Source of the DNA: Halovenus sp.
GTDB taxonomy: Archaea > Halobacteriota > Halobacteria > Halobacteriales > Haloarculaceae
Assembly: GCA_003551945.1 (NCBI GenBank)
Contig: PUNZ01000173.1
Span: 1-64,000, forward strand
Length of the DNA stretch: 64,000 nucleotides
Direction: 5' to 3'
The notes under the pieces were generated by a model. It did not search any database. It was not told the origin of the DNA and saw only the letters and a list, made by a program, of their open reading frames with translations. Of this stretch, positions 1 through 64,000 are shown one piece after another; positions within the stretch are counted from its first letter, which is position 1; each line of letters begins with the position of its first letter. The position numbers and the translations under genes were made by a program.

Positions 1-2
1 AC

Positions 3-236
3 AAGCGAACACAGTCAGAGTGGGTCGATGCTGTAGGACACGCTAAGCGGCAAGCGACTGAAGAAGGCGTCGACGACTGGAAGCAATTCTGTGAGCACTC
101 GCCACAGCCACTTGATGAGGCAGTCATTACGGCTGCCCGAGATCTCTATTGTGCGGGAACGAACCAATACATTGAGCGAGAGGTGTTCGATGCACCCAGC
201 CTATCTGATGCAGTGACCGCCATAGAACAACTTTAA
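3..236 (+). CDS. Hypothetical protein, C-terminal part (5' end outside window)
   Basis: Open frame 3 from the window edge: ...KRTQSEWVDAVGHAKRQATEEGVDDW...AIEQL*, stop TAA at 234-236. Confidence 0.6.
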   Translation, partial: KRTQSEWVDAVGHAKRQATEEGVDDWKQFCEHSPQPLDEAVITAARDLYCAGTNQYIEREVFDAPSLSDAVTAIEQL

Positions 237-398
237 TCCGGTCTTTTTTCCCAGAGCGCCACAGATTGAGCAAAAGTTAAGGGAGCAGTCTGAGATGGCT
301 TACCCATCGAAGGGGTGCATATGGGAGCATCCGAAGGTCAGGGCTAGCTGGAACCACAATACAAAACAGAGGCAGCTAGTTCATTGCAGGGGCATGAG

Positions 399-2069
399 AT
401 GGTGACAGAGCAACTCGTACTGGGCGGCGCACTGTATCTCAGTCTCATCTTTGCAGCGATGTTTTTCGCTTACTGTCTGCAACGAATAGCGACTCGAGGC
501 GCTCGGTCGTTGATGGTGATGTTTCTCGGCGTCCTTATCTGGGTAGCGGCCGATATCGTCCAGTATCACACCGCTGGTGAGCTGGCACCCACTATCGGTG
601 TTTCGCTTCGATTGCTCGGCCCCGACATTTTGGTCATTGGTGCGTTTTTGTTCGCGCTTGAGTATACCGGTCGGGAGAAATATGTGACACCGGCCGTAGG
701 CATCGCTCTCGCAATAAAGCCGCTTCTTTCGCAGGCGCTCTTTTTCTCCCCGTATAGGACGGAGTTCATCCAACTGCTGGGTCAGGAGATATTTGTCGGC
801 TATGATTTTGCGATGACGCCCCTCTTTACCGCCTATACGCTCTATAATTGGTCGTTCATTGTCCTCAGCCTGCTCTTGCTCGGACACATGATGGCCCGGT
901 CACACTATCCGCGCCAGCGACAGATTATCGTCTTGTTGATTGCGTTTCTTATCCCGTTGGCACTCAATGTTGTTGCCCGTGGCGGGGTCGTTGTCTCGGA
1001 TGTCACGTCGATGAGTTTTGTCTTGACCTCAGGATTGTTCATGTATGCGACCTTCCGATTGCGCCTCATGGAAGCACTCCCAGTGGCGCGACAGCGGGTC
1101 TTAGAAGAAATTGATGACCTCGTCTTAATTCTCGACGAGAATGGGACGGTTGTGACTGTCAACGAGGCTGCAAAGCAAACCCTGAACAACGGGAACAGTC
1201 TCGAAGGAACCACTGTCGCTACTATCTTTGACGTGGATGATACCAAATCACTCCGAGACCGCCAGTCCGAGCCAATCGCACTCTCCGTCGATGACGAGCA
1301 GTTATATCTCGATTTGAATCGGTCAGTGCTTGAGGATTTTCGCGGGAATTTCGTCGCAGAGGTATTGGTATGCCGAGATATTACGGATGCACGGGAGCAA
1401 GCGCTCAAATTGCGGGACCGTGAAGAAGACCTCAACCTATTGAAAGACTTACAGAGTCGGTTTCTGAGACATAACCTGCGCAACGAATTGAACGTCGTGC
1501 AGGCACACGCACAGATGCTCCTCGATGAAGACGACCCAAAACAGCGCCAACTACAGGAGATTATTACAGAGCGGACTGAGAAAATCCTTGACTGGAGTGT
1601 GAAAGCCAGAGCTATCGAACAGCTTATCGAAGCCGAAGATACCATCGAATATGACCTATACCGGTTGATTACCACGGTCGTTAGCGATGTTGCACAAACG
1701 TACGACGACGTAACCTTCATGACCGCCGTTGAAACGACGTCACGGATTACCGCAGTCCCGCAGTTAGAACGAGCACTCGAAAATTTGCTCGAAAACGGAG
1801 CAGAGTACAACGATTCTGAAAGTCCGAGAGTGACGGTGACCGCAGAAGAAGTTGGCGACCACGTTGAAATACGTGTCCAAGATAACGGACCTGGAATCAA
1901 CGCAGCGGAGCTAGAGGCGATTCGAGATCGCGAAGAGGCACCGCTTAAGCATGGCAGTGGCTTCGGTCTCTGGTTAGTCTACTGGGTGATGCACAAATCT
2001 GCGGGAGAAATGGAATTTGAGACCTGCAGTGAGGGGACAACCGTTACGTTGAAATTCGAAACAGCGTGA
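399..2069 (+). CDS. Membrane sensor histidine kinase (N-terminal multi-TM sensor, PAS-like, HATPase_c)
   Basis: ORF track gives a TTG start at 384; in-frame ATG at 399. Multiple TM helices, H-box FLRHNLRNELNVV, N-box LENLLENGAEYN, G-box DNGPGIN. Confidence 0.9.
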   Translation: MVTEQLVLGGALYLSLIFAAMFFAYCLQRIATRGARSLMVMFLGVLIWVAADIVQYHTAGELAPTIGVSLRLLGPDILVIGAFLFALEYTGREKYVTPAVGIALAIKPLLSQALFFSPYRTEFIQLLGQEIFVGYDFAMTPLFTAYTLYNWSFIVLSLLLLGHMMARSHYPRQRQIIVLLIAFLIPLALNVVARGGVVVSDVTSMSFVLTSGLFMYATFRLRLMEALPVARQRVLEEIDDLVLILDENGTVVTVNEAAKQTLNNGNSLEGTTVATIFDVDDTKSLRDRQSEPIALSVDDEQLYLDLNRSVLEDFRGNFVAEVLVCRDITDAREQALKLRDREEDLNLLKDLQSRFLRHNLRNELNVVQAHAQMLLDEDDPKQRQLQEIITERTEKILDWSVKARAIEQLIEAEDTIEYDLYRLITTVVSDVAQTYDDVTFMTAVETTSRITAVPQLERALENLLENGAEYNDSESPRVTVTAEEVGDHVEIRVQDNGPGINAAELEAIRDREEAPLKHGSGFGLWLVYWVMHKSAGEMEFETCSEGTTVTLKFETA

Positions 2070-2094
2070 GCCAGAGTTGCCGAAATATCGACAG

Positions 2095-3348
2095 CTAGAA
2101 CTCCATATCCGCAACCGGACCCCACCGTTTGTCGTTGTAACTTCGCTGTTGTTCCGTATTAAATTCGTGTTCGATACGTTGCCTGAGCGTCTGTTTCCCC
2201 TGTCGGTCGATGCTCGCCAGCTCGTCGGCTTTTGCAACCGCAAGCGGTGGGCCACGCTCGCGTGCAATCTCTGCGAGTAGTTGTGTTGTAAGTTGGTTAC
2301 GTAACTCACTCTCTTGGGTAAACGCATAGGGCGCTTCGATGCGGTAGACGAGGTCATCACGTGGGTCGTAGACGATACAAAAGCTGACCTCGTAGGCCTC
2401 ATCGTCAAACTGACGGTCATAGGAGATTGCGAGTTCATCGCTGGACAGGACCCCATCTGTCCCAACTCGGGAGCGAAACCACCCGGTAAACGTGAGACAG
2501 TCGGTCAACCGCTCGCCTCGGTCATCCCGGCGGGTAAGAACTCGCCTGAACAGGCCTTCATCGTTAACCCAGGGTGTACTGAGGACGTTCCGGAGTTCAC
2601 GAGTAATGGCTTTTGAGGCACTGTTTTTGACGAATCCAACAAGTGGGATGTTCCGCTCGATGAACGTCTCGACGAGTTCGAGATAGTTCTGAATAACCCC
2701 CGTGAACTCGGTTTCTTCGATAATGAGGCGTTTCAGCTGAGGGTCTCGTTCAACCCATTTCAACAGCCCTGTCGGATACAGTGGGCCATCAAGGATGAGT
2801 AAGTCGTCAACGATAGCAGCATTGTCGAGTGCGTGTTCGCTTTCTGCTCGGTAGAGTGCTAGCGCGTGGACGACAGTCTGCTCATAGCGGTCAACTCGGG
2901 GCGCATGCAGAATACGTCGGCGTCCGTAACCGCGGTCGATACCAAGCCAATCTTCGGAGAGATTGAGCGTAGTATCGTTTGAGTGGACGGTCATCACGAT
3001 CGTCCGACCGCGATGAAGTTCGATGCTTGTCGGGACAGCGGCCATCGCAGCCTGTGAGACGTCGATAACCAGCCCGTTGTTGAACGTCGTCGGATTGATT
3101 GTCCCAGCGTCAAGGCCGTGTTGGGTCGGAAATGGTGATTCCGTGAGTGCAATATCTGCAATCGGTACTTTCCGTCGTCGGTGCTCACCTATCGGTTCAA
3201 GCACAACACGACCATCTCGGTAGAGGGGGTCGAGAAACTCTTCAAAAGCACGGTCGGCGAGTGCCGACTGGTCCGTTTCATCAACCTGCTTCGTCACGCG
3301 GCCGGCAAGGTCCGCGATTCCGTCCACGTGGACGGGGTCGAGTGTCAT
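2095..3348 (-). CDS. nurA: DNA double-strand break repair nuclease NurA
   Basis: NurA-like IDVSQAAMAAVPTSIELHRGRTIV and LLILDGPLYPTGLLKW segments. Confidence 0.75.
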   Translation of the reverse strand: MTLDPVHVDGIADLAGRVTKQVDETDQSALADRAFEEFLDPLYRDGRVVLEPIGEHRRRKVPIADIALTESPFPTQHGLDAGTINPTTFNNGLVIDVSQAAMAAVPTSIELHRGRTIVMTVHSNDTTLNLSEDWLGIDRGYGRRRILHAPRVDRYEQTVVHALALYRAESEHALDNAAIVDDLLILDGPLYPTGLLKWVERDPQLKRLIIEETEFTGVIQNYLELVETFIERNIPLVGFVKNSASKAITRELRNVLSTPWVNDEGLFRRVLTRRDDRGERLTDCLTFTGWFRSRVGTDGVLSSDELAISYDRQFDDEAYEVSFCIVYDPRDDLVYRIEAPYAFTQESELRNQLTTQLLAEIARERGPPLAVAKADELASIDRQGKQTLRQRIEHEFNTEQQRSYNDKRWGPVADMEF

Positions 3349-3467
3349 ACTCTTCGTACTGGAGGGCCAATCATAAAGCTGGCCGAGACCAGTCTCAGTG
3401 TTCAGATAACTAAAACCGCTCTTTCAGCGTACCTCGTTTTAATACGGGGATGCGTTGAACGTTGGAT

Positions 3468-4274
3468 ATGAACCGACGAACGCTTCTCGTAGGAACGGGA
3501 ACGCTCGCAACTGCCGCATTGGCTGGCTGTGTCGGCGATAATGGAAACGACGACGAAGACCAAACAGCAGGGAACGGCAATAGTACGAGTTCAGAAAACA
3601 GCAACAGTCGGACTATTACCGTCAGCAACGGCGGCGAAGCGGAAGCCGAACCAGACATGGCAACCTTCGAAACAAGCGTCCAAGAGCGCGGTGACTCGAC
3701 GCAAGCGGTTCGAAATACGCTCTCGGAACGGTCAGACCAACTGTACGATGCCCTGATTGCATACGGACTTGACGAAGATGCCGTAACCACGGGCGAATTT
3801 AATGTGAGACACCGGGTTGATTATCGCCGCTTCGAAGAGGAACACGGGAGACCACCGGAAAGCGATTCTGAGCTGGAGGAATACACCTACTACGAGGGAA
3901 CACATTCGTTCACCGTTGAAATTGAGGTAGTTGACGACGTTGGGGACGTAATCGACACAGCCATCGATGCTGGAGCGGACGATATCAGCCGAATTAATTA
4001 CACGCTCTCTGATGAAAGACGGGATGAACTCAGAGAGGAAGCGCTTGAGGAGGCACTGTCGTCAGCGGAGACCGAAGCCGAGTTCATCGCGAGCGAAGTC
4101 GATGCCGCAGTCGTCGACGTGAAACAAATCGATAGTTCCGGCGGAACCGTCTCTCCGGTCAGAGAAAGCTATGAGATGGACGATGATGTTGTAGAAGATG
4201 ACGCTTCGACTGAGCTTCATCCCGACGATGTTTCCGTATCGGCTAGCGTCGAGGTCGTCTACCTGATTGAGTGA
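3468..4274 (+). CDS. SIMPL (DUF541) domain lipoprotein
   Basis: MNRRTLLVGTGTLATAALAGC Tat-type signal plus lipobox; ITVSNGGEAEAEPDMATFETSVQERG... Confidence 0.85.
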   Translation: MNRRTLLVGTGTLATAALAGCVGDNGNDDEDQTAGNGNSTSSENSNSRTITVSNGGEAEAEPDMATFETSVQERGDSTQAVRNTLSERSDQLYDALIAYGLDEDAVTTGEFNVRHRVDYRRFEEEHGRPPESDSELEEYTYYEGTHSFTVEIEVVDDVGDVIDTAIDAGADDISRINYTLSDERRDELREEALEEALSSAETEAEFIASEVDAAVVDVKQIDSSGGTVSPVRESYEMDDDVVEDDASTELHPDDVSVSASVEVVYLIE

Positions 4275-4297
4275 CTGGCAAAGCAGACTCAGATTGG

Positions 4298-5308
4298 TTA
4301 CTCGAGGAGCGAGTCAAGGATAGCGGCTGCATTGTGACGAACTGGGTCAGTAACCGGAACACCCAGTTCGGCTTCATACTCGGAAAGAGCCGAATCTGCC
4401 TCATCGGGGGAGAGGTCATAGGTGTTCAAGACGCCAGCATCAACGGTTGCCGGTGAAACTGGCGCAGCAACTCGTTCGTATAACTCTGCGTACGTCTTTG
4501 GGTCTGGCAGTGCAAACGATTCGTAGCTGCCAACCGTCTCACGCCCCGCTTCATGACAGAGAACGAGCGAGTCAGGTTGTGCTCCATGCAATATGGCAGT
4601 TGTCACGCCCGAATACGCCGGGTGGGTGAGTGCTCCCTGTCCCTCCACGATAATAACATCTTCTGCATCCGCTTCCTTTACCAGTCGTTCGGTAGCACCA
4701 GCAGCAAAATCAGCGATAGTTCGGTCGATTGCTATCCCCCACCCAGCGACCATAATTCCGGTCTGACCGGTCGGCGCAACTGCAGCATCAAGCCCCCGCT
4801 CTCGTGCAGCATCCCGCAGTTCAAACGAGGTTGTCATCTTTCCGGTTGAACAATCCGTCCCAACAGTAAGCACGACCTGTGCGTCTACGTCACTTGCTGT
4901 TCCTTCTGCAACTGTCAGGTCCTCCGGCGGCTCTCGGACGTCACGGAGGGAAACACCGTGCTCTGCAGCAAGGTCGCGTAACTCATCGTCTGTTGAGAGG
5001 AGATAATGTAAGCCGGCGATGACATCGCAGCCACGTTCAATTGCTGCACGGACATCAGGTCGCCAGGAGTCGTCGAATCCGCCGCCGATGGGTGCAATGC
5101 CAATAATAAGAGCATCACATTCCGGCACATCCTCCATCTGGGAGACGATTGGTGCATCCTGGACATCCGGCAAGTAATCACTCACAGCAGCTCCTGTGCT
5201 GTCTCTGTCAAGAACAGCGACGATATCGTGGTCACTGTAGCGAAGAACCCCCACCGCAGTTTTCGCACGGTCGGGAAACTGTTCATGGGCAAGTAACGCA
5301 ACGCGCAT
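4298..5308 (-). CDS. DUF1611 family protein (DgcN-like)
   Basis: Start at MRVALLAHEQFPDRAKTAVGVLRY (CAT at 5306-5308); GTDCSTGKMTTSFEL P-loop-like motif and GQTGIMVAGWG. Confidence 0.8.
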   Translation of the reverse strand: MRVALLAHEQFPDRAKTAVGVLRYSDHDIVAVLDRDSTGAAVSDYLPDVQDAPIVSQMEDVPECDALIIGIAPIGGGFDDSWRPDVRAAIERGCDVIAGLHYLLSTDDELRDLAAEHGVSLRDVREPPEDLTVAEGTASDVDAQVVLTVGTDCSTGKMTTSFELRDAARERGLDAAVAPTGQTGIMVAGWGIAIDRTIADFAAGATERLVKEADAEDVIIVEGQGALTHPAYSGVTTAILHGAQPDSLVLCHEAGRETVGSYESFALPDPKTYAELYERVAAPVSPATVDAGVLNTYDLSPDEADSALSEYEAELGVPVTDPVRHNAAAILDSLLE

Positions 5309-5406
5309 ACACCTACCGCGGAGGCACGGATAGTTAATCGTACCGGAGCAAATCGAGCACCGCAAAGCGTCGGGCTTTAGTCGACAGACACCGGAAAGAG
5401 GGACAG

Positions 5407-6687
5407 ATGGCCCGCTACCATATCGAGACCTACGGGTGTACGGCAAATCGTGGGGAAAGCCGCCAGATTGAGCGGTCGCTCCGCGAGGGAGGTCACCACC
5501 GCGTGGACTCTCCCGAGGAAGCCGACGTTGCAATCCTCAACACCTGCACGGTCGTGGAAAAAACGGAGCATAATATGCTTCGGCGGGCAAAAACCCTTGA
5601 TGAGGAAACGCCAGCAGACCTCGTAATTACGGGCTGTATGGCGCTTGCACAGGGAGCGGAGTTTGAACAGGCAGATATCAACGCAGACATTCTCCACTGG
5701 GACGAGGTTCCAGAACACGTTAGAAACGGCGAGTGTCCGACCCCAACACCGGATACCGACCCGATTGTCGATGGCGTCGTGGGAATTCTCCCGATTGCTC
5801 GCGGCTGTATGAGCGACTGTTCGTACTGTATTACGAAACACGCCACCGGAAAAATTGATTCGCCACCTGTGGAGAAAAATGTCCAGAAGGCACGCGCGCT
5901 GGTCCATGCTGGAGCCAAAGAACTCCGAATCACCGGGCAAGATACCGGCGTCTACGGCTGGGATACTGGTGAGCGAACGCTCCATACATTGCTTGAGCGA
6001 ATCTGTACGGAAATCGAAGGCGAGTTCCGTGTCCGCGTTGGGATGGCAAACCCAAAGGGCGTCCATGGCATCCGTGACGAACTGGCAGCCGTGTTTGCCG
6101 AACACGACAAGCTGTATAACTTCCTCCATATCCCCGTACAATCGGGGAGCAACAGCGTGTTGGGAGATATGCGACGCCAGCACCAAGTCTCGGAATTTAT
6201 CGACGTTGTCGACACGTTTGATTCGTATCTCGATGAGTGGACGCTCTCAACGGATTTTATCGTTGGCTTCCCGACCGAGACCGAGGAAGACCACCAGCAA
6301 TCGCTTGACTTACTCAAAACGGTCAAACCGGAGAAAATCAACATCACACGGTTCTCAAAGCGGCCTGGAACGGACGCAGCAACGATGAAAGGGCTGGGTG
6401 GACAGGTCAAAAAGGACCGCTCTCGGGAGATGACCGAATTAAAAATGGAGGTCGTCGGTGAGGCACATGAGGCGATGGTTGGAACCATCAGGGAAGTCCT
6501 GTGTGTCGAAGATGGGACTGATGACTCGCTCGTTGGCTACGACCAATCCTATCGGCAGGTGGCGATTCCCGGTGCCCAATCACAGGGCGTTTCGCTCGGT
6601 GACACGGTTTCCTGTGAAATTACCGGGCATAACACCGTCTACGCGCTGGGTGAACTCGTAGAGACAAAAACGACCCAAACCGCTTAG
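5407..6687 (+). CDS. tRNA (N6-threonylcarbamoyladenosine(37)-C2)-methylthiotransferase, CDKAL1/MtaB-like radical SAM
   Basis: Y.ETYGCTANRGES UPF0004 domain, radical-SAM ARGCMSDCSYCITKHATG, C-terminal TRAM-like region. Confidence 0.93.
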   Translation: MARYHIETYGCTANRGESRQIERSLREGGHHRVDSPEEADVAILNTCTVVEKTEHNMLRRAKTLDEETPADLVITGCMALAQGAEFEQADINADILHWDEVPEHVRNGECPTPTPDTDPIVDGVVGILPIARGCMSDCSYCITKHATGKIDSPPVEKNVQKARALVHAGAKELRITGQDTGVYGWDTGERTLHTLLERICTEIEGEFRVRVGMANPKGVHGIRDELAAVFAEHDKLYNFLHIPVQSGSNSVLGDMRRQHQVSEFIDVVDTFDSYLDEWTLSTDFIVGFPTETEEDHQQSLDLLKTVKPEKINITRFSKRPGTDAATMKGLGGQVKKDRSREMTELKMEVVGEAHEAMVGTIREVLCVEDGTDDSLVGYDQSYRQVAIPGAQSQGVSLGDTVSCEITGHNTVYALGELVETKTTQTA

Positions 6688-7982
6688 AACTCCGCAAACG
6701 TCGGGCTCTTAGACTCACCGGGGAAAGCATCAACAGGAACGGATTTCTGGTCACCAGAGGTCATATCCTTGAGCGTTACCTCTCCGTTTTCGAGGTCTCG
6801 CTCACCGACGATGACAACAAGGTCTGCGTTAATGCTATCTGCATAATCCAACTGGGCACCGAAACTTCGGCCAGCAATATCCGCCTCCACGATGTTGCCC
6901 CCAGCGCGGAGGTCTCGGGCAATACGGGCCGCAGTTGGCCGAGTGTCACCAACCTGCAGGACGTAATAATCCGTCGTAACGCTCTCCTCCGGCCAGACAC
7001 CGGCGCGCTGACAGAGCAACGAAAGCGTTGCGTGACCAGGTGCAAACCCAACGGCAGGTGTCGGCTGTCCCCCAAAGCCTTCGATGAGTGTATCGTACCG
7101 ACCGCCACCGAAAACTGCGCGTGAGACTTCGCCCGTGGAGTCGAAACATTCGAACACAACGCCAGTATAGTAATCAAGCCCACGGGCGGTCGTCAGCGAG
7201 ACCGTACAGTGCTTTCGAACCCCGAAATCCTCCGTTGCCGCAAGCACGTTCTCTAGGTTTTCGACAGCCTGTTCGACCCGGTCTGTCCCGGCAAAGTCGA
7301 CCAGTTCGTCAAGTGAATCCGCTGGCGTGGTGAGAAGCTCATCAAATTCGCGGGCTTGTGAGTCGCTCAATCCAGCATCGGTAAGGAGTTCGAAATACTG
7401 CCCTTCATCAATCTTTGCCCGTTTGTCGACAGCCCTGATTGCGGCAGTTGTATTGACATCTCCAAACGTTTCGAGCAATCCACCGAGAATATCACGGTGA
7501 GATACCTTGAAGTCGAAATCTTCGCTACTCAGTCCAAGTTCGGTCAACCCATCTGCTGCGACCGCGAGAATTTCCGCATCCGCGGCAGGGTCAGCAGAGC
7601 CAAAAATATCGACGTTGGTCTGGTAAAACTCACGGAAGCGGCCCTGTTGTGGCTCTTCATAGCGCCAGAATGGACGCGTGGACATCCATTTAATCGGCTT
7701 CGACAGTTCCTGTTGCTTTGCGACAACCATCCGGGCAACTGTTGGGGTGAGCTCTGGCGTCAACGCAAGTTTGCGGCCACCTTTATCCTCGAAGGCGTAG
7801 AGCTCTTCAAGAATCTCGTCGCCGCTTTTATCGGCATACATTTCAGCCCGTTCAAGCGCTGGTGTTCCAATTTCCCGAAAGCCGTACTGGCGGGCAACCG
7901 TCTCGATGGTATCCGTAACCTGCCGCCGCGCCTGCATCTCTTCGGGATAGAAATCTCGAAATCCCTTGATTCGGTCGTACAT
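6684..7982 (-). CDS. hisS: Histidyl-tRNA synthetase
   Basis: RIKGFRDFYPEEM, TARGLDYYTGVVFE, GGGRYDTLIEGFGG motifs. Confidence 0.96.
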   Translation of the reverse strand: MYDRIKGFRDFYPEEMQARRQVTDTIETVARQYGFREIGTPALERAEMYADKSGDEILEELYAFEDKGGRKLALTPELTPTVARMVVAKQQELSKPIKWMSTRPFWRYEEPQQGRFREFYQTNVDIFGSADPAADAEILAVAADGLTELGLSSEDFDFKVSHRDILGGLLETFGDVNTTAAIRAVDKRAKIDEGQYFELLTDAGLSDSQAREFDELLTTPADSLDELVDFAGTDRVEQAVENLENVLAATEDFGVRKHCTVSLTTARGLDYYTGVVFECFDSTGEVSRAVFGGGRYDTLIEGFGGQPTPAVGFAPGHATLSLLCQRAGVWPEESVTTDYYVLQVGDTRPTAARIARDLRAGGNIVEADIAGRSFGAQLDYADSINADLVVIVGERDLENGEVTLKDMTSGDQKSVPVDAFPGESKSPTFAEF

Positions 7983-8095
7983 ACCCGGCGTTTGACGAGC
8001 ACGCGCTTGAAAGCTTCTCTCTCAGGTTGAACGCTGGGCACGAACGCAGCAGCATAGACGATACATTAAATATGATGGTTTTTGATGATGTGTGT

Positions 8096-9085
8096 ATGCG
8101 ACGGCGACGATTGTTGACAGTTGCAGGGGGAACAGTAACAATTGCACTTGCAGGGTGTCTCGACGAGGACGATGAGGAGATGCTAGAAGATGACGAAGAC
8201 GTGGATGATGACGAAGACATAGCTGATGATGGGGACGATGCTGACAATGGGGATGACGACAGCGAGGAAGTCGAACCGGATTTGGAAGGCATTACGATAG
8301 ATGTTGACGAACCAGTCATCGAAGTCGAAGACGAGGCAGTGGCCACAGTAATCGCACAGTATGACGATGGGTCAGAGGAGACAGTCACCGACGAGGCGAT
8401 TATTACAAGCGACGATGAGAGCATCGCTTCGGTCGCTGATGGAGCAGTGACTGGAGAGGCCGAAGGAACGATAACGCTGCTTGCGGAGTATGAGGGCTTC
8501 GAGGATACGGTGGAGGTCGAAACAGAGGATGATGACGAAGAAGATGCAGAGCCGTTCGAACTGGGCGACAGTTTTGAAGCGGAGGGGGTTGGCGGCTATA
8601 TTTCATTCGCCGAAGATACCGAAGCGGAAGCTGAAGAAGAAGGGCTTGCGTTCCCAACTGCGGACGAAGACGGTGAAGCAATCGTCGTCGAAGCGACGGT
8701 CGACGGAGAACGTTGGGAATCCACATCGGTGGAGTTCCCGGATGTTGATACTGGTACTGCTGAGGCAGCCATCGCGGCAGTGGATGGCCTCTCGGGCGAG
8801 ATAGACCTCGACAGCGGAACCATGACTGCAGAGGGCACGCTCGAAGTAACCGTGGAGGGTGATGATTCGTTCGAATTTGCAATTGCTGCGACCACCGATA
8901 ACAGCGGTGAACTGAGCGGTGAGGTCGATGCTGAATTCACACCAGCGGCCGTGACAGTCGTCGATAACGAGTTTATTGTCGAAGATGAAACAGGGAATGT
9001 GATTGTCGATAACGTTCTTGACCTCCCTGCTGACGAACCCGGTGAGAACTGGCTTACGCTCACTTTCGAACTAACCTCCGAGTGA
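8096..9085 (+). CDS. Highly acidic lipoprotein with Ig-like/BIG2-like segment
   Basis: MRRRRLLTVAGGTVTIALAGC lipobox, D/E-rich linker, TIDVDEPVIEVEDEAVATVIAQYDDGSEETVT... Confidence 0.75.
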   Translation: MRRRRLLTVAGGTVTIALAGCLDEDDEEMLEDDEDVDDDEDIADDGDDADNGDDDSEEVEPDLEGITIDVDEPVIEVEDEAVATVIAQYDDGSEETVTDEAIITSDDESIASVADGAVTGEAEGTITLLAEYEGFEDTVEVETEDDDEEDAEPFELGDSFEAEGVGGYISFAEDTEAEAEEEGLAFPTADEDGEAIVVEATVDGERWESTSVEFPDVDTGTAEAAIAAVDGLSGEIDLDSGTMTAEGTLEVTVEGDDSFEFAIAATTDNSGELSGEVDAEFTPAAVTVVDNEFIVEDETGNVIVDNVLDLPADEPGENWLTLTFELTSE

Positions 9086-9112
9086 ACAGGTACTGTTGGG
9101 CGTAGCGTTCGT

Positions 9113-9706
9113 CTATTTGCGGCTCAAAACGTGCGATTGCGTGTGTTTCGGAAAGAGCTCTTCGACGAGATCCGGCGAGTGTGTTTCGGCGATAAGTGCC
9201 CGGATTTCTGTCTCGTAATCACCTTTCGGAATCAGTTCCGAGGGGCCGGATTCGACGACCAGTCGTTCTTCGACGAGTGCGTCGATAGCCTCCCGGCCAT
9301 AGCCAGCGAGCGGTGAAAGATATGACACCCCGAATCGGTCTTCCACACTCTGTGCCAGCGACCGGTCGATAGTCGGAACGCGGTCATCGCGGCGCGTGCC
9401 GTCTGCAATAACGCTGTAATTCGTTTGTCGAGCAACTGCTTCGAGTGCTTGCTCGTGGATAAACTGGATGCCGTTACGTGGGAAGCCGTCCGCAATGATT
9501 TTCTCCGCGGCAGTTTCGGCAATCTCGCGGTCAAGTTCGACCAGCTGCGCTGAGAGTCCGACGCCTCTCGCAGCCTCCATTGCGTGGGTGTAATCATCGG
9601 TAATCCCGCAGCTACAGCAGAGAGCGGTGACGTCGTAAAACGGGTCGAGAAGCACGGCAGCGAGCGTCGAGTCTTTTCCACCACTGTACAGGAGACCGAC
9701 CTCCAT
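9113..9706 (-). CDS. PP-loop ATPase family protein
   Basis: N-terminal VGLLYSGGKDSTLAAVLL (SGGxDS PP-loop) and ADGTRRDDRVPT. Confidence 0.82.
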   Translation of the reverse strand: MEVGLLYSGGKDSTLAAVLLDPFYDVTALCCSCGITDDYTHAMEAARGVGLSAQLVELDREIAETAAEKIIADGFPRNGIQFIHEQALEAVARQTNYSVIADGTRRDDRVPTIDRSLAQSVEDRFGVSYLSPLAGYGREAIDALVEERLVVESGPSELIPKGDYETEIRALIAETHSPDLVEELFPKHTQSHVLSRK

Positions 9707-10060
9707 CTATCGACGCTTGATGTTGAAGCTTTTCGAGTCAGGCGTGATTTCTCTGAGGATTTGTTTCATCTGGTCCTCGTCGATTTTCCCCTGTACTCGG
9801 CCACTCTGTGCCAGTGCAACAACCTGCTGTTCAACCTGTTCACCGACTTGTGGTTTTGACATCTTGACCGTGTTCAGCCGTTTCCGTGCACCATCAGTGA
9901 GATGCTGTCGGAGGACTGCCTTTTTCTGTGCCTCCATCTGCTGGCGCTGGGCTTCTGCAGCCTCGTTTGCGCCCTCCTCCGACTGGGCCTGGTCCTGCAG
10001 TTCTTGAAGTTTCTGTTCACGAAGCCGTTCCAGTTCTTCCTCGTTCGGCTCGCCACTCAT
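9707..10060 (-). CDS. PDCD5-like DNA-binding protein
   Basis: [22 protein letters not shown]...[34 protein letters not shown]...[13 protein letters not shown]. Confidence 0.92.
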
Positions 10061-10179
10061 AGTACGTGTTTGTCTATTCTCGGGCAAAACGGTTTCGGAG
10101 ACTCATGACAAATTCCATCGTCGCTAAAGTGGAGAAACACAGCCAAAGACCAATACCCGTTGAACCCATAGAATAGCCA

Positions 10180-10689
10180 ATGAGCGAGCGGGAAAAAGAA
10201 CTTGAACGTGACCTCCAAACCGACACAGAGTTCGATTTTTCGACTGAGTTCGGGAGCGTTCAGAACGAAACAGAGACCACGACACAGGCGACCGAAGCCG
10301 AGAGCGGTCGCGTTCGGAGTCGCCTGGGGTCAGTCGTTAACACGAAAGCCATTGTTGCCGCAGCACTCCTCTCTCTCCTCGGTGTGTTTCTCGTTGGACT
10401 TGTTCCGCTTGTTCCCGCAGTTGTAACGTCGATACTCGGAATATTTGTGGGCGTTTTTCTTTACGGAACAGTTGCACGAGATAGCCGGTACGTCGAAAGC
10501 GGCCTCGCGGGTGTCTTGGTCGGTGCAGGCTCTGCGCTCTGGAGCTATTTCCCACTGTCCGTGCTCGGCGCGAGTACAACGCTGCTCGGTATTGGCGTCG
10601 TTGGCGGTCTTGTTGCTGGGATTGCAGGCCATTATTTCGGTCGTGACTTACGAGATGGAATGACGCGGGATATCGAGCCAAAACAGTGA
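10180..10689 (+). CDS. Membrane protein with acidic cytoplasmic N-terminus
   Basis: Intact ORF with three or four predicted TM stretches (AIVAAALLSLLGVFLVGLVPLV etc.). Confidence 0.75.
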   Translation: MSEREKELERDLQTDTEFDFSTEFGSVQNETETTTQATEAESGRVRSRLGSVVNTKAIVAAALLSLLGVFLVGLVPLVPAVVTSILGIFVGVFLYGTVARDSRYVESGLAGVLVGAGSALWSYFPLSVLGASTTLLGIGVVGGLVAGIAGHYFGRDLRDGMTRDIEPKQ

Positions 10690-10714
10690 CCAAAAAGCAG
10701 ATGTTCGTTTTCAG

Positions 10715-11497
10715 CTATTGGATTTGGTGCTCATCAAAAAATCCGAGCAGTCGGTCGTTGACTGCACGTGAGTGTTCGATATAGCAGAGGCGCTTGCCTT
10801 CGACTGGCTCAAAAGTCCCTCGGGGAAGGTTTCCACCGAGTTCGCGACCAGCCTCCATCGAAACGAGCGGGTCAGAAACACCATGACAGATAAGCGCTGG
10901 ACGGGTCAGTTCATACGGGTTGGTTAGTTCGAACGCTTCCATCGACTGGTGGAGCCGTTGTACCGTCTCTTGCGTTGCATCTTCTTCGACCCGCCAATCG
11001 GATATCTGATCGATAATTTCCGATTGTGCGTCACGAAAGGAGGAAGTGAACGCACCGGAAAGGGCGTCTGCAAATGCATCTTTGGTTCGCGTAGGGGGAT
11101 ACAAAGCGTTGAACTCCCCTGTATCAATACCCGAGGGGTCGCTGGCTGTGCCAAATACCGTCAGTGTGTGGGCGCGATTGAACCGGCGAGCATACTGAAG
11201 TGCAACCATCCCGCCAAGGCCAGCACCCACCAAATGAGCACGAGTGGTTTCGGTCGCTTTGAGAACTGCTTCGAGGTCCCCAACCAGTGTCTCGATATTG
11301 TATCCCTCCCGTGGGGTATCCGACCGTCCCACACCGCGCATGTCCCACACGAGCGTCTCATAGGGTCCTGCAACTGCGGGGGCTTGCCACCCCCACTGCC
11401 ATGCACCGAACCCACAGTCACCGATGAATGCGACTGTCTCACCGCTTCCATCCAATTCGTAATAGAGGTCAACTCCGTCGTTGGTTGCGTACGGCAC
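10715..11497 (-). CDS. Alpha/beta hydrolase
   Basis: YYELDGSGETVAFIGDCGFGAWQW, HLVGAGLGGMVALQYA nucleophile-elbow region. Confidence 0.85.
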   Translation of the reverse strand: MPYATNDGVDLYYELDGSGETVAFIGDCGFGAWQWGWQAPAVAGPYETLVWDMRGVGRSDTPREGYNIETLVGDLEAVLKATETTRAHLVGAGLGGMVALQYARRFNRAHTLTVFGTASDPSGIDTGEFNALYPPTRTKDAFADALSGAFTSSFRDAQSEIIDQISDWRVEEDATQETVQRLHQSMEAFELTNPYELTRPALICHGVSDPLVSMEAGRELGGNLPRGTFEPVEGKRLCYIEHSRAVNDRLLGFFDEHQIQ

Positions 11498-11499
11498 AA

Positions 11500-11766
11500 T
11501 TATTCGTCAAAAACGCGGCTTTCAGTTTTCATGGCTTCGATTTGCTCAGCAGCTTTTTCTGCTTGTTCAGGGAACAGCGCGATTTCAACGGTATTTCCGC
11601 TTTCATCTTCACACGCAATTTTGACGCGTTCATCGCCAAACTCACGGATTTCGAGAGACGTTACGTCATAGAGCTTTGTCGTTGCGGTATTATTTGAGGT
11701 GCCAACGTGTTTCAACGAGCCGTCTTTCAGTTCGAACATAAAGTTGTCGAGGTCGATTGTTATCAT
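11500..11766 (-). CDS. Conserved small hypothetical protein
   Basis: 88-aa acidic ORF directly downstream-packed with neighbours; no family recognised. Confidence 0.6.
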   Translation of the reverse strand: MITIDLDNFMFELKDGSLKHVGTSNNTATTKLYDVTSLEIREFGDERVKIACEDESGNTVEIALFPEQAEKAAEQIEAMKTESRVFDE

Positions 11767-11829
11767 AGCAACTCCTCAGAGGGGAGCAAAGTTAGGGTTT
11801 CGGACAGGGCCGCTATGTAGAGACGCGAG

Positions 11830-12411
11830 CTAGTCGTCTGCGCCTTTGTTCTGAGCGCTGCGGAATGAAGGTGGGTCAGGTTCTATGTGAGCATATTCGA
11901 CGACTCGCTGACCCAGCGTTTCGACACGCTCTGCGAGGTCTTCATCACGAAATTCGCCGTCTTCAATCTCAGTGCGTGCTTGTGGAATGGCAACTTGATG
12001 TGGGACCACCCAGGCGTTTACCGACCGACAGACAGCACGGAGATGTTCAAGCGCCGGGGTTGGAAAACCGCCGCCAGCGACGGTCAACAGGCCAACAGTC
12101 GTGTCGGTAAACTCATCGAAGCCACAGTAATCGAGCGCATTCTTCAAGGCTGATGAGTATGAGCCATGGTACAGTGGCGTACCGAGAATGAGAGAATCAG
12201 CAGCTGTAAAGTCTGCTTTGAGCTGGGCGGCATCGCCAACCTCTCTGTTATCTGCATCAAAAACAGGTAAGTCATACTCTCGAAGGTCAACAAGCTGTGT
12301 CGTCGCGCCGTATTCACGGGATTCAGCAAGCGCATGCTTGACTGCAATTCGTGTGTAACTTTCGTCGCGTAGGCTACCGACCACGCCGACAATATGCGGG
12401 GGGGAAGACAT
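11830..12411 (-). CDS. NADPH-dependent FMN reductase / NAD(P)H oxidoreductase
   Basis: VGVVGSLRDESYTRIAVKHALAES, LILGTPLYHGSYSSALKNALDYCG flavodoxin-like motifs. Confidence 0.9.
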   Translation of the reverse strand: MSSPPHIVGVVGSLRDESYTRIAVKHALAESREYGATTQLVDLREYDLPVFDADNREVGDAAQLKADFTAADSLILGTPLYHGSYSSALKNALDYCGFDEFTDTTVGLLTVAGGGFPTPALEHLRAVCRSVNAWVVPHQVAIPQARTEIEDGEFRDEDLAERVETLGQRVVEYAHIEPDPPSFRSAQNKGADD

Positions 12412-12515
12412 TGTTCATTCTCAGATGTCAGTTACTAAAGTCCCGGTGATTTCCCACAATTCCTGTCAGCGAGCCGTTCGATATACTCAACAATCTCCCA
12501 TTCCTGAGAGAGACT

Positions 12516-13556
12516 GTGGACTCGGAGTTTCAGTTCGAATTGGGTGTTTGTCAGTGGGCCGAGCAGTTCTGGCCGCCTGAGAGACGACGAACCAAGCCAG
12601 TCATCGTTGCCCGTCAACTCGGCACGAAGCGTCGGCGGTGGGATACGCTCGTTATCGAATGTAACGCCGAGGGACTCAGACAACGAGCCAACTTTGGAAC
12701 AAAGCGATTGGATTCAAATCTGCTACACGTTGTCCGGAATGCCCCCGCCTCGTACGAATGGTATCGGGATGCTCTGCCTGAACCATCCTACCCGTGGCGG
12801 TACGTCAGAGACGCAGTCCACCAGGCAGCGGACCGCGGTCTGATTAAGCGCAGGCGTGGGCATGGTGGCCGAATCGAACTTAAGCGAAAGTGGACCTATC
12901 CTGAATGGGTTGAACGAATCGTTGCTATCGAAAATAAGCCTGATCTTGATGCGAGTGCCGCCCGTGACCTGGCCACCCAACTGGAACGAGATATTGCACT
13001 CTCACTTGCCGATGAAGTCTGGGTCGCAACAGCGACGACGGACGACTCAGTTGAGCCAGTGTTACTCACAGAGCGACCACAAGAGGCTGGGATTATGACA
13101 ATTGACTCCGGAATCCGCGGTAAAGACAGCGCGGCAGTTGTCTGGCATCCGAGTACGCTCGATGTCTCCGCGCCGGGAACCCGAATTCTCGAACAACCAA
13201 CAGGTGGCAAATATGATGCGTCTGCCTGTCGATTTGAGTACGTTTCGCCAGCGTGGAAAGCAACCAAGCGTCTAGAGATAGCCGAACGAGCATACGAGCG
13301 CGGCTGGCGGTCGTATCTCTCATCGATGCGTCCGGACTGTCGGTATTTTGAACTGCGACCCGAACCTGATGTGCCCAGACCCTACTGCAGCGCGAAAGCC
13401 TGTTACCAGACTGCCCGTGAGTGTGCTGGCTCGTGCGCGGCGTTCGAACCGGAACCACCGATGTGGCGACAGCACGGCTGGCCCATCACCGGCGGACCAG
13501 GTAATGGAATCAAACGGCTCTTGAGCGAACAGCGAGAACGACAGCGACCAAAGTAA
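12516..13556 (+). CDS. DUF5787-like protein, possible PD-(D/E)xK-type fold
   Basis: GTG start; FELGVCQWAEQFWPP, VERIVAIENKPDLDASAARDLATQLERDIALSLADEVWVAT, C-terminal Cys cluster. Confidence 0.7.
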   Translation: MDSEFQFELGVCQWAEQFWPPERRRTKPVIVARQLGTKRRRWDTLVIECNAEGLRQRANFGTKRLDSNLLHVVRNAPASYEWYRDALPEPSYPWRYVRDAVHQAADRGLIKRRRGHGGRIELKRKWTYPEWVERIVAIENKPDLDASAARDLATQLERDIALSLADEVWVATATTDDSVEPVLLTERPQEAGIMTIDSGIRGKDSAAVVWHPSTLDVSAPGTRILEQPTGGKYDASACRFEYVSPAWKATKRLEIAERAYERGWRSYLSSMRPDCRYFELRPEPDVPRPYCSAKACYQTARECAGSCAAFEPEPPMWRQHGWPITGGPGNGIKRLLSEQRERQRPK

Positions 13557-13624
13557 TTCCTTTGTGGGCAACCACATATTACCTACGAACGTAATTACCA
13601 CTAAAAGTTGACTGAACTTAGTGC

Positions 13625-16600
13625 TCAGTCAGCACCACTTCGTGCGGCGGTTACCGGTTCGCCGGCCTCCAGTGTTGCGGAGTCTGGAAGTTCGGTTCGA
13701 ACATCTGCCTCAGGATGTTCTTGGATGATTTCTGCGTACGCATCTGGAAGTACTCTGGTAAACTGCTCAACTGCATCGTCCCAATTATCGAGTAGTTCCG
13801 TCGCCCGTTCAGAGCCAGTGTAGGCAGCGTGGTTCTCAACGAGACGAGCGAGCATCTCGCGGTCGCTTTGGTCCAGCTCGTCCGATAGAGAGACCATCCC
13901 GGTGTTTGCGCGGTCTTCCAACGTCCCATCAGGGTTGTAAACATACGCAACACCACCGGACATTCCGGCTGCGAAGTTCTTGCCAGTTTCCCCGAGAACG
14001 GCGATTGCTCCTCCAGTCATATACTCACAGCCGTGGTCACCGACCGATTCAACAACTCCTTTGACACCAGAGTTACGGACGGCAAACCGTTCCCCTGCGG
14101 CACCGTTGATATAACATTCACCCTGCGTTGCACCGTAGAGGGCAACGTTGCCGGTAATGATGTTCTCGCTTGCCTTGTAGGAGGCTGACTCCGGGGTTCG
14201 AACGATTAATTTTCCGCCAGAGAGCCCTTTGCCAACGTAATCGTTTGCCGTTCCAACAAGGTCCATTGTCACACCATCTTGGACGAAGGCACCGAAGCTC
14301 TGTCCTGCCGTTCCATCGAAGCGGATCGTCGCAGTATCATTCGGAAGGCCAGCCGTTCCGTTCGCCTGTGAGATACGGTTTGACAGCGTTGCACCCACCG
14401 TGCGGTCGACGTTCGTAATCTCCGTATCGATGGTTACTGGTTCGCCATGTTCGATGGCCGGTTCAAGCTCAGCAAGCAGTTCCCAGTCGAGTTGCGAGTC
14501 GATGTCGTGGTTCTGCTCTTGGGTCTTATAGCGGTCGACGCCTTCCGGCCGGTCAGGTTCGACAAGCATGGATGATAGGTCAACTTTTTTCGCTTTCTCC
14601 TGGGTGACATCATCGCGCTGTCGAAGCACGTCAACCCGACCAATCATCTCATCGACCGACCGGAAGCCGAGTTCCGCCATAATTTCCCGGAGTTCCTGTG
14701 CCATGAACGTCATGTAGTTGATGACATGCTGTGGCTCTCCAGGGAATCGCTCGCGGAGCTTTTCGTTTTGTGTTGCGACACCGACTGGACAAGTGTTTTC
14801 GTGACACTGTCGCGCCATCACACAGCCGGACGTGACTAGAGATGCAGTTCCGAAGCCGTAGCCTTCCGCACCAAGCAACGCCGCAATGGCGACATCGCGT
14901 CCTGTTTTGAGTCCGCCGTCAGTCGTGACGCGAATCCGGTCGCGTAGACCAGTCGTACAGAGCAGTTGGTTCGCCTCTGCGACGCCAAGTTCCCACGGAA
15001 TGCCTGCGTTCTTAATCGATGTTTTTGGCGAGGCACCTGTTCCGCCGTCATACCCCGAGATGTGCACAACATCTGCGTTTGCCTTGGCGACACCCGCAGC
15101 GATGATTCCAACGCCAGCTTCTGCAACCAGTTTCACGTTGATATCCGCCTCCGGATTGGCTGCCTTTAGGTCGCGAATAAGCTGTTTGAGGTCCTCAATT
15201 GAGTAAATGTCGTGAAGTGGCGGCGGTGAAATGAGTCCGACACCCGGCGTTGCATACCGGACGTGAGCAATCATCTCGTTCACTTTCTTGCCGGGGAGGT
15301 GCCCACCTTCGCCAGGTTTTGACCCCTGTGCCATCTTAATCTGCAGTTCGTCAGCGGCTGCCAGATAAGTCGACGTCACCCCAAACCGGCCCGACGCAAC
15401 CTGCTTCGTCGAGCAGTCCTTTTCGGTATCAAAACGCTCGGGTGGTTCACCACCTTCACCAGTGTTCGCTGTCGCACCAAGACGGTTCATGGCGATTGCA
15501 TTGTTTTCATGCATCTCCGGCGAGAGCGACCCGAGCGACATGGCGGAGGTTTCGAATCGTTTTACAATTTCTTCGATTGGCTCGACCTCGTCAATCGGAA
15601 CGGAGTCTCTGTGTTCTGTCTCGAAATCAAGCAACCCACGAAGCGCGGCGAGCTGTTCAGTCTGGTCATTGATGAGTTCGGCAAATTCGGAGTAGGTTTC
15701 ATAATCTCCCGTTCGGACAGCTCGCTGGAGCGTGCTCACTGTTTGTGGGTTCCACTGGTGATAAATACCGCCCGTCCGGTTCTCATACTCACCCACGCGC
15801 TCGAGGTTTGCCTCATCATCGCTCCAGGCAACCGCGTGACGGTCCAAGAGGTCGCTTTCGATTTCCTCAATGCCGATTCCCTGCGTTCGGTTTTCGGTTC
15901 CCTCGAAGTATTCGGCGATGAACTCAGCTGAGAGGCCAACCGCCTCAAAAATCTGTGCCCCTTGGTAGCTTTCGACCGTCGAAATGCCCATCTTCGCCAT
16001 CGTCTTCAATAGACCATCCTCGATAGCGTTGATGTAGGCGTCGATAGCCATACTCACATCTGCTCCGTCTGGCCCGGCAACGAGGTCTGCAATAGTTTCG
16101 TATGCAAGATATGGATTTATTGCACCCGCACCGTAGCCAATAAGCGTCGCAAAATGGTGGACTGCACGTGGGTCGCCTGATTCAAGAACGAGACCTACAT
16201 GGTTGCGTTTGCCGTTTCGGACGAGATGGTGGTGCACGCCGCTGACAGCGAGCAGCGATGAGATTGGTGCCCGGTCCGGCCCGGCGTTACGGTCTGAGAG
16301 AACGAGAATGTCGTGTTCATCTGCAAGGTCTGCAGCCTCTGTACGAACCCGTTCGATTGCTTCTTCGAGCGACTGCTCATCTGCATCAAACGTAATGTCA
16401 ACAACTCCGCTCGACATCCCGTTCGCATCGAGGGCTTTGATTGCTTCAGTTGTCTGGTCGGTGAGAATCGGAGAGTCGAGCACTAGCTGACGAGCGTGTT
16501 CCGGAGTCTCTTCAAGCAGATTTCGCTGATGTCCAAGCCGTGTTTCAAGGCTCGTGACCAACTCTTCGCGGATGTAATCAAGCGGCGGGTTTGAAACCTG

Positions 16601-18181
16601 TGCGAACAACTGTTTGAAGTAGGTAAACAGCGGTCGGTTGTGCTGTGAGAGGACTGAAAGCGGGGTATCATCTCCCATCGAGCCGACGGGGTCTTTCCCC
16701 TTTTCTGCCATCGGTTCGAGCAGATGGTCGACCTCGTCATAGGTATAGCCGTGCATCGCCTGATACGCTCTGAGCTGTCCGACGCTATCCTGTGGTGTGT
16801 TATCGTCATTTTCCGTGATATCCTCGACGACAACTTGCTCCTGGTCAACCCATTCACCGTATTTTTCATCGGAAAGCCCTTCAAACACCTCCGAATCTGG
16901 GATGATTCGTCCTTCATCAGGGTCAGCAAGGAAACACTGTCCAGGTTGCAGGCGACCTCGCTCAACGATTTCACTCTCATCGTAATCGAGTGCACCAACC
17001 TCTGATGCCATGACGAGCGTATTGTCTTCAAGGACGTCGTAACGACACGGACGAAGGCCGTTTCGGTCGAGGACAGCACCAACACGTTCTCCATCAGTTG
17101 CCGCAACAAGGGCAGGGCCGTCCCACGGTTCGACAAGCGAGGCGTGATAGTCGTAGAAATCGCGGCAGTGCTCAGGAACGGCGTTTTCTTCGCCGCGCCA
17201 GGCCTCAGGAATTAGCGTTCTGAGCGCGTGGGGGAGTGAACGGCCACCCATCATGAGCAGTTCAAGAGCGTTATCAACGCTTGCAGTATCCGACTGGTTT
17301 GGGTCGTCGATGATTGGCTTGATATGGTCGATATCCTCACCAAATTCATCGTGTTGAATGTCCGTCTCACGCGCCCGCATCCAGTTTATATTCCCCTGAA
17401 TCGTGTTGAACTCCCCGTTGTGGATGATGGTGCGGTATGGATGAGCGAGATGCCACGCACCGAGCGTGTTTGTCGAAAACCGGGCATGAACCATCGCAAA
17501 CGTTGATTTCATCCGGTCATCGTGCAGTTCAGGATAGTACTCCGCGACTTGCTCGGCCGTAAGCAATCCCTTATACACGAGCGTTTTGCGGTCGAGCGAG
17601 ACGATATAAAATTGCTCGGAGCCAGCGAGGTCCTGATTCTCGACCTCGTTTTCGGCGATTCGTCGGCCAACGTACAGCCGTCGGTCAAACTCCTCGGAGG
17701 AAAAGTCGGCACCGTCGACTGGGGCCACAACCACCTGAAAAACAGCAGGCTCGGAATCAAGTGCAGTCTGTCCAAGGCCAGTATTATCCGTCGGAACCTC
17801 ACGCCACGCGAGGACCTCAAGTTCTTGCGTTGCAAGTTGCGCTGCGATGAGCGATTTGAGAGCGTCGTGAGTGGTTTCGTCTTTCGGAAAGAACAGCGAA
17901 CCAACCGCATACTCTCCTGGGTCAGGAAGCGAGATAGCAAGTTCATCCGCAAAAAAGTCGTGTGGAATCTGGAGCATAATTCCCGCGCCGTCCCCGGTAT
18001 TTTCCTCGGCGCCGGTCGTTCCGCGATGTTCCATGCACTCCACGAGTTCTAATCCGTCACGTACTACCCGTGCACTTTTCCGGCCGTCGAGGTCCATGAC
18101 AACCCCGACACCACAATTTGAACGAGCGTCGGCCGGGTCTGCAAGGCCGGCGACCTCGTCCGCCATGAGTCTCTTTGTCAT
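13625..18181 (-). CDS. gltB: Glutamate synthase large subunit
   Basis: Start at MTKRLMADEVAGLADPADARSNCGVGVVMDLDG; class II amidotransferase, FMN/Fe-S synthase domain, C-terminal GXGXG domain. Confidence 0.95.
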   Translation of the reverse strand: MTKRLMADEVAGLADPADARSNCGVGVVMDLDGRKSARVVRDGLELVECMEHRGTTGAEENTGDGAGIMLQIPHDFFADELAISLPDPGEYAVGSLFFPKDETTHDALKSLIAAQLATQELEVLAWREVPTDNTGLGQTALDSEPAVFQVVVAPVDGADFSSEEFDRRLYVGRRIAENEVENQDLAGSEQFYIVSLDRKTLVYKGLLTAEQVAEYYPELHDDRMKSTFAMVHARFSTNTLGAWHLAHPYRTIIHNGEFNTIQGNINWMRARETDIQHDEFGEDIDHIKPIIDDPNQSDTASVDNALELLMMGGRSLPHALRTLIPEAWRGEENAVPEHCRDFYDYHASLVEPWDGPALVAATDGERVGAVLDRNGLRPCRYDVLEDNTLVMASEVGALDYDESEIVERGRLQPGQCFLADPDEGRIIPDSEVFEGLSDEKYGEWVDQEQVVVEDITENDDNTPQDSVGQLRAYQAMHGYTYDEVDHLLEPMAEKGKDPVGSMGDDTPLSVLSQHNRPLFTYFKQLFAQVSNPPLDYIREELVTSLETRLGHQRNLLEETPEHARQLVLDSPILTDQTTEAIKALDANGMSSGVVDITFDADEQSLEEAIERVRTEAADLADEHDILVLSDRNAGPDRAPISSLLAVSGVHHHLVRNGKRNHVGLVLESGDPRAVHHFATLIGYGAGAINPYLAYETIADLVAGPDGADVSMAIDAYINAIEDGLLKTMAKMGISTVESYQGAQIFEAVGLSAEFIAEYFEGTENRTQGIGIEEIESDLLDRHAVAWSDDEANLERVGEYENRTGGIYHQWNPQTVSTLQRAVRTGDYETYSEFAELINDQTEQLAALRGLLDFETEHRDSVPIDEVEPIEEIVKRFETSAMSLGSLSPEMHENNAIAMNRLGATANTGEGGEPPERFDTEKDCSTKQVASGRFGVTSTYLAAADELQIKMAQGSKPGEGGHLPGKKVNEMIAHVRYATPGVGLISPPPLHDIYSIEDLKQLIRDLKAANPEADINVKLVAEAGVGIIAAGVAKANADVVHISGYDGGTGASPKTSIKNAGIPWELGVAEANQLLCTTGLRDRIRVTTDGGLKTGRDVAIAALLGAEGYGFGTASLVTSGCVMARQCHENTCPVGVATQNEKLRERFPGEPQHVINYMTFMAQELREIMAELGFRSVDEMIGRVDVLRQRDDVTQEKAKKVDLSSMLVEPDRPEGVDRYKTQEQNHDIDSQLDWELLAELEPAIEHGEPVTIDTEITNVDRTVGATLSNRISQANGTAGLPNDTATIRFDGTAGQSFGAFVQDGVTMDLVGTANDYVGKGLSGGKLIVRTPESASYKASENIITGNVALYGATQGECYINGAAGERFAVRNSGVKGVVESVGDHGCEYMTGGAIAVLGETGKNFAAGMSGGVAYVYNPDGTLEDRANTGMVSLSDELDQSDREMLARLVENHAAYTGSERATELLDNWDDAVEQFTRVLPDAYAEIIQEHPEADVRTELPDSATLEAGEPVTAARSGAD

Positions 18182-18210
18182 ATCAACAAAGGCAAGATGC
18201 TCAACACATA

Positions 18211-18225
18211 TCAGGGTAACCCTGA
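18211..18225. promoter_or_regulatory. Perfect 7-bp-arm palindrome upstream of gltB
   Basis: tcagggt-a-accctga, 30 bp upstream of the gltB ATG within an AT-rich intergenic region. Confidence 0.5.
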
Positions 18226-18571
18226 AATGGCAATAGTATGTTAATGCCACATAAGGATATTTTAATTTATTAATATAATTCAAATTGGTACGTCGTATAT
18301 TTTGACGAACAGCCAATTAAAGCCCGTAAATAGATGTGTTTGTTCATTCGTAAGACCCCAATATAAACATACCGATGCTAGTGAACCACACTTGTGAACG
18401 GTGCAGGAAAACCCATATGAAAACATTCATAATGGATGTTAGTTTATATTCTTCCATTGTACTTTTTGAAAAGATAATTTGTCGATGGCGACTGGGTTAC
18501 TGAGCGCATTCTTGCGCGGCCATAGCAAGAAATGACCGATAGACACTTTCTCTCTTCGCCCATTCCACTGA

Positions 18572-19297
18572 ATGATGCAACATCGAACAGAGCTTTCAGT
18601 CGACGGAGATAAACTCGTGGCAATCCATCATGAAGCAGCCAGCGACCGGTGGATACTCTTTTCGCATGGCTTCCTGAGCGACAAGGAAGGAAGTTACGAG
18701 TATCGAGCACAACGTGCAGTTGAGCAAGGATTTAACGCTGTTCGATTTGACCACCGCGGCTGTGGGGAATCCGACCTCCCCTTTTCCGAGCAAACGCTGA
18801 GTACCAGATTAGCGGATATGCAGGCTGTGATGGATGCCTTTTCAGTCGATTCGTGTCTCCTGTTTGGCTCCAGCTTTGGCGGGAAAGTTGCACTACATAC
18901 CGCTGCTGTCGATGACCGTGTACAGGGCGTTGCTGCCCGAGCGCCAGTCACATACAATCGACTCTTTGAGAGGTATCATCCTGAAAGCAAGAGTCCTCAA
19001 CAGACCAGCGACCATGATGTGTCTCTTCCAGTAGACTTTTTTGAGGATTTTTCAAGGTATCCATTTGAACAGGTCCTCGATAACTGTACAGTGCCACTCT
19101 GTCTGTTTCACGGAACAGCGGATGAGACGGTCCCAGTTACCACGACCCTCGAAGCGATTGGGGCGCTTGAAGCAGATGTCACCTTTCACCAGTTTGCCGG
19201 GGAAGGCCATCGATTTTCGAGGGCGGCCGAAGGCCGCTTACAAAATCAGTTATTCGACTGGATCCACCGCGAGGTACGCGAAGTACAGACCAAATAA
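18572..19297 (+). CDS. Alpha/beta hydrolase
   Basis: WILFSHGFLSDKEGSYEYRAQRAVEQGFNAVRFDHRGCGES, LLFGSSFGGKVALH. Confidence 0.87.
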   Translation: MMQHRTELSVDGDKLVAIHHEAASDRWILFSHGFLSDKEGSYEYRAQRAVEQGFNAVRFDHRGCGESDLPFSEQTLSTRLADMQAVMDAFSVDSCLLFGSSFGGKVALHTAAVDDRVQGVAARAPVTYNRLFERYHPESKSPQQTSDHDVSLPVDFFEDFSRYPFEQVLDNCTVPLCLFHGTADETVPVTTTLEAIGALEADVTFHQFAGEGHRFSRAAEGRLQNQLFDWIHREVREVQTK

Positions 19298-19315
19298 CGA
19301 CAACGTGAACTCAGG

Positions 19316-19774
19316 TCAGATCCCTTCGACCGACCGGACTGCCGTTTCAACCCCTGGCGGTAACGCTGATGGGCCATCGGAAACACGATGTGTTGGAATC
19401 AGAACTGGGAGCGGGTTCCCGACCAACGCGTTTTGAACCGTTGGTAGGTGTTCGTCCGGGTCATGATCACCAGGCGTCATGCGGAGCAGTTGTGCCATCG
19501 AAACGGTCTCACCATAGGGCACAGTCCGCAACGTCTCCAGAATCTCTCGCTGTGGGGTCGGAACGGTAAGCGCCACGACCACATCCGAAAAGTCATCTTG
19601 TTCACCTGAAAAGAAAGCGACAATTCTTTCGAGTAACTCGTGGTCTGTCTGTGCATCCGCATCGAGTTGTGTCGGAAAACTCAGCGATAGAACCCGACCC
19701 TGTGCAATACCGAGTTGCACCGTTCGGTCAAGACCAGGGAGTTCACAGCCGTAAATACCAGTGGCGTCGGTCAT
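19316..19774 (-). CDS. MGMT-family (alkyltransferase-like) protein lacking the acceptor cysteine
   Basis: [16 protein letters not shown]...[28 protein letters not shown] replaces the canonical IPCHRV. Confidence 0.82.
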
Positions 19775-19868
19775 ACCATCATCACCGTGTGCTAGCCGGT
19801 TGAAGTTGTTGGACAGGACTACGGAGAGATATCAGCACGCACTTACCGGAGAACGACCAACTCGGAGT

Positions 19869-20936
19869 ATGCGAATCGCCGACCGGAGACAGGTCGAAGG
19901 TGGACAGGAACGGCTCACACTCGTTCCTGAGAGTCTTGATGACCTGTGGCATCTCTCACATATCATCATGCCCGGTGACAACGTCGCCGGCGATACCACT
20001 CGCCGGATACAGCGTGCTGAAGAGACACTCCGCGATACCGGTGGCGAACGGGAACACATCTGGGTAGAGATAGGTGTCGATGATGTCGAATTCGCCCAAT
20101 TTGCTAACCGTTTGCGTGTCAGCGGGGTCATCGAAGATTGTTCGCGCGAAGACCAACTTGGCCAACATCACACCCTGAATATCGAAGAGCACACCGAATT
20201 CGAACTCGAAAAGCGTCTCACACCGGACCAAAGCGAGCGACTGGAAAATGCTGTCGAAGCGACCGAAAATCCGGACGTTGCGGTTGCAACCGTCGAAGAA
20301 GGGCTCGCCCACGTCCATACAATTGCCCAATACGGCACGGAGGAACGCGCGACAATCAGCGGACCGACTGGAAAAGGAGAGTACGCACGACCCAGAAACG
20401 AACTGTTTGACGAGCTGGGAACCGTGCTTTCACGGCTGGATGTCGCGGCTATCATTCTCGCGGGTCCAGGATTTACAAAAAACGACGCATTGTCGTATCT
20501 CGAGGAGAAGTACCCTGACGTCGCATCACAAGTAACGACAGTCGATACGAGTAGCGTCGGCGATAGAGGAGTTCACGAAGTGCTGAAACGCGGGGCAGTA
20601 GAGGAGGTCCAAAAAGAAACCCGAATCGCCGACGAGTCAGCGCTTATTGATGAATTGATGGAGCGGTTACGGGACGGGCATACCGTCGCATATGGACCAG
20701 AACAGGTCCAAAAGGCGGCCGAGTATGGGGCCATTGAACAACTCCTTATCCTTGATGACAAGCTTCGAACCGAACGGACCAGCGAAGGCGAGTGGGATAT
20801 CGACGTCGACGATGTCGTTGAGACGACGACGCAGAAAGGCGGCGAGATTACTGTCTTTTCGAGCGAATTTGACCCGGGACAGCAACTCGCTAACGTTGGC
20901 GGGATTGCTGCGTTACTTCGGTACAGACTGGAGTGA
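19869..20936 (+). CDS. pelA: mRNA surveillance protein pelota
   Basis: [72 protein letters not shown]. Confidence 0.93.
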
Positions 20937-21029
20937 ATAGTTATCAAAATGATGTTTTGAGTGGGATTTGTCGAAACGATTTTTTACGCTCGCTTCGAGC
21001 GACCCGTAGAGATAAAAACGGGCCACTAC

Positions 21030-22271
21030 ATGTCAGATGACAAATTATTACACGAGGGGGATGCACAGGAACGGACTATCAAAACGGCTGGACAAATTGT
21101 CAAATACAGCCGTGAGATTTATCACCTCGAATCCGTCGAGGAGGTCGCCAACCTCACGTTAGAAGCAACGCCACACTTCATTGACGGGCACCCAACACCA
21201 ACGCTCTTTGAGATACGCGATGGGGCGGTACGAATGCTTGCCAGTATGGCCGTTGACGCGGACAATGAAGAGGGGACTGATTCGCTCGCTAACACCGCGT
21301 ACGAAACACAATCGGTTGTTGTCTGTGCCGGCCCGGGGACGGAATTTGCGTATCAAAGCGAAGACCTGCAGTTCGTTTCACCAAGCGAGTATGAGAGAGA
21401 CACAGATGGAACCGTCACTGTTGCAGCCCCAACAGTGTACACTGATGACGCCGGGGACTCTGGTGCGGTATTACTTGTCCGATGGCGCTCGCTTCCAACC
21501 GTTGAGATGTATCACGTCAAGCCAGTTGATTACCTTGCAGAGCACGTGGCGACCGCGATCGTCAACATCCGCTCGCGTGAACGACTTGAGCGCGCCAGAA
21601 ACGACCTGGCCAGACGGAAGGAGATGCTCGAAGTGTATGATACATTGCTCCGTCACGACATCGGCAACGACCTGCAGGTAATAAACGGATTTACTGAGGT
21701 TGCTCTGGCAGAGATGGATACCGAATCCCCCGCATATGAGCACATTGAAAGAGTGTACCGTACAGGCCAAGATGCAGCAGCCCTCATCAACGCAGTTGGA
21801 GAGACAATCAAAACACTCCAAGAAGAAGATGAACCAGAGAGACAATCCCTGAGTGCAATTCTCACCGCATCCGTCGAGAATGTCCGCATGAAATTTGACT
21901 CGCTAGAAGTCAAGTACCAGCCATCGGCGTTCGCTTATGATGTGTATGCCGGCGACCTTGCTGAATCTGTCTTTACCAATATTCTCTCGAATGCGGCAGT
22001 TCACAACGACGATGAAGTGACCGTCTGGCTCTCCGCTGAAGACAGTAAATACGGCCACGTCACGGTAACCATCGAAGATGACGGATGTGGGGTTAATGAC
22101 GGACTAGATGAGACACTCTTTCAGATGGGAAAAAAAGGACCGCACAGCGACGGAACAGGGCTTGGTCTTGGGTTAGCACGGACCCTTATTACCGCCTATG
22201 GCGGGTCGATTGAACTCACAGACAGTCAGTATGGTGGCGCTGCGTTCGAAATTACCCTCAAGACAGCGTGA
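21030..22271 (+). CDS. Histidine kinase with N-terminal GAF-like domain
   Basis: TLLRHDIGNDLQVINGF H-box, NILSNAAVHND, GTGLGLGLARTLI. Confidence 0.88.
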   Translation: MSDDKLLHEGDAQERTIKTAGQIVKYSREIYHLESVEEVANLTLEATPHFIDGHPTPTLFEIRDGAVRMLASMAVDADNEEGTDSLANTAYETQSVVVCAGPGTEFAYQSEDLQFVSPSEYERDTDGTVTVAAPTVYTDDAGDSGAVLLVRWRSLPTVEMYHVKPVDYLAEHVATAIVNIRSRERLERARNDLARRKEMLEVYDTLLRHDIGNDLQVINGFTEVALAEMDTESPAYEHIERVYRTGQDAAALINAVGETIKTLQEEDEPERQSLSAILTASVENVRMKFDSLEVKYQPSAFAYDVYAGDLAESVFTNILSNAAVHNDDEVTVWLSAEDSKYGHVTVTIEDDGCGVNDGLDETLFQMGKKGPHSDGTGLGLGLARTLITAYGGSIELTDSQYGGAAFEITLKTA

Positions 22272-22278
22272 AAACCGC

Positions 22279-23034
22279 TTACAGAGAGATGGTTTGTCCA
22301 TCTGCCGCAATCGAAACCTCACCGTCGTAGTGAGTGGAGAGCGAGCTAAGCATCTCCTCGTGTCTCCCCTCCGTATGTGGATAGAGATGAGTCAAGTAGA
22401 GGTCGCCGATAGTCGCATCTGTTTGTGCAAGGACCCTTCCAAGTTGGGATGGGGTCGGATGATTTGAGACATCAAGCGAATCGGGGAACGAACAGTCATG
22501 AACGAGTATGGACGCTCCATCAGCGAACGTAATGAGTTCCTCGAACGCTTCGGTATCTCCAGAGAAGACCAGAGAGTTCTCGCTCGAGGGGTGGGTAATC
22601 CGGTAGGCAAGACACGGCATCGAGTGCCGAGTAAGATGTGTCTGTATGCTAAATCCATCGAGCTCATACTCGTCCATGGGTTCAAATTCGTAAAATGTGA
22701 ACGTGATTCGGTCCTGCATGTACTCGTGGACAGCAAGTAACTCTCTGACGAGTTGCTCGGTTCCGTCAGGGCCAGCAATAGTCAACTCAGTTTCTCCAGC
22801 GAGCCATCGAGCTTTGAGGAGGACTAGTAGGTCAGAAACATGGTCAAGATGATGATGTGTCAAAAGGAGCGTGTCAACTCCCTCGTAGCCACTGTCGGTT
22901 CTGGCAAGCCCATGAAGCACACCGCTTCCGCAATCGATAAGAAGCGTCTCTTCTCCTGCTTCGAGCAAGAGACCAGTTTGAAATCGGGTTCCCGTTGGCA
23001 TTGCACTTCCCGTCCCAATAAACGTGAGTTCCAT
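22279..23034 (-). CDS. MBL-fold metallohydrolase, RNase Z-like
   Basis: MELTFIGTGSAMPTGTRFQTG, LLLTHHHLDHVSD, VFSGDTEAFEEL. Confidence 0.88.
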   Translation of the reverse strand: MELTFIGTGSAMPTGTRFQTGLLLEAGEETLLIDCGSGVLHGLARTDSGYEGVDTLLLTHHHLDHVSDLLVLLKARWLAGETELTIAGPDGTEQLVRELLAVHEYMQDRITFTFYEFEPMDEYELDGFSIQTHLTRHSMPCLAYRITHPSSENSLVFSGDTEAFEELITFADGASILVHDCSFPDSLDVSNHPTPSQLGRVLAQTDATIGDLYLTHLYPHTEGRHEEMLSSLSTHYDGEVSIAADGQTISL

Positions 23035-23166
23035 GCCTACTTACAAACAGGCAGGAAAGTTAGGTGTTAACCCCAACCACCAGAACTGGTGCTGCTCACC
23101 TTCGGTAGTTTTAATTATCTGAGCGTCGGCAATCTGAGTACACATATCGTGCTTTTACAGACAGTT

Positions 23167-25272
23167 ATGTCCGATTTAATATCTAATTTTGGTGTCGGAT
23201 TCGAGTTGGAGCCGTTGAACTTCCTGTATGAATCACCAGGCTGGCCGGTTGAGGAGCCCGTGCTCATTTTCACCCTTGCACTGTTGGCATTCCTCGTTGG
23301 GCCGTTGGTAATAGAGCGATTGGGCCAGCCGGGGATTGTGGGGATTGTTCTTCTCGGTGCAGCGCTGGGCCCCGGTGGATTAAACCTTCTTGAGGAGTCG
23401 GAGACAATCGTCCTCCTTGGAAACGTCGGCCTGGTCTATCTCCTCTTTACTGTCGGATTGGAGATGGATTTGCGTGGGTTCAAACAAGACCCGGACAGCG
23501 CCGCAATATTCGGGTTGACAAGTTTTTTCGTTCCGTTTACTCTCGGGACTGGCGCTGGTGTTGTCCTGTTGGACCTTGATATCTGGGCAGCGCTGTTGTT
23601 GGCTGCAGTGTTTGCCTCGCACACGCTGCTTGCATATCCGATTGCGAACAAATATGGTGTGACGAAAAACCGGGCGGTGACGGCAGTGTTTGGCGGGATT
23701 CTCTTTACCGATACACTTGCGTTAATTATTCTCGCGCTGGTTGTCGGTGGCCATGATGGGGGGCTGACGCCGATACTGTTGCTGGATATTGCCCTGTCGT
23801 TGGTCATTCTTTTCGGTGCAACCTGGTTCGTTGTTGGCAGAACAGCACGGTGGTTTTTCCAAAACTTTAGCGAGGAGAGTTACTTTGAGTTCCTTTTCGT
23901 CGCGGTGGTTTTCTTCGCCGCTGCGTCCCTTGCAGAGTTACTTGATATCGCAGCCATTCTCGGGGCGTTCGTTGCGGGGATCGCGCTCAATCGGTTGATT
24001 CCACCGGGTGGAACGCTGATGACCCGTATCGAGTTTGTCGGAAATGCCCTCTTCATCCCGTTTTTCCTCCTCTGGGTCGGAATCTTGGTCGACCCAGCAG
24101 TGATTCTGGACGGTCCACGGACGCTCCAAGTGGCCGGTGTCATCATCGTCGTCATGTTCATCGGTAAATGGCTCGCCGCACAGGCAGTTGGAACCGTTAA
24201 AGGATACGATGGAAATGAGCGCAGCGTGATATTTGGCCTCTCAACTGGACAGGCCGCTGCTGCACTTGCAGTGACGATTATCGGCGTCGAGGAAGGGCTC
24301 TTTTCCGAAGCGGTCCTCAACGCTGTCGTCCTCCTGTTGTTAGTAACGGCAATCATCAGTCCATGGCTGACCCGTCGTGCAAGCAACAAGTTGGCACTGG
24401 CTCGGGAAGCGACGGAAGATGATGGTGAGGTAACAGACCCCAGAATTCTGTTGCCACTCTCTCATCACGCAGAACAACAGCGACGGTTGCTTGAGTTCTC
24501 TTTTGTGCTCAAATCGGAGACGAAAGAACAACCGGTGAATGTACTAACCGTTATCAGCCCATCAGGTGGCGAAGAGGAGACCGAACAACGTGTTGCAGAG
24601 ACGCGTGAATCGATGGGTGACCTTGTCGAGATTGGTAACGAAGCGGATGTACAGCTTGAAACGGAGACCCGCGTGAACCATAATCCGGCATCAGGAATCG
24701 TCCGTGGCTCGGTGGAGGTCCAAGCTGACATGATTCTGATGGGCTGGGACGCCAAACAGTCGCTGACCCACCGAATGTTCGGGAGCGTTATCGACAGAGT
24801 GCTCGAACGCACGCGGGTGCCGGTGTTGATCGCCCGGCTTGGCCACCCGATTAATACGACCGAACGGATGTTTGTGGTTGTCCCTCACGGGGTCGATACG
24901 CAGGAAGGCTTTTTCGAGGGAGTTCATTTCGTAAAAAAGATTGCAGACCGAGTGAACGCTGAGCTGGAGGTGTTGCTCATTGGCAGTAGCGAAGACCAGT
25001 ATAACCGGCTGTTTGAACTCGTTGAGCCCGAACTTGAGGCGACGTTCACAGAACTTGAGTCATGGAACAAACTACTCCCATACCTCGAAGACACATCCAA
25101 CGAGAATGACCTAGTCACCGTCCTCTCACCACGACAGGGACGTGTTGGGTGGCACGAACGGCTTCGGACCCTTCCGGTTGATTTGGAAGGTTTGCCACCA
25201 GCATCGTTTGTCGTCGTGACGCTCCGCGAAGACGATCCAGAGTACGACCGGAAGTTCCTCCAATACGGCTAA
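23167..25272 (+). CDS. CPA2-type cation:proton antiporter fused to UspA-like domains
   Basis: About 12 TM helices (LGQPGIVGIVLLGAALGP...), then MILMGWDAKQSLTHRMFGSVIDRVLERTRVPVLIAR UspA signature. Confidence 0.88.
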   Translation: MSDLISNFGVGFELEPLNFLYESPGWPVEEPVLIFTLALLAFLVGPLVIERLGQPGIVGIVLLGAALGPGGLNLLEESETIVLLGNVGLVYLLFTVGLEMDLRGFKQDPDSAAIFGLTSFFVPFTLGTGAGVVLLDLDIWAALLLAAVFASHTLLAYPIANKYGVTKNRAVTAVFGGILFTDTLALIILALVVGGHDGGLTPILLLDIALSLVILFGATWFVVGRTARWFFQNFSEESYFEFLFVAVVFFAAASLAELLDIAAILGAFVAGIALNRLIPPGGTLMTRIEFVGNALFIPFFLLWVGILVDPAVILDGPRTLQVAGVIIVVMFIGKWLAAQAVGTVKGYDGNERSVIFGLSTGQAAAALAVTIIGVEEGLFSEAVLNAVVLLLLVTAIISPWLTRRASNKLALAREATEDDGEVTDPRILLPLSHHAEQQRRLLEFSFVLKSETKEQPVNVLTVISPSGGEEETEQRVAETRESMGDLVEIGNEADVQLETETRVNHNPASGIVRGSVEVQADMILMGWDAKQSLTHRMFGSVIDRVLERTRVPVLIARLGHPINTTERMFVVVPHGVDTQEGFFEGVHFVKKIADRVNAELEVLLIGSSEDQYNRLFELVEPELEATFTELESWNKLLPYLEDTSNENDLVTVLSPRQGRVGWHERLRTLPVDLEGLPPASFVVVTLREDDPEYDRKFLQYG

Positions 25273-25320
25273 CGGAAATTCTTCTAATACGGCTTATAGC
25301 TACGATCGGCGGCGCAAGCA

Positions 25321-27000
25321 TCACGTGTCTGCTTCCCACTGATTGCGGAGTTCTTTTCGCTGTATTTTACCGGTTGAAGTCTGTGGCAGCGACTCCACGA
25401 CATGGATTGCGGCTGGATACTCATATTGCGCCAGACGCTCTCGCACGCGCTCTTGAATTTCTCTTCGGAGCGTATCATGGTCGGTTGTTTCCTCCTTAGT
25501 CAAAACGACATACGCGTGGATTTCCTCGCCAACGGTTTCATCAGGAACACCGATAACGCCAGCCTGTTCGACCTGTGGGTGAGAGAGAATCGTCTGTTCA
25601 ATCTCCGTTGGCCCGACCCGGTACCCTTTTGAGAGGATGATATCGTCTTTCCGGGAGACGAACCAGAGAGAGCCGTCCTCGTCCTGTTTCGCCAGGTCAC
25701 CGGTGAGATACCATCCGTCTGCGGTCTGTTTCTCCGCCGTCGCCCCTGGGTTGTTCCAGTATTCGGTAAAAAAGACGCGCTCATCAGCCGGCTTGACTGC
25801 AATCTCACCGATAGTGTCTGTCTGCAGCGGTTCGTGCGTCTCGGGGTCTACAACCGCCACCTCGTATCCTGGAAGGGGTTTTCCCATGCTCCCTGCTTGT
25901 GCCTCAAACCACCGAGCACAGTTACCAACACAGAGATTCAACTCTGTCTGGCCGTAAAATTCGTTGAGCGAGACGTTTTCGAACGCCTCATCCACCCAGT
26001 CCATAATTTCTGGCGTCAGCGGCTCTCCAGCGGCAGCGAGCGTCTGTAACGACAGGTCGTAGATTTCTTCGGGCTCAGAAATACTCATCAACAGTCGAAG
26101 GGCAGTTGGGGGCATGAATGCGTGTGTAACCGCCTGCTCTGAAAGATGGGAAAAAACCTGCGTCGGGTCGAACGCATCCCGAGGCCACCCAACGACCGTC
26201 GCACCATAATGCCAACCAGCAAACAGCGTCCCACCAAGTGCTGCGCCCCATGCCCAATCTGCAGGCGTCCACAGCGTTCCCGCTGTGAGGGACTGGTCAA
26301 AGTAATTGAAAGCCGCCGCTGCCCGCCCCAGCCACAGGGCATGACTGTGTAAAACTCCTTTCGGCGGGCCGGTGCTCCCGCTCGTGTACATAATCGCAGA
26401 TGGCGTCTCTGGTGTGGAATCGTATACTTCTGTGTGCGAGGATTGGTCTGCAAGGAGGGTCTCAAATCCGATGATTTCTTCGCTTGATTTGTCACCGACC
26501 TCGATGACATGTTCTAAGCGCTCGCAGTGTCCTCGAATTTCCTGAATGGTCTCGCTCACAGCTGGGTCAACGACGACTGCCCGCGCACCGCTATCGGCAA
26601 GGCGATACTGTAACGCATCCGAACCAAACAGCACTGTCAGCGGAACTGAGACCGCCCCAAGTTTCCAGTTGGCGAGATGCGTGAGTGGATTCGCCGGTTT
26701 TTGTGGGACGACGACACCGACACGGTCACCGGCTTCAATACCCAGTTCACGGAACCCATTAGCAAGTTTGCTGGAAAGAGTATCCAACTCCCGGAACGTG
26801 TAGCTTCGCTCGACTGATGGTGCGCTTGAAGATTTTGTGTTTGTTTCTGTAGACGTGCAGTATCTCAGCGCCTCACGGTCTGGGTCCGAGTGCTTTTGCA
26901 CAAAATCCACAGCAGGGTTGTAACTATCTGGGAGGGTCCAAGAAAATGAGTTTTGGGCGGTTTCGTAGGTGTCGTACGGTTCCATCACTCGCCATGACAT
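25321..27000 (-). CDS. Acyl-CoA synthetase (AMP-forming)
   Basis: MYTSGSTGPPKGVLHSH, DGWYLTGDLAKQDEDGSLWFVSRKDDIILSKGYRVGP, TGKIQRKELR. Confidence 0.94.
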   Translation of the reverse strand: MSWRVMEPYDTYETAQNSFSWTLPDSYNPAVDFVQKHSDPDREALRYCTSTETNTKSSSAPSVERSYTFRELDTLSSKLANGFRELGIEAGDRVGVVVPQKPANPLTHLANWKLGAVSVPLTVLFGSDALQYRLADSGARAVVVDPAVSETIQEIRGHCERLEHVIEVGDKSSEEIIGFETLLADQSSHTEVYDSTPETPSAIMYTSGSTGPPKGVLHSHALWLGRAAAAFNYFDQSLTAGTLWTPADWAWGAALGGTLFAGWHYGATVVGWPRDAFDPTQVFSHLSEQAVTHAFMPPTALRLLMSISEPEEIYDLSLQTLAAAGEPLTPEIMDWVDEAFENVSLNEFYGQTELNLCVGNCARWFEAQAGSMGKPLPGYEVAVVDPETHEPLQTDTIGEIAVKPADERVFFTEYWNNPGATAEKQTADGWYLTGDLAKQDEDGSLWFVSRKDDIILSKGYRVGPTEIEQTILSHPQVEQAGVIGVPDETVGEEIHAYVVLTKEETTDHDTLRREIQERVRERLAQYEYPAAIHVVESLPQTSTGKIQRKELRNQWEADT

Positions 27001-27059
27001 ACCGTTGTTTCGGAGAACGGTGATTTATCGCCATTGGTTATGATGGGCAAAAGAGCAGT

Positions 27060-27203
27060 TCAGTTGTATAACTCTACAGTATAATCCGACTGGAGCCATG
27101 CATCGGGTTGCTCTCTATCATACAGAAGCACATCCTCGCTTCCAAGGGTTATCGTTGCATACCGTGATTCTGAATCGTCTAGTGTCTCCATCTGTTCGCT
27201 CAT
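27060..27203 (-). CDS. 47-aa conserved-looking small protein (DUF7331-like)
   Basis: Hand translation: MSEQMETLDDSESRYATITLGSEDVLLYDREQPDAWLQSDYTVELYN*; below the ORF-track length cutoff. Confidence 0.65.
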   Translation of the reverse strand: MSEQMETLDDSESRYATITLGSEDVLLYDREQPDAWLQSDYTVELYN

Positions 27204-27328
27204 GGTTTCGGTTTCGCGTATGGGTGAGTATGACATGCAAGTGTATAACGATTCCCCTCAAACCAGCTGACGGGACACCGGCTAGGCAAATCAAATGAAT
27301 TTTCACTGTTGCACTAAACTGTTCAGTT

Positions 27329-27907
27329 GTGCTCTCGGTACTCACGGTTGCCGCAGGAATTTTTTTGCTGACACATCTTGACACGGTGCTCGTATTACTT
27401 GCATTTGGCACAGCACCGGGGTATGAACCACCGGAAATCATCATTGGACACTTTCTCAGTACTGGGTTTGGTCTCGGTGTCTCAATTACCGGTGCCGTGC
27501 TTGCGACGGAGCTGCTCCACGATTATGCGTTTTTGCTTGGATTACTACCCCTCGTGCTCGGGATACGTGGGCTGTACAACCGGCGTGAGGCAAGCCAGCC
27601 GCTCAAAATCGCCGAACACATGTCACGCCGTCACCGGATTGGGAACGTGACCTTTGCCGGGGTTGGACTTAACGGAGAGAATATCGCGGTTTTTGTCCCC
27701 TTCTTTGCCGGACTGACACTTCTTGAGCTCACTGCAGTGTCTGTTCTATACATTATTGGTGCTGGCCTCGTGGTCGCTGTGGCATTGCTTATTTCACTTC
27801 GAGCGGCAGCGGTTGCTATCCCGGAATGGGTTGAAACAGTCCTTGTTCCCGTTGTGCTGATTCTCGTTGGTCTCTACGTCTTTGGGGCTGGGTGGGTTGC
27901 GGCGTAG
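27329..27907 (+). CDS. CadD-like cadmium resistance/transport family membrane protein
   Basis: GTG start; TM-rich, LTVAAGIFLLTHLDTVLVLLAF..., internal NGENIAVFVPFFAGL repeat motif. Confidence 0.65.
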   Translation: MLSVLTVAAGIFLLTHLDTVLVLLAFGTAPGYEPPEIIIGHFLSTGFGLGVSITGAVLATELLHDYAFLLGLLPLVLGIRGLYNRREASQPLKIAEHMSRRHRIGNVTFAGVGLNGENIAVFVPFFAGLTLLELTAVSVLYIIGAGLVVAVALLISLRAAAVAIPEWVETVLVPVVLILVGLYVFGAGWVAA

Positions 27908-27945
27908 CAACTTCTTTTGTGCTGCGAGCGGACTGTACGGATACA

Positions 27946-28275
27946 ATGGACGGCATTATCTTCTTTGCCACCGAGCAACATGACCAAATCGTCGAGTACT
28001 ACACAGACCTTGGGGCAACCGTCTGGCGGGAACAGCCCGACTGCACGATTTTGGAGATAGGAACCTGTAAGGTCGGCTTTTGTGCCAGAGAGACTGCAGA
28101 TACCGACGGAATACTCACCTTTGTTTATCCCGACAGGGAGGGAGTGGATAGCATGTATGAACGCAGCAAAGAGACAGCAGATGAACCCCCTCGGTATAAC
28201 GAGAAATACGAGATATACCAGTTTTTTGCGACTGATCCAGAAGGTCGAACTGTTGAGTTTCAGACCTTCGAGTGA
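27946..28275 (+). CDS. VOC (glyoxalase/bleomycin resistance) family protein
   Basis: MDGIIFFATEQHDQIVEYYTDLGATVWREQPDCTILEIG...FFATDPEGRTVEFQTF. Confidence 0.85.
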   Translation: MDGIIFFATEQHDQIVEYYTDLGATVWREQPDCTILEIGTCKVGFCARETADTDGILTFVYPDREGVDSMYERSKETADEPPRYNEKYEIYQFFATDPEGRTVEFQTFE

Positions 28276-28442
28276 GGACACGAACCATCGCAAGCGCCTG
28301 GTTCGATTAACACCCCCTAAATCCGGGCTAATTCGGCTTGAATATCGCCGTGGTTTACCTGTCTTTGGCGTCTCGGACGATATGTAATGCAGACAAATGA
28401 GCGACCAAACAAACGATTGATGAATTCCGACGGGTGTCGACA

Positions 28443-28922
28443 ATGGTGATTGGCTACGTGACCGGTACATTGCGAGGGGTAATTGCATGGAGTCTCGGAT
28501 ATGTGGTTGTCACAGTGCTGTTGCTAGCCGGCTTTCTTGACGAGACCGGATTCCTTGGGACAGCTGCGGATAGCTATCTTGCTGCGCACGTCCTTCCCGG
28601 TATTACCGGGTCGTTTGAATGGCTCGTGTTGCTGCCGGTTGCTATCATCGGTCTGGTCGGATTCCGCCTCGGGAACACAGTTGGCCGCGGCATACTTGGC
28701 AGGGCAAAGGCTTTGATTATGGGTGGAAGCGATTCCCGTTCGTACCGATTCAAAAAGGCCGGGAAGCAGGTGGCAATCTTCGGGGTTGGCTACCTGCTTA
28801 CCACACTCATCGCAGCAACAGTTGTCGGCGTTGGTACCCAGGATGTACTCATTGATACAGCAGGACTACTGGTTGTCGTGGGAATACCGGCAACTGGGAT
28901 AGGCGTTGTCCTTTCCGACTGA
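28443..28922 (+). CDS. Membrane protein of unknown function
   Basis: Four hydrophobic segments; no family recognised. Confidence 0.65.
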   Translation: MVIGYVTGTLRGVIAWSLGYVVVTVLLLAGFLDETGFLGTAADSYLAAHVLPGITGSFEWLVLLPVAIIGLVGFRLGNTVGRGILGRAKALIMGGSDSRSYRFKKAGKQVAIFGVGYLLTTLIAATVVGVGTQDVLIDTAGLLVVVGIPATGIGVVLSD

Positions 28923-29057
28923 GAGGGACGGTGAAGGTTTCTGGGCTGGAATTGTTGCGGTGACTGTGAAAGTTGTTCGCTGAGTGATTGCGTGGCAAGT
29001 AGACCACATATAGAGAACGCTTTGCAGGTATGACACGTATTTTGGACGATAGCGCAG

Positions 29058-29228
29058 CTACGACCGGAATGTCAATCCGACGCCGAACACTGCCAAGGCA
29101 ACAGCGAAGAATGCATATGGTCCACCGGTAGAACCGACAGCGATGATGAGAAGTATCGAAAAGAGAATGACGGCGATTCCCCGGAGCGGCCACACCAGAT
29201 TGGCCGCAGTGTCTATCTCATTGGCCAT
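29058..29228 (-). CDS. 56-aa small membrane protein
   Basis: Hand translation: MANEIDTAANLVWPLRGIAVILFSILLIIAVGSTGGPYAFFAVALAVFGVGLTFRS*; two TM helices; not in ORF track. Confidence 0.6.
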   Translation of the reverse strand: MANEIDTAANLVWPLRGIAVILFSILLIIAVGSTGGPYAFFAVALAVFGVGLTFRS

Positions 29229-29351
29229 TTGAACCACGCAATCGTATTTGAGACCCTCTCAGGGATACTTGCTTCATCAACCGGATGAATTCGGCGTTTC
29301 GATGCATAACTATGTTTGATTCGTTGCCACTAAATGAGTTCGGGGAGCGTC

Positions 29352-30164
29352 TCAATCCGACAATGCACAACTCCCCTGATACGTTCCCTCCGAAACCGAG
29401 GAAATACGCGGTTCGTCCCCACAGACAGGACACTCCGGGTTGGCATTGATGGGAACTGTTTCGAACGAGAGGTCACGGGCATTGTAGACGAGTAACCGGC
29501 CGGCAAGCGTCGTTCCCTCACATAGAATGAGTTTGAGGACTTCGGTTGCCTGAATCATCCCAACGGTTCCGGGAAGAACGCCGAGTACCCCAGCAGTCGA
29601 GCAATCAGGGACGGCACCCTCGGGCGGTGCTTCGGGAAAGAGGCACCGATAGCATGGCTGACCGCCGGTCATCGTTGTTGCCTGTCCTTCGAACTGATAG
29701 ACTGCACCGTGAGAGAGTGGGGTGTCAGTCAACACGCAGGCGTCATTAAGCAAAAACCGGGTAGGGAAGTTGTCGGTTGCATCGACAACGATGTCATAGT
29801 CGGAAAGCAAGTCCATCACCGTCTCGACAGTGACTCGAACAGGATGGCGGTTGACGGTAATATCTGGGTTTAATTCGGAGATAAATTCCGCAGCGCTGTC
29901 GACTTTCTTCCGTCCAACGTCCTCGTTCCGGTGAATAACCTGTCGTTGGAGATTACTCAACTCGACGGTGTCGTCATCTGCGATGCCAAGCGTCCCAACT
30001 CCCGCGGCCGCGAGATATTCGAGAACCGGAGAACCGAGTCCCCCAGCGCCGACGACCAACACAGAGGCATCAAGGAGTGCTGCCTGCCCATCAGGGCCAA
30101 CATCCTCCATGATGACGTGTCGCGAATACCGTTGTAATTGGGTCGCATCGAGTTCCAGCGTCAT
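29352..30164 (-). CDS. ubaA: SAMP-activating E1-like enzyme (ThiF/MoeB family)
   Basis: RYSRHVIMEDVGPDGQAALLDASVLVVGAGGLGSPVLEYLAAAGVG, CYRCLFPEAPPEGAVPDCSTAGVLG, C-terminal CPVCG. Confidence 0.93.
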   Translation of the reverse strand: MTLELDATQLQRYSRHVIMEDVGPDGQAALLDASVLVVGAGGLGSPVLEYLAAAGVGTLGIADDDTVELSNLQRQVIHRNEDVGRKKVDSAAEFISELNPDITVNRHPVRVTVETVMDLLSDYDIVVDATDNFPTRFLLNDACVLTDTPLSHGAVYQFEGQATTMTGGQPCYRCLFPEAPPEGAVPDCSTAGVLGVLPGTVGMIQATEVLKLILCEGTTLAGRLLVYNARDLSFETVPINANPECPVCGDEPRISSVSEGTYQGSCALSD

Positions 30165-30221
30165 TGCTTACCGTATCGCTTCAAGCGCATTGAGCGTACC
30201 GACTAGAATGACCCTCCGTTC

Positions 30222-31604
30222 TCAGTCAGACGTTTCGGGCTCCAGAGAGAACGTCTTTTTCTCGACACTCTGGACCGCTGCTGGTGGAATAGTTTCGCCC
30301 CGAACCTCAACAGGCTGACCCGAGGCGAGTTTGCCGAAGGCCGGTCCCTCTGACACACCCAGCGTGCTAGCCTTGTCTGGGTCGAACCTTTCCGAACGGA
30401 CTGTCACTGTGTTTTCCGCTCGCGTAACCGTATCATACATTGATTCAAGCACACCGACCAGTGTCTCGATAATTCGGTCATATGACTCCATCGCAGACAA
30501 TACGACGGTTCCGGTTGGTCTGGTTCCCCCTTCGGCAGTCATGAAGGCGATTGATTCAGCGTTGATGGCGGCTCTCACTCTGTCACGGTCTCCGCCAACA
30601 GTTTCGGTAAGGAGCTCCTCTGGCAGGCGAACAGTGGTCCACTCGCTTGGCTCGATTTCTGACGCGCTCTGTGCCTGTTCCCCAATACGGAGTCCGTCAG
30701 AAATAGTGGCAATCTCCGCTTCGAGCTGGTTAATAAGAGAAAGCGAAACGCCATCGCTCTCGCGGACCCAGGTTTCGCTGACGACCCGATAGCCCCGTTC
30801 TTTCAGTTGAGGACGGAGCTCTCCGTTGGCTCCATCGAGGACGGCATACTCTGCATTGCTCATCTCGAATGCATGCGTCAGAACGTCTCGGTCAGTCTCA
30901 ACCTCCGACATTGCATCGAGTCCCCAATCAGCAGCGATATGCCCAACAGCCCAGTCCGTCTCACGGACAATCCGTTCGAAGCGCTGTGCATAGTGCCCGC
31001 CGCCAAATCCGACAAGATGCCGACACCGTGTCCCACCCCTGCCTTCTTCGCAGTTATCCGGCTCCACACCACGGAGCGAAAGAATTGCCTTCGCAACCCC
31101 TTTCGCCGCATCGGTGTCTTCCCATTGCTGTTCATCGCTCCCAATCTCAACAAACATTGAGGGTGCACCGACATCGGTCGGTCCGTGATGCGTACACTCC
31201 ATCCCAACGTCGTATCCGTCCGGAGCGAACGTCGCCAGCGACTCGATAACCACAGAGTGAGCGTGTGGACAGGCTCTTGAAAGGGCATTTGGTTGTCCGC
31301 CAAACTCAGCCGGGCCAAAGTTCCCGGTGTGGTGTGCGGTCAACAGCGGGCCAGTATCGCCCGAGTGACGTGAGGCAAAAATCAGCAATGAGGCATCCTC
31401 GAAGGCGTCTGCTGGTCGTTCGAGTTCAAGATGCCAGCCAGCAAACTCACGCATCTCTATCCCATCGACTCGATAGACTGTCCCGCCCCCATCCGCGTCG
31501 GGTCTGGACGTATCACTCGCTTCGTGCCACTCGGCTGCAGACAGCAGTGCATCTCTAATCCTCAAAGAGGCAGTATCCGCACGGGAGATAACGATACCCA
31601 ACAT
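30222..31604 (-). CDS. dtdA: D-aminoacyl-tRNA deacylase, archaeal type
   Basis: MLGIVISRADTASLRIRDAL, FASRHSGDTGPLLTAHHTGNFGPAEFGG, HLVGFGGGHYAQRFERI. Confidence 0.92.
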   Translation of the reverse strand: MLGIVISRADTASLRIRDALLSAAEWHEASDTSRPDADGGGTVYRVDGIEMREFAGWHLELERPADAFEDASLLIFASRHSGDTGPLLTAHHTGNFGPAEFGGQPNALSRACPHAHSVVIESLATFAPDGYDVGMECTHHGPTDVGAPSMFVEIGSDEQQWEDTDAAKGVAKAILSLRGVEPDNCEEGRGGTRCRHLVGFGGGHYAQRFERIVRETDWAVGHIAADWGLDAMSEVETDRDVLTHAFEMSNAEYAVLDGANGELRPQLKERGYRVVSETWVRESDGVSLSLINQLEAEIATISDGLRIGEQAQSASEIEPSEWTTVRLPEELLTETVGGDRDRVRAAINAESIAFMTAEGGTRPTGTVVLSAMESYDRIIETLVGVLESMYDTVTRAENTVTVRSERFDPDKASTLGVSEGPAFGKLASGQPVEVRGETIPPAAVQSVEKKTFSLEPETSD

Positions 31605-31678
31605 GTAATTGTCCGAAATAGCTGGCGCATCAAGTTCAGCGTGACGAATGGGTCGTGACCTAATGTGGAGGTCGGTGT

Positions 31679-32842
31679 TCAGATTCCGAAGGCAAATCGG
31701 AGCATGTCACGGGTCCCTGGTCCGAGACCAACGGCAATAATCGCACCCAACAGGACGATGGCAAATTTCGGACTCTCTTCCATAAACTGGCGGTCAAAGA
31801 CAGCGACGATAGCCAGTGGAACGATGATTTTGATGATTGCAAAGGGCCACGCTTCTCCGACATACACACCGAGGATTTCATCGCCGCCCTGAATTGCTTC
31901 TGTTGCAGTCATCACAAAGTCATTAAATGGATGTTTCGGGTCATAGCCAAGGCCAACATCCCAGACGTGAGTCCAATCGTTTGCAAGCACGTTGGCAAAG
32001 CCATCCACCGCATGTCCCCAGACAACAACAAAGCCGATAAGCCCAGTTCCAGCGTTAATTTCGGGCTTCCACCGTTTCGAGCCATAATGGGTTGCAAGAG
32101 CGGCCAGCGTTGCCAGGGTGAGAACGAGGAGAATAATACTCGGGTAGAACGACGTATACTCCGTCGTTACGCTAAGATACAAAAGATATCCGAATGCTGC
32201 AAGCAACCAGAACATACCAATCCCAGCAAGCGGATATGTCCACGTCTTGGTGATATCTCGGTGGTCAAGCCATTTACTAATGACCAACGCAGCTAACCCG
32301 ATGATAAAGACAGTGAAGTAAATGAATGGGCTAATCAACGCAGCGCTCGCGGGAAATTCAAGTGCTGGCGCTACATCGGCCCGAGTAGCTGCGACGAATG
32401 CATCTTCGACTGTTCTGAGCGCACCCCCAAAGAGCATGAGCGGAACCAGCGCAAAGAGGAAATGCGAGTACGGCGTGAGGTCAAAGTTTTCAAGCAACAG
32501 ATAGACCCCGGCAAGCACGAACATCAAAATCAGGATATATCCGAACGTAGAGATGAGGGTATATCCTGGTTCGGCAACAAATGCAGCATCATACGCATCG
32601 CGAGCGCACCCATGTTCTGCTTCGGTTCCAGGAACAGTACGACCCTCATCTGGGAATCGAACATAGCAACTCACACCATCCGCATCAGCGTGAACCGGGC
32701 CCCAGAAATACTGCCAGATGAAGCCGTGATATACCCGCTCGGTAAACGCAAGAGAAGCAACAACAAGTCCCACAACGGCAGTGATGGCCGTTCCAATCCA
32801 TGCCTTCTCGGGGCTAATATCGTAGCGGTCCAGGACGTCCAT
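31679..32842 (-). CDS. DUF63 family membrane protein
   Basis: MDVLDRYDISPEKAWIGTAITAVVGLVVASLAF...GHAVDGFANVLANDW. Confidence 0.85.
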   Translation of the reverse strand: MDVLDRYDISPEKAWIGTAITAVVGLVVASLAFTERVYHGFIWQYFWGPVHADADGVSCYVRFPDEGRTVPGTEAEHGCARDAYDAAFVAEPGYTLISTFGYILILMFVLAGVYLLLENFDLTPYSHFLFALVPLMLFGGALRTVEDAFVAATRADVAPALEFPASAALISPFIYFTVFIIGLAALVISKWLDHRDITKTWTYPLAGIGMFWLLAAFGYLLYLSVTTEYTSFYPSIILLVLTLATLAALATHYGSKRWKPEINAGTGLIGFVVVWGHAVDGFANVLANDWTHVWDVGLGYDPKHPFNDFVMTATEAIQGGDEILGVYVGEAWPFAIIKIIVPLAIVAVFDRQFMEESPKFAIVLLGAIIAVGLGPGTRDMLRFAFGI

Positions 32843-32961
32843 ACACACAGTGCGGGTCGGGGATTAATTGAGGATTCCGGTCTCGGATGCTCGCGGAGAG
32901 GCCGGAAACCACGCTGAGTAAGCAGATGACTTTTTGCGCTGGCGGTGTGAACGAGGCGAGT

Positions 32962-33783
32962 ATGAGCGAAGAAACAGGCGTCTCTGATGAAACGGAACTC
33001 CGAGTCTATGACCCTGCGGCAGACCATTCATTTCCGGACGAGCGACTCAACGAAGTCCTCGCCGCAATTGAAAGCGATGAAGAGATTCAAGCCTATCTCG
33101 AAGCACAGAATGTCAACCCTGTGATGCGGATGCAGTATAATGACCACGGAGCCAAACACGTTGAAATTGTCCGTAACAAAGCGTTGTGTCTCTATGAGCT
33201 GTTAAAACGTGGTGGCGTTTCGTTCAATGGGGCAACACAGGAAGGACTCGATGTTGCCGATGAACCGGTCATCGTTGCACTCGCGGCGACCTTACACGAC
33301 ATCGGACACGTGGTCCACCGCGACGAGCACCCGTATTACTCTATTCCGTTAGCTGCCGACATTCTCGACCGATTTCTCCCTGCGTTTTACGATACGACTG
33401 AAGCTGTCAAAATGAAAGGCGAGGTTCTTCACGCAATCCTCTGTCATCACACGTCCGAGAATCCACTGACGCTCGAAGCAGGTGTCGTCAGAGTTGCCGA
33501 TGGACTGGATATGGAGCGTGGTCGCTCACGCGTTCCGTATGAACAGGGTGGACGCGGTATCAACACTGTCTCCAGCCAAGCAATTGAACGGGTCAAACTG
33601 CTCGAAGGAGAAGATGTTCCGGTGATGATTGAAATCGAGATGACCAACGCAGCAGGTGTCTTTCAGGTTGATAACCTGTTGGCATCCAAAATGAACCATT
33701 CGAATGTCAAACAGCATATGCGTATTGTAGCCGTCAATATCCGTGAAGAAAGCGAACAGATTGTCGAGCGGCTTGAGTTGTAA
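32962..33783 (+). CDS. HD domain phosphohydrolase
   Basis: VALAATLHDIGHVVHRDEHPYYS HD motif; AILCHHT; VADGLDMERGRSR. Confidence 0.9.
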   Translation: MSEETGVSDETELRVYDPAADHSFPDERLNEVLAAIESDEEIQAYLEAQNVNPVMRMQYNDHGAKHVEIVRNKALCLYELLKRGGVSFNGATQEGLDVADEPVIVALAATLHDIGHVVHRDEHPYYSIPLAADILDRFLPAFYDTTEAVKMKGEVLHAILCHHTSENPLTLEAGVVRVADGLDMERGRSRVPYEQGGRGINTVSSQAIERVKLLEGEDVPVMIEIEMTNAAGVFQVDNLLASKMNHSNVKQHMRIVAVNIREESEQIVERLEL

Positions 33784-33799
33784 GCAGAGGTGAATGGTA

Positions 33800-35062
33800 C
33801 TACGGGAAAGCGGTCTCAATATGCCTTGCTGCTCGTCGCCCGCTTTCCATCGCCCCCTGAATTGAGGACCATTCTGTATAATCTCCCGCAAGATAGACCC
33901 CGCCCTGCGGGGAGTCGGTTGCAGGCCGTGCATCCCTGAATCCGGGCCGTTGTGTGACCTGCGCAAACGGAATTCGGTCGGTTCGGAGCAGCGTTAGCTC
34001 CGCGAAGTTATGCTCCGGATACCATGATTCGAGCGCTTCTCGAACGCTCTCTGCCAACTCCTGGTCAGTCTCGGCAGGGTCACCGAGGAACGTTGCGCTT
34101 AGTAAGTGCATTCGGTCGGGTGCGTACGATGGGGCAACAGCCGAGAGCGGTGCAATCTGATTCGGATAGCCGCTTTCCATATTCAACAGCAAACGACCAT
34201 CAGTTCGGAGCTGTTGTGTGTCGGGAAGCGAAAAATACTGCGTTACACAGCCCCGATAGCTTCCTTCATAGTTGAATTCCGGAAGCAGTTTCTCAGCACT
34301 GGCCGGGTCAGTTGCAACAACAACCGCATCGGCAGCGACCGTTTCACCGCGAGTCTGAACAGCCGGGTTGTCACCAGTGGTGATGGCTGAAACGGGTGAC
34401 TCAGTGTTGATTGTGACACCTACATCACGAGCTTGTGTTGCTAACTGTGCAGGTATTTCACCCATCCCTGCAGCGGGAACTGCTGTACTCCCACTGAGCA
34501 GCATTTTGAACGTATACTCGAAGACAAAGGCTGAAGTGGATAAGGACCGGTCAAGCGTAATACCTCCATAAAATGGAGTTGCAAAGTTACTGATAAACCG
34601 CGATGAAAAGCCAAATGCCCGCAGGTAGTCCTCGATAGTCTGGTCGTCAGTAGCAAGGATATCTGCGAGCGGCTTCCGTGCGAGTGTTCGCCGGAGTTTG
34701 AGGACTAACAGCTTATCGCGTAGCGAGACATTTTGATTAAATAGCGTCGCTGTCAGTGCTTTCGGGTCGCGTAAGGGGTCAGCAAGAATCGAACGTTCGC
34801 CTGAACTGACCAGCGTTGCACCGGGGCGGAATCGCTTGAGAGCGAGTGCATCCAAATCTAACTCTTCTTTGACCGCAGGGTACGCGGTAAACAGAACCTG
34901 AAAACCTCGGTCGAAGGTGTACCCATCCTCAGTTACCGAGCGAACGCGACCTCCAACTGTCTCGCCTTGTTCGTACAGCGTGACGGTGTGCCCGGTACGC
35001 CCAAGCCGTTTGGCTGCTACTAACCCGGACAGTCCGCCACCGACGACAACGATTTCTGCCAT
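33800..35062 (-). CDS. FAD-dependent oxidoreductase, phytoene-desaturase-like
   Basis: MAEIVVVGGGLSGLVAAKRLGRTGHTVTLYEQGETVGGR dinucleotide fold; C-terminal GGVYLAGDYTEWSSIQGAMESGRRAA. Confidence 0.92.
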   Translation of the reverse strand: MAEIVVVGGGLSGLVAAKRLGRTGHTVTLYEQGETVGGRVRSVTEDGYTFDRGFQVLFTAYPAVKEELDLDALALKRFRPGATLVSSGERSILADPLRDPKALTATLFNQNVSLRDKLLVLKLRRTLARKPLADILATDDQTIEDYLRAFGFSSRFISNFATPFYGGITLDRSLSTSAFVFEYTFKMLLSGSTAVPAAGMGEIPAQLATQARDVGVTINTESPVSAITTGDNPAVQTRGETVAADAVVVATDPASAEKLLPEFNYEGSYRGCVTQYFSLPDTQQLRTDGRLLLNMESGYPNQIAPLSAVAPSYAPDRMHLLSATFLGDPAETDQELAESVREALESWYPEHNFAELTLLRTDRIPFAQVTQRPGFRDARPATDSPQGGVYLAGDYTEWSSIQGAMESGRRAARHIETAFP

Positions 35063-35147
35063 TACGCAGTGTTTGTACGCAATAACCAAAATGCCTCCGT
35101 GCGCCAGTTGTCAAAGGCAGGGAGTTTCTCAGCACGGAACGTTTGTC

Positions 35148-38100
35148 TCACTCACACTGTGTTTCCTCCCCGTTCACAGGCCCAGTGTGTGGATACAGAG
35201 CGGAACATTCTGGATTCGCAGTATCTCTGTCACCGACACCAATGCCACCTGGCGGAACGATGACGACAAGTGCTGTCCGCTCAGCAACTGAAATTGGGTC
35301 AACCTCCCCAACGTGTTCGTCCGCACCACCAACGGGAAGACTGACCGTAGCGTCCTCTCGAACATAAGTCAAAGGCGTCGTAGTCGCAGTTGTCATTAGA
35401 TTCGCGCTTACTTCGAATCGACTATATTCACCCTGTACCTGAACATCCCAGGTATTGACCGTTGCATACCACATTCCCGGTACAGGGAGAAGCGGCATCC
35501 CCGCAGGAACTCGTACGGGTGTATCGACGCCATCGACCCAGTCATCGTACTGGTCAATGTCAAACTGGTCTTCAACCGTCGAAGAAATTCTATCTTCGAT
35601 GATATCAGAAGAAACGTCAGTTAGCCCCTCACGAATGTACTCATCCAATTGTTCGAGTTCGTCAACCGCCGCTATCGTGACAGTCTGTTCTTTTGCTGAC
35701 GTCGTGAAAGCGGGATAGACACTCGATTCAACTGTTCCCTCCCACGCAGCCGAGCTGTTGAGATGGGACGGTTGGTACGTGTCTGCCCCAAGGTCAGCGC
35801 TCAATTGCTCCGTCAGTGGGCCAACGAGTTCGCCGTTTCCAATGGCTATGGCGCGTTCACCGACGGTATCGTACGCTTCGAGTTGGTCAGCAAGGGCTGC
35901 TTCAATCTGCTGTTCAGCATCAGCGACAGTCGAATCACTGGAAATGTGACACCGGTACTCGGATTGCTGGCACGTTTCAGGAACCGCAGCAAGTTCGATA
36001 TTCACTGTGTTATCAGCCTCATCAACGACACGTACCTCATCTGGGTAGAGTGCGTACAGAAGCGAATGGGTAAAGTCGTCTGCAAACTCCTCAATGCCCG
36101 CTTCAGTCTCCTTGCGGACCGTCTCAGTCTGGGTGGCAAGTGACTCCTGAGAACCATACTCCCCAGTCTCAGCGCCAACAATTGCAAGCTCGCCCGCCCT
36201 GAGTGCTTCTCCAGCGGTCTGAAGCGGCAGTTCGGCAGCTGGGTCACCAAACCCGATGACCGAACTTAGCCGGTCAAAGAAGCCAGCAGCAAGCGTTTCA
36301 TAGGGCATCTGCAGATGGTTATGATTGGTGAGCGAAAGCGGGGCAAATTCCTTGTCGTCTCCAACCTGTGGTATCTCTTCATCAGTAACCGTCTCGGTTG
36401 TTAAGTACGTCGGAGAGCCTCGAATTTCATAGCTGATATCCTCGCCTGTTTCGATTGGCACTGGTTCAGGCTCTTGCGGGTGGATACCCTGTTGGAGTGC
36501 AGTTACCCCTTGTTCGAGACCACCGTCAATATCTTCGAGTGTTTCATCGAGTCCCGAGAGGGCCTCGCTATGCCCATCATCAATGGCTTCGAGGTCCTGT
36601 ACAAGGAGGGTAAAATAGCTGTCTGTGAGTTCACGCTTAATAAGCCCCGCAACTGTCTGCGTGGTTTGGTCCTCGACGATTTCTGCTTGCGTCTTTTTTA
36701 CCTGAGTAATGAGACCGCCGACGGGAGTTGGCTCATCAACCCCGCCATCGGAGATGAGTTCGCTTCGTTCGAACGTGTGATTTACCGCTTCAACCGCTGA
36801 TTGTACGCTGTTGAGGTCGCTAAGGAGCGCTGCCCGAAATTCGTCACTCACCTGGTCTGCCAGCGAAATGTGTTCCGTTGTAGACCCTGAAAACTCCCCC
36901 GTCTCTGCAGAGGGTTCAACCGCTGATTCAAGCCACTCGGCCATAGCCTCGTCACTCGAATCACCAGCAATCCCCGTGAGGATCGCCTCGGGTACGCTAT
37001 CGGCTGTCTCGAACAATGAGTGCCCTGCAAGCATTGTCGATTCGTGTGCGCTAGTCCAATCAGCCACTGTTTCACCCGCGATGGGCCCCGAAGCGTGTGA
37101 GTCTGGGCCGATTTCGTCCACAGCAATAGCAAGCGAGAGTGTACTGTCAGCAGTCTCAGTTTCGGTAGTCGTGGCTGATTTGGTTGTTCCGTTGGAACGG
37201 TTCAAGTGCCACGTTTTCTCCTCTCGGACCGTAACCGTGGCCGTAATATCCGACAGTGAAAGGTCTCCGTTCTGAGAACTCTCCGCGGACACCTCACTCA
37301 GAGCTGACCCAACCGAAGCGCTTTCAATTGCTGTGCGGACATGTTCGCGTTCCGATTCGGTCACCGTTGCTGAGTCGGTTGGTTTGTCGTGGGAAAACGT
37401 TACTTCAGAGGTTTCTACGGTCGAATCAATCGTGGCTTCAACCGTTACTGCACGGTCGATAGCAGATTCCAGTGAATGCGTTCCCTCGCCTGCCACAAGC
37501 GTCCGAAACGGGAGGTATGCCGTTTCGTTGACGCCGATGGTATGTTCAGCATCCATCCCTGGCGCAGCACCGAGCAGGTCAGTCGTCTCCGGTGGGTCCG
37601 GGAGTTTACCAGTTTGTGCGTCGCCAAGGAGCCATTCGCTACGTGAACAGATGTCGGCAGAGACGTCCGGTTCAGTGTTACTGTATTCTTCATAGAGGCC
37701 CTCTGCATCCTGTGATGCCATACAGAACCACCCCTGTCGAACGGCGTTACCGAGGGTCGGGTCTGCCTCTCCGAACACATCCTGTTGGGTGCGGTAAAGC
37801 GCGTGGTTTGTGATTGGTTCTAGATGACGGTTTGCGATAACTTCGGTAATTGGAGCACCACCGTACTGTGCATACCCGCGAGCCCACCCGAGGGCATATA
37901 GTTGTGCGTTGAATCGCTGTGAAAAGCCAGATTCGTACACCCCTGCATCAAGTCGCTCCTGAAACGCTTCAGTCCGCTCGTGCATCTCAAATAGCGGCGA
38001 CTGGAGCGTCACGGACACTGAAGTTGTTTCCGATGAAATTGAGTCCCCGTGTATCTGTGACTGTAATTCGACCTCGGACAGTTCGATAGTCACCAATCCA

Positions 38101-38582
38101 TCAGTATCTTCGGTAATTGTGACTCGTTCGAGCGCATCGCGAAACGAACTTCTGTCCTCGATAGCAGGTGTTGAGACGGTTGTTTCCACGTCTCCAACCT
38201 GTTGACCGGCGGACGGAAGCGTCGACGTGGCTTCCGTTGCAATTAGTGCTTTGACGTAGTATCGGAACAGTGCTGTGTCGTCTGAAGCAAAGCGCTCTAG
38301 CTCGGTGCCGTATGTCGTGTTTTTCGTGGTTGTCAAAGGCCGTTCAGCAGCCTGTGTCATTGCTTGTATGACCGCCTCTTCTAGTGCCGATTGCGTGCTC
38401 ACCTCGGTTCGCTCCATTGCAGCAGCAGCGTCCCTATCAACGTCGGGTGAGGACTGGACATGGACTGAACCGACAAGCGCAACGGCTGAGAGCAACACAA
38501 GCGCCCCAATTACGGCGAGTGGCACCATTCCCCGTCTAGCAACAGTCGCAGCAGCCGGTCGGGAACAGTCACCCGATCTCAT
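35148..38582 (-). CDS. Large DUF7286-like membrane-anchored extracellular protein
   Basis: ATVARRGMVPLAVIGALVLLSAVALVGSVHVQSS prepilin-like N-terminus, long polar ectodomain; ATGA overlap with the upstream gene. Confidence 0.7.
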   Translation of the reverse strand: MRSGDCSRPAAATVARRGMVPLAVIGALVLLSAVALVGSVHVQSSPDVDRDAAAAMERTEVSTQSALEEAVIQAMTQAAERPLTTTKNTTYGTELERFASDDTALFRYYVKALIATEATSTLPSAGQQVGDVETTVSTPAIEDRSSFRDALERVTITEDTDGLVTIELSEVELQSQIHGDSISSETTSVSVTLQSPLFEMHERTEAFQERLDAGVYESGFSQRFNAQLYALGWARGYAQYGGAPITEVIANRHLEPITNHALYRTQQDVFGEADPTLGNAVRQGWFCMASQDAEGLYEEYSNTEPDVSADICSRSEWLLGDAQTGKLPDPPETTDLLGAAPGMDAEHTIGVNETAYLPFRTLVAGEGTHSLESAIDRAVTVEATIDSTVETSEVTFSHDKPTDSATVTESEREHVRTAIESASVGSALSEVSAESSQNGDLSLSDITATVTVREEKTWHLNRSNGTTKSATTTETETADSTLSLAIAVDEIGPDSHASGPIAGETVADWTSAHESTMLAGHSLFETADSVPEAILTGIAGDSSDEAMAEWLESAVEPSAETGEFSGSTTEHISLADQVSDEFRAALLSDLNSVQSAVEAVNHTFERSELISDGGVDEPTPVGGLITQVKKTQAEIVEDQTTQTVAGLIKRELTDSYFTLLVQDLEAIDDGHSEALSGLDETLEDIDGGLEQGVTALQQGIHPQEPEPVPIETGEDISYEIRGSPTYLTTETVTDEEIPQVGDDKEFAPLSLTNHNHLQMPYETLAAGFFDRLSSVIGFGDPAAELPLQTAGEALRAGELAIVGAETGEYGSQESLATQTETVRKETEAGIEEFADDFTHSLLYALYPDEVRVVDEADNTVNIELAAVPETCQQSEYRCHISSDSTVADAEQQIEAALADQLEAYDTVGERAIAIGNGELVGPLTEQLSADLGADTYQPSHLNSSAAWEGTVESSVYPAFTTSAKEQTVTIAAVDELEQLDEYIREGLTDVSSDIIEDRISSTVEDQFDIDQYDDWVDGVDTPVRVPAGMPLLPVPGMWYATVNTWDVQVQGEYSRFEVSANLMTTATTTPLTYVREDATVSLPVGGADEHVGEVDPISVAERTALVVIVPPGGIGVGDRDTANPECSALYPHTGPVNGEETQCE

Positions 38583-39562
38583 CGGTTCCACTCCGTGACA
38601 GCAATGGTAACTTCATCGAGAGCAATTGCTTGCTGTGCATCGACCGGCGTCGAAAACTCCTCTCGGAACTCCCAATAAAACTGTGTAGAGAGTTTTTCGA
38701 TGAACTGCTCTCTCAATGACTGTTCAACACTGCTATCGGATTCCCTTTGCATAACCGATTGCGCAGAGAGATGTTCCTCTATCTCGCTGTCGGAAATGTT
38801 CGAATCCTCAATGAGATGCATTAGATTGTGAATGCGGACAAGTGCCCGTTCACGGTCGTTCTCAGTCGAAGTCAGTTGTCGCTGGGTCTGTTGTGGTTTG
38901 AGCAAGCCATCGACAACAACGGTTGCGAGCGTCCGAGAGAGTCGCTCAAACGAATCAGACTGATTTGTCGAATTGTCAGTACCCTCTTTCAATTGTGCGT
39001 CACCGTTTCGAAATCCACTTGGAACGGTTTGCTGTGAGACCGTCGTCTCAACATCGGCCGGCGGTGGCTGCCCGAAAGAGATTTTCCCGTAACTGTTGCT
39101 CCCCTCAAACAGTTCCCATATCGCGTGTACCTGCCACTCTGCTGAATCGAGTAGTTTGACATTCGTTATCTCGGTTTCTAGCCGCTCTCTAAACGACTGG
39201 TCAGATACATTTTGCTGAGACCCCACTTGGTCTTTCTCTCCGGCAGTGGCGTTCGCGACTGCTGCAACAGCAAGTCCACGAGCAAGCGAGCCCGCAAAGG
39301 CCTGGGCTGTCGCCTCTTTGTCGTCTGCTGAATTGCCAGTAGCGGTAGTACTCACGGCCGCCAGTTCAGCGCCAGTTGAGTACGTGAAATTAACCGTTGT
39401 CGCCGAAAGCGTCTCAACCGCATATGAGTGCTCAGGGCCTGAATCAGGCTGGTCGTGAGGAACAATTGCAACAAGGGCAATAGCACCTGAGATGAGGACA
39501 AGCGCAAGCGCGACATCAACGACGGTGCTGATTGCACGATGTTGGCTGCTGCTCTGAGTCAT
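38579..39562 (-). CDS. DUF7284-like membrane-anchored protein
   Basis: MTQSSSQHRAISTVVDVALALVLISGAIALVAI prepilin-like N-terminus; start overlaps the upstream stop. Confidence 0.7.
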   Translation of the reverse strand: MTQSSSQHRAISTVVDVALALVLISGAIALVAIVPHDQPDSGPEHSYAVETLSATTVNFTYSTGAELAAVSTTATGNSADDKEATAQAFAGSLARGLAVAAVANATAGEKDQVGSQQNVSDQSFRERLETEITNVKLLDSAEWQVHAIWELFEGSNSYGKISFGQPPPADVETTVSQQTVPSGFRNGDAQLKEGTDNSTNQSDSFERLSRTLATVVVDGLLKPQQTQRQLTSTENDRERALVRIHNLMHLIEDSNISDSEIEEHLSAQSVMQRESDSSVEQSLREQFIEKLSTQFYWEFREEFSTPVDAQQAIALDEVTIAVTEWNR

Positions 39563-40047
39563 GGCAGTACCTCGATGTGCAACAGTCCTGGTCTGATTTC
39601 CCCGGGGGCCATCTGAACCGGGACAGTGCGAGAGACTCCATCGAGTGAATGTGGCTGTATGTGAGTGTCGAGGGCAGTAGTGGACAAACGACACTCTGGA
39701 TGCTCTATGGCATCTCTCGTTTCCCCACCGTCTGTGACGATGAGTTGCTCACTAACGCTTTGATTGCCGTTGTGATTGATAACAAGAAGGGTAATACAGA
39801 TTGATTCTGTGAACGGTTCCCCAGCAAGCGCATTTGAAGCTGACTGTCTGTCTGTCCGAATGACTCCATCTTCACTGAGTGATTGCCACACCGCCTCTAA
39901 ATCGGCTTCCTCATTGGTTTCCTCCGAGCCGAGTTCCGCAACGAACTCTTCGCTTGTCACAGCATACAAAGACAAGCCCACAGCAAGCGCTGCAACAGCA
40001 ATGACTGCAGCCAGCGGTTCGGTTTGACCACGATATCCATCCTGCAT
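39559..40047 (-). CDS. DUF7285-like membrane-anchored protein
   Basis: MQDGYRGQTEPLAAVIAVAALAVGLSLYAVTSEE, a prepilin-like RG/Q...E N-terminus. Confidence 0.7.
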   Translation of the reverse strand: MQDGYRGQTEPLAAVIAVAALAVGLSLYAVTSEEFVAELGSEETNEEADLEAVWQSLSEDGVIRTDRQSASNALAGEPFTESICITLLVINHNGNQSVSEQLIVTDGGETRDAIEHPECRLSTTALDTHIQPHSLDGVSRTVPVQMAPGEIRPGLLHIEVLP

Positions 40048-40107
40048 ACGCTGTAGCTGACTGGCCGAGGGTTCGTATATAAAATCACGGAGGCGTCCTG
40101 AGTGTCG

Positions 40108-40626
40108 CTATAGCCGAGTCACAAGTACAACGCGTTCCCCCTCATGTTCGATGAGTGTTAATAACAGTTTGACATCGCCACGCATATCGCTCAAGTCAAG
40201 CCTTTCATCCGATTCAATCAGGACCGGTACGGACAGCTGCTGCGTTTGTATGTGCCCAGCAGCAATCTTGTATTCAACCTGTCCCGTTGTCTCAGGATAT
40301 CCAGGTGCTATCCTGAACGTATCGAGACCTGTTGAGCCAACTCCCTCAGATGGTAATGAAAGAGTGGCGACTCGTTGTGCTGGTTCCTGTCCGCGTTTCG
40401 CAAGCGGTTCGGATTCATAGAGGTCCAGTGCTGTCGAGTCAAGCTGGTGGATAGCTGTCTCGACCTCAGAGTGGGCACGCTCGGTTTCAATATACTCTAC
40501 TGCGAACAGTGATACCGAGAGTATCGTCGCTGCGACAGTCACTGCGAGGACATACCGAATCACAGCCTTGGCTATCCTCGCCTTCCGATATAAGCGGTGG
40601 GAGGCCAGGGACCCCAACGATACCAA
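40108..40626 (-). CDS. Single-pass membrane protein of the same operon
   Basis: KARIAKAVIRYVLAVTVAATILSVSLFAVEYIETERAHSEVETAIHQLD. Confidence 0.65.
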   Translation of the reverse strand: MVSLGSLASHRLYRKARIAKAVIRYVLAVTVAATILSVSLFAVEYIETERAHSEVETAIHQLDSTALDLYESEPLAKRGQEPAQRVATLSLPSEGVGSTGLDTFRIAPGYPETTGQVEYKIAAGHIQTQQLSVPVLIESDERLDLSDMRGDVKLLLTLIEHEGERVVLVTRL

Positions 40627-40674
40627 GGAACAACCAGCTATATCATATCCGCAGTTACTAAGCAGTCGCTGCAG

Positions 40675-41103
40675 TTAGCACTCCAAGGACGCATCGAGTG
40701 TGATAGTTGGTCCGGCGAGGGCCTTTGAGACTGGGCAGTTCTCTTTCGCGCGCTGGGCGAGTTCGTCGAATATTTCTGGCTCGATATCGGGGACGTTGGC
40801 GGAGACCGTTAGGTCGATTCGAGGAATCTCGAAGCCACCACCCTCGGCTCGCTCAAGGTGTACATCCGCCGTCGTGTCGATTCGGTCAGCTGTGTATCCG
40901 TCCTGTTCAAGGAACGCGGTGAACTGCATCGAGAAACATCCCGAGTGGGCAGCACCAATGAGTTCTTCCGGGTCCGTTCCCGGTTCATCCTCAAACCGTG
41001 TCGGAAATCGAAAAGTCCCCGTTACTGCTCCGCTCTCAGTTTCAAAGTCACCGCTTCCGTCTGTCCCTCCGTGCCACGACGTTTCGGCTTTTCTTGTGGG
41101 CAT
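40675..41103 (-). CDS. OsmC family protein
   Basis: AETSWHGGTDGSGDFETESG...PEELIGAAHSGCFSMQFTAFLEQDG...ENCPVSKAL. Confidence 0.93.
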   Translation of the reverse strand: MPTRKAETSWHGGTDGSGDFETESGAVTGTFRFPTRFEDEPGTDPEELIGAAHSGCFSMQFTAFLEQDGYTADRIDTTADVHLERAEGGGFEIPRIDLTVSANVPDIEPEIFDELAQRAKENCPVSKALAGPTITLDASLEC

Positions 41104-41179
41104 CCTATTTTGTGGTGCGCTTGCATATGACATGACCTTTTGCATCAATGAGTTGTTATTTTAAGAGGTGGCAGACGAG

Positions 41180-41350
41180 TTAGCAGTAATAAACCCAGAA
41201 CGAGTGTCCACCCGAACATTCGATCTTCGTGGGGTCTTCAAATGGAGCAGCATATCCCTTAATTTTCAGCTCTACACCAGCGTCGGGGACTGGTACGCCA
41301 TTGACCGCACCACATGTTGGGCACCGGACCTCTTGTGTTTCTATTTGCAT
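41180..41350 (-). CDS. Small zinc-finger-like protein
   Basis: MQIETQEVRCPTCGAVNGVPVPDAGVELKIKGYAAPFEDPTKIECSGGHSFWVYYC: CPTCG plus CSGGH...C. Confidence 0.6.
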   Translation of the reverse strand: MQIETQEVRCPTCGAVNGVPVPDAGVELKIKGYAAPFEDPTKIECSGGHSFWVYYC

Positions 41351-41550
41351 TGTTGCCGACCCATTCAAGATACATCATTATTAATAATTAACGTATTGGC
41401 CAGTTACTTCCTCGATTCATCTTAGATCGCCCAGTATGGATATCTGACCCTGACAGGGCTCTAAACACTGTTCCTATTGTGGCCGTTACAGCGGATATCT
41501 GTGACGCACCGGGGACGAAGTTGTTTCTACGTTTGGCCTGAAACACGAAC

Positions 41551-44388
41551 CTACCAGAACGACCGCGTCCGAGCATATTCGCGTTCTCGGGAGAGAATAT
41601 CGCGGTAAAACTCATCCTCATTCTCACGGAGTTTGTTGATAATCCGTGCGGCATTTCGTGGGCCTACACCGCGGGCGGCAAGCGCAATCACGGCCTGCTT
41701 TCCATGACTTTGCACCAGACTTGCTGACTGATAGGCACGCTTAGTTTGTTTTCGTTGCTCCTCGTCTTTTTCAGGGGTTCTCACGGCTGCGATTGTCTCC
41801 TCATCCCACGGGTTGAGGGCAGCAATCCGTGTTGACTCACAGTGTGGACACCGTGGGGTATCAGATACCCGCTTGACCTGTGTCGTCCGCTTCCAGTCAG
41901 TACAGTGGAGGCAAAAGAGAATGACGCGGTCGTTCTGGATCCGTTCTTTGACCGTCTGAATAACGCTTGCATCAGCATTTTCAGGAGTGAGCAGTTCCTG
42001 ACCAGCGCTCCGCCCGCCGGTGCCAATAGCGGTGTGTTCAGCAATCAGTTCAATCTCGATAGCTCCTGACTGGATTGCGGTAAGTACCTCGCTTGCGGCA
42101 TCGACGGCGAGTTCCTCATGCATGAGTTCGCGCATCGCCTCATCATAAACAGGTGTCCCTTCGAGGGCTTGGAGTAACCGACTCCTCCCAAATCGGTTGG
42201 GTGACCCCCGCCAACGCTTAAGTGCGCCAAATGTTGAGGCCACATGGGCGATGGTGAACTTGAGTGCGTCGGCGTTTTTTAAACTTAATTCGATAATGGC
42301 TTGCACGTGGTCCGGGTCGGTCTCTTCCAAAATAGCCACGACCTCAGTGAGACTGACACCGGCGGGAACGTCGAGTTCAATCCTGTACGGGTCGACCTCT
42401 AGACCGATACTTGACCCGGTTTGCTGGCCAAGCAGCGCGGAAAGCAACCTCCCTAACGTCTCGTTCGTCTGGTGACCAAAGCAGGCATTAATGACCACAG
42501 ACCCAGCCTTCCCTTCGACCACGATGCGCTCATCTGTCGCAACCGGTTGTCCCGCTTCAACCGTCGAGGCAATCTGTTCCATACCAGTGACAACCGTCTC
42601 GTATCCGACATCATAGTGGTGGGCAATATCTCGCGCAATTTGTTCCGTCTCGCCACCGGCCTCGAACTGTTCGACAATGACACCTCTGAGTTGACCCACA
42701 GCCGCTGCGACAGGGCGAGCAACAGGAATTTCCTGCCCGGTCCATGACGGGACCTCCCCAGTCGGATCAGGAATTGGCGAAACGGTCACAACTTCATCCT
42801 CTTCATCAATCTCGGTTATTCGCCACATCTCCCCTCGTTGAACGAACGTCTCACCAGGGCTTGCAAAGTTGACGACGAACCGCTCATCGAGCGTCCCTAC
42901 GCGTGAGCCGCTGGCAACATCCTCAACATCATAGGTTGTCTCATCAGGAATCATCGAGAGATTTCGATAGAAATACTGCCACGTCTCCCGGCGTTTTTCC
43001 AGTGTGTCTTTCTCCTCATCAACCCAGATGATTCGGTTGTCTTGCAGTTCCCTGACGACAGATTTGAACGCTTCAGTCGATAGATTGTGGAAGGGATACG
43101 CGCGAGTGACGATTTCGTAGGCTCGCATCGCTCTAATCTCTCCAAAATCCATGATGAGGCCTGCAATCTGATTCGCAACCGTGTCGAGGCTTCCGTGGTG
43201 CATCTCTGCAGGTTCGACGGCACCCTGACGAGACCGTTGTGCGATGGTGAGCGATTCGATAATGTCGTCGGGGTGGCTGGTGACAATGGTCCCAGAGGAG
43301 TATTCACCCTCACGGTGGCCAGCCCTCCCGATTCGTTGGAGCAAGCGGGCAACCTGTCGTGGACTGTTATACTGAACGACGTGGTCAACGTGACCGACGT
43401 CGATTCCCAGTTCCATCGAGGACGTACAGAGGAGGGCATCGAGTTCCCCAGTTTTGAACGCTGTTTCGACCTCGACGCGAGAGTCCTTTGCAAGCGACCC
43501 ATGGTGAATTCCAACGTCCGTTCCATAGGCTCGGAGCCGCGAACCCAGCGCCTCAGCTGTTTGGCGCGTATTGACAAAAATGAGTGTCGCCTGGTGAGCC
43601 GAAACGAGTTCATCAATCGCCCGAACATGGCTTGCTATTTCGGGGTCCGTCACCAATTCGCTCGCCAGCGTTTCATCTTCCTCTGTGATTGCAGGGCACC
43701 GAACGTCGATATCGACATTGCGCCCAACGGAAACCTCCACGACGTCGAAGGGCCGCCCTCCGGTGAGGAGATTCCCAATCTGGTCCGGATCATCGACGGT
43801 TGCAGAGAGTCCGATTCGCTGGAACGAACCTGCCAGCTCTTCAAGTCGTTCCAATCCAATCGACAGTTGTGCACCCCGCTTTGATACTGCGAGTTCGTGA
43901 ATTTCATCAATGACAACGTGGTCGACGTACTCAAGTGCCTGTCTAAGTTTTTTGCCAGTGAGCATCGCCTGCAGGGTTTCAGGTGTGGTAACCAGCAAGT
44001 CTGGTGGGTCGTTCGCTTGCTTTTGTCGCTGATAATCCGTTGTATCTCCATGGCGAACATCAACATCGATATCCAGTGTTTCACCCCACCAGTCAAGCCG
44101 TTCGCGCATATCTCGGTTAAGCGCCCGGAGTGGCGTGATATACAGCGCCCCGATGCCGAATCGGTCTTCACCGGCGAGCGAATCAAAAATGGGAAGCGTT
44201 GCTGTCTCGGTCTTGCCACTCCCCGTTGGCGCAATCACGACGACGTTGTCGCCGCGCGTCAATCGCCCCAGTGCCTTCCGTTGGGGTTCAGTTGGAGACT
44301 CAAAGCCACGGGCAGAGAGGGCGCTTCGAACCTCATCACCAAGCGCAGTAAACGCGTTCGGCCCCTGCACAACCTCGCGGTTTGCCAT
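41551..44388 (-). CDS. lhr: Lhr-type DEAD/DEAH-box ATP-dependent helicase
   Basis: IAPTGSGKTETATLPIFDSL, VIDEIHEL, QRIGRAGHREGEYSSGTIV, C-terminal Cys pairs FCLHC...CPHC. Confidence 0.93.
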   Translation of the reverse strand: MANREVVQGPNAFTALGDEVRSALSARGFESPTEPQRKALGRLTRGDNVVVIAPTGSGKTETATLPIFDSLAGEDRFGIGALYITPLRALNRDMRERLDWWGETLDIDVDVRHGDTTDYQRQKQANDPPDLLVTTPETLQAMLTGKKLRQALEYVDHVVIDEIHELAVSKRGAQLSIGLERLEELAGSFQRIGLSATVDDPDQIGNLLTGGRPFDVVEVSVGRNVDIDVRCPAITEEDETLASELVTDPEIASHVRAIDELVSAHQATLIFVNTRQTAEALGSRLRAYGTDVGIHHGSLAKDSRVEVETAFKTGELDALLCTSSMELGIDVGHVDHVVQYNSPRQVARLLQRIGRAGHREGEYSSGTIVTSHPDDIIESLTIAQRSRQGAVEPAEMHHGSLDTVANQIAGLIMDFGEIRAMRAYEIVTRAYPFHNLSTEAFKSVVRELQDNRIIWVDEEKDTLEKRRETWQYFYRNLSMIPDETTYDVEDVASGSRVGTLDERFVVNFASPGETFVQRGEMWRITEIDEEDEVVTVSPIPDPTGEVPSWTGQEIPVARPVAAAVGQLRGVIVEQFEAGGETEQIARDIAHHYDVGYETVVTGMEQIASTVEAGQPVATDERIVVEGKAGSVVINACFGHQTNETLGRLLSALLGQQTGSSIGLEVDPYRIELDVPAGVSLTEVVAILEETDPDHVQAIIELSLKNADALKFTIAHVASTFGALKRWRGSPNRFGRSRLLQALEGTPVYDEAMRELMHEELAVDAASEVLTAIQSGAIEIELIAEHTAIGTGGRSAGQELLTPENADASVIQTVKERIQNDRVILFCLHCTDWKRTTQVKRVSDTPRCPHCESTRIAALNPWDEETIAAVRTPEKDEEQRKQTKRAYQSASLVQSHGKQAVIALAARGVGPRNAARIINKLRENEDEFYRDILSREREYARTRSFW

Positions 44389-44505
44389 TGTGGATTGATT
44401 AGGGATTGAACTGATTAAGGCCGTCGGAGCATCAAGCGGACTACTGGGAAGTCCTGTCGGGCGAGATGCGACATGCAAAAGATGTGGCATTCCTTCAGAA
44501 CAGGT

Positions 44506-44985
44506 ATGGAAACAACTCGGCATTTCGTTGCGACAGTCTATGTCGTCAACGACGGGGAAACAGCGTTACATCACCACGAAAAACTCGATATGTGGCTTCC
44601 GCCGGGGGGACACATCGATAGAGACGAACTCCCACACGAAGCGGCGAAACGAGAGGTCAGAGAGGAGATTGGACTCGATATCGACTTGCTTGCTCCCCAG
44701 GGAAATCTTGAATCAGAGACAGTCCGGTCCATTCCACAGCCACAGCATTTCTTGCTTGAAGATATCAACGTCCACGACGAGGGTGTTGGTCACCAGCACA
44801 TCGACTTTATTTACTATGGCCACGCTGAAAGCCAAGCTATCGACCCTGCTCCGGGTGAGACACCAGCAACCCAGTGGGAATGGTTTACTCCCGAGGAGTT
44901 ACAGACCAACCATGACCGATTCGAGCCTGATGTCATCGAAATCGGGCAACGAGCAATCGAAGCAGTCAACGACTATACGTCGTGA
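44506..44985 (+). CDS. NUDIX hydrolase
   Basis: LPPGGHIDRDELPHEAAKREVREEIGLDI Nudix box. Confidence 0.94.
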   Translation: METTRHFVATVYVVNDGETALHHHEKLDMWLPPGGHIDRDELPHEAAKREVREEIGLDIDLLAPQGNLESETVRSIPQPQHFLLEDINVHDEGVGHQHIDFIYYGHAESQAIDPAPGETPATQWEWFTPEELQTNHDRFEPDVIEIGQRAIEAVNDYTS

Positions 44986-45042
44986 CGACAGCACAAACCG
45001 AGAATCAGCACTGGTAAATACCGGCGTCGGAGAGTCGAAGGC

Positions 45043-45897
45043 ATGGAAGGAACCGCACGCGCACCGGCGGCGGGGACGGTGCTCAACGCACTTGCAACCG
45101 GGACAGGGTCGGCATTTGCTATTTCAGAATACACCACAGCGAGCGTCGATCTTGATAACCAAAAGGGCGTAACCGGCGAAATCGTCGGCGCACCCGAGGC
45201 CGATACGCGGCTTGTCGAGCGCTGTGTCGAACTCGTAACCGCGGAGTACGGCACAGGGGAAGGCGGAACGGTGACGACAGAAAGCGAGGTTCCGATGGCC
45301 TCGGGCTTGAAATCATCAAGCGCCGCAGCGAACGCCACCGTCCTGGCGACGCTCTCTGCACTCGGAAAAGCAGATGTTGTCTCGCGAGAAGCGGCCGCCA
45401 GAATCGGTGTCGCTGCTGCCCGAGATGTCGGCGTCACAATCACTGGAGCGTTCGATGACGCCAGTGCGAGTATGCTCGGCGGCGTCACCGTCACGGACAA
45501 CGAGACCGATACCCTGCTTCACCGAGAAGAACGGGACTGGAGTGTTCTCGTCTGGACGCCACCGGAGCAATCCTTCAGCGCAGATGCTGATGTCGAGGCC
45601 TGTACACAAATAGCTCCGATGGCGGAGTTCGTCGCTGAGTTGGCACTCGAAGGGAAATTTGAGCGAGCGATGACAGTAAACGGGTTGGCATTCTGTGCAG
45701 CGCTTGGCTTCGATAGCCAACCAATGGTCGAAGTGATGGCAACGGTCGATGGCGTCTCGTTGTCCGGGACAGGGCCGAGTTTCACGGCTGTTGGCGACGA
45801 ATCAACGCTCGAAGCAATTCGGTCACGTTGGGACGACCGTCCTGGGATGACGAGACTGACAACGACTCAAACGGCCGGGGCAACCATTCTCGGCTGA
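45043..45897 (+). CDS. aroK: Archaeal (GHMP-type) shikimate kinase
   Basis: GTARAPAAGTVLNALATGTGSAFAISEYT, VPMASGLKSSSAAANATVLA GHMP motif. Confidence 0.92.
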   Translation: MEGTARAPAAGTVLNALATGTGSAFAISEYTTASVDLDNQKGVTGEIVGAPEADTRLVERCVELVTAEYGTGEGGTVTTESEVPMASGLKSSSAAANATVLATLSALGKADVVSREAAARIGVAAARDVGVTITGAFDDASASMLGGVTVTDNETDTLLHREERDWSVLVWTPPEQSFSADADVEACTQIAPMAEFVAELALEGKFERAMTVNGLAFCAALGFDSQPMVEVMATVDGVSLSGTGPSFTAVGDESTLEAIRSRWDDRPGMTRLTTTQTAGATILG

Positions 45898-45984
45898 TAA
45901 TTCCGATGAGCAAGACCGAAGCGATAAAACGCATCCCCGCAAGAGACTACGATATATGACCACACACGTTGGAGGCGACTGGCG

Positions 45985-46284
45985 ATGAGTAGCGAATCAA
46001 CAATCAACCCCGAGGAGATGTCGCTCGATGAGTTGCGGACCGAGATTCGGGATATCGACCGGGATATCGTCGAGTTGATTGCCCGGAGAACGTACGTTGC
46101 CGATACGATTGCGCAGGTCAAAGCAAGCAAAGACCTCCCGACAACCGATGAAAAACAAGAGGAGGTAGTGATGGACCGTGCCGGCGAAAATGCGGAACGA
46201 TTTGATGTTGATGCAAATCTTGTCAAAGCAATCTTCCGATTACTTATCGAACTGAACAAGGTTGAACAACGCGAGAATCGGTGA
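45985..46284 (+). CDS. aroQ: Chorismate mutase (AroQ class)
   Basis: MSLDELRTEIRDIDRDIVELIARRTYVADTIAQVKASKDLP...AIFRLLIELNKVEQRENR*. Confidence 0.93.
   Translation: MSSESTINPEEMSLDELRTEIRDIDRDIVELIARRTYVADTIAQVKASKDLPTTDEKQEEVVMDRAGENAERFDVDANLVKAIFRLLIELNKVEQRENR
46252..46284 (+). repeat. Upstream copy of 33-bp direct repeat (chorismate mutase 3' end)
   Basis: ctgaacaaggttgaacaacgcgagaatcggtga; 30/33 identical to 47966-47998. Confidence 0.9.
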
Positions 46285-47086
46285 AACCGGCATTCCGTGG
46301 CGATTCAAACATAAGGTGAGCGAACCGCTCTTGGAAGGCACTTCAGAAGAGCTGTTCTCCGTCGTTTCTCCTCCAGTGGGCGGGCCCGATGTTTTCGTAC
46401 CGCTCGGCGAGTCGCAACTCCGAGAACATCTCGAAGCCACGAACGACCCAGAACCAAGACGGCTGGCATTCAAAGCCGTCGATTCGACGGAACAGATGAT
46501 CGGGTACGTAGAACTGAACACGATTGACCGACGAAATCTCTCAGCGAGCGTCTCACGGGTCATCGTGAGCCCAGACGAACGCGACCGCTTGGAACGGGAG
46601 CAACGGAACCTCTCGCGCAAAGAACACAGGTCGAACAACTGGGAGAAACAACGCCAGACCGTAGCCGAGCGCTACCAGAAAATAAAGCGCAAGCGGCGTG
46701 ATTTCCTGCACAAACTCTCGGCATACTATGCTCGGGAGTATGACCTTGTGGCTGTTGAAGACCTCAACGTGAAGGGGATGCTGGAATCACCGCGTAACAG
46801 CCGCAACAGGGCGTCTGCGGCGTGGGGAACGTTCCTCCGAATGCTGGAATACAAGAGCGAACGGGAAGGGACGCACTTCGTTGCGGTTGACCCAAGAGGA
46901 ACGACCAAAGAGTGTGCAGGGTGTGGTGTGGAGACGGACAAACCACTGTGGGTACGTGAGCATTCGTGTCCATCATGTGGGTTTGAAGCGGATAGAGATT
47001 TGAATGCAGCGTGGAATGTTCTTTCTCGCGGTCTTTCAGAACTAGGAGTGGTTCACTCCGAAGGAACGTCCTCAGAATCGCCATGA
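46285..47086 (+). pseudogene. Chimeric pseudogene: GNAT acetyltransferase N-terminus fused to TnpB C-terminus
   Basis: Frame reads WRF...EELFSVVSPPVGGPDVFVPLGESQLREHLEATNDPEPRRLAFKAV...GYVELNTIDRRNLSASVSRVIVSPDER (GNAT), then DRLEREQRNLSRKEHRSNNWEKQRQTVAERYQ...LVAVEDLNVKGM...CAGCG...CPSCGFEADRDLNAAWN (TnpB). Confidence 0.85.
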
Positions 47087-47124
47087 GATTCTGATGGGCT
47101 GCGAAAATCGCACAGCGATTTTCG
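47072..47124 (+). repeat. Two tandem hairpins inserted in the tnpB 3' tail
   Basis: tcagaatc-gccatga-gattctga and cgaaaatcg-cacag-cgattttcg; the first loop carries the in-frame TGA. Confidence 0.7.
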
Positions 47125-47190
47125 AACGCCTGTGGAGACTGCGCTCCCTACGGGAACTGCGGTTGTTCCTGCAAAGCACGTCGTGGAAAC

Positions 47191-47255
47191 AGGAAGCCCC
47201 ACCCTCAACGAGCAAACGGGAGACGCCGTGAGCGAGTAGGGTGGGGTAGTTCACT
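47191..47255 (+). mobile_element. IS200/IS605 (IS1341-type) right end / probable omega-RNA scaffold
   Basis: Hairpin ccccaccct (47197-47205)...agggtgggg (47238-47246) followed by tagttcac; overlaps tnpB tail VVETGSPTLNEQTGDAVSE*. Confidence 0.7.
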
Positions 47256-47284
47256 ACGCTCTCATATTGATTACAGCAGATACG

Positions 47285-47638
47285 TCAGTCCAGTCCGAGA
47301 CTCAGTTTCAATGCCTCGTCCACCGTCTCCATCGTCTCTGTGTCGAGGCTTCCAAGCACCGAGTGAATCCGCTTTTCGATGGAGACGACACGTATCTGGT
47401 CGAGGCGAATTGAGGAATCGTTCTCAAACGGTGACTCCGCCGCTTCGACGAGGACCTCGAACGGATAGCCTCGATACGTTCCCGTGGCAGGCGCAACGAT
47501 AGTCGTACTAGCATTGTTATTCCCAACATCGTTCTGGACGACTACTGCAGGACGAGTTTTCTTCATTTCGTGCCCTTCGGCAGGATCAAGTCGAACGATA
47601 ACAACGTCGCCGCGACGAATTTCCACGTCCTCGCTCAT
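47285..47638 (-). CDS. PemK/MazF family toxin
   Basis: IRRGDVVIVRLDPAEGHEMKKTRPAVVVQNDVGN...TIVAPATGTYRGYPFEV. Confidence 0.9.
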   Translation of the reverse strand: MSEDVEIRRGDVVIVRLDPAEGHEMKKTRPAVVVQNDVGNNNASTTIVAPATGTYRGYPFEVLVEAAESPFENDSSIRLDQIRVVSIEKRIHSVLGSLDTETMETVDEALKLSLGLD

Positions 47639-47874
47639 TTATCCAGCCCGCTCCACGCCTCGTCCGATGCTTCGTCCCACTCTTCTGCAAGCTCTTCCGC
47701 ACTCTGAGATGCCTCGCGGTACGCAGCAGCCAGTTCATCTTCATTGGGTTGGTCAGATTCTACCTCGACGACGGCGACGGTCACACGTTTGTTGGCGTAC
47801 TCCGTTCCAAGATAGATTCGGCCTCGATCGTCGGTCTCGTTCGTTCGGAGGTCCCGAGCATCTACTTTCGTCAT
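47635..47874 (-). CDS. AbrB-like antitoxin
   Basis: ETDDRGRIYLGTEYANKRVTVAVVEVE; ATGA overlap with the toxin start. Confidence 0.8.
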   Translation of the reverse strand: MTKVDARDLRTNETDDRGRIYLGTEYANKRVTVAVVEVESDQPNEDELAAAYREASQSAEELAEEWDEASDEAWSGLDK

Positions 47875-47965
47875 GTTACCAACTTGGACCTACTGCTGAA
47901 TAAACATTGCCCACTATTACCCACGAAAGATATTTTCTGTAACTCGTGCCATGGATTTCATCTAC

Positions 47966-47998
47966 CTGAACAAGGTTGAGCAACGGGAAAATCGGTGA
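47966..47998 (+). repeat. Downstream copy of 33-bp direct repeat (orphan chorismate mutase 3' end)
   Basis: ctgaacaaggttgagcaacgggaaaatcggtga encodes LNKVEQRENR*; three mismatches, all synonymous third positions. Confidence 0.9.
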
Positions 47999-48045
47999 TT
48001 CATAAGACAGTGTGAATCGGTCTACAAAGAGACGATAGCACGAGT

Positions 48046-48828
48046 TCAGGAAAGATATGCGCTTGCTATCGTTTGCAACTGCTCGCTCTCTTCAAGCGTA
48101 TGTGTCGTTGAGAGGGGCGAGACGCTAATATGATTATTTAGAATGGTTCGTCGGTCCGTTCCCTCTTCATCGGGGATGTCACCATCCGCCATTTTCTCCC
48201 AGAGTTCGTCCTCAATGTCGATTGTCTTGCCGTTGCGCTTGGCGGTTAGTTCAGAGACAGGGGACGGATAGGTGAGTTTTATCTGGTCGGTGCTCCGTTC
48301 GACCGTTGGGGCATTGACGTTCAGATAATCAATCCGGTCAAATAGCTCGTTTTCCACAGCCTGCTCGGTAAGATACGCTGTCGCCTTGACGGCCGATTCG
48401 TATGCTTCCGACGTGCGGTTGAAACTCCGTGGGTCAAACTCATCACCCGGGATGTACATCGATGAGGCAACCGCAGGAACTCCAAAAAACGCCGCTTCGA
48501 CGGCAGCGCTCACAGTTCCGGACCTGCCAAGGGTCACAGCACCGAGATTTGCACCACGGTTACAGCCCGAGACAACGACATCTGTCTCCGGACACAGTTC
48601 CGAGAGTCCTGCAATCACACAGTCAGATGGTGTCCCGTGGACAAGGTAGCCCAGTTCGTGCTCACCGTATTCGACAGAGTACGAAAGTGTCCGACCCACC
48701 GCGCTTTGGTCGTCTGCAGGAGCCACGACAGTCACATTGCCAATATCGGAAAGACCAGCAGCGAGCGCACGTATGCCCGGCGCCTCAATGCCGTCGTCAT
48801 TTGTCACGAGAATTTCGAGGTCGCTCAT
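48046..48828 (-). CDS. surE: 5'/3'-nucleotidase SurE
   Basis: MSDLEILVTNDDGIEAPGIRALAAGL, VVSGCNRGANLG. Confidence 0.95.
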   Translation of the reverse strand: MSDLEILVTNDDGIEAPGIRALAAGLSDIGNVTVVAPADDQSAVGRTLSYSVEYGEHELGYLVHGTPSDCVIAGLSELCPETDVVVSGCNRGANLGAVTLGRSGTVSAAVEAAFFGVPAVASSMYIPGDEFDPRSFNRTSEAYESAVKATAYLTEQAVENELFDRIDYLNVNAPTVERSTDQIKLTYPSPVSELTAKRNGKTIDIEDELWEKMADGDIPDEEGTDRRTILNNHISVSPLSTTHTLEESEQLQTIASAYLS

Positions 48829-48956
48829 ACCGGGACCTTGGGGGCTGGTGGTATCAAGGTGGCGTTTGGGTATCCAGCGACCCACACAAAGAGCGTGATT
48901 TTGCTACCAGCAATGGCAGGGAACTGCACCGCAGATAGCTCAGTGGGCCAAGGCAG

Positions 48957-50315
48957 TTAGCTGGATTTATGCAGTCGCGTTCTATCGTAAAAGAGATCCA
49001 CGTGGTCCTCGTGCGGTTTGAAAAATGCCCGCTTTCGGACACCATTATCTGTTGGAATTTCAAACTCATAATCAAGGTTTGTGGGGTCTGCTGGAATGAG
49101 CAGTGTCGTCGTGTTATCGAGGTCGTGTTTGGTTGTCAGTTGGAGGACGCTGCCTTGTTGCTCGACCGTTGCCTGTGTAATCCCCCGATACGATTCGTAC
49201 TCGCCAGTGAGTTCCTCGAATATTGCTTTCCGGCGGTAGTACGGAACGACGGTTTCGGGTTCTTTGCCATCAAGTATTGCAAGAATCCCTTCTGCAACCG
49301 TCGGTGGTGTGGTTGCTGGCGTGGTGTTTGCCCCGATTGCAATCGTATACTCACCATCAGGGGTAAATCCGATATACGAAGAGGAGACGCCCAATGACCC
49401 GCCGTGCCCAATCATGGTTCGGTCACCGACCTGAACTCGCTCCCAACCATAGCCGTACTCGTTTCCGGCACGCGGGACATGCCCGTCGTGTGCGGTGGCC
49501 AGTCGCTCTGACGGAATGAGTTCAGCCCCGTCGAAAGTCCCACCATTCTGATTCATCACGAGATAGTTCGTCAACTCGGTGACGGGGGCCAACAATCCCC
49601 CAGCAGCATAGCTTAGTTCGCGGTGGGGAAATGGGGTCGCTTCCGGCCCGCCATCCCGAAGGATATACGGCGTCATCATATCCTCATCTGTGTTGTCCGG
49701 GGCAAACGTCGAACGTTCCATACCAAGCGGTGAGAGGACTTCCGACTCGATAACCGATGCAAACGGCCTGCCAGTTACTTCCTCAATGAGCATACCCAGC
49801 AGGATATAGCCCGAGTTATTGTACATCACAAACTCCTCGTCCGTGAGCTCCGTGTCTGCGCCGTTGACGTGGCGGTAGAAATCTTCTCTGTCGCCGAGTG
49901 GGACGGTGAACTCTTCAATACCGGTCAACCGTGAGAGAAGGACTTCACTCGTTTTAAGAGATGGGATGCCTGAGGAGTGCGTTAAGAGTTCATGAATCGT
50001 AATCGGTTGCTCCCCGTCACCAAGTGTGAACGCTGGAAGGTAGGAACTGACGGCGTCCGTAACCGAGAGCGCACCCCGCTCTTCCAACAAGAGAATACCG
50101 AGGGCCGCAAACGATTTACTCACTGAAGCGACGCCATACAACGTGTCCGCTGTTGCTGGCTCGTTCGTTTCGAGGTCTCGTGACCCAAATCCACTTGCAT
50201 AGACAAGTTCCCCGTCGCGTGACAGCGCAACGCTCGCGCCGGGAACGGATGCTTCGGTAAGCCACTCGCCAACAAACTGTTCAATCTCCCTGCATGTGTG
50301 GTCCGATAGCGACAT
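48957..50315 (-). CDS. Serine hydrolase, beta-lactamase/PBP4-like
   Basis: LYGVASVSKSFAALG (SxxK), MYNNSGYILLG (YxN), MIGHGGSLG (HGG). Confidence 0.94.
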   Translation of the reverse strand: MSLSDHTCREIEQFVGEWLTEASVPGASVALSRDGELVYASGFGSRDLETNEPATADTLYGVASVSKSFAALGILLLEERGALSVTDAVSSYLPAFTLGDGEQPITIHELLTHSSGIPSLKTSEVLLSRLTGIEEFTVPLGDREDFYRHVNGADTELTDEEFVMYNNSGYILLGMLIEEVTGRPFASVIESEVLSPLGMERSTFAPDNTDEDMMTPYILRDGGPEATPFPHRELSYAAGGLLAPVTELTNYLVMNQNGGTFDGAELIPSERLATAHDGHVPRAGNEYGYGWERVQVGDRTMIGHGGSLGVSSSYIGFTPDGEYTIAIGANTTPATTPPTVAEGILAILDGKEPETVVPYYRRKAIFEELTGEYESYRGITQATVEQQGSVLQLTTKHDLDNTTTLLIPADPTNLDYEFEIPTDNGVRKRAFFKPHEDHVDLFYDRTRLHKSS

Positions 50316-50384
50316 GCTTGAGAGTATGCAGGAGGCGTTATGAAATTCCCGCAAAAAGTGAGTGGTTATGAAGCTCCGTTCCAG

Positions 50385-51593
50385 CTATCGAAGACGCGCT
50401 TTGATGAGCGCATCAAGGTCCTCACGAAGTTCGTCGACTTCAACTTCCTGCAGGACTGGGACGAAAAATCCTTCTACGAGCATATCCTTTGCAAGCCGTT
50501 CATTGAGTCCGCGCGAGGTCATGTACAACAGTTCTTCAGCGTCGACCTGTCCGACCGTCGCGGAGTGACTCGCTTCTGTGTCGTGATTGTTGATGATGAG
50601 CTTGGGTGAGGCGTCGGCTTCGCTCTCATCGGAGAGCATCAGCGTATTCTCACGCTGGTAGGAACTGGTATCCCAGGCATCCCGGCCAACGTCCTGCACT
50701 CCCTCGTAGACCGACCGCGCAGTATCATCAAGGACACCACGGGTGACGAGGTCAGCCGTCGTGTGTTCGCCCTCGTGCCAGACTCGGCTGGCAATATCGA
50801 TGTGTTGGTCCTCGTATCCGAAGAACGCACCAACAATTTTCGACTCGCTGCTATCACCGATAAGGCGAGTCTCAACTTCGCTTTTAGTGAAGCGAGAACC
50901 GATGTTCCCTTCAATCCAGTTTACCTGACTGTAGGTTCCGGCGTTGCCGCGTTTAACCTGATAGTTGTAGGTATCATCCGACAGGTTCTGAAGCGTACCG
51001 TACTGGACGTGTGCGTTTTCGCCGGTCGCGACTTCGACGACACCGCTGTAGTATCGGTCACCATCTATGTCTTTGCCAGTTGACTGCCGTTCAAGGATTG
51101 TCAGTTCGGCAGAATCCTCGGCAACAACCAGCGTATAGTTAAACAGCGACTGGGAGTTCATCTCAGTGCGAATTTTCACATCCTCTGCAGCAACACCTTC
51201 TGGAACAACGACAAGTGTGCCGGCGCTGAACAGAGCTGTTGAAAGCGCAGTCAGATAATCTCGCTGTGTATCGATGACTGACCCCATCTTCTCGCGGATG
51301 AGGTCTTCGTACTCCGTAACAGCCTCATCCCAGGCCAACACATCGACGCCATCGGCGCTTTCTCGCTCTTTTTCCTGTTCCCAGTCAAGCGGGTCGACCA
51401 ACGTCTCGAAATCCAGTTTCGTGAGGTTTGACCAATCACGACCTGGGGTCCGAATGACTTTCGGCATATCGAGGTCATCGAGTGCTGCGAGTGCCTCAAG
51501 ACGTGTTTCGAGCAGCCATTCGGGTTCGCCGAGCGACTCGCTAATCTCCGTTACCTGTGCTTCCGTCAAATTTGCATGTACCTGCGTACTCAT
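50385..51593 (-). CDS. sufD: Fe-S cluster assembly protein SufD
   Basis: LLETRLEALAAL, IINNHDTEASHSATVGQVDAEELLYMTSRGLNERLAKDMLVEGF. Confidence 0.95.
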   Translation of the reverse strand: MSTQVHANLTEAQVTEISESLGEPEWLLETRLEALAALDDLDMPKVIRTPGRDWSNLTKLDFETLVDPLDWEQEKERESADGVDVLAWDEAVTEYEDLIREKMGSVIDTQRDYLTALSTALFSAGTLVVVPEGVAAEDVKIRTEMNSQSLFNYTLVVAEDSAELTILERQSTGKDIDGDRYYSGVVEVATGENAHVQYGTLQNLSDDTYNYQVKRGNAGTYSQVNWIEGNIGSRFTKSEVETRLIGDSSESKIVGAFFGYEDQHIDIASRVWHEGEHTTADLVTRGVLDDTARSVYEGVQDVGRDAWDTSSYQRENTLMLSDESEADASPKLIINNHDTEASHSATVGQVDAEELLYMTSRGLNERLAKDMLVEGFFVPVLQEVEVDELREDLDALIKARLR

Positions 51594-51607
51594 TGTATCA
51601 CTCGGTG

Positions 51608-53035
51608 TTATCCGAGACTACCCTCCATCTCCAGTTCGATGAGACGGTTTAGCTCGACCGCATACTCAATCGGCAGTTCTTCCGTGATTGGCTCGATAAA
51701 TCCAGCGACAATCATCTGCTTGGCGTCGTCATCATCCAACCCGCGGTTCTGCAGGTAGAAGACGTCCTCGTCACCAATTTTCCCGACTGTTGCCTCGTGA
51801 GCAACATCCACTTTGTTCTCCTGAATTTCCATGTATGGCATGGTGTCGGAGGTGGACTCGTTATCGAACATCAGCGCGTCACATTCGACCGCTGTCGAGG
51901 AGTTCTCAGCACCGTTTGCGATGTGGACGAGACCACGGTAGTTCGTCCGGCCACCATCTTTCGCAACGGATTTGGATTCAATCGTCGAGTGCGTGTTTGG
52001 CGCGTTGTGGTAAACCTTTGCACCGGTATCGATATCTTGTCCTTCGCCCGCGAACGCGATTGTGATGTGGGTGTCCGTTGCACCGGGGCCTTTCAGCACC
52101 GTACATGGATAGAGCATGGTAGCTTTCGACCCCATACTCCCTGAAACCCACTCCATCGTGGCATCCTTCTCACAGATGGCACGCTTCGTGTTCAGGTTGT
52201 AGGTGTTGCGCGACCAGTTCTGGACCGTGGAGTACTGGACGTGTGCGCCTTCTTTGACGAAGACTTCGACACCGCCGGAGTGCAGATTAAACGCTGAGTA
52301 TTTTGGTGCGGAACAGCCCTCGATGTAGTGCACTTCGGAGTTTGGCTCAGCAATGATGAGCGTGTGCTCAAACTGACCCATTCCCTCGGAGTTCATCCGG
52401 AAGTACGCCTGCACCGGCATTTCAACGGTGGTGTCCTCAGGGACATAGACGAACGACCCGCCGGACCAGATTGCGCCGTGAAGCGCGGCGAACTTGTTGT
52501 CGCTTGGTGGGACACAGGATGTCATGAAGTGTTCACGGACAATGTCCGGGTGTTCCTGGACTGCTTGGTCCAGGTTCATGAAGATGACACCTTTGTCCTC
52601 CCACTGGTCTTTCATGTTCTGGTAAACAATCTCGGATTCGTACTGCGCGCCGACGCCCGAAAGGGCGTTTTTCTCTGCCTCTGGAATCCCGAGTTTGTCG
52701 AACGTATCTTTGATTTCTTCTGGCAGTTCCTCCCAGTCATCGACACCGGCACGAACGTCAACGTCCGGTCGAATGTACGGAACGATTTCGTCAATGTCAA
52801 CCTCGGAAAGGTCCGGCTGGCCTGGCCAGTCTTCTGGCATCGGCATTTCCTGCCAGAGTTTGAGTGCACGAAGGCGTCGTTCGAGCATCCACTCCGGTTC
52901 GTCTTTGTCCTCGGAGATGAGGCGAATCGTCTCCTCGGTCAGCCCTTTGTCGGTCTTGAATGCAGCACTCTGTTCTTTCTTGAATTCGAACCGTGCTTCA
53001 GTGTCGGTTTCTTTGAGATGTTCTTCTGAGCTCAT
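51608..53035 (-). CDS. sufB: Fe-S cluster assembly protein SufB
   Basis: DEPEWMLERRLRALKLW, GCSAPKYSAFNLHSGGVEVFVKEGA, VDVAHEATVGKIGDEDVFYLQNRGL. Confidence 0.97.
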   Translation of the reverse strand: MSSEEHLKETDTEARFEFKKEQSAAFKTDKGLTEETIRLISEDKDEPEWMLERRLRALKLWQEMPMPEDWPGQPDLSEVDIDEIVPYIRPDVDVRAGVDDWEELPEEIKDTFDKLGIPEAEKNALSGVGAQYESEIVYQNMKDQWEDKGVIFMNLDQAVQEHPDIVREHFMTSCVPPSDNKFAALHGAIWSGGSFVYVPEDTTVEMPVQAYFRMNSEGMGQFEHTLIIAEPNSEVHYIEGCSAPKYSAFNLHSGGVEVFVKEGAHVQYSTVQNWSRNTYNLNTKRAICEKDATMEWVSGSMGSKATMLYPCTVLKGPGATDTHITIAFAGEGQDIDTGAKVYHNAPNTHSTIESKSVAKDGGRTNYRGLVHIANGAENSSTAVECDALMFDNESTSDTMPYMEIQENKVDVAHEATVGKIGDEDVFYLQNRGLDDDDAKQMIVAGFIEPITEELPIEYAVELNRLIELEMEGSLG

Positions 53036-53061
53036 GGTTGTAATGGATTGTGTTGCTGTTG

Positions 53062-53970
53062 TTATGCAGTCTGGTAAACTTCTTCGCGGACCCAGTCGTA
53101 TCCCTCGTCTTCGAGTTCTTCTGCGAGTTCTGGGCCACCGCTTTTCGCAATTTTACCGTCCAGCATGACGTGGACGTAGTCGGGTTTGACGTAATCGAGA
53201 ATGCGCTGGTAGTGCGTGATTTGGAGAATGCCTGCGCCCTGCTCGTCTCGCAGCGCGTTGATACCGTTTGAGACATCTTGCAGTCGGTCAATGTCGAGAC
53301 CGGAGTCAATCTCATCGAGAACTGCGATCTCCGGCTCAAGGATAGCTGCCTGCAGCACTTCGTTTTGCTTTTTCTCCCCACCGGAGAACCCAGCGTTGAG
53401 ATATCGACTGGCGAACTTCTCGTCCATGTCCAGTTGCTCCATTTTCTCCTGGAGAATCTGCTGGAACTCCGCAACGCCGATTTCTCCTTCGTCTACTGGT
53501 CCTTCCATTGGGGAGGTTTCATAGCCTGCATCCTCCGCTTCCTCTTCATCAGCTTCATCGTCGTCCTCAAAGAGCTCCTCACGCTCTTCGAGTTTTGCGT
53601 TCAGTGCGGTCCGGAGGAAATTAACCATCGTGACGCCCTCAATCTCGGCGGGATACTGAAAGCCAAGGAAAATGCCGAGTGCAGCGCGTTCGTTTGGTTC
53701 GAGGTCAAGAAGATTCCATTCTCGCATATCCGCTGGAATTTCTTCGTCATACTCGTCGCCTTCGAGAACGAGCGTGACGCTCCCGCCTGTGACTTCATAG
53801 GCTGGGTGACCGGCGATAATCTTCGCAAGCGTGGATTTTCCGCTTCCGTTTGGACCCATCATTGCGTGAATCTCACCGCTGTCGACTTCGAGGTCCACAC
53901 CGCGAAGAATTTGCTCACCGCCTTCCTCTGCTACTTTCGCCTGTAGATTTTCGATCTTGAGTTGTGCCAT
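53062..53970 (-). CDS. sufC: Fe-S cluster assembly ATPase SufC
   Basis: MMGPNGSGKSTLAKIIAGHPAYEVTGG, AGFSGGEKKQNEVLQAA, AVLDEIDSGLDID; acidic insertion EEDDEADEEEAEDAGYET. Confidence 0.97.
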   Translation of the reverse strand: MAQLKIENLQAKVAEEGGEQILRGVDLEVDSGEIHAMMGPNGSGKSTLAKIIAGHPAYEVTGGSVTLVLEGDEYDEEIPADMREWNLLDLEPNERAALGIFLGFQYPAEIEGVTMVNFLRTALNAKLEEREELFEDDDEADEEEAEDAGYETSPMEGPVDEGEIGVAEFQQILQEKMEQLDMDEKFASRYLNAGFSGGEKKQNEVLQAAILEPEIAVLDEIDSGLDIDRLQDVSNGINALRDEQGAGILQITHYQRILDYVKPDYVHVMLDGKIAKSGGPELAEELEDEGYDWVREEVYQTA

Positions 53971-53984
53971 GGTTGTGTCTTAGG

Positions 53985-54004
53985 TCAACCGAAAACTAGG
54001 TTGA
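53985..54004. promoter_or_regulatory. Inverted repeat upstream of sufC
   Basis: tcaacc-gaaaacta-ggttga between sufC ATG and a TATA-like ccgaaagtatta (minus strand). Confidence 0.4.
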
Positions 54005-54143
54005 GAGAGACATAATACTTTCGGGTTTCTCCCGTCTCGTTTCTAATTTAAGAAAGAGATTTTCTATTATGAAAAATTAATCGAGTGTGATATGGCATAT
54101 TGCTTTTTCTAATCCGAGCAGAATATCGGGTATTAGTGAATCT

Positions 54144-56180
54144 TTAATCGGCTAGCAGCTGGCCGATATAAAGCGTATCAAGCGTTTTCTCAGCAAACAA
54201 GAGAAATAGTTGCGCATCTTGGTCGATGTCTTCAACGGTTATTCGTTTGCCAGGTTCGAGTTTCTCAACATCCTCTACTGGCTCTCGCTCTTGTTGTTCA
54301 CCCTCAATGAATCCCTCAATTGTGAACAGCTCTAGGTCGATTGCCTGCTCCGCAGTCTGTTCGATGGAGAGTGTGTTTGCATCCGCATCGTATTCATACG
54401 TGAAAGAGACTGACGGGGCCGCAACAGTCGAAGTGATGTTGTGGTATCCACCATCCCCAATCCAGTCAACGGCTAGATCATCTCCAGGTGTTACGCCCTT
54501 AATAGTGACCTCATCACCTGGTTCAACGTACTCATTCTCATCGCTAAATTGGGTTGCTGCTGGCTCGCCACGGTGTCGGATTTCGTAATTTGTAGCTACT
54601 ACTGGCTCTGTTTCCTCTGGCTCAACTTGCCTCTGTGAGTCATCAGCCCCTGGTTCCTGGAAAATAACGCGAGCAGACTCTTGCTCGGGCTCAAATGAAA
54701 CCTCGAAGTCGCCGGGTGGCATCACCGACCCGCCACCGATGTTGACGCTCTCGCCATCCGCACGCTCGTAGATGATTCTAATGACGTTCTCGAATTCAAC
54801 ATCGTCAACGACTACACTCTCACCAGCACCGAGCGTCTCCGGGAGTTCGACTATCCGTGGCTCTTCTTGCTCTGCTTGTCTATCATCATACACCGCAATG
54901 GAAACCTGTTCCTGAGGAAGTGGTGGCCCATCAAGATACTCAACCGTTGCCTCGTTCTCAGCAGGGTTCGACTGAATCGCCACCGGGAAGAACGAAAGGA
55001 TGTTCGACCCAACGGAACTCGTCCCACCCATGTCGGGGTCTTCAAACGTGACAGTCATGGTATCGCCTGGCTCGACCGCGTCCCACGGAATCCCAACAAC
55101 GGTACCCTCATCGACGGTCTCAATTCCACTGGTCCACTCATCCGCAATTGGGTCGTCGTCAATCTCAATTGTTACGTACTCAACGGCGACCGGGTCACCC
55201 TCTCCAAACTTGAATAGGACCTCATCCGTCTCCACATCATACCCCACATATTCCGGAAGCCCTGGTGGGTCAGGACGCTCTTCTGGTGGGACATACTCTT
55301 CGGTTTTCTCGAGTGAAACAAGCGACTCCTCGGTCGACACTGTCGCATCATCGGTATCCAAGGCATAGACGGATTCAACGATTGCTGTGAAGTCGTCATC
55401 GTATCCATCAGCACCGTCATCGTACCAGCCAGCAAAGAGCCACGTCATTTCTCCACCGTCCTCAGGCTGTTCGTTGCTGAAACCAAATGCGGTCGGGAAC
55501 TGGACATCCGATAAGCCGTAGTCTTCCCGTGCGTCTGAATCAAACTCGGCTTCGAGGAGTTCAGACTCGAACACCATGCCACCATCTTGACTGACGACTG
55601 AATTCACAACGGATACGATATCCTCCCGTGACGAAAGATATGGGGCTTCATCATCGTCTGCGTTCTCAAGAACTGATTCGACTCGTGGTTCTCCACCTGT
55701 TATCCCAATGGTTCCGTCTGTCGCAAACACGACTTCGTCGTTCGAGTCGTCATCAATATCAACTAGGATAAAATCACCATGCTCGGTTCCTTCTTCAGTG
55801 AGTTCAAACGACCCAGTCCAGATTGTGAAGGGGATGACCTCCGACTCATTCGCAACCTCAAGGTTGAGCACCCAGTCAACCTCTGACGATTCTGCAAGCG
55901 TCTCTTGCAGATAGTCCTTGTCAGGCCCAAGGTCTGAAACGGGAATTGAATACGGATGGAAATAGAGGGAGAATGGGTCATCAGGGGCAAAGAGATAGGA
56001 GAACGCCGGAGCCAGTCCGGAAGGGACATCCAACTGTTCTTCGAGCGTATCTGCGTGCTCGCTAGTCCCGTCATCGCCCACATCGTCGTCATTCCCGCTA
56101 TCTTCAATACAGCCTGCAATACTCACTATCAGTGCAACTCCTGAACCAGTCAGAAGCGTTCGTCTGGAGAGCCGTGTCAT
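54144..56180 (-). CDS. Large acidic lipoprotein of unknown function
   Basis: MTRLSRRTLLTGSGVALIVSIAGC Tat/lipobox; repeated beta-rich segments. Confidence 0.75.
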   Translation of the reverse strand: MTRLSRRTLLTGSGVALIVSIAGCIEDSGNDDDVGDDGTSEHADTLEEQLDVPSGLAPAFSYLFAPDDPFSLYFHPYSIPVSDLGPDKDYLQETLAESSEVDWVLNLEVANESEVIPFTIWTGSFELTEEGTEHGDFILVDIDDDSNDEVVFATDGTIGITGGEPRVESVLENADDDEAPYLSSREDIVSVVNSVVSQDGGMVFESELLEAEFDSDAREDYGLSDVQFPTAFGFSNEQPEDGGEMTWLFAGWYDDGADGYDDDFTAIVESVYALDTDDATVSTEESLVSLEKTEEYVPPEERPDPPGLPEYVGYDVETDEVLFKFGEGDPVAVEYVTIEIDDDPIADEWTSGIETVDEGTVVGIPWDAVEPGDTMTVTFEDPDMGGTSSVGSNILSFFPVAIQSNPAENEATVEYLDGPPLPQEQVSIAVYDDRQAEQEEPRIVELPETLGAGESVVVDDVEFENVIRIIYERADGESVNIGGGSVMPPGDFEVSFEPEQESARVIFQEPGADDSQRQVEPEETEPVVATNYEIRHRGEPAATQFSDENEYVEPGDEVTIKGVTPGDDLAVDWIGDGGYHNITSTVAAPSVSFTYEYDADANTLSIEQTAEQAIDLELFTIEGFIEGEQQEREPVEDVEKLEPGKRITVEDIDQDAQLFLLFAEKTLDTLYIGQLLAD

Positions 56181-56287
56181 GTTGTCTGTTTGTCAACCAA
56201 TTTATTTAAAAGGTCGATATCCGTTTCTCGGAGCAAAAACCGAATGTGGTACCGTCAGAAAGAGAGCAAACTCAGTACCTTGTCGGT

Positions 56288-59200
56288 TTACATAAACTCG
56301 CCAAGTCCTTTCTGTTCCTGTCCGGATTTGACCTCTTGCCACGAAATATCGAGTGCTTCGAGAATTCGCTCAATTGGCCCCTGGAGGGTCTTTTCGAGCA
56401 TCTTGTCCCAGTCAATCTCAAATTCCTCGGGGAGTTGATCAGCATACTCGATACAGATTACATCCGGGTTTCGCTTGAACTCACCATACAGCGGGTCAGT
56501 CGATGGGTCAAGGCCAAGCTCGCTTTCAACTCGCTCGAAGAAGTCCGAGTGGACGCGCTTGAGATAGAGCCGTTTGGGTTTTGAGCCACGCTGGAAGTTC
56601 GTCCCGAGCAAGAGATTTGCGTATTTTGCCCCGCGGACCTGTGCCGTATCGGTATCGTAGTTGTCCAGTCGTTTCCCAATGCCACCAGGAATACCAATCC
56701 GTTCCGGATCGGCTTTCCCCTCTTTGAACTCCTCGATGACCTCCGTTACATACGTCTTGATATCCTCGAAATCATCGCCGGTCACGATCATCTCGATGAC
56801 GTTTTTTTGCACCTCTTTGGTGATGGCGGCGATATCAGAGCGCTGGTATTCAAAGCCAGTAATATCGATATCATCGACCTCTTTCCCTTCTTTCCAGACG
56901 ATATGTCCAGCATAGCGCTTCTTTTTACCAGCCTGGAAGAATCGCTTGTAGAGTTTTTCAAACTCAATCTGGAACCGATGTTCTGTAGCGTTTAACACCT
57001 CCAATGCAAACTCATCATAAGATTTGTTAATCCGCTCCTCAATTTCGAGCGAGCGCTCGATTGCTTCGTCCTGTGAGACCTCATTACCAACGCTTACCAT
57101 GACGCTGTCGGTGTCCCCGTAGATCACTTCTTTGTCAATTTCGTTGGTGACTTCCTCCGTGAACTCGATGACCTCACGACCCGTTGCTGTGACAGCAGCA
57201 CCCATTTCGCGGTCGTACAGCCGGAATCGGGTCCACCCCAAAACGCCATAGAGAGACTGACCAACGTGCTGGAACGTTCCGTTTCGGCCGGCCATGAGGG
57301 TGTGGTTATCCTCGACAGTAACGCAGTATACACCCTTATCAGCGGTACTACGAGAGCCACTCCTATGCATTCGGAAGGAATTCTTTCCGCCCTCGGTACA
57401 GTAGAGTCGCCACGACCCGCTGTCATGGTTGTACGTTACCGTTTTGCCAAGCTGCGCACACAGTCGGATAACATCGTCCCGAAGTGTTTGACTGGCTGTG
57501 GAAAATCGCCAGGAGTTGGGTTGGCGGTCTCCATCCCCGTCGATGAGCGTCTCAAGGAACAGTTGCTTTTGCTCCCTGCTGGCTTGGAATATACATTCGG
57601 GAATCCGCTTCTCAAAGCTTCCGTCACCACAGGAGTCTTTGAGGAAGTTCCCAAGGAGTTCCGATGTAAAGCTAAATGAGCGGTCATCAGTGTAACAATC
57701 GAATCCCATACTATCAAGCAGTTTTCCGATTCGTGAGTGGTGGTTGTCGCCACCATCCGGAAGAACATCCAGTGATTGCGTAGCAGTAGTACCCTCTTTG
57801 TCAGTAGAGTCAGCGCTTTGTGCGATTTTGACCGTTGTGGAGCATCCCCGGTAGTTATCCCCGAATTGCTTTTCAGTGGTTGTGTAGACGTTTCCTTCAG
57901 TGATATACCACGCGAGGAACTCGATGAACTCATCGCCATCGTAGACTCTTGGAATCCACTTGCGATTCGGTTCAGCATGGATGTAGCTGCGCTCGCAAAC
58001 AGATTCGATATACTCTCGGTGTTGTTCAAACTCCGCGGCGGTGAAGACATATCCAACCTGACCGATATCGTTTTTCTGAACTCTGGGTGGTGTCCAACCC
58101 AACTCCGTTGTAAACGTATGTCCGTGAACTGACGGTCGAACCCAAACCTCGTACTCCGCATCGATGTATTCGGTCAGGTCGACTGTCTCAATACGACAAC
58201 CGTGTTCGAAATCCCAGTCATGGGGGAGTTCGTAATGACTTGATTCGTTGAGGTCGCCGGCTTCAATGAAGTCCCAGCTATCCTGTGTAATTCCGTTTGT
58301 GTCGTTCTGGCGGACAAGCATCCGGTGGTTTGGCGTTACGCGGAAATCGATTTTGCTGGTCTGAATGTCGACGAGTTCCCCGCGATAGTCCGGGTATGCG
58401 TGGGTATCAGTGACCTCCTTCACCTGTAAGTTCATCGTTCCGGGGTCGAGCGAATAAACCTCATCACCAATTTCGAGGTCGGTGATTAGCCGGACGCCAT
58501 CAGGTGTCAGCACCTCGGTATCCGGCGTGAAACAGTTCATGATTACCTTGACAGCTTGTTGTTGGCGGTCATACTGCTCGTATTCAGCAGATTTGGGGTC
58601 GTGCTGATTTCGGAGTTCCTTCTTTTGTTCTCGCTCGGTCAACAGCTCATCGACCATCCCACGGATTGCGCCGTCTGGTTCCTGCTGGAAATGTGTCCCA
58701 TTGGGCGCACGGTAAGTCTCATCACCGTAGGAGTCGGGGTTGACTTTGGTCTCTGGCGATGCGTTAATTGTTACCATGCACATCGGGTAGAGGCTCTTCA
58801 GGTCGAGCACGCTCACATTCTCTCGAACGCCAGTAATTGGGTCGAACACAGCCCCACCCTCGTACTCTTCGCTCTCTTGTTGTCCTTTCGAGGGGAGGGC
58901 GAATTTGTCGTGCAATTTATGCAGGACATACATGTCCACTGCATCGCCGGGAGTGGTGGCGTCTTCAAGTTTACAGCCGACAAACTGGCGCACTTCGTTC
59001 CAGAACGCAACGATGTCTTGTTCTCGGTCAAGCTCGACACAGAGTTCAACATCCCGAAGGTTGTATTCGAGCAACCGTTCGGGGTTTTCTTCCCACATAT
59101 CCCCGATATCGCCCGTATAGCGTTCCTTTCCGATACCGAGTTCGCGCTGGCCGACCGCTTCGAGGCGATAGGATTCGAGTTCGGTAAACTGTGTTCGCTG

Positions 59201-60316
59201 ATAGGCATACAGCAAGTCAAACACCACACGACCTTTGATATCAGGTCCGCCCCAGCCACTGTCCCAGACCTCGTTGACCCGGGAAAGGCGATTTGAATCA
59301 AGGTCCTGTTTTGACGAGCTATTGAGTACGTCGAGACGGTCCACGAGATACGGGGCATCGAAGTCGTCAAAGTTCCAGCCAGTCAGGACGTCCGGGTCCG
59401 TCTCATCGAGATACTCGATGAACTGGGCGAGCATCTCTGCTTCACTCTCGTAAATACGAATGTCGTAATCTAGCTCGACCACTTCATCCGACGCCCTGCG
59501 TGAGTCGGTTTGAATGGGTTCGTACTCAGGGAGTTCTGACGGTGGGGTGACGCCTTTCTGTGCATCAACAAGCCAGAGAATATACTGGTCGTCGTAGGAA
59601 TCGTGACTGGCAATACAAATGATAGGCTCTTCTCCCTCCTCAGGGAAACCATGGCGGTCCTCAACTTCAATATCGAAGGTGTTGACACGCGGGGTTACAT
59701 CAACGTCTACGGGTTCAACTTCTTTGTGGTGGACCCGAACGGTCATTCGGTCCGAGTCATCTGCCCCGCTGATTTCTCGGCGCGGGATTCTGATACCACT
59801 CGTGATGTCCTTATCGATAAGGAACCGATTTGGAAAGAGAATATCCGCTTCGTAATGGTCAAATTCGTCTCGAACTTGTCCAACGTCTCGGGGCGTCTGC
59901 CCGTATATCTTTAGGAGTTCTGTCCCACGGATGGACTGGAAAGGGTTCCCGTTTGTATCGGTTTCATCCCACCCGGTAATTCGGTCATATTCCTGTAATC
60001 GTCCCTCGGTAACCGAATCAGCTGGTGTGTAAAAATAGGGCTTGAACTCTCGAACGCGCGCGTGGACGAGTTCGCCGTCAGTTGTCCGACCAAACACGTG
60101 AATGACGGGATACTCGCCATCACCGTTCCCTTCTATCGTATAATCGACCTGCATGACCGCAATATCGACCGTCTCGTCGGTCTCTTCGTAAAGCACGTCA
60201 GCTTTATCAAGATGCGTCGTACTCGCTGTGTTACCGGCGACGGCTTTCGCTTCCTCGGACGCGGGACGGGCATCCTCGTCATCCGTAGAATAATCCCCAA
60301 GTGAAGACTGACCCAT
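56288..60316 (-). CDS. polB: DNA polymerase B with an intein in motif B
   Basis: Start placed at MGQSSLGDYSTDDED; FDIEVED exonuclease, DLKSLYP motif A, KVIMN-[intein]-SLYGVLGW motif B, YGDTDS motif C. Confidence 0.95.
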   Translation of the reverse strand: MGQSSLGDYSTDDEDARPASEEAKAVAGNTASTTHLDKADVLYEETDETVDIAVMQVDYTIEGNGDGEYPVIHVFGRTTDGELVHARVREFKPYFYTPADSVTEGRLQEYDRITGWDETDTNGNPFQSIRGTELLKIYGQTPRDVGQVRDEFDHYEADILFPNRFLIDKDITSGIRIPRREISGADDSDRMTVRVHHKEVEPVDVDVTPRVNTFDIEVEDRHGFPEEGEEPIICIASHDSYDDQYILWLVDAQKGVTPPSELPEYEPIQTDSRRASDEVVELDYDIRIYESEAEMLAQFIEYLDETDPDVLTGWNFDDFDAPYLVDRLDVLNSSSKQDLDSNRLSRVNEVWDSGWGGPDIKGRVVFDLLYAYQRTQFTELESYRLEAVGQRELGIGKERYTGDIGDMWEENPERLLEYNLRDVELCVELDREQDIVAFWNEVRQFVGCKLEDATTPGDAVDMYVLHKLHDKFALPSKGQQESEEYEGGAVFDPITGVRENVSVLDLKSLYPMCMVTINASPETKVNPDSYGDETYRAPNGTHFQQEPDGAIRGMVDELLTEREQKKELRNQHDPKSAEYEQYDRQQQAVKVIMNCFTPDTEVLTPDGVRLITDLEIGDEVYSLDPGTMNLQVKEVTDTHAYPDYRGELVDIQTSKIDFRVTPNHRMLVRQNDTNGITQDSWDFIEAGDLNESSHYELPHDWDFEHGCRIETVDLTEYIDAEYEVWVRPSVHGHTFTTELGWTPPRVQKNDIGQVGYVFTAAEFEQHREYIESVCERSYIHAEPNRKWIPRVYDGDEFIEFLAWYITEGNVYTTTEKQFGDNYRGCSTTVKIAQSADSTDKEGTTATQSLDVLPDGGDNHHSRIGKLLDSMGFDCYTDDRSFSFTSELLGNFLKDSCGDGSFEKRIPECIFQASREQKQLFLETLIDGDGDRQPNSWRFSTASQTLRDDVIRLCAQLGKTVTYNHDSGSWRLYCTEGGKNSFRMHRSGSRSTADKGVYCVTVEDNHTLMAGRNGTFQHVGQSLYGVLGWTRFRLYDREMGAAVTATGREVIEFTEEVTNEIDKEVIYGDTDSVMVSVGNEVSQDEAIERSLEIEERINKSYDEFALEVLNATEHRFQIEFEKLYKRFFQAGKKKRYAGHIVWKEGKEVDDIDITGFEYQRSDIAAITKEVQKNVIEMIVTGDDFEDIKTYVTEVIEEFKEGKADPERIGIPGGIGKRLDNYDTDTAQVRGAKYANLLLGTNFQRGSKPKRLYLKRVHSDFFERVESELGLDPSTDPLYGEFKRNPDVICIEYADQLPEEFEIDWDKMLEKTLQGPIERILEALDISWQEVKSGQEQKGLGEFM
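57257..58534 (-). mobile_element. 426-aa intein with LAGLIDADG-type homing endonuclease
   Basis: CFTPDTEVLTPDGVRLITDLEIGDEVYS (block A), TPNHRMLV (block B), FLAWYITEGN and FLETLIDGDGD (LAGLIDADG), VYCVTVEDNHTLMAGRNGTFQHVGQ|S (blocks F/G). Confidence 0.93.
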
Positions 60317-60428
60317 GATAGTCCGTGTTTGCTCCCACCGGTAAAAACTCCGGTGAAAGATAGCGGTTGCATCAGCCACGAACGTATTGGTCAGATTGGG
60401 AAAACGATTAAGTATGATAGATTATAAC

Positions 60429-60489
60429 TTACATACGAAGCCTCAGTGCGTGGGGCTTCCGACGGGAACCACCGTCGAACGCTATGTAA
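60429..60489. other. Structured intergenic element (three-way-junction fold; IS200/605 relic or ncRNA candidate)
   Basis: ttacata/tatgtaa closing stem; hairpin gaagcctca-gtgcg-tggggcttc; hairpin cgacgg-gaacca-ccgtcg. Confidence 0.5.
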
Positions 60490-60624
60490 TTGGTACCGAC
60501 CGTCAGGCAGCGCGCCGGGAGGATGACCGGCCGGCATCCTTCAGGCATTTTACACAGGCAACCCAACGAGGAACACCACCCTGTCGACGGTGAGGCTTAA
60601 CCGCTTGCGGATAGTACCAGTGGT

Positions 60625-61899
60625 ATGGCCCGGAAGGCCACATTGCCGGGCACATCCGAGACAGACCAGATAGTGTGCCATGTCGATATGGATTGTTTTT
60701 ATGCGGCTTGCGAGCGCCTGCGTGAACCACCGTTGCGTAATGAGCCGCTTGTGGTTGGGATGGGGTATGAACCCGGCGAGAGTCATGGCGCGGTGGCGAC
60801 CGCAAGTTACGAAGCCCGTGAATTTGGTGTCGAAAGTGCAATGCCCATCTCTGAGGCACTGACGTTACTTCCGAGAAAAATTGAGGTGGCAAAATCGGGT
60901 GAGCGACCGGTCTCGGAGGCTGGCTTTTATCGGTCTGTCGACCTTGAGTGGTACGAATCGGTGGCACAAGACGTGAAAGCAGTGCTCCGAGAGTATGCTG
61001 AAACGATACGGGAGGTCAGTATTGACGAAGCGTATCTCGACATTACCGACCAGACAACGTGGGATGATGTACGGGCATTTGTCTCGGAACTAAAAGCAGC
61101 GATTCTGAACGAAGTCGGTGTTCCCGCTAGTGTGGGCGTCGCCCCAACGATGAGTGCGGCAAAGGTCGCAAGCGATCACGACAAGCCAGATGGGCTGGTA
61201 GTCGTTCGTCCTGGGGAAGTCGCCGCGTTTTTCGAACCGCTTGATGTGGAGGCCGTACACGGCGTCGGGCCTGTGACAGCCAGTGAACTCAAAAAAAGGG
61301 GTATCGAAACGGCGGGTGACCTCGCCGCTGCGGACGAACACGAATTGGAAAAGCGGTTTGGGGAGCGGGGTCGTCGCGTCTGTCAATTTGCGCGAGGAGC
61401 AGATACACGGTCTGTTGAACCACGAGGGAAACCCAAGAGTTTCTCCCGGGAATCCGCGTTTACTGACGCAACCGCAGACGTAGAATTGGTCACGGAGCGA
61501 ATGGAAGCACTCGCGACCGCAGTTGCGAAGCGGGCGTCACAACGGGATGTCCTGTATCAGACTATCGGCATCAAAGTTGTCGAGCCACCGTTTGAGGTAA
61601 ACACTCGAGCGCGGTCATTGCCCGGGCCGGTTTCGGATTCCTCGCTTGTGGTCCGGGTTGGACGCTCACTCTTTGAGGAGTTCGAGGGAACAACTGTCAG
61701 GAAAGTGGGTGTTCGGCTGTCAAACCTCTCGTTTGAATCGGCTGAGCAACCAACGCTTGCAGACTGGGACAGTGAAACGCATTCACTGGCAGAAAGCCAC
61801 CGCCAAAGTGACGACCAGCCAGATGCCGGTGATACGTCGAAAAGACCGGGAAACAGGAATGGACAGCGGTCACTCACCGAGTATACCAAACATGACTAG
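60625..61899 (+). CDS. dinB: DNA polymerase IV (Y family)
   Basis: CHVDMDCFYAACERLREP, SIDEAYLDITD, GVGPVTASELKKRGIETAGDLA. Confidence 0.96.
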   Translation: MARKATLPGTSETDQIVCHVDMDCFYAACERLREPPLRNEPLVVGMGYEPGESHGAVATASYEAREFGVESAMPISEALTLLPRKIEVAKSGERPVSEAGFYRSVDLEWYESVAQDVKAVLREYAETIREVSIDEAYLDITDQTTWDDVRAFVSELKAAILNEVGVPASVGVAPTMSAAKVASDHDKPDGLVVVRPGEVAAFFEPLDVEAVHGVGPVTASELKKRGIETAGDLAAADEHELEKRFGERGRRVCQFARGADTRSVEPRGKPKSFSRESAFTDATADVELVTERMEALATAVAKRASQRDVLYQTIGIKVVEPPFEVNTRARSLPGPVSDSSLVVRVGRSLFEEFEGTTVRKVGVRLSNLSFESAEQPTLADWDSETHSLAESHRQSDDQPDAGDTSKRPGNRNGQRSLTEYTKHD

Positions 61900-62045
61900 T
61901 GGACCCCTTCATACATTCCAGAAAGTGTAGCAACAGTACCAGTATACTGTAATAGTATTTCGTGTTTTTAGCGCTCAAAAGCCCATAAATCTGCATTTTC
62001 ATTTTTATAAGACACAATTATATCACTTGAAGTAATATACTATGC

Positions 62046-63719
62046 ATGACCTGGCAGGCGACGATACTTGTCACACCGACGCTATTTGCGGTAGTGCTCG
62101 CGGCGTTACTGTCAGGATACGGACTGTACCAGTTACACGCAGGTAACCGCAGCCCTGTTGTACTCCTGTTTTTTTGGATTACCCTCGCCACGCTTGTCTG
62201 GACTGGATTCTCAGCGCTCAAGTTGCTCCACACGGACCCTGAGACGAAACTATTGTTCTATCAGATACTCCATATCGGTGCTGCCGCCTTGCCACCGCTT
62301 TTGTTCTGTTTCATCCTTGCCTACACCGACCGGACAGAGTGGTTGCACCCGGCATTACTCGGTGGTATTTTTGCCGTTCCTGCTCTCTTTGTGGCACTGC
62401 TGTTTCTCAACCCCGCGAACATTGTGATACAAGACGTTCACGTCATGACGAACGAACTTGTGTTACTGCGCGTTGAGAGCGGCCCAGGATTTCTCGTCTT
62501 TTTGTTATTTAGTACGGTATTTGTCAGTGCCGGCGTTGGGATAATGCTACTTGAATTACGACAGGTCGGTGCCACATACTATCCGCAGGCAGCGCTCATC
62601 ACCCTCGCCGTCCTTGTTCCGCTGGTATTTGGTGGATTAAATGCACTGTCTGTGCCACCGTTTATCCAAGATGGACCGAACCTAGTGCCGACATCTGCTG
62701 CAGTGTCAACGGCCGCACTGGCTCTGCTCTTGAGCCGATATCGGCTGTTTAGCCGTCCGCCATTGGCATATGCCACCGCGATGAAGTATTCGCCCGATGC
62801 ACTGTTTGTGCTTGACCAAAAGGAACAGATTGTGCATGCAAATGAGAGAGGTACTGCGATTCTAAACGAAATGGGAGGTCAACTGGGTGAGACGCTGACG
62901 AAGCATCTCTCGGGCTTCAATCCAGAGGCGGATTCCGGACAGCTCAGAGAGGTCTCAGGACGGTCAGGGGAGACAACGTACCAAAGAATAGTCGTAACTC
63001 CACTGGAGCGCGGGGGAAGGTTCATCGGTTGGGTCGTCTTGTTGCGAGATGAGACGACGCAATACGAACAAACCCGGTTGTTAGAGGAAAAGAACGACAA
63101 GTTAGAACAGTTCAGCAGCGTCGTCTCACATGACCTTAGAAACCCGCTCGGGGTTGCACAACTCAGGCTCGAACTGCTGCAAGAGGAGGTGAGCAGTGAC
63201 CATATTCCGCCAATTGAGCGGGCGTTGACGCGTATGGAACTCCTCATTGACGACCTATTGGCACTGGCTCGTGAGGGAAAGAAGGTGCGGGAGTTTGAGA
63301 CAGTTCCTCTCAACGTCCTTATCCAACGGTGCTGGGAGAATGTCGAGACAGGTGGTGCACAGCTTGAGCTCAACAGTGATGGATTCATACGGGCGGATGA
63401 AAGCCGGATTGAGCAACTGATTGAAAACCTCTTTCGAAACGCAATCGAGCGCGGCGGTGAGGGGGTGAACGTGACAGTTGGTGAGTTGCCAGGCGGCTTT
63501 TACATCGAAGATGATGGACTGGGCATTGCACCCGCAGACGTTGAGGCAGTGTTTGAAAGCGGCTATTCGACGACACCAGACGGGACTGGTCTGGGACTCT
63601 ATATTGTTCAAGAGATTGTCAAAGCTCACGGCTGGGAGATAGCGCTTACAGAGAGTTCAACAGGTGGTGCGCGCTTTGAGATTACGGGGGTCGAGTACGT
63701 GGCATGGCCCAAGAACTGA
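62046..63719 (+). CDS. Membrane sensor histidine kinase (7TM-like sensor, PAS, HisKA, HATPase)
   Basis: Hydrophobic N-terminus, SSVVSHDLRNPLGVAQLRLELLQEE H-box, GTGLGLYIVQEIVKAHGW. Confidence 0.93.
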   Translation: MTWQATILVTPTLFAVVLAALLSGYGLYQLHAGNRSPVVLLFFWITLATLVWTGFSALKLLHTDPETKLLFYQILHIGAAALPPLLFCFILAYTDRTEWLHPALLGGIFAVPALFVALLFLNPANIVIQDVHVMTNELVLLRVESGPGFLVFLLFSTVFVSAGVGIMLLELRQVGATYYPQAALITLAVLVPLVFGGLNALSVPPFIQDGPNLVPTSAAVSTAALALLLSRYRLFSRPPLAYATAMKYSPDALFVLDQKEQIVHANERGTAILNEMGGQLGETLTKHLSGFNPEADSGQLREVSGRSGETTYQRIVVTPLERGGRFIGWVVLLRDETTQYEQTRLLEEKNDKLEQFSSVVSHDLRNPLGVAQLRLELLQEEVSSDHIPPIERALTRMELLIDDLLALAREGKKVREFETVPLNVLIQRCWENVETGGAQLELNSDGFIRADESRIEQLIENLFRNAIERGGEGVNVTVGELPGGFYIEDDGLGIAPADVEAVFESGYSTTPDGTGLGLYIVQEIVKAHGWEIALTESSTGGARFEITGVEYVAWPKN

Positions 63720-63767
63720 AAGCAGGCTACCCCAAAGGAGTATGATTCTGCAGGACGAACAACACGT

Positions 63768-64000
63768 ATGGTTGATGTCGGCGGCGAGTGGAATCAAACA
63801 CAACTTGAGACGTTCCTTGCTGAGGCAGTCGTTCCGGTTCGGATTGGCTGTCACCACCCAGATGGCGGCCTCTGGATGCTCTCGCTCTGGTATCAGTTCG
63901 CAGACGGGACGATTCAGTGTGCGACCGGTGAGTCATCCGCGATTGTCTCTTTTCTCCGAAAAAACCAAGAGGTCTCCTTCGAGATATCGACGAACCATCC
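63768..64000 (+). CDS. Pyridoxamine 5'-phosphate oxidase-like flavin-binding protein (truncated by window edge)
   Basis: MVDVGGEWNQTQLETFLAEAVVPVRIGCHHPDGGLWMLSLWYQFADGTIQCATGESSAIVSFLRKNQEVSFEISTNHP... Confidence 0.75.
   Translation, partial: MVDVGGEWNQTQLETFLAEAVVPVRIGCHHPDGGLWMLSLWYQFADGTIQCATGESSAIVSFLRKNQEVSFEISTNH

Follow-up and report, generated by a model that had tools for sequence, protein, structure and literature searches.

Bacterial integrons depend on cassette capture by site-specific recombination, and so does the spread of dif modules. Large bacterial integrons are known to carry toxin-antitoxin cargo, and protein-gene 3' ends are the targets of some casposons. Integrons and CALINs, including those of archaea (PMC9668308, where Halobacteria are not mentioned), consist of small directional cassettes in tandem, each with one site, which are inserted at a preferred point and exchanged between species. 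The dif (pdif) modules of Acinetobacter plasmids (PMC13141974) are small, often encode toxin-antitoxin pairs, have no recombinase of their own and are bounded by sites with two arms around a short spacer. The archaeal dif sites of Thermococcales are 11-bp inverted repeats around a 6-bp spacer (PMC2958812). In Thaumarchaeota, integrative elements are found at the 3' ends of protein genes, where the incoming copy restores the gene end and leaves the displaced original as a direct repeat (PMC6563490).

The 3' end of aroQ, the chorismate mutase gene, appears to serve archaea as a hitherto undescribed site of integron-like gene capture. A review of archaeal tyrosine recombinases (PMC8371274) mentions neither chorismate mutase nor cassettes, and no description of haloarchaeal aroQ cassette arrays was found in the openly licensed literature, a report elsewhere being possible. 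In the way it works, the system resembles integrons or dif modules, yet it fails defining features of both. It shares with integrons the tandem cassettes of the same orientation with one site each, the preferred insertion point and the exchange between species. Unlike in integrons, no IntI lies beside the insertion point and the large arrays have no tyrosine recombinase, insertion takes place at the coding end of aroQ, which would be restored with each capture, and genes occur on both strands. The cassette ends bear a core that is strongly conserved in sequence and apparently duplex-like, where integrons have diverse attC sites that are recognised as folded single strands and are little conserved.

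The small size, the frequent toxin-antitoxin cargo, the missing recombinase and the two arms around a spacer are shared with the dif modules. However, dif modules are bounded by sites of alternating, opposite orientation that are used by XerC/XerD, whereas the aroQ-type sites point the same way, nearly all of them as direct repeats on one strand, and the insertion site lies inside a protein-coding gene. Where dif has two 11-bp arms and a 6-bp spacer, the sites described here have an inverted symmetry centred in TGAACAA, with arm and spacer lengths that the data do not fix. As with the Thaumarchaeota-type elements, relatives have an empty site, the gene end is restored and a direct repeat is displaced, but the haloarchaeal cassettes are mostly 0.2-3 kb long, carry no integrase and are stacked in arrays. 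The likeness to casposons lies in the protein-gene 3' end that some of them target, and the likeness to IS200/IS605 or IS1341 elements in the TnpB relic of the island described below, at the ends of which no terminal inverted repeats, and within which no Cas1, were found.

The aroQ island of the window

The window, the whole stretch of 64,000 nucleotides of Halovenus sp. that was analysed, belongs to a draft assembly of 270 contigs that is 82% complete (genome G000, contig C50). On its forward strand it encodes a shikimate kinase of the GHMP type (45043..45897, Pfam GHMP_kinases_N), followed by aroQ (45985..46284, Pfam CM_2). The aroQ-end core site, defined by repeat comparison, an empty-site relative and a site logo, covers 46252..46284 on the same strand. 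A second, orphan copy of this 3' end lies at 47966..47998 (forward strand), and both copies stand exactly where a preliminary description had placed them. Its count of 30 identities in the 33-nt core was reproduced, all three mismatches being synonymous. The full direct repeat is 39 nt long (46246-46284 and 47960-47998, 34/39 identical), and the aroQ 39-mer found no match better than 25/39 in 1000 dinucleotide shuffles of 46285-49000.

The coding content of the island is confined to a GNAT fragment, TnpB, MazF and the partner of MazF; no integrase gene was found in the island and no tRNA gene in the window. The tnpB relic and toxin-antitoxin pair that had been reported between the copies were recognised through Pfam OrfB_IS605, Cas12f1-like_TNB and PemK/MazF toxin, the last with a small partner gene. 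The first segment (46285..46588, forward strand), which had been overlooked, is the truncated 5' part of a GNAT acetyltransferase cassette, with 95% identity over 46355-46588 to cassette 1 of a Halomontanus rarus plasmid, annotated as a GNAT family protein. It is followed by an IS1341-type TnpB relic that includes the right end of the element (46573..47254, forward strand; Pfam and NCBIfam TnpB). This element is present in several copies in the genome, where its right end (47125-47254) recurs with 95% identity. Since TnpB is absent from most cassettes, it is regarded as a passenger in the window island.

The third segment is a MazF toxin-antitoxin cassette (47264..47965), which includes its left arm and lacks its 5' part; the stretch 47264-47996 and the Salinadaptatus halalkaliphilus MazF cassette share 91% identity. 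On the reverse strand it carries a toxin gene of the MazF/PemK family (47285..47638, Pfam PemK_toxin 1.3e-30) and, upstream of it, a small gene (47635..47874) that encodes the presumed antitoxin, for which Pfam gave no match and which is a conserved MazF partner in about ten cassettes. This conserved pair of a predicted MazF-fold toxin and an upstream small gene has the features of a type II toxin-antitoxin module. Read from its sequence, the island is thus a decayed example with two cassettes, a GNAT cassette cut by the IS1341-type TnpB relic and then a MazF cassette. Judging from the ends of the alignments, the boundary between both cassettes and the internal site were probably lost together with the IS insertion.

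The 19 bp or so immediately upstream of the orphan (47947..47965, forward strand), also missed before, form the element-side left arm of CATGGATTTCATCTAC type, which is conserved at -19 to -1 in 45 non-redundant sites. An imperfect inverted repeat also flanks the orphan site (47934-47952 and 48035-48053, 19 nt, 79%, with 82 nt between the arms) and is possibly due to chance. Further downstream is surE (48046..48885, reverse strand, Pfam SurE), the flanking chromosomal gene that adjoins aroQ in the empty site.

aroQ was present in 60 of 61 genomes, and the closest relative in this search was G012, whose AroQ is 94% identical. Its site is empty, with a single aroQ end, 39 bp and then surE. The DNA before the window aroQ end and the DNA after the orphan align to the two sides of this site at 84% and 79%, respectively. 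The orphan tail GGGAAAATCGGT is the tail of the G012 aroQ, and the window aroQ has a different one (GCGAGAATCGGT), which indicates that an incoming end completes the gene and that the old end (47966..47998) is displaced. The part of the window aroQ tail to the right of the spacer was probably supplied by the first cassette, as the tail comparison suggests. The preliminary description had offered, as the first of two origins, an insertion at the gene 3' end that restores the gene and displaces the original end downstream, and it had predicted a close relative with one aroQ end and surE directly downstream; the G012 site and the two tails bear this out. Relatives without the island were not found to keep both copies: the empty sites of Haloarcula and Halorubrum hold one. 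Such sites occur in Haloarcula amylolytica, H. vallismortis and H. mannanilytica, while the loci of H. sebkhae and G023, otherwise alignable, each hold a single cassette.

Occupied aroQ sites across Halobacteria

The window site is not the only occupied one: it is one case of a widespread system of arrays, which the preliminary description had not recognised, and orphan aroQ ends were found downstream of aroQ in other genera across the class. Of 92 aroQ loci scanned, 38 have orphan ends downstream on the aroQ strand, 47 ends in total; in comparable lengths of DNA only 2 were seen upstream and the opposite strand had 1. When a 23-nt core was searched with at most one mismatch in 400 genomes of the class, about 140 genomes contained two to five copies on the same strand; the control, the core pattern read backwards, gave only a few matches in all 400. 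When up to three mismatches were allowed, a longer motif, in which the core is preceded by the non-coding arm GATTTCAGCTAC, turned up in 74 of 300 genomes, belonging to 34 genera, and its control matched none. The idea that genera without pattern matches lack the system was weakened, as their aroQ ends are diverged and some have typical cassette starts downstream. Repeated CTCAACGAGGTCGAGCAAAGCGA matches in G004, G208 and G212 seem to belong to another repeated sequence and were excluded from the cassette count. In Halorubrum salinum, two scaffolds (L060, L061) show the same aroQ locus and orphan spacing, by real duplication or assembly redundancy.

Cassettes are delimited by successive cores, with up to four in a row. 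In the logo of the 45 non-redundant orphan sites, the element-side arm at -19 to -1, approximately TGTNACGGATTTCAGCTAC, is followed by the core CTGAACAAGGTCGAGCAGCGGGAGAAYCGGTAG, and conservation ends just past the stop codon. The left arm is non-coding, conserved and joined to the aroQ core, and it terminates each cassette; some left arms (TTGGATATTATC) may resemble archaeal dif, a likeness on which no conclusion is based. Variation in the right part of the core falls mainly on third codon positions, a pattern that formerly coding ends under selection should show. The two sides of the site are most complementary about a single centre, in TGAACAA (46253..46259 in the window, forward strand), with 64% at aroQ sites (mean over centres 23%), where part of the complementarity follows from the conserved protein sequence, and 42% at orphan sites. 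Inverted arms around a TGAACAA spacer would fit the core site of a tyrosine recombinase, and this spacer is the presumed region of strand exchange, a position of the crossover to which cassette comparisons point.

Some cassette boundaries are blurred, and the internal site of the window island is lost, both of which count against the cassette model. A module of about 100 bp right after the core is common to many cassettes with unrelated cargo, and shuffled controls gave 0 matches. It is non-coding and 5' in the cassette, with examples in the first cassettes of L140, L044 and L161 and the second cassettes of L085 and L139, and may serve as an arm region for a recombinase, as a regulatory RNA or as a terminator.

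A toxin-antitoxin module was present in about 30 of the 45 cassettes analysed, as MazF with its partner, several types of VapBC, or RelE/ParE with a ribbon-helix-helix antitoxin. Among 77 cassette proteins, Pfam gave PIN 13 times, PemK 9, PIN_2 5 and ParE 3, where one protein may be matched by more than one PIN model. The minor cargo includes single transporters, hydrolases, methyltransferases and others.

Homologous cassettes were found in different genera, replicons and array positions, and the homology between genomes often spans from core to core and no further. This is the case, among others, for the first cassette of Halobiforma haloterrestris and the second of Natrarchaeobius (90%), and for the first of Halorubrum distributum and the third of H. 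kocurii (92%). One VapBC cassette stands first, second or third depending on the array, and Haloterrigena alkaliphila has a row of four toxin-antitoxin cassettes. Cassettes are also present away from aroQ: one at the aroQ locus of G005 matches one in a non-aroQ array of G013 at 94.6% from the first core base onward. Megaplasmids of Natrialbaceae, and one in Halobacterium sp. DL1, carry aroK-aroQ together with such sites (shikimate kinase-chorismate mutase pairs L139-L144 and L160-L162). Larger intervals exist as well, up to the 26 kb from aroQ to the next core in G001 (L145/L146, G001:C48:296300-328000), which may be a large or much-accreted island. In sister genomes of G001, aroQ adjoins an alcohol dehydrogenase-like gene.

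Proposed capture mechanism and candidate recombinases

Taken together, the recurrence of occupied sites, the empty sites, the modular arrays bounded by repeats, the cassettes shared between genera and replicons, the symmetric conserved arms and the mostly toxin-antitoxin cargo make it very probable that the window island is a member of a widespread haloarchaeal gene-cassette system that inserts at the last ~33 bp of aroQ. In the proposed mechanism, the cassette would be a non-autonomous unit which, as a circle, carries its cargo behind one composite site, in which a functional aroQ 3' end follows the left arm and TGAACAA. The spacer in aroQ would recombine site-specifically with this composite site, the aroQ end of the cassette would complete the gene, and the old end would move downstream behind the left arm of the cassette. 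Repeated capture would thus give head-to-tail arrays. We infer the circular intermediate, a tyrosine recombinase acting in trans, and toxin-antitoxin addiction as an aid to the persistence of cassettes. Because the last aroQ codons would be replaced at each capture, a housekeeping gene would be tied to a mobile array.

A broader proposal can be put forward only tentatively, namely that this is a class-wide capture platform with an origin independent of integrons, in which a conserved Xer-like recombinase acts in trans on the aroQ-end site, cassettes are shuffled between species and the AroQ C-terminus is rewritten. A class-wide haloarchaeal analogue, if true, would explain the closely similar toxin-antitoxin pairs in distant haloarchaea, would allow tests of how non-autonomous archaeal cassettes are mobilised and would provide a natural insertion site for archaeal genetics.

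No array examined, large ones included, encodes a relative of the sampled tyrosine recombinases, a similarity comparison that could miss serine or very divergent enzymes; the recombinase therefore probably acts in trans. An integrase beside the array was rejected as a general rule, with a tyrosine recombinase near only 3 of about 100 loci, roughly 1 kb past the array, and none in large arrays. In these three Haloarcula-type loci (L057, L101, L130) the gene lies beyond a carbonic anhydrase gene, and a homologue is present elsewhere in the genome of the window (L157). No integrase was seen when the larger ORFs of the 26-kb G001 island were read by eye, and the phage collection gave no meaningful match. 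The correlation of integrase families with arrays was dropped, because several PF00589 genes are found in most haloarchaea and nearly all have the Xer-like one.

Within the cassette model, the aroQ end may quite possibly be the attachment site of a virus or plasmid, whose integrase would also move the cassettes as satellites. Integrase-encoding elements of archaea do use gene 3' ends (PMC6563490), haloarchaeal genomes contain many integrases, and the three Haloarcula-type loci have their tyrosine recombinase close to the array. However, no integrase element lies beside a core among the loci, large islands, plasmids and phage records examined.

Such a helper element is at least as likely as the second candidate, a conserved chromosomal Xer-like tyrosine recombinase of haloarchaea that would act in trans on the cassettes as XerC/XerD do on the Acinetobacter dif modules, an assignment that we consider doubtful, if conceivable. 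The Xer-like protein (L172:1084-2115 and homologues) is related to XerA/XerC/XerD and occurs in 33 of 33 good genomes, mostly with 53-75% identity to the query and in most of them as one close copy. In G346, where aroQ is followed by a RelE cassette, its gene is the sole PF00589 gene detected, but this assembly is 88% complete and the enzyme that inserted the cassette need not persist. Moreover, its universality makes it uninformative as a correlate, and the gene was not found in the 82% complete assembly of the window itself. To our knowledge there is also no haloarchaeal dif with which the site could be compared, which counts against the Xer-like candidate.

Alternatives without a site-specific enzyme

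Site-specific capture was also weighed against spread by homologous recombination through aroK-aroQ and its flanks after mating or DNA uptake, in which the repeats would be by-products between diverged aroQ loci. Haloarchaea readily exchange long tracts, aroK-aroQ offers homology upstream, and aroQ is also found on plasmids. However, homologous recombination fails to account for head-to-tail arrays in which one cassette takes different positions, for cassettes away from aroQ, for homology that sets in exactly where the core does, or for the conserved non-coding arm that every junction shows. This explanation is already disfavoured and appears improbable. Recombination with a diverged aroQ locus, the second origin offered in the preliminary description, is disfavoured by the head-to-tail arrays, the core-exact homology and the conserved arm.

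A local artefact, in which misassembly or IS-mediated duplication via the TnpB repeat made the second aroQ end, could draw on the multi-copy TnpB element between the copies and the 270 contigs of the assembly, but it is refuted by the other occupied sites, most of which, on complete chromosomes and plasmids among others, have no TnpB, and by isolate genomes that join the MazF cassette to the core in the same way.

What the first reader, a model, noticed from the sequence alone, without database searches (positions are those of the whole stretch)
46285..47086. In-frame GNAT-TnpB chimera joined at a shared DER codon run
Seen directly: one frame carries a GNAT-like N-terminal half ending ...ASVSRVIVSPDER, where GNATs normally continue GRGLG. 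It switches to a TnpB C-terminal part starting DRLEREQRNLSRKEH, which in haloarchaeal TnpBs normally follows a DERDR-like segment. Junction DNA is gacgaacgcgac at about 46574-46585. RuvC-II (VEDLNVKGM), the zinc finger and RuvC-III (DRDLNAAWN) are present; the N-terminal domains and RuvC-I are gone. There is no in-frame ATG at the GNAT start, only a TTG inside aroQ. Inference: microhomology-mediated deletion or insertion made the fusion. A noncatalytic exapted role is possible but a decaying pseudogene is more likely.
Basis: partly seen in the sequence, partly recalled or inferred. Interest (0 to 1): 0.75.

Follow-up and report, generated by a model that had tools for sequence, protein, structure and literature searches.

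The report
Broken fusion inside aroQ cassette hotspot
The fused gene is almost certainly deletion debris, but it sits in something more interesting: in many salt-loving archaea the end of the same metabolic gene (chorismate mutase) serves as a docking site where small mobile gene cassettes, mostly toxin-antitoxin pairs, line up in tandem.

Summary
One open frame (46262/46316-47086) joins a GNAT piece to the C-terminal half of a haloarchaeal TnpB at GACGAACGCG (46574-46583). Donors for both halves were found. An intact GNAT lies in the same place after aroQ on a Halomontanus rarus plasmid (96% DNA identity). An intact TnpB lies on another contig of the same genome (84% identity from the junction on). 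H. rarus GNAT and 24 TnpB relatives share those 10 bp exactly. One deletion between the repeats would explain the missing GNAT end, TnpB N-terminus/RuvC-I and internal att site. The GNAT piece also lost its start codon and carries a frameshift, so the fusion is most likely a pseudogene.

Following its edges gave the more interesting result. The last 39 bp of aroQ recur at 47960-47998, and the intervening 1.7 kb is an insertion: a close relative has aroQ directly next to surE. Tandem same-strand aroQ-tail repeats occur in at least 41 of 117 sampled haloarchaeal genomes. They bound small cassettes (median about 1.1 kb; 33 of 50 carry toxin-antitoxin genes), shared between families. One cassette pair maps the crossover to about 8 bp, CTGAACAA. 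No integrase was seen in the arrays tested. I found no published description.

The parts
45985..46284 (+). aroQ, chorismate mutase type II (99 aa); its 3' end is the integration site
   Evidence: CM_2 3.6e-18
46253..46284 (+). left copy of the aroQ-tail core (attL-like), TGAACAAGGTTGAACAACGCGAGAATCGGTGA
   Evidence: repeat D2, 39 nt, 87%; PWM score 47.2
46285..46583 (+). remnant of a GNAT cassette: leader plus GNAT codons; 94-bp deletion at about 46354 and 1-bp deletion near 46400 relative to the donor
   Evidence: 94-96% DNA identity to Halomontanus rarus NZ_CP119800.1; second intact copy in G220
46574..46583 (+). deletion junction, GACGAACGCG, shared by the GNAT donor and many TnpB relatives
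46574..47086 (+). C-terminal part of TnpB (RuvC-II, zinc finger, RuvC-III); no RuvC-I
   Evidence: 84% DNA identity to intact tnpB on G000:C61 from the junction on
47087..47253 (+). retained 3' end / right end of the IS200/IS605-type element (presumed omega-RNA region), conserved up to about GGGTGGGGTAGTTCAC
   Evidence: alignment A1; 95% match on G000:C155
47285..47638 (-). PemK/MazF-type toxin gene
   Evidence: PemK_toxin 1.3e-30
47635..47874 (-). presumed cognate antitoxin gene (79 aa, overlaps the toxin gene by 4 bp)
   Evidence: position; a similar small gene directly precedes PemK in other cassettes
47264..47998 (.). right part of a mobile PemK cassette, including its right arm
   Evidence: 91% to G250 (L194), 88% to G190 (L193), all ending at the same core
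47960..47998 (+). right copy of the aroQ tail (attR-like), preceded by conserved arm CATGGATTTCATCTACC
48046..48885 (-). surE, native right flank; adjacent to aroQ in relatives G007 and G011

Best explanation
The chimera is a non-functional by-product. Small mobile cassettes integrate at the 3' end of aroQ and stack in tandem, each bounded by a copy of the aroQ tail (shown by comparison). Here a GNAT cassette and a PemK cassette had stacked, and a TnpB element (IS200/IS605 type) had landed between the GNAT gene and the toxin gene (inferred). A deletion between two copies of GACGAACGCG, one in GNAT and one in tnpB, then removed the GNAT 3' half, the internal tail copy and the TnpB N-terminus. 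It left an in-frame fusion because the repeat encodes DER in the same phase in both genes (breakpoints and repeat shown; one event inferred). A second repeat-mediated deletion and a frameshift, earlier or later, removed the GNAT start. The cassettes most likely move by site-specific recombination within about 8 bp (CTGAACAA) of the aroQ tail, restoring aroQ each time, using a recombinase supplied in trans (crossover position inferred from one cassette pair; enzyme not identified).
For: Donors and breakpoints. Ten-bp junction repeat, chance about 2e-5. Loss of RuvC-I. Empty site: G007 has the aroQ tail about 50 bp from surE, the window's right copy is 48 bp from surE; G004 has 26.5 kb where G005 and G002 have aroQ next to the following gene. 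Order-wide tandem repeats, same strand, zero reversed-pattern control hits. Cassette exchange: GNAT 96% identical to H. rarus while aroQ is 80% and aroK 68%; whole cassettes 91-99% identical at different array positions in different genomes; identity breaks at the 8th base of the core in the pair L187_1/L196_2. GNAT cassette also at a non-aroQ site in G220, ending at TTAACAA.
Against: The genome is a draft with 270 contigs and reads could not be mapped. No genome was found with the intermediate (GNAT cassette, tnpB insertion and PemK cassette all intact). No recombinase was identified, and no circular cassette or movement was observed. Repeats of 32-40 bp at about 85% identity could in principle recombine by other routes.
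Confidence: 0.8

Rival explanations
1. The fusion is a working, non-catalytic exapted protein, for example a DNA- or omega-RNA-binding regulator carrying a GNAT tail.
For: The frame stays open for 256 codons from GTG 46316, and the zinc finger and half the RuvC fold remain; the element's 3' end is kept.
Against: The native start codon is gone and the first 28 codons are leader plus shifted frame; the GNAT part stops before the acetyl-CoA-binding GRGHG motif; TnpB's N-terminal domains and RuvC-I are lost; no other genome searched has the fusion.
Confidence: 0.06
2. The junction is an assembly artefact in a draft genome.
For: 270 contigs and several tnpB copies in the genome; no reads to map.
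Against: The shared sequence is only 10 bp, shorter than typical assembly k-mers; no second GNAT copy exists in the assembly; flanks on both sides match relatives.
Confidence: 0.05
3. The aroQ-tail cassettes are spread by homologous recombination of arrays between species, not by a site-specific recombinase.
For: Repeats are 32-40 bp; haloarchaea recombine readily (own knowledge); no integrase found in the arrays.
Against: The breakpoint in L187_1/L196_2 falls within about 8 bp of the core; conserved arms flank different cargo (24 and 8 of 50); the GNAT cassette sits at a non-aroQ site with almost no homology in G220.
Confidence: 0.2
4. It is a classical integron array (attC sites, IntI).
For: Tandem small cassettes in one orientation, rich in toxin-antitoxin genes.
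Against: The repeats are the coding end of aroQ and mostly do not fold better than shuffled sequence (z from -2.2 to 1.6); no integrase seen next to the array.
Confidence: 0.04

Closest known systems
Repeat-mediated deletions in Haloquadratum walsbyi (PMC3119063)
   Same: Deletions between direct repeats of 4-20 bp, many transposase pseudogenes, haloarchaeal host
   Different: Here the deletion fuses two unrelated genes in frame
IS200/IS605-type TnpB (NF040570 guided_TnpB)
   Same: C-terminal half, zinc finger, RuvC-II and III, right end
   Different: No N-terminal domains and no RuvC-I; no complete catalytic site
Integrons, including archaeal integrons (PMC9668308)
   Same: Tandem small cassettes in one orientation, each with one recombination site; many toxin-antitoxin genes
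   Different: Site is the 3' end of aroQ and mostly does not fold; no linked integrase; that paper's main text does not name Halobacteria
Archaeal integrative elements with att sites in protein genes (PMC8371274)
   Same: Integration within a coding gene is known, e.g. HMG-CoA reductase for virus BJ1
   Different: aroQ is not named there; these cassettes are about 1 kb, tandem and without integrase
SCC elements at the 3' end of rlmH/orfX in staphylococci (own knowledge, not tested)
   Same: Tandem elements stacked at the 3' end of a conserved gene, restoring it, some without recombinase
   Different: Much larger, use Ccr serine recombinases, bacterial

Membership tests
TnpB, RNA-guided endonuclease | full-length protein with RuvC-I, II and III acidic residues | tested here: not met
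   RuvC-I lies before the junction in the donor (residue 194 vs 218) and is absent
TnpB, RNA-guided endonuclease | OrfB_IS605 and Cas12f1-like TNB domains | tested here: met
   5e-17 and 1.7e-23, OrfB_IS605 partial (profile 51-118)
GNAT acetyltransferase | complete domain with acetyl-CoA binding motif R/Q-x-x-G-x-G/A | tested here: not met
   sequence stops at DER where the donor reads DERGRGHG; Pfam only 0.13
Site-specific integration locus | direct repeat of the target gene end at both borders | tested here: met
   39 nt, 87%
Site-specific integration locus | empty site in a close relative | tested here: met
   G007: aroQ tail then surE after about 50 bp
Site-specific integration locus | dedicated recombinase | tested here: inconclusive
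   Pfam PF00589 hits in 20 array genomes, none listed within an array; the list was cut at weak hits
Integron | attC sites folding into hairpins | tested here: not met
   five of six sites within about 1.6 sd of shuffles, one at z -2.2
Integron | intI gene next to the array | tested here: not met
   no integrase listed near arrays nor in plasmid annotation

The most novel reading that the evidence does not exclude
Haloarchaea have an integron-like gene-capture system of their own: a dedicated recombinase, acting in trans, inserts circular, non-autonomous cassettes at the 3' end of aroQ (occasionally elsewhere), building tandem arrays of toxin-antitoxin and accessory genes that are exchanged between families.
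Probability: 0.5. Interest if true: 0.82.

Novelty: new variant of a known kind. Interest (0 to 1): 0.6.

Why it matters
The chimera itself is a well-traced example of how short-repeat deletions turn transposon genes into fused pseudogenes in haloarchaea. The locus around it suggests an order-wide cassette-capture hotspot in a domain where such systems are little described. It gives a defined attachment core and arms, an empty site and candidate cassettes, so the recombinase can be sought and tested directly. It would also explain how small toxin-antitoxin modules spread among haloarchaea.

Tried and rejected
Rfam on the window and three array loci: nothing. The one viral-contig match to the core is a coding coincidence in an unrelated phage gene. 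Phage records: no GNAT and no att match. Pfam on ten proteins of the 26.5-kb G004 insert: no recombinase. Tyrosine integrases near arrays: none listed. attC-like folding: not supported. Matches to TnpBs from residue 46 on could have hinted at a true TnpB N-terminus; they are read as alignment run-on, since the DNA match to donors starts at the junction. Literature searches found no description of aroQ as an integration site; only open-licence papers were searchable.

Full report
Observation. The window carries an open frame 46262-47086 (+). From residue 87 (counted from GTG 46316) it is TnpB: NCBIfam guided_TnpB 7.6e-52, but only profile positions 224-389; Pfam OrfB_IS605 and TNB. The front half is GNAT, too short for Pfam (0.13) but 96.7% identical over residues 30-89 to an annotated GNAT of Halomontanus rarus plasmid NZ_CP119800.1.

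GNAT donor. In H. rarus the gene order is shikimate kinase, chorismate mutase (aroQ), GNAT (177 aa, intact). Window 46285-46583 aligns with it (94% overall; 96% in the GNAT part) and the match stops sharply at 46583. Relative to the donor the window has lost 94 bp between two copies of ATTCTCCG, which takes away the native GTG start, and 1 bp near 46400 (CCCG to CCG). The chimera frame therefore reads GNAT only from residue 29. A second intact GNAT cassette, 94.8% identical to that of H. rarus, lies in genome G220, away from aroQ.

TnpB donor. G000:C61 holds an intact 421-aa TnpB; DNA identity to the window is 84% and begins at the junction. It is a relative of the true donor, not the donor itself, since it reads GACGAACGGG where the window reads GACGAACGCG. 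DERDR is at residue 218 and RuvC-I at 194, so RuvC-I and all upstream domains are lost. The element's right end is kept up to about 47253, where relatives diverge.

Junction. GACGAACGCG is present in the H. rarus GNAT and, at the homologous DER position, in 24 of the TnpB relatives compared. A random join of the two genes would show 10 bp or more of shared sequence with probability about 2e-5. Repeat-mediated deletions with 4-20 bp repeats, and many transposase pseudogenes, have been described in Haloquadratum (PMC3119063). The fusion was not found in the other genomes of the family (148 searched with the GNAT half, own included). I conclude: pseudogene made by deletion. Shown: breakpoints, repeat, donors. 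Inferred: one event, and its order relative to the other lesions.

The surroundings. The last 39 bp of aroQ are repeated, 87% identical, at 47960-47998, followed after 48 bp by surE. In the close relative G007 the aroQ tail is followed by surE after about 50 bp; G011 likewise has surE next to aroQ. So 1.7 kb has been inserted at the 3' end of aroQ. In G004 the two tail copies are 26.5 kb apart, while G005 and G002 have the downstream gene directly after aroQ.

Order-wide survey. The tail pattern was found in 187 of 295 genomes without mismatches; 22 (own included) had two to four copies, all on one strand; the reversed control pattern gave none. With up to three mismatches in 117 genomes (98% completeness was asked for; own genome included at 82%), I count at least 41 with a second copy on the same strand within 6 kb: 39 in the listed rows, plus G168 and G190. 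The list was truncated, and hits with three mismatches are weaker evidence. Arrays were read in about 35 loci: 50 intervals, median 1.08 kb. Of these, 33 carry a gene of a toxin-antitoxin type (PIN, VapC, PemK, RelE). Others carry GNAT, a HisH-like amidotransferase, SDR or regulators. The loci were picked mostly because they had repeats, so the 33 of 50 describes arrays, not genomes. Named plasmids show the same: Haloterrigena alkaliphila (four cassettes), Natronorubrum bangense, Natrononativus amylolyticus, Halobacterium sp. DL1.

Mobility. The same cassette occurs at different places in arrays of different genomes, 91-99% identical in DNA. GNAT is 96% identical between the window and H. rarus, aroQ 80% and aroK 68%. 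In the pair L187_1/L196_2 (99.5%), left flanks differ up to the core and the right ends part company at its eighth base, which places the crossover within CTGAACAA. This rests on one very close pair; other pairs are too diverged to be sharp. The 50 bp before the core are shared by 24 of 50 intervals with different cargo, and a second type by eight. The right part of the window's own insert, 47264-47996, is 91% and 88% identical to PemK cassettes in G250 and G190 and ends at the same core.

Mechanism. Insertion into the 3' end with restoration of the gene and a left-over copy on the far side is what site-specific recombinases do at tRNA and other genes. No tyrosine recombinase was listed inside any array among 20 genomes, although the listing was cut at weak hits, so the enzyme is probably supplied in trans. 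This is inference. The sites do not fold like integron attC, so it is not an integron by definition, though it may work like one.

Novelty. Att sites in archaeal protein genes are known (PMC8371274), and integrons have been reported in archaeal MAGs, with no mention of Halobacteria in the text searched (PMC9668308). I found no description of aroQ as a site; only open-licence papers could be searched. I score the chimera alone at about 0.2 and the locus at about 0.7; the overall 0.6 reflects that the second grew out of the first.

Noticed in passing
46246-46284 and 47960-47998: aroQ tail duplicated at both borders of a 1.7-kb insert between aroQ and surE; part of an order-wide tandem cassette hotspot
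   Followed up: yes
L203 (G220:C1:228500-240500, read on the reverse strand) 5860-6660: Complete GNAT cassette at a site away from aroQ, bounded by a core-like TGAAGAAGG and by an arm ending TTAACAA: a possible secondary integration site
   Followed up: partly
L031/L032 (G004:C48:296597-323199): 26.5-kb insert between two aroQ-tail copies, with mostly unassigned genes and no recombinase found by Pfam in ten proteins
   Followed up: partly
L200 (G205:C2, read on the reverse strand) 6981-7744 and L201 (G122:C1) 5935-6228: PIN/AbrB and PemK cassettes with an aroQ-tail copy but no aroQ nearby
   Followed up: partly
L193 (G190), read on the reverse strand, about 1475-1540: Right end of a TnpB element (reverse orientation) begins directly after an aroQ-tail core
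   Followed up: no
L188, L190, L191, L187, L134: Several Natrialbaceae replicons annotated as plasmids carry shikimate kinase and chorismate mutase genes
   Followed up: no
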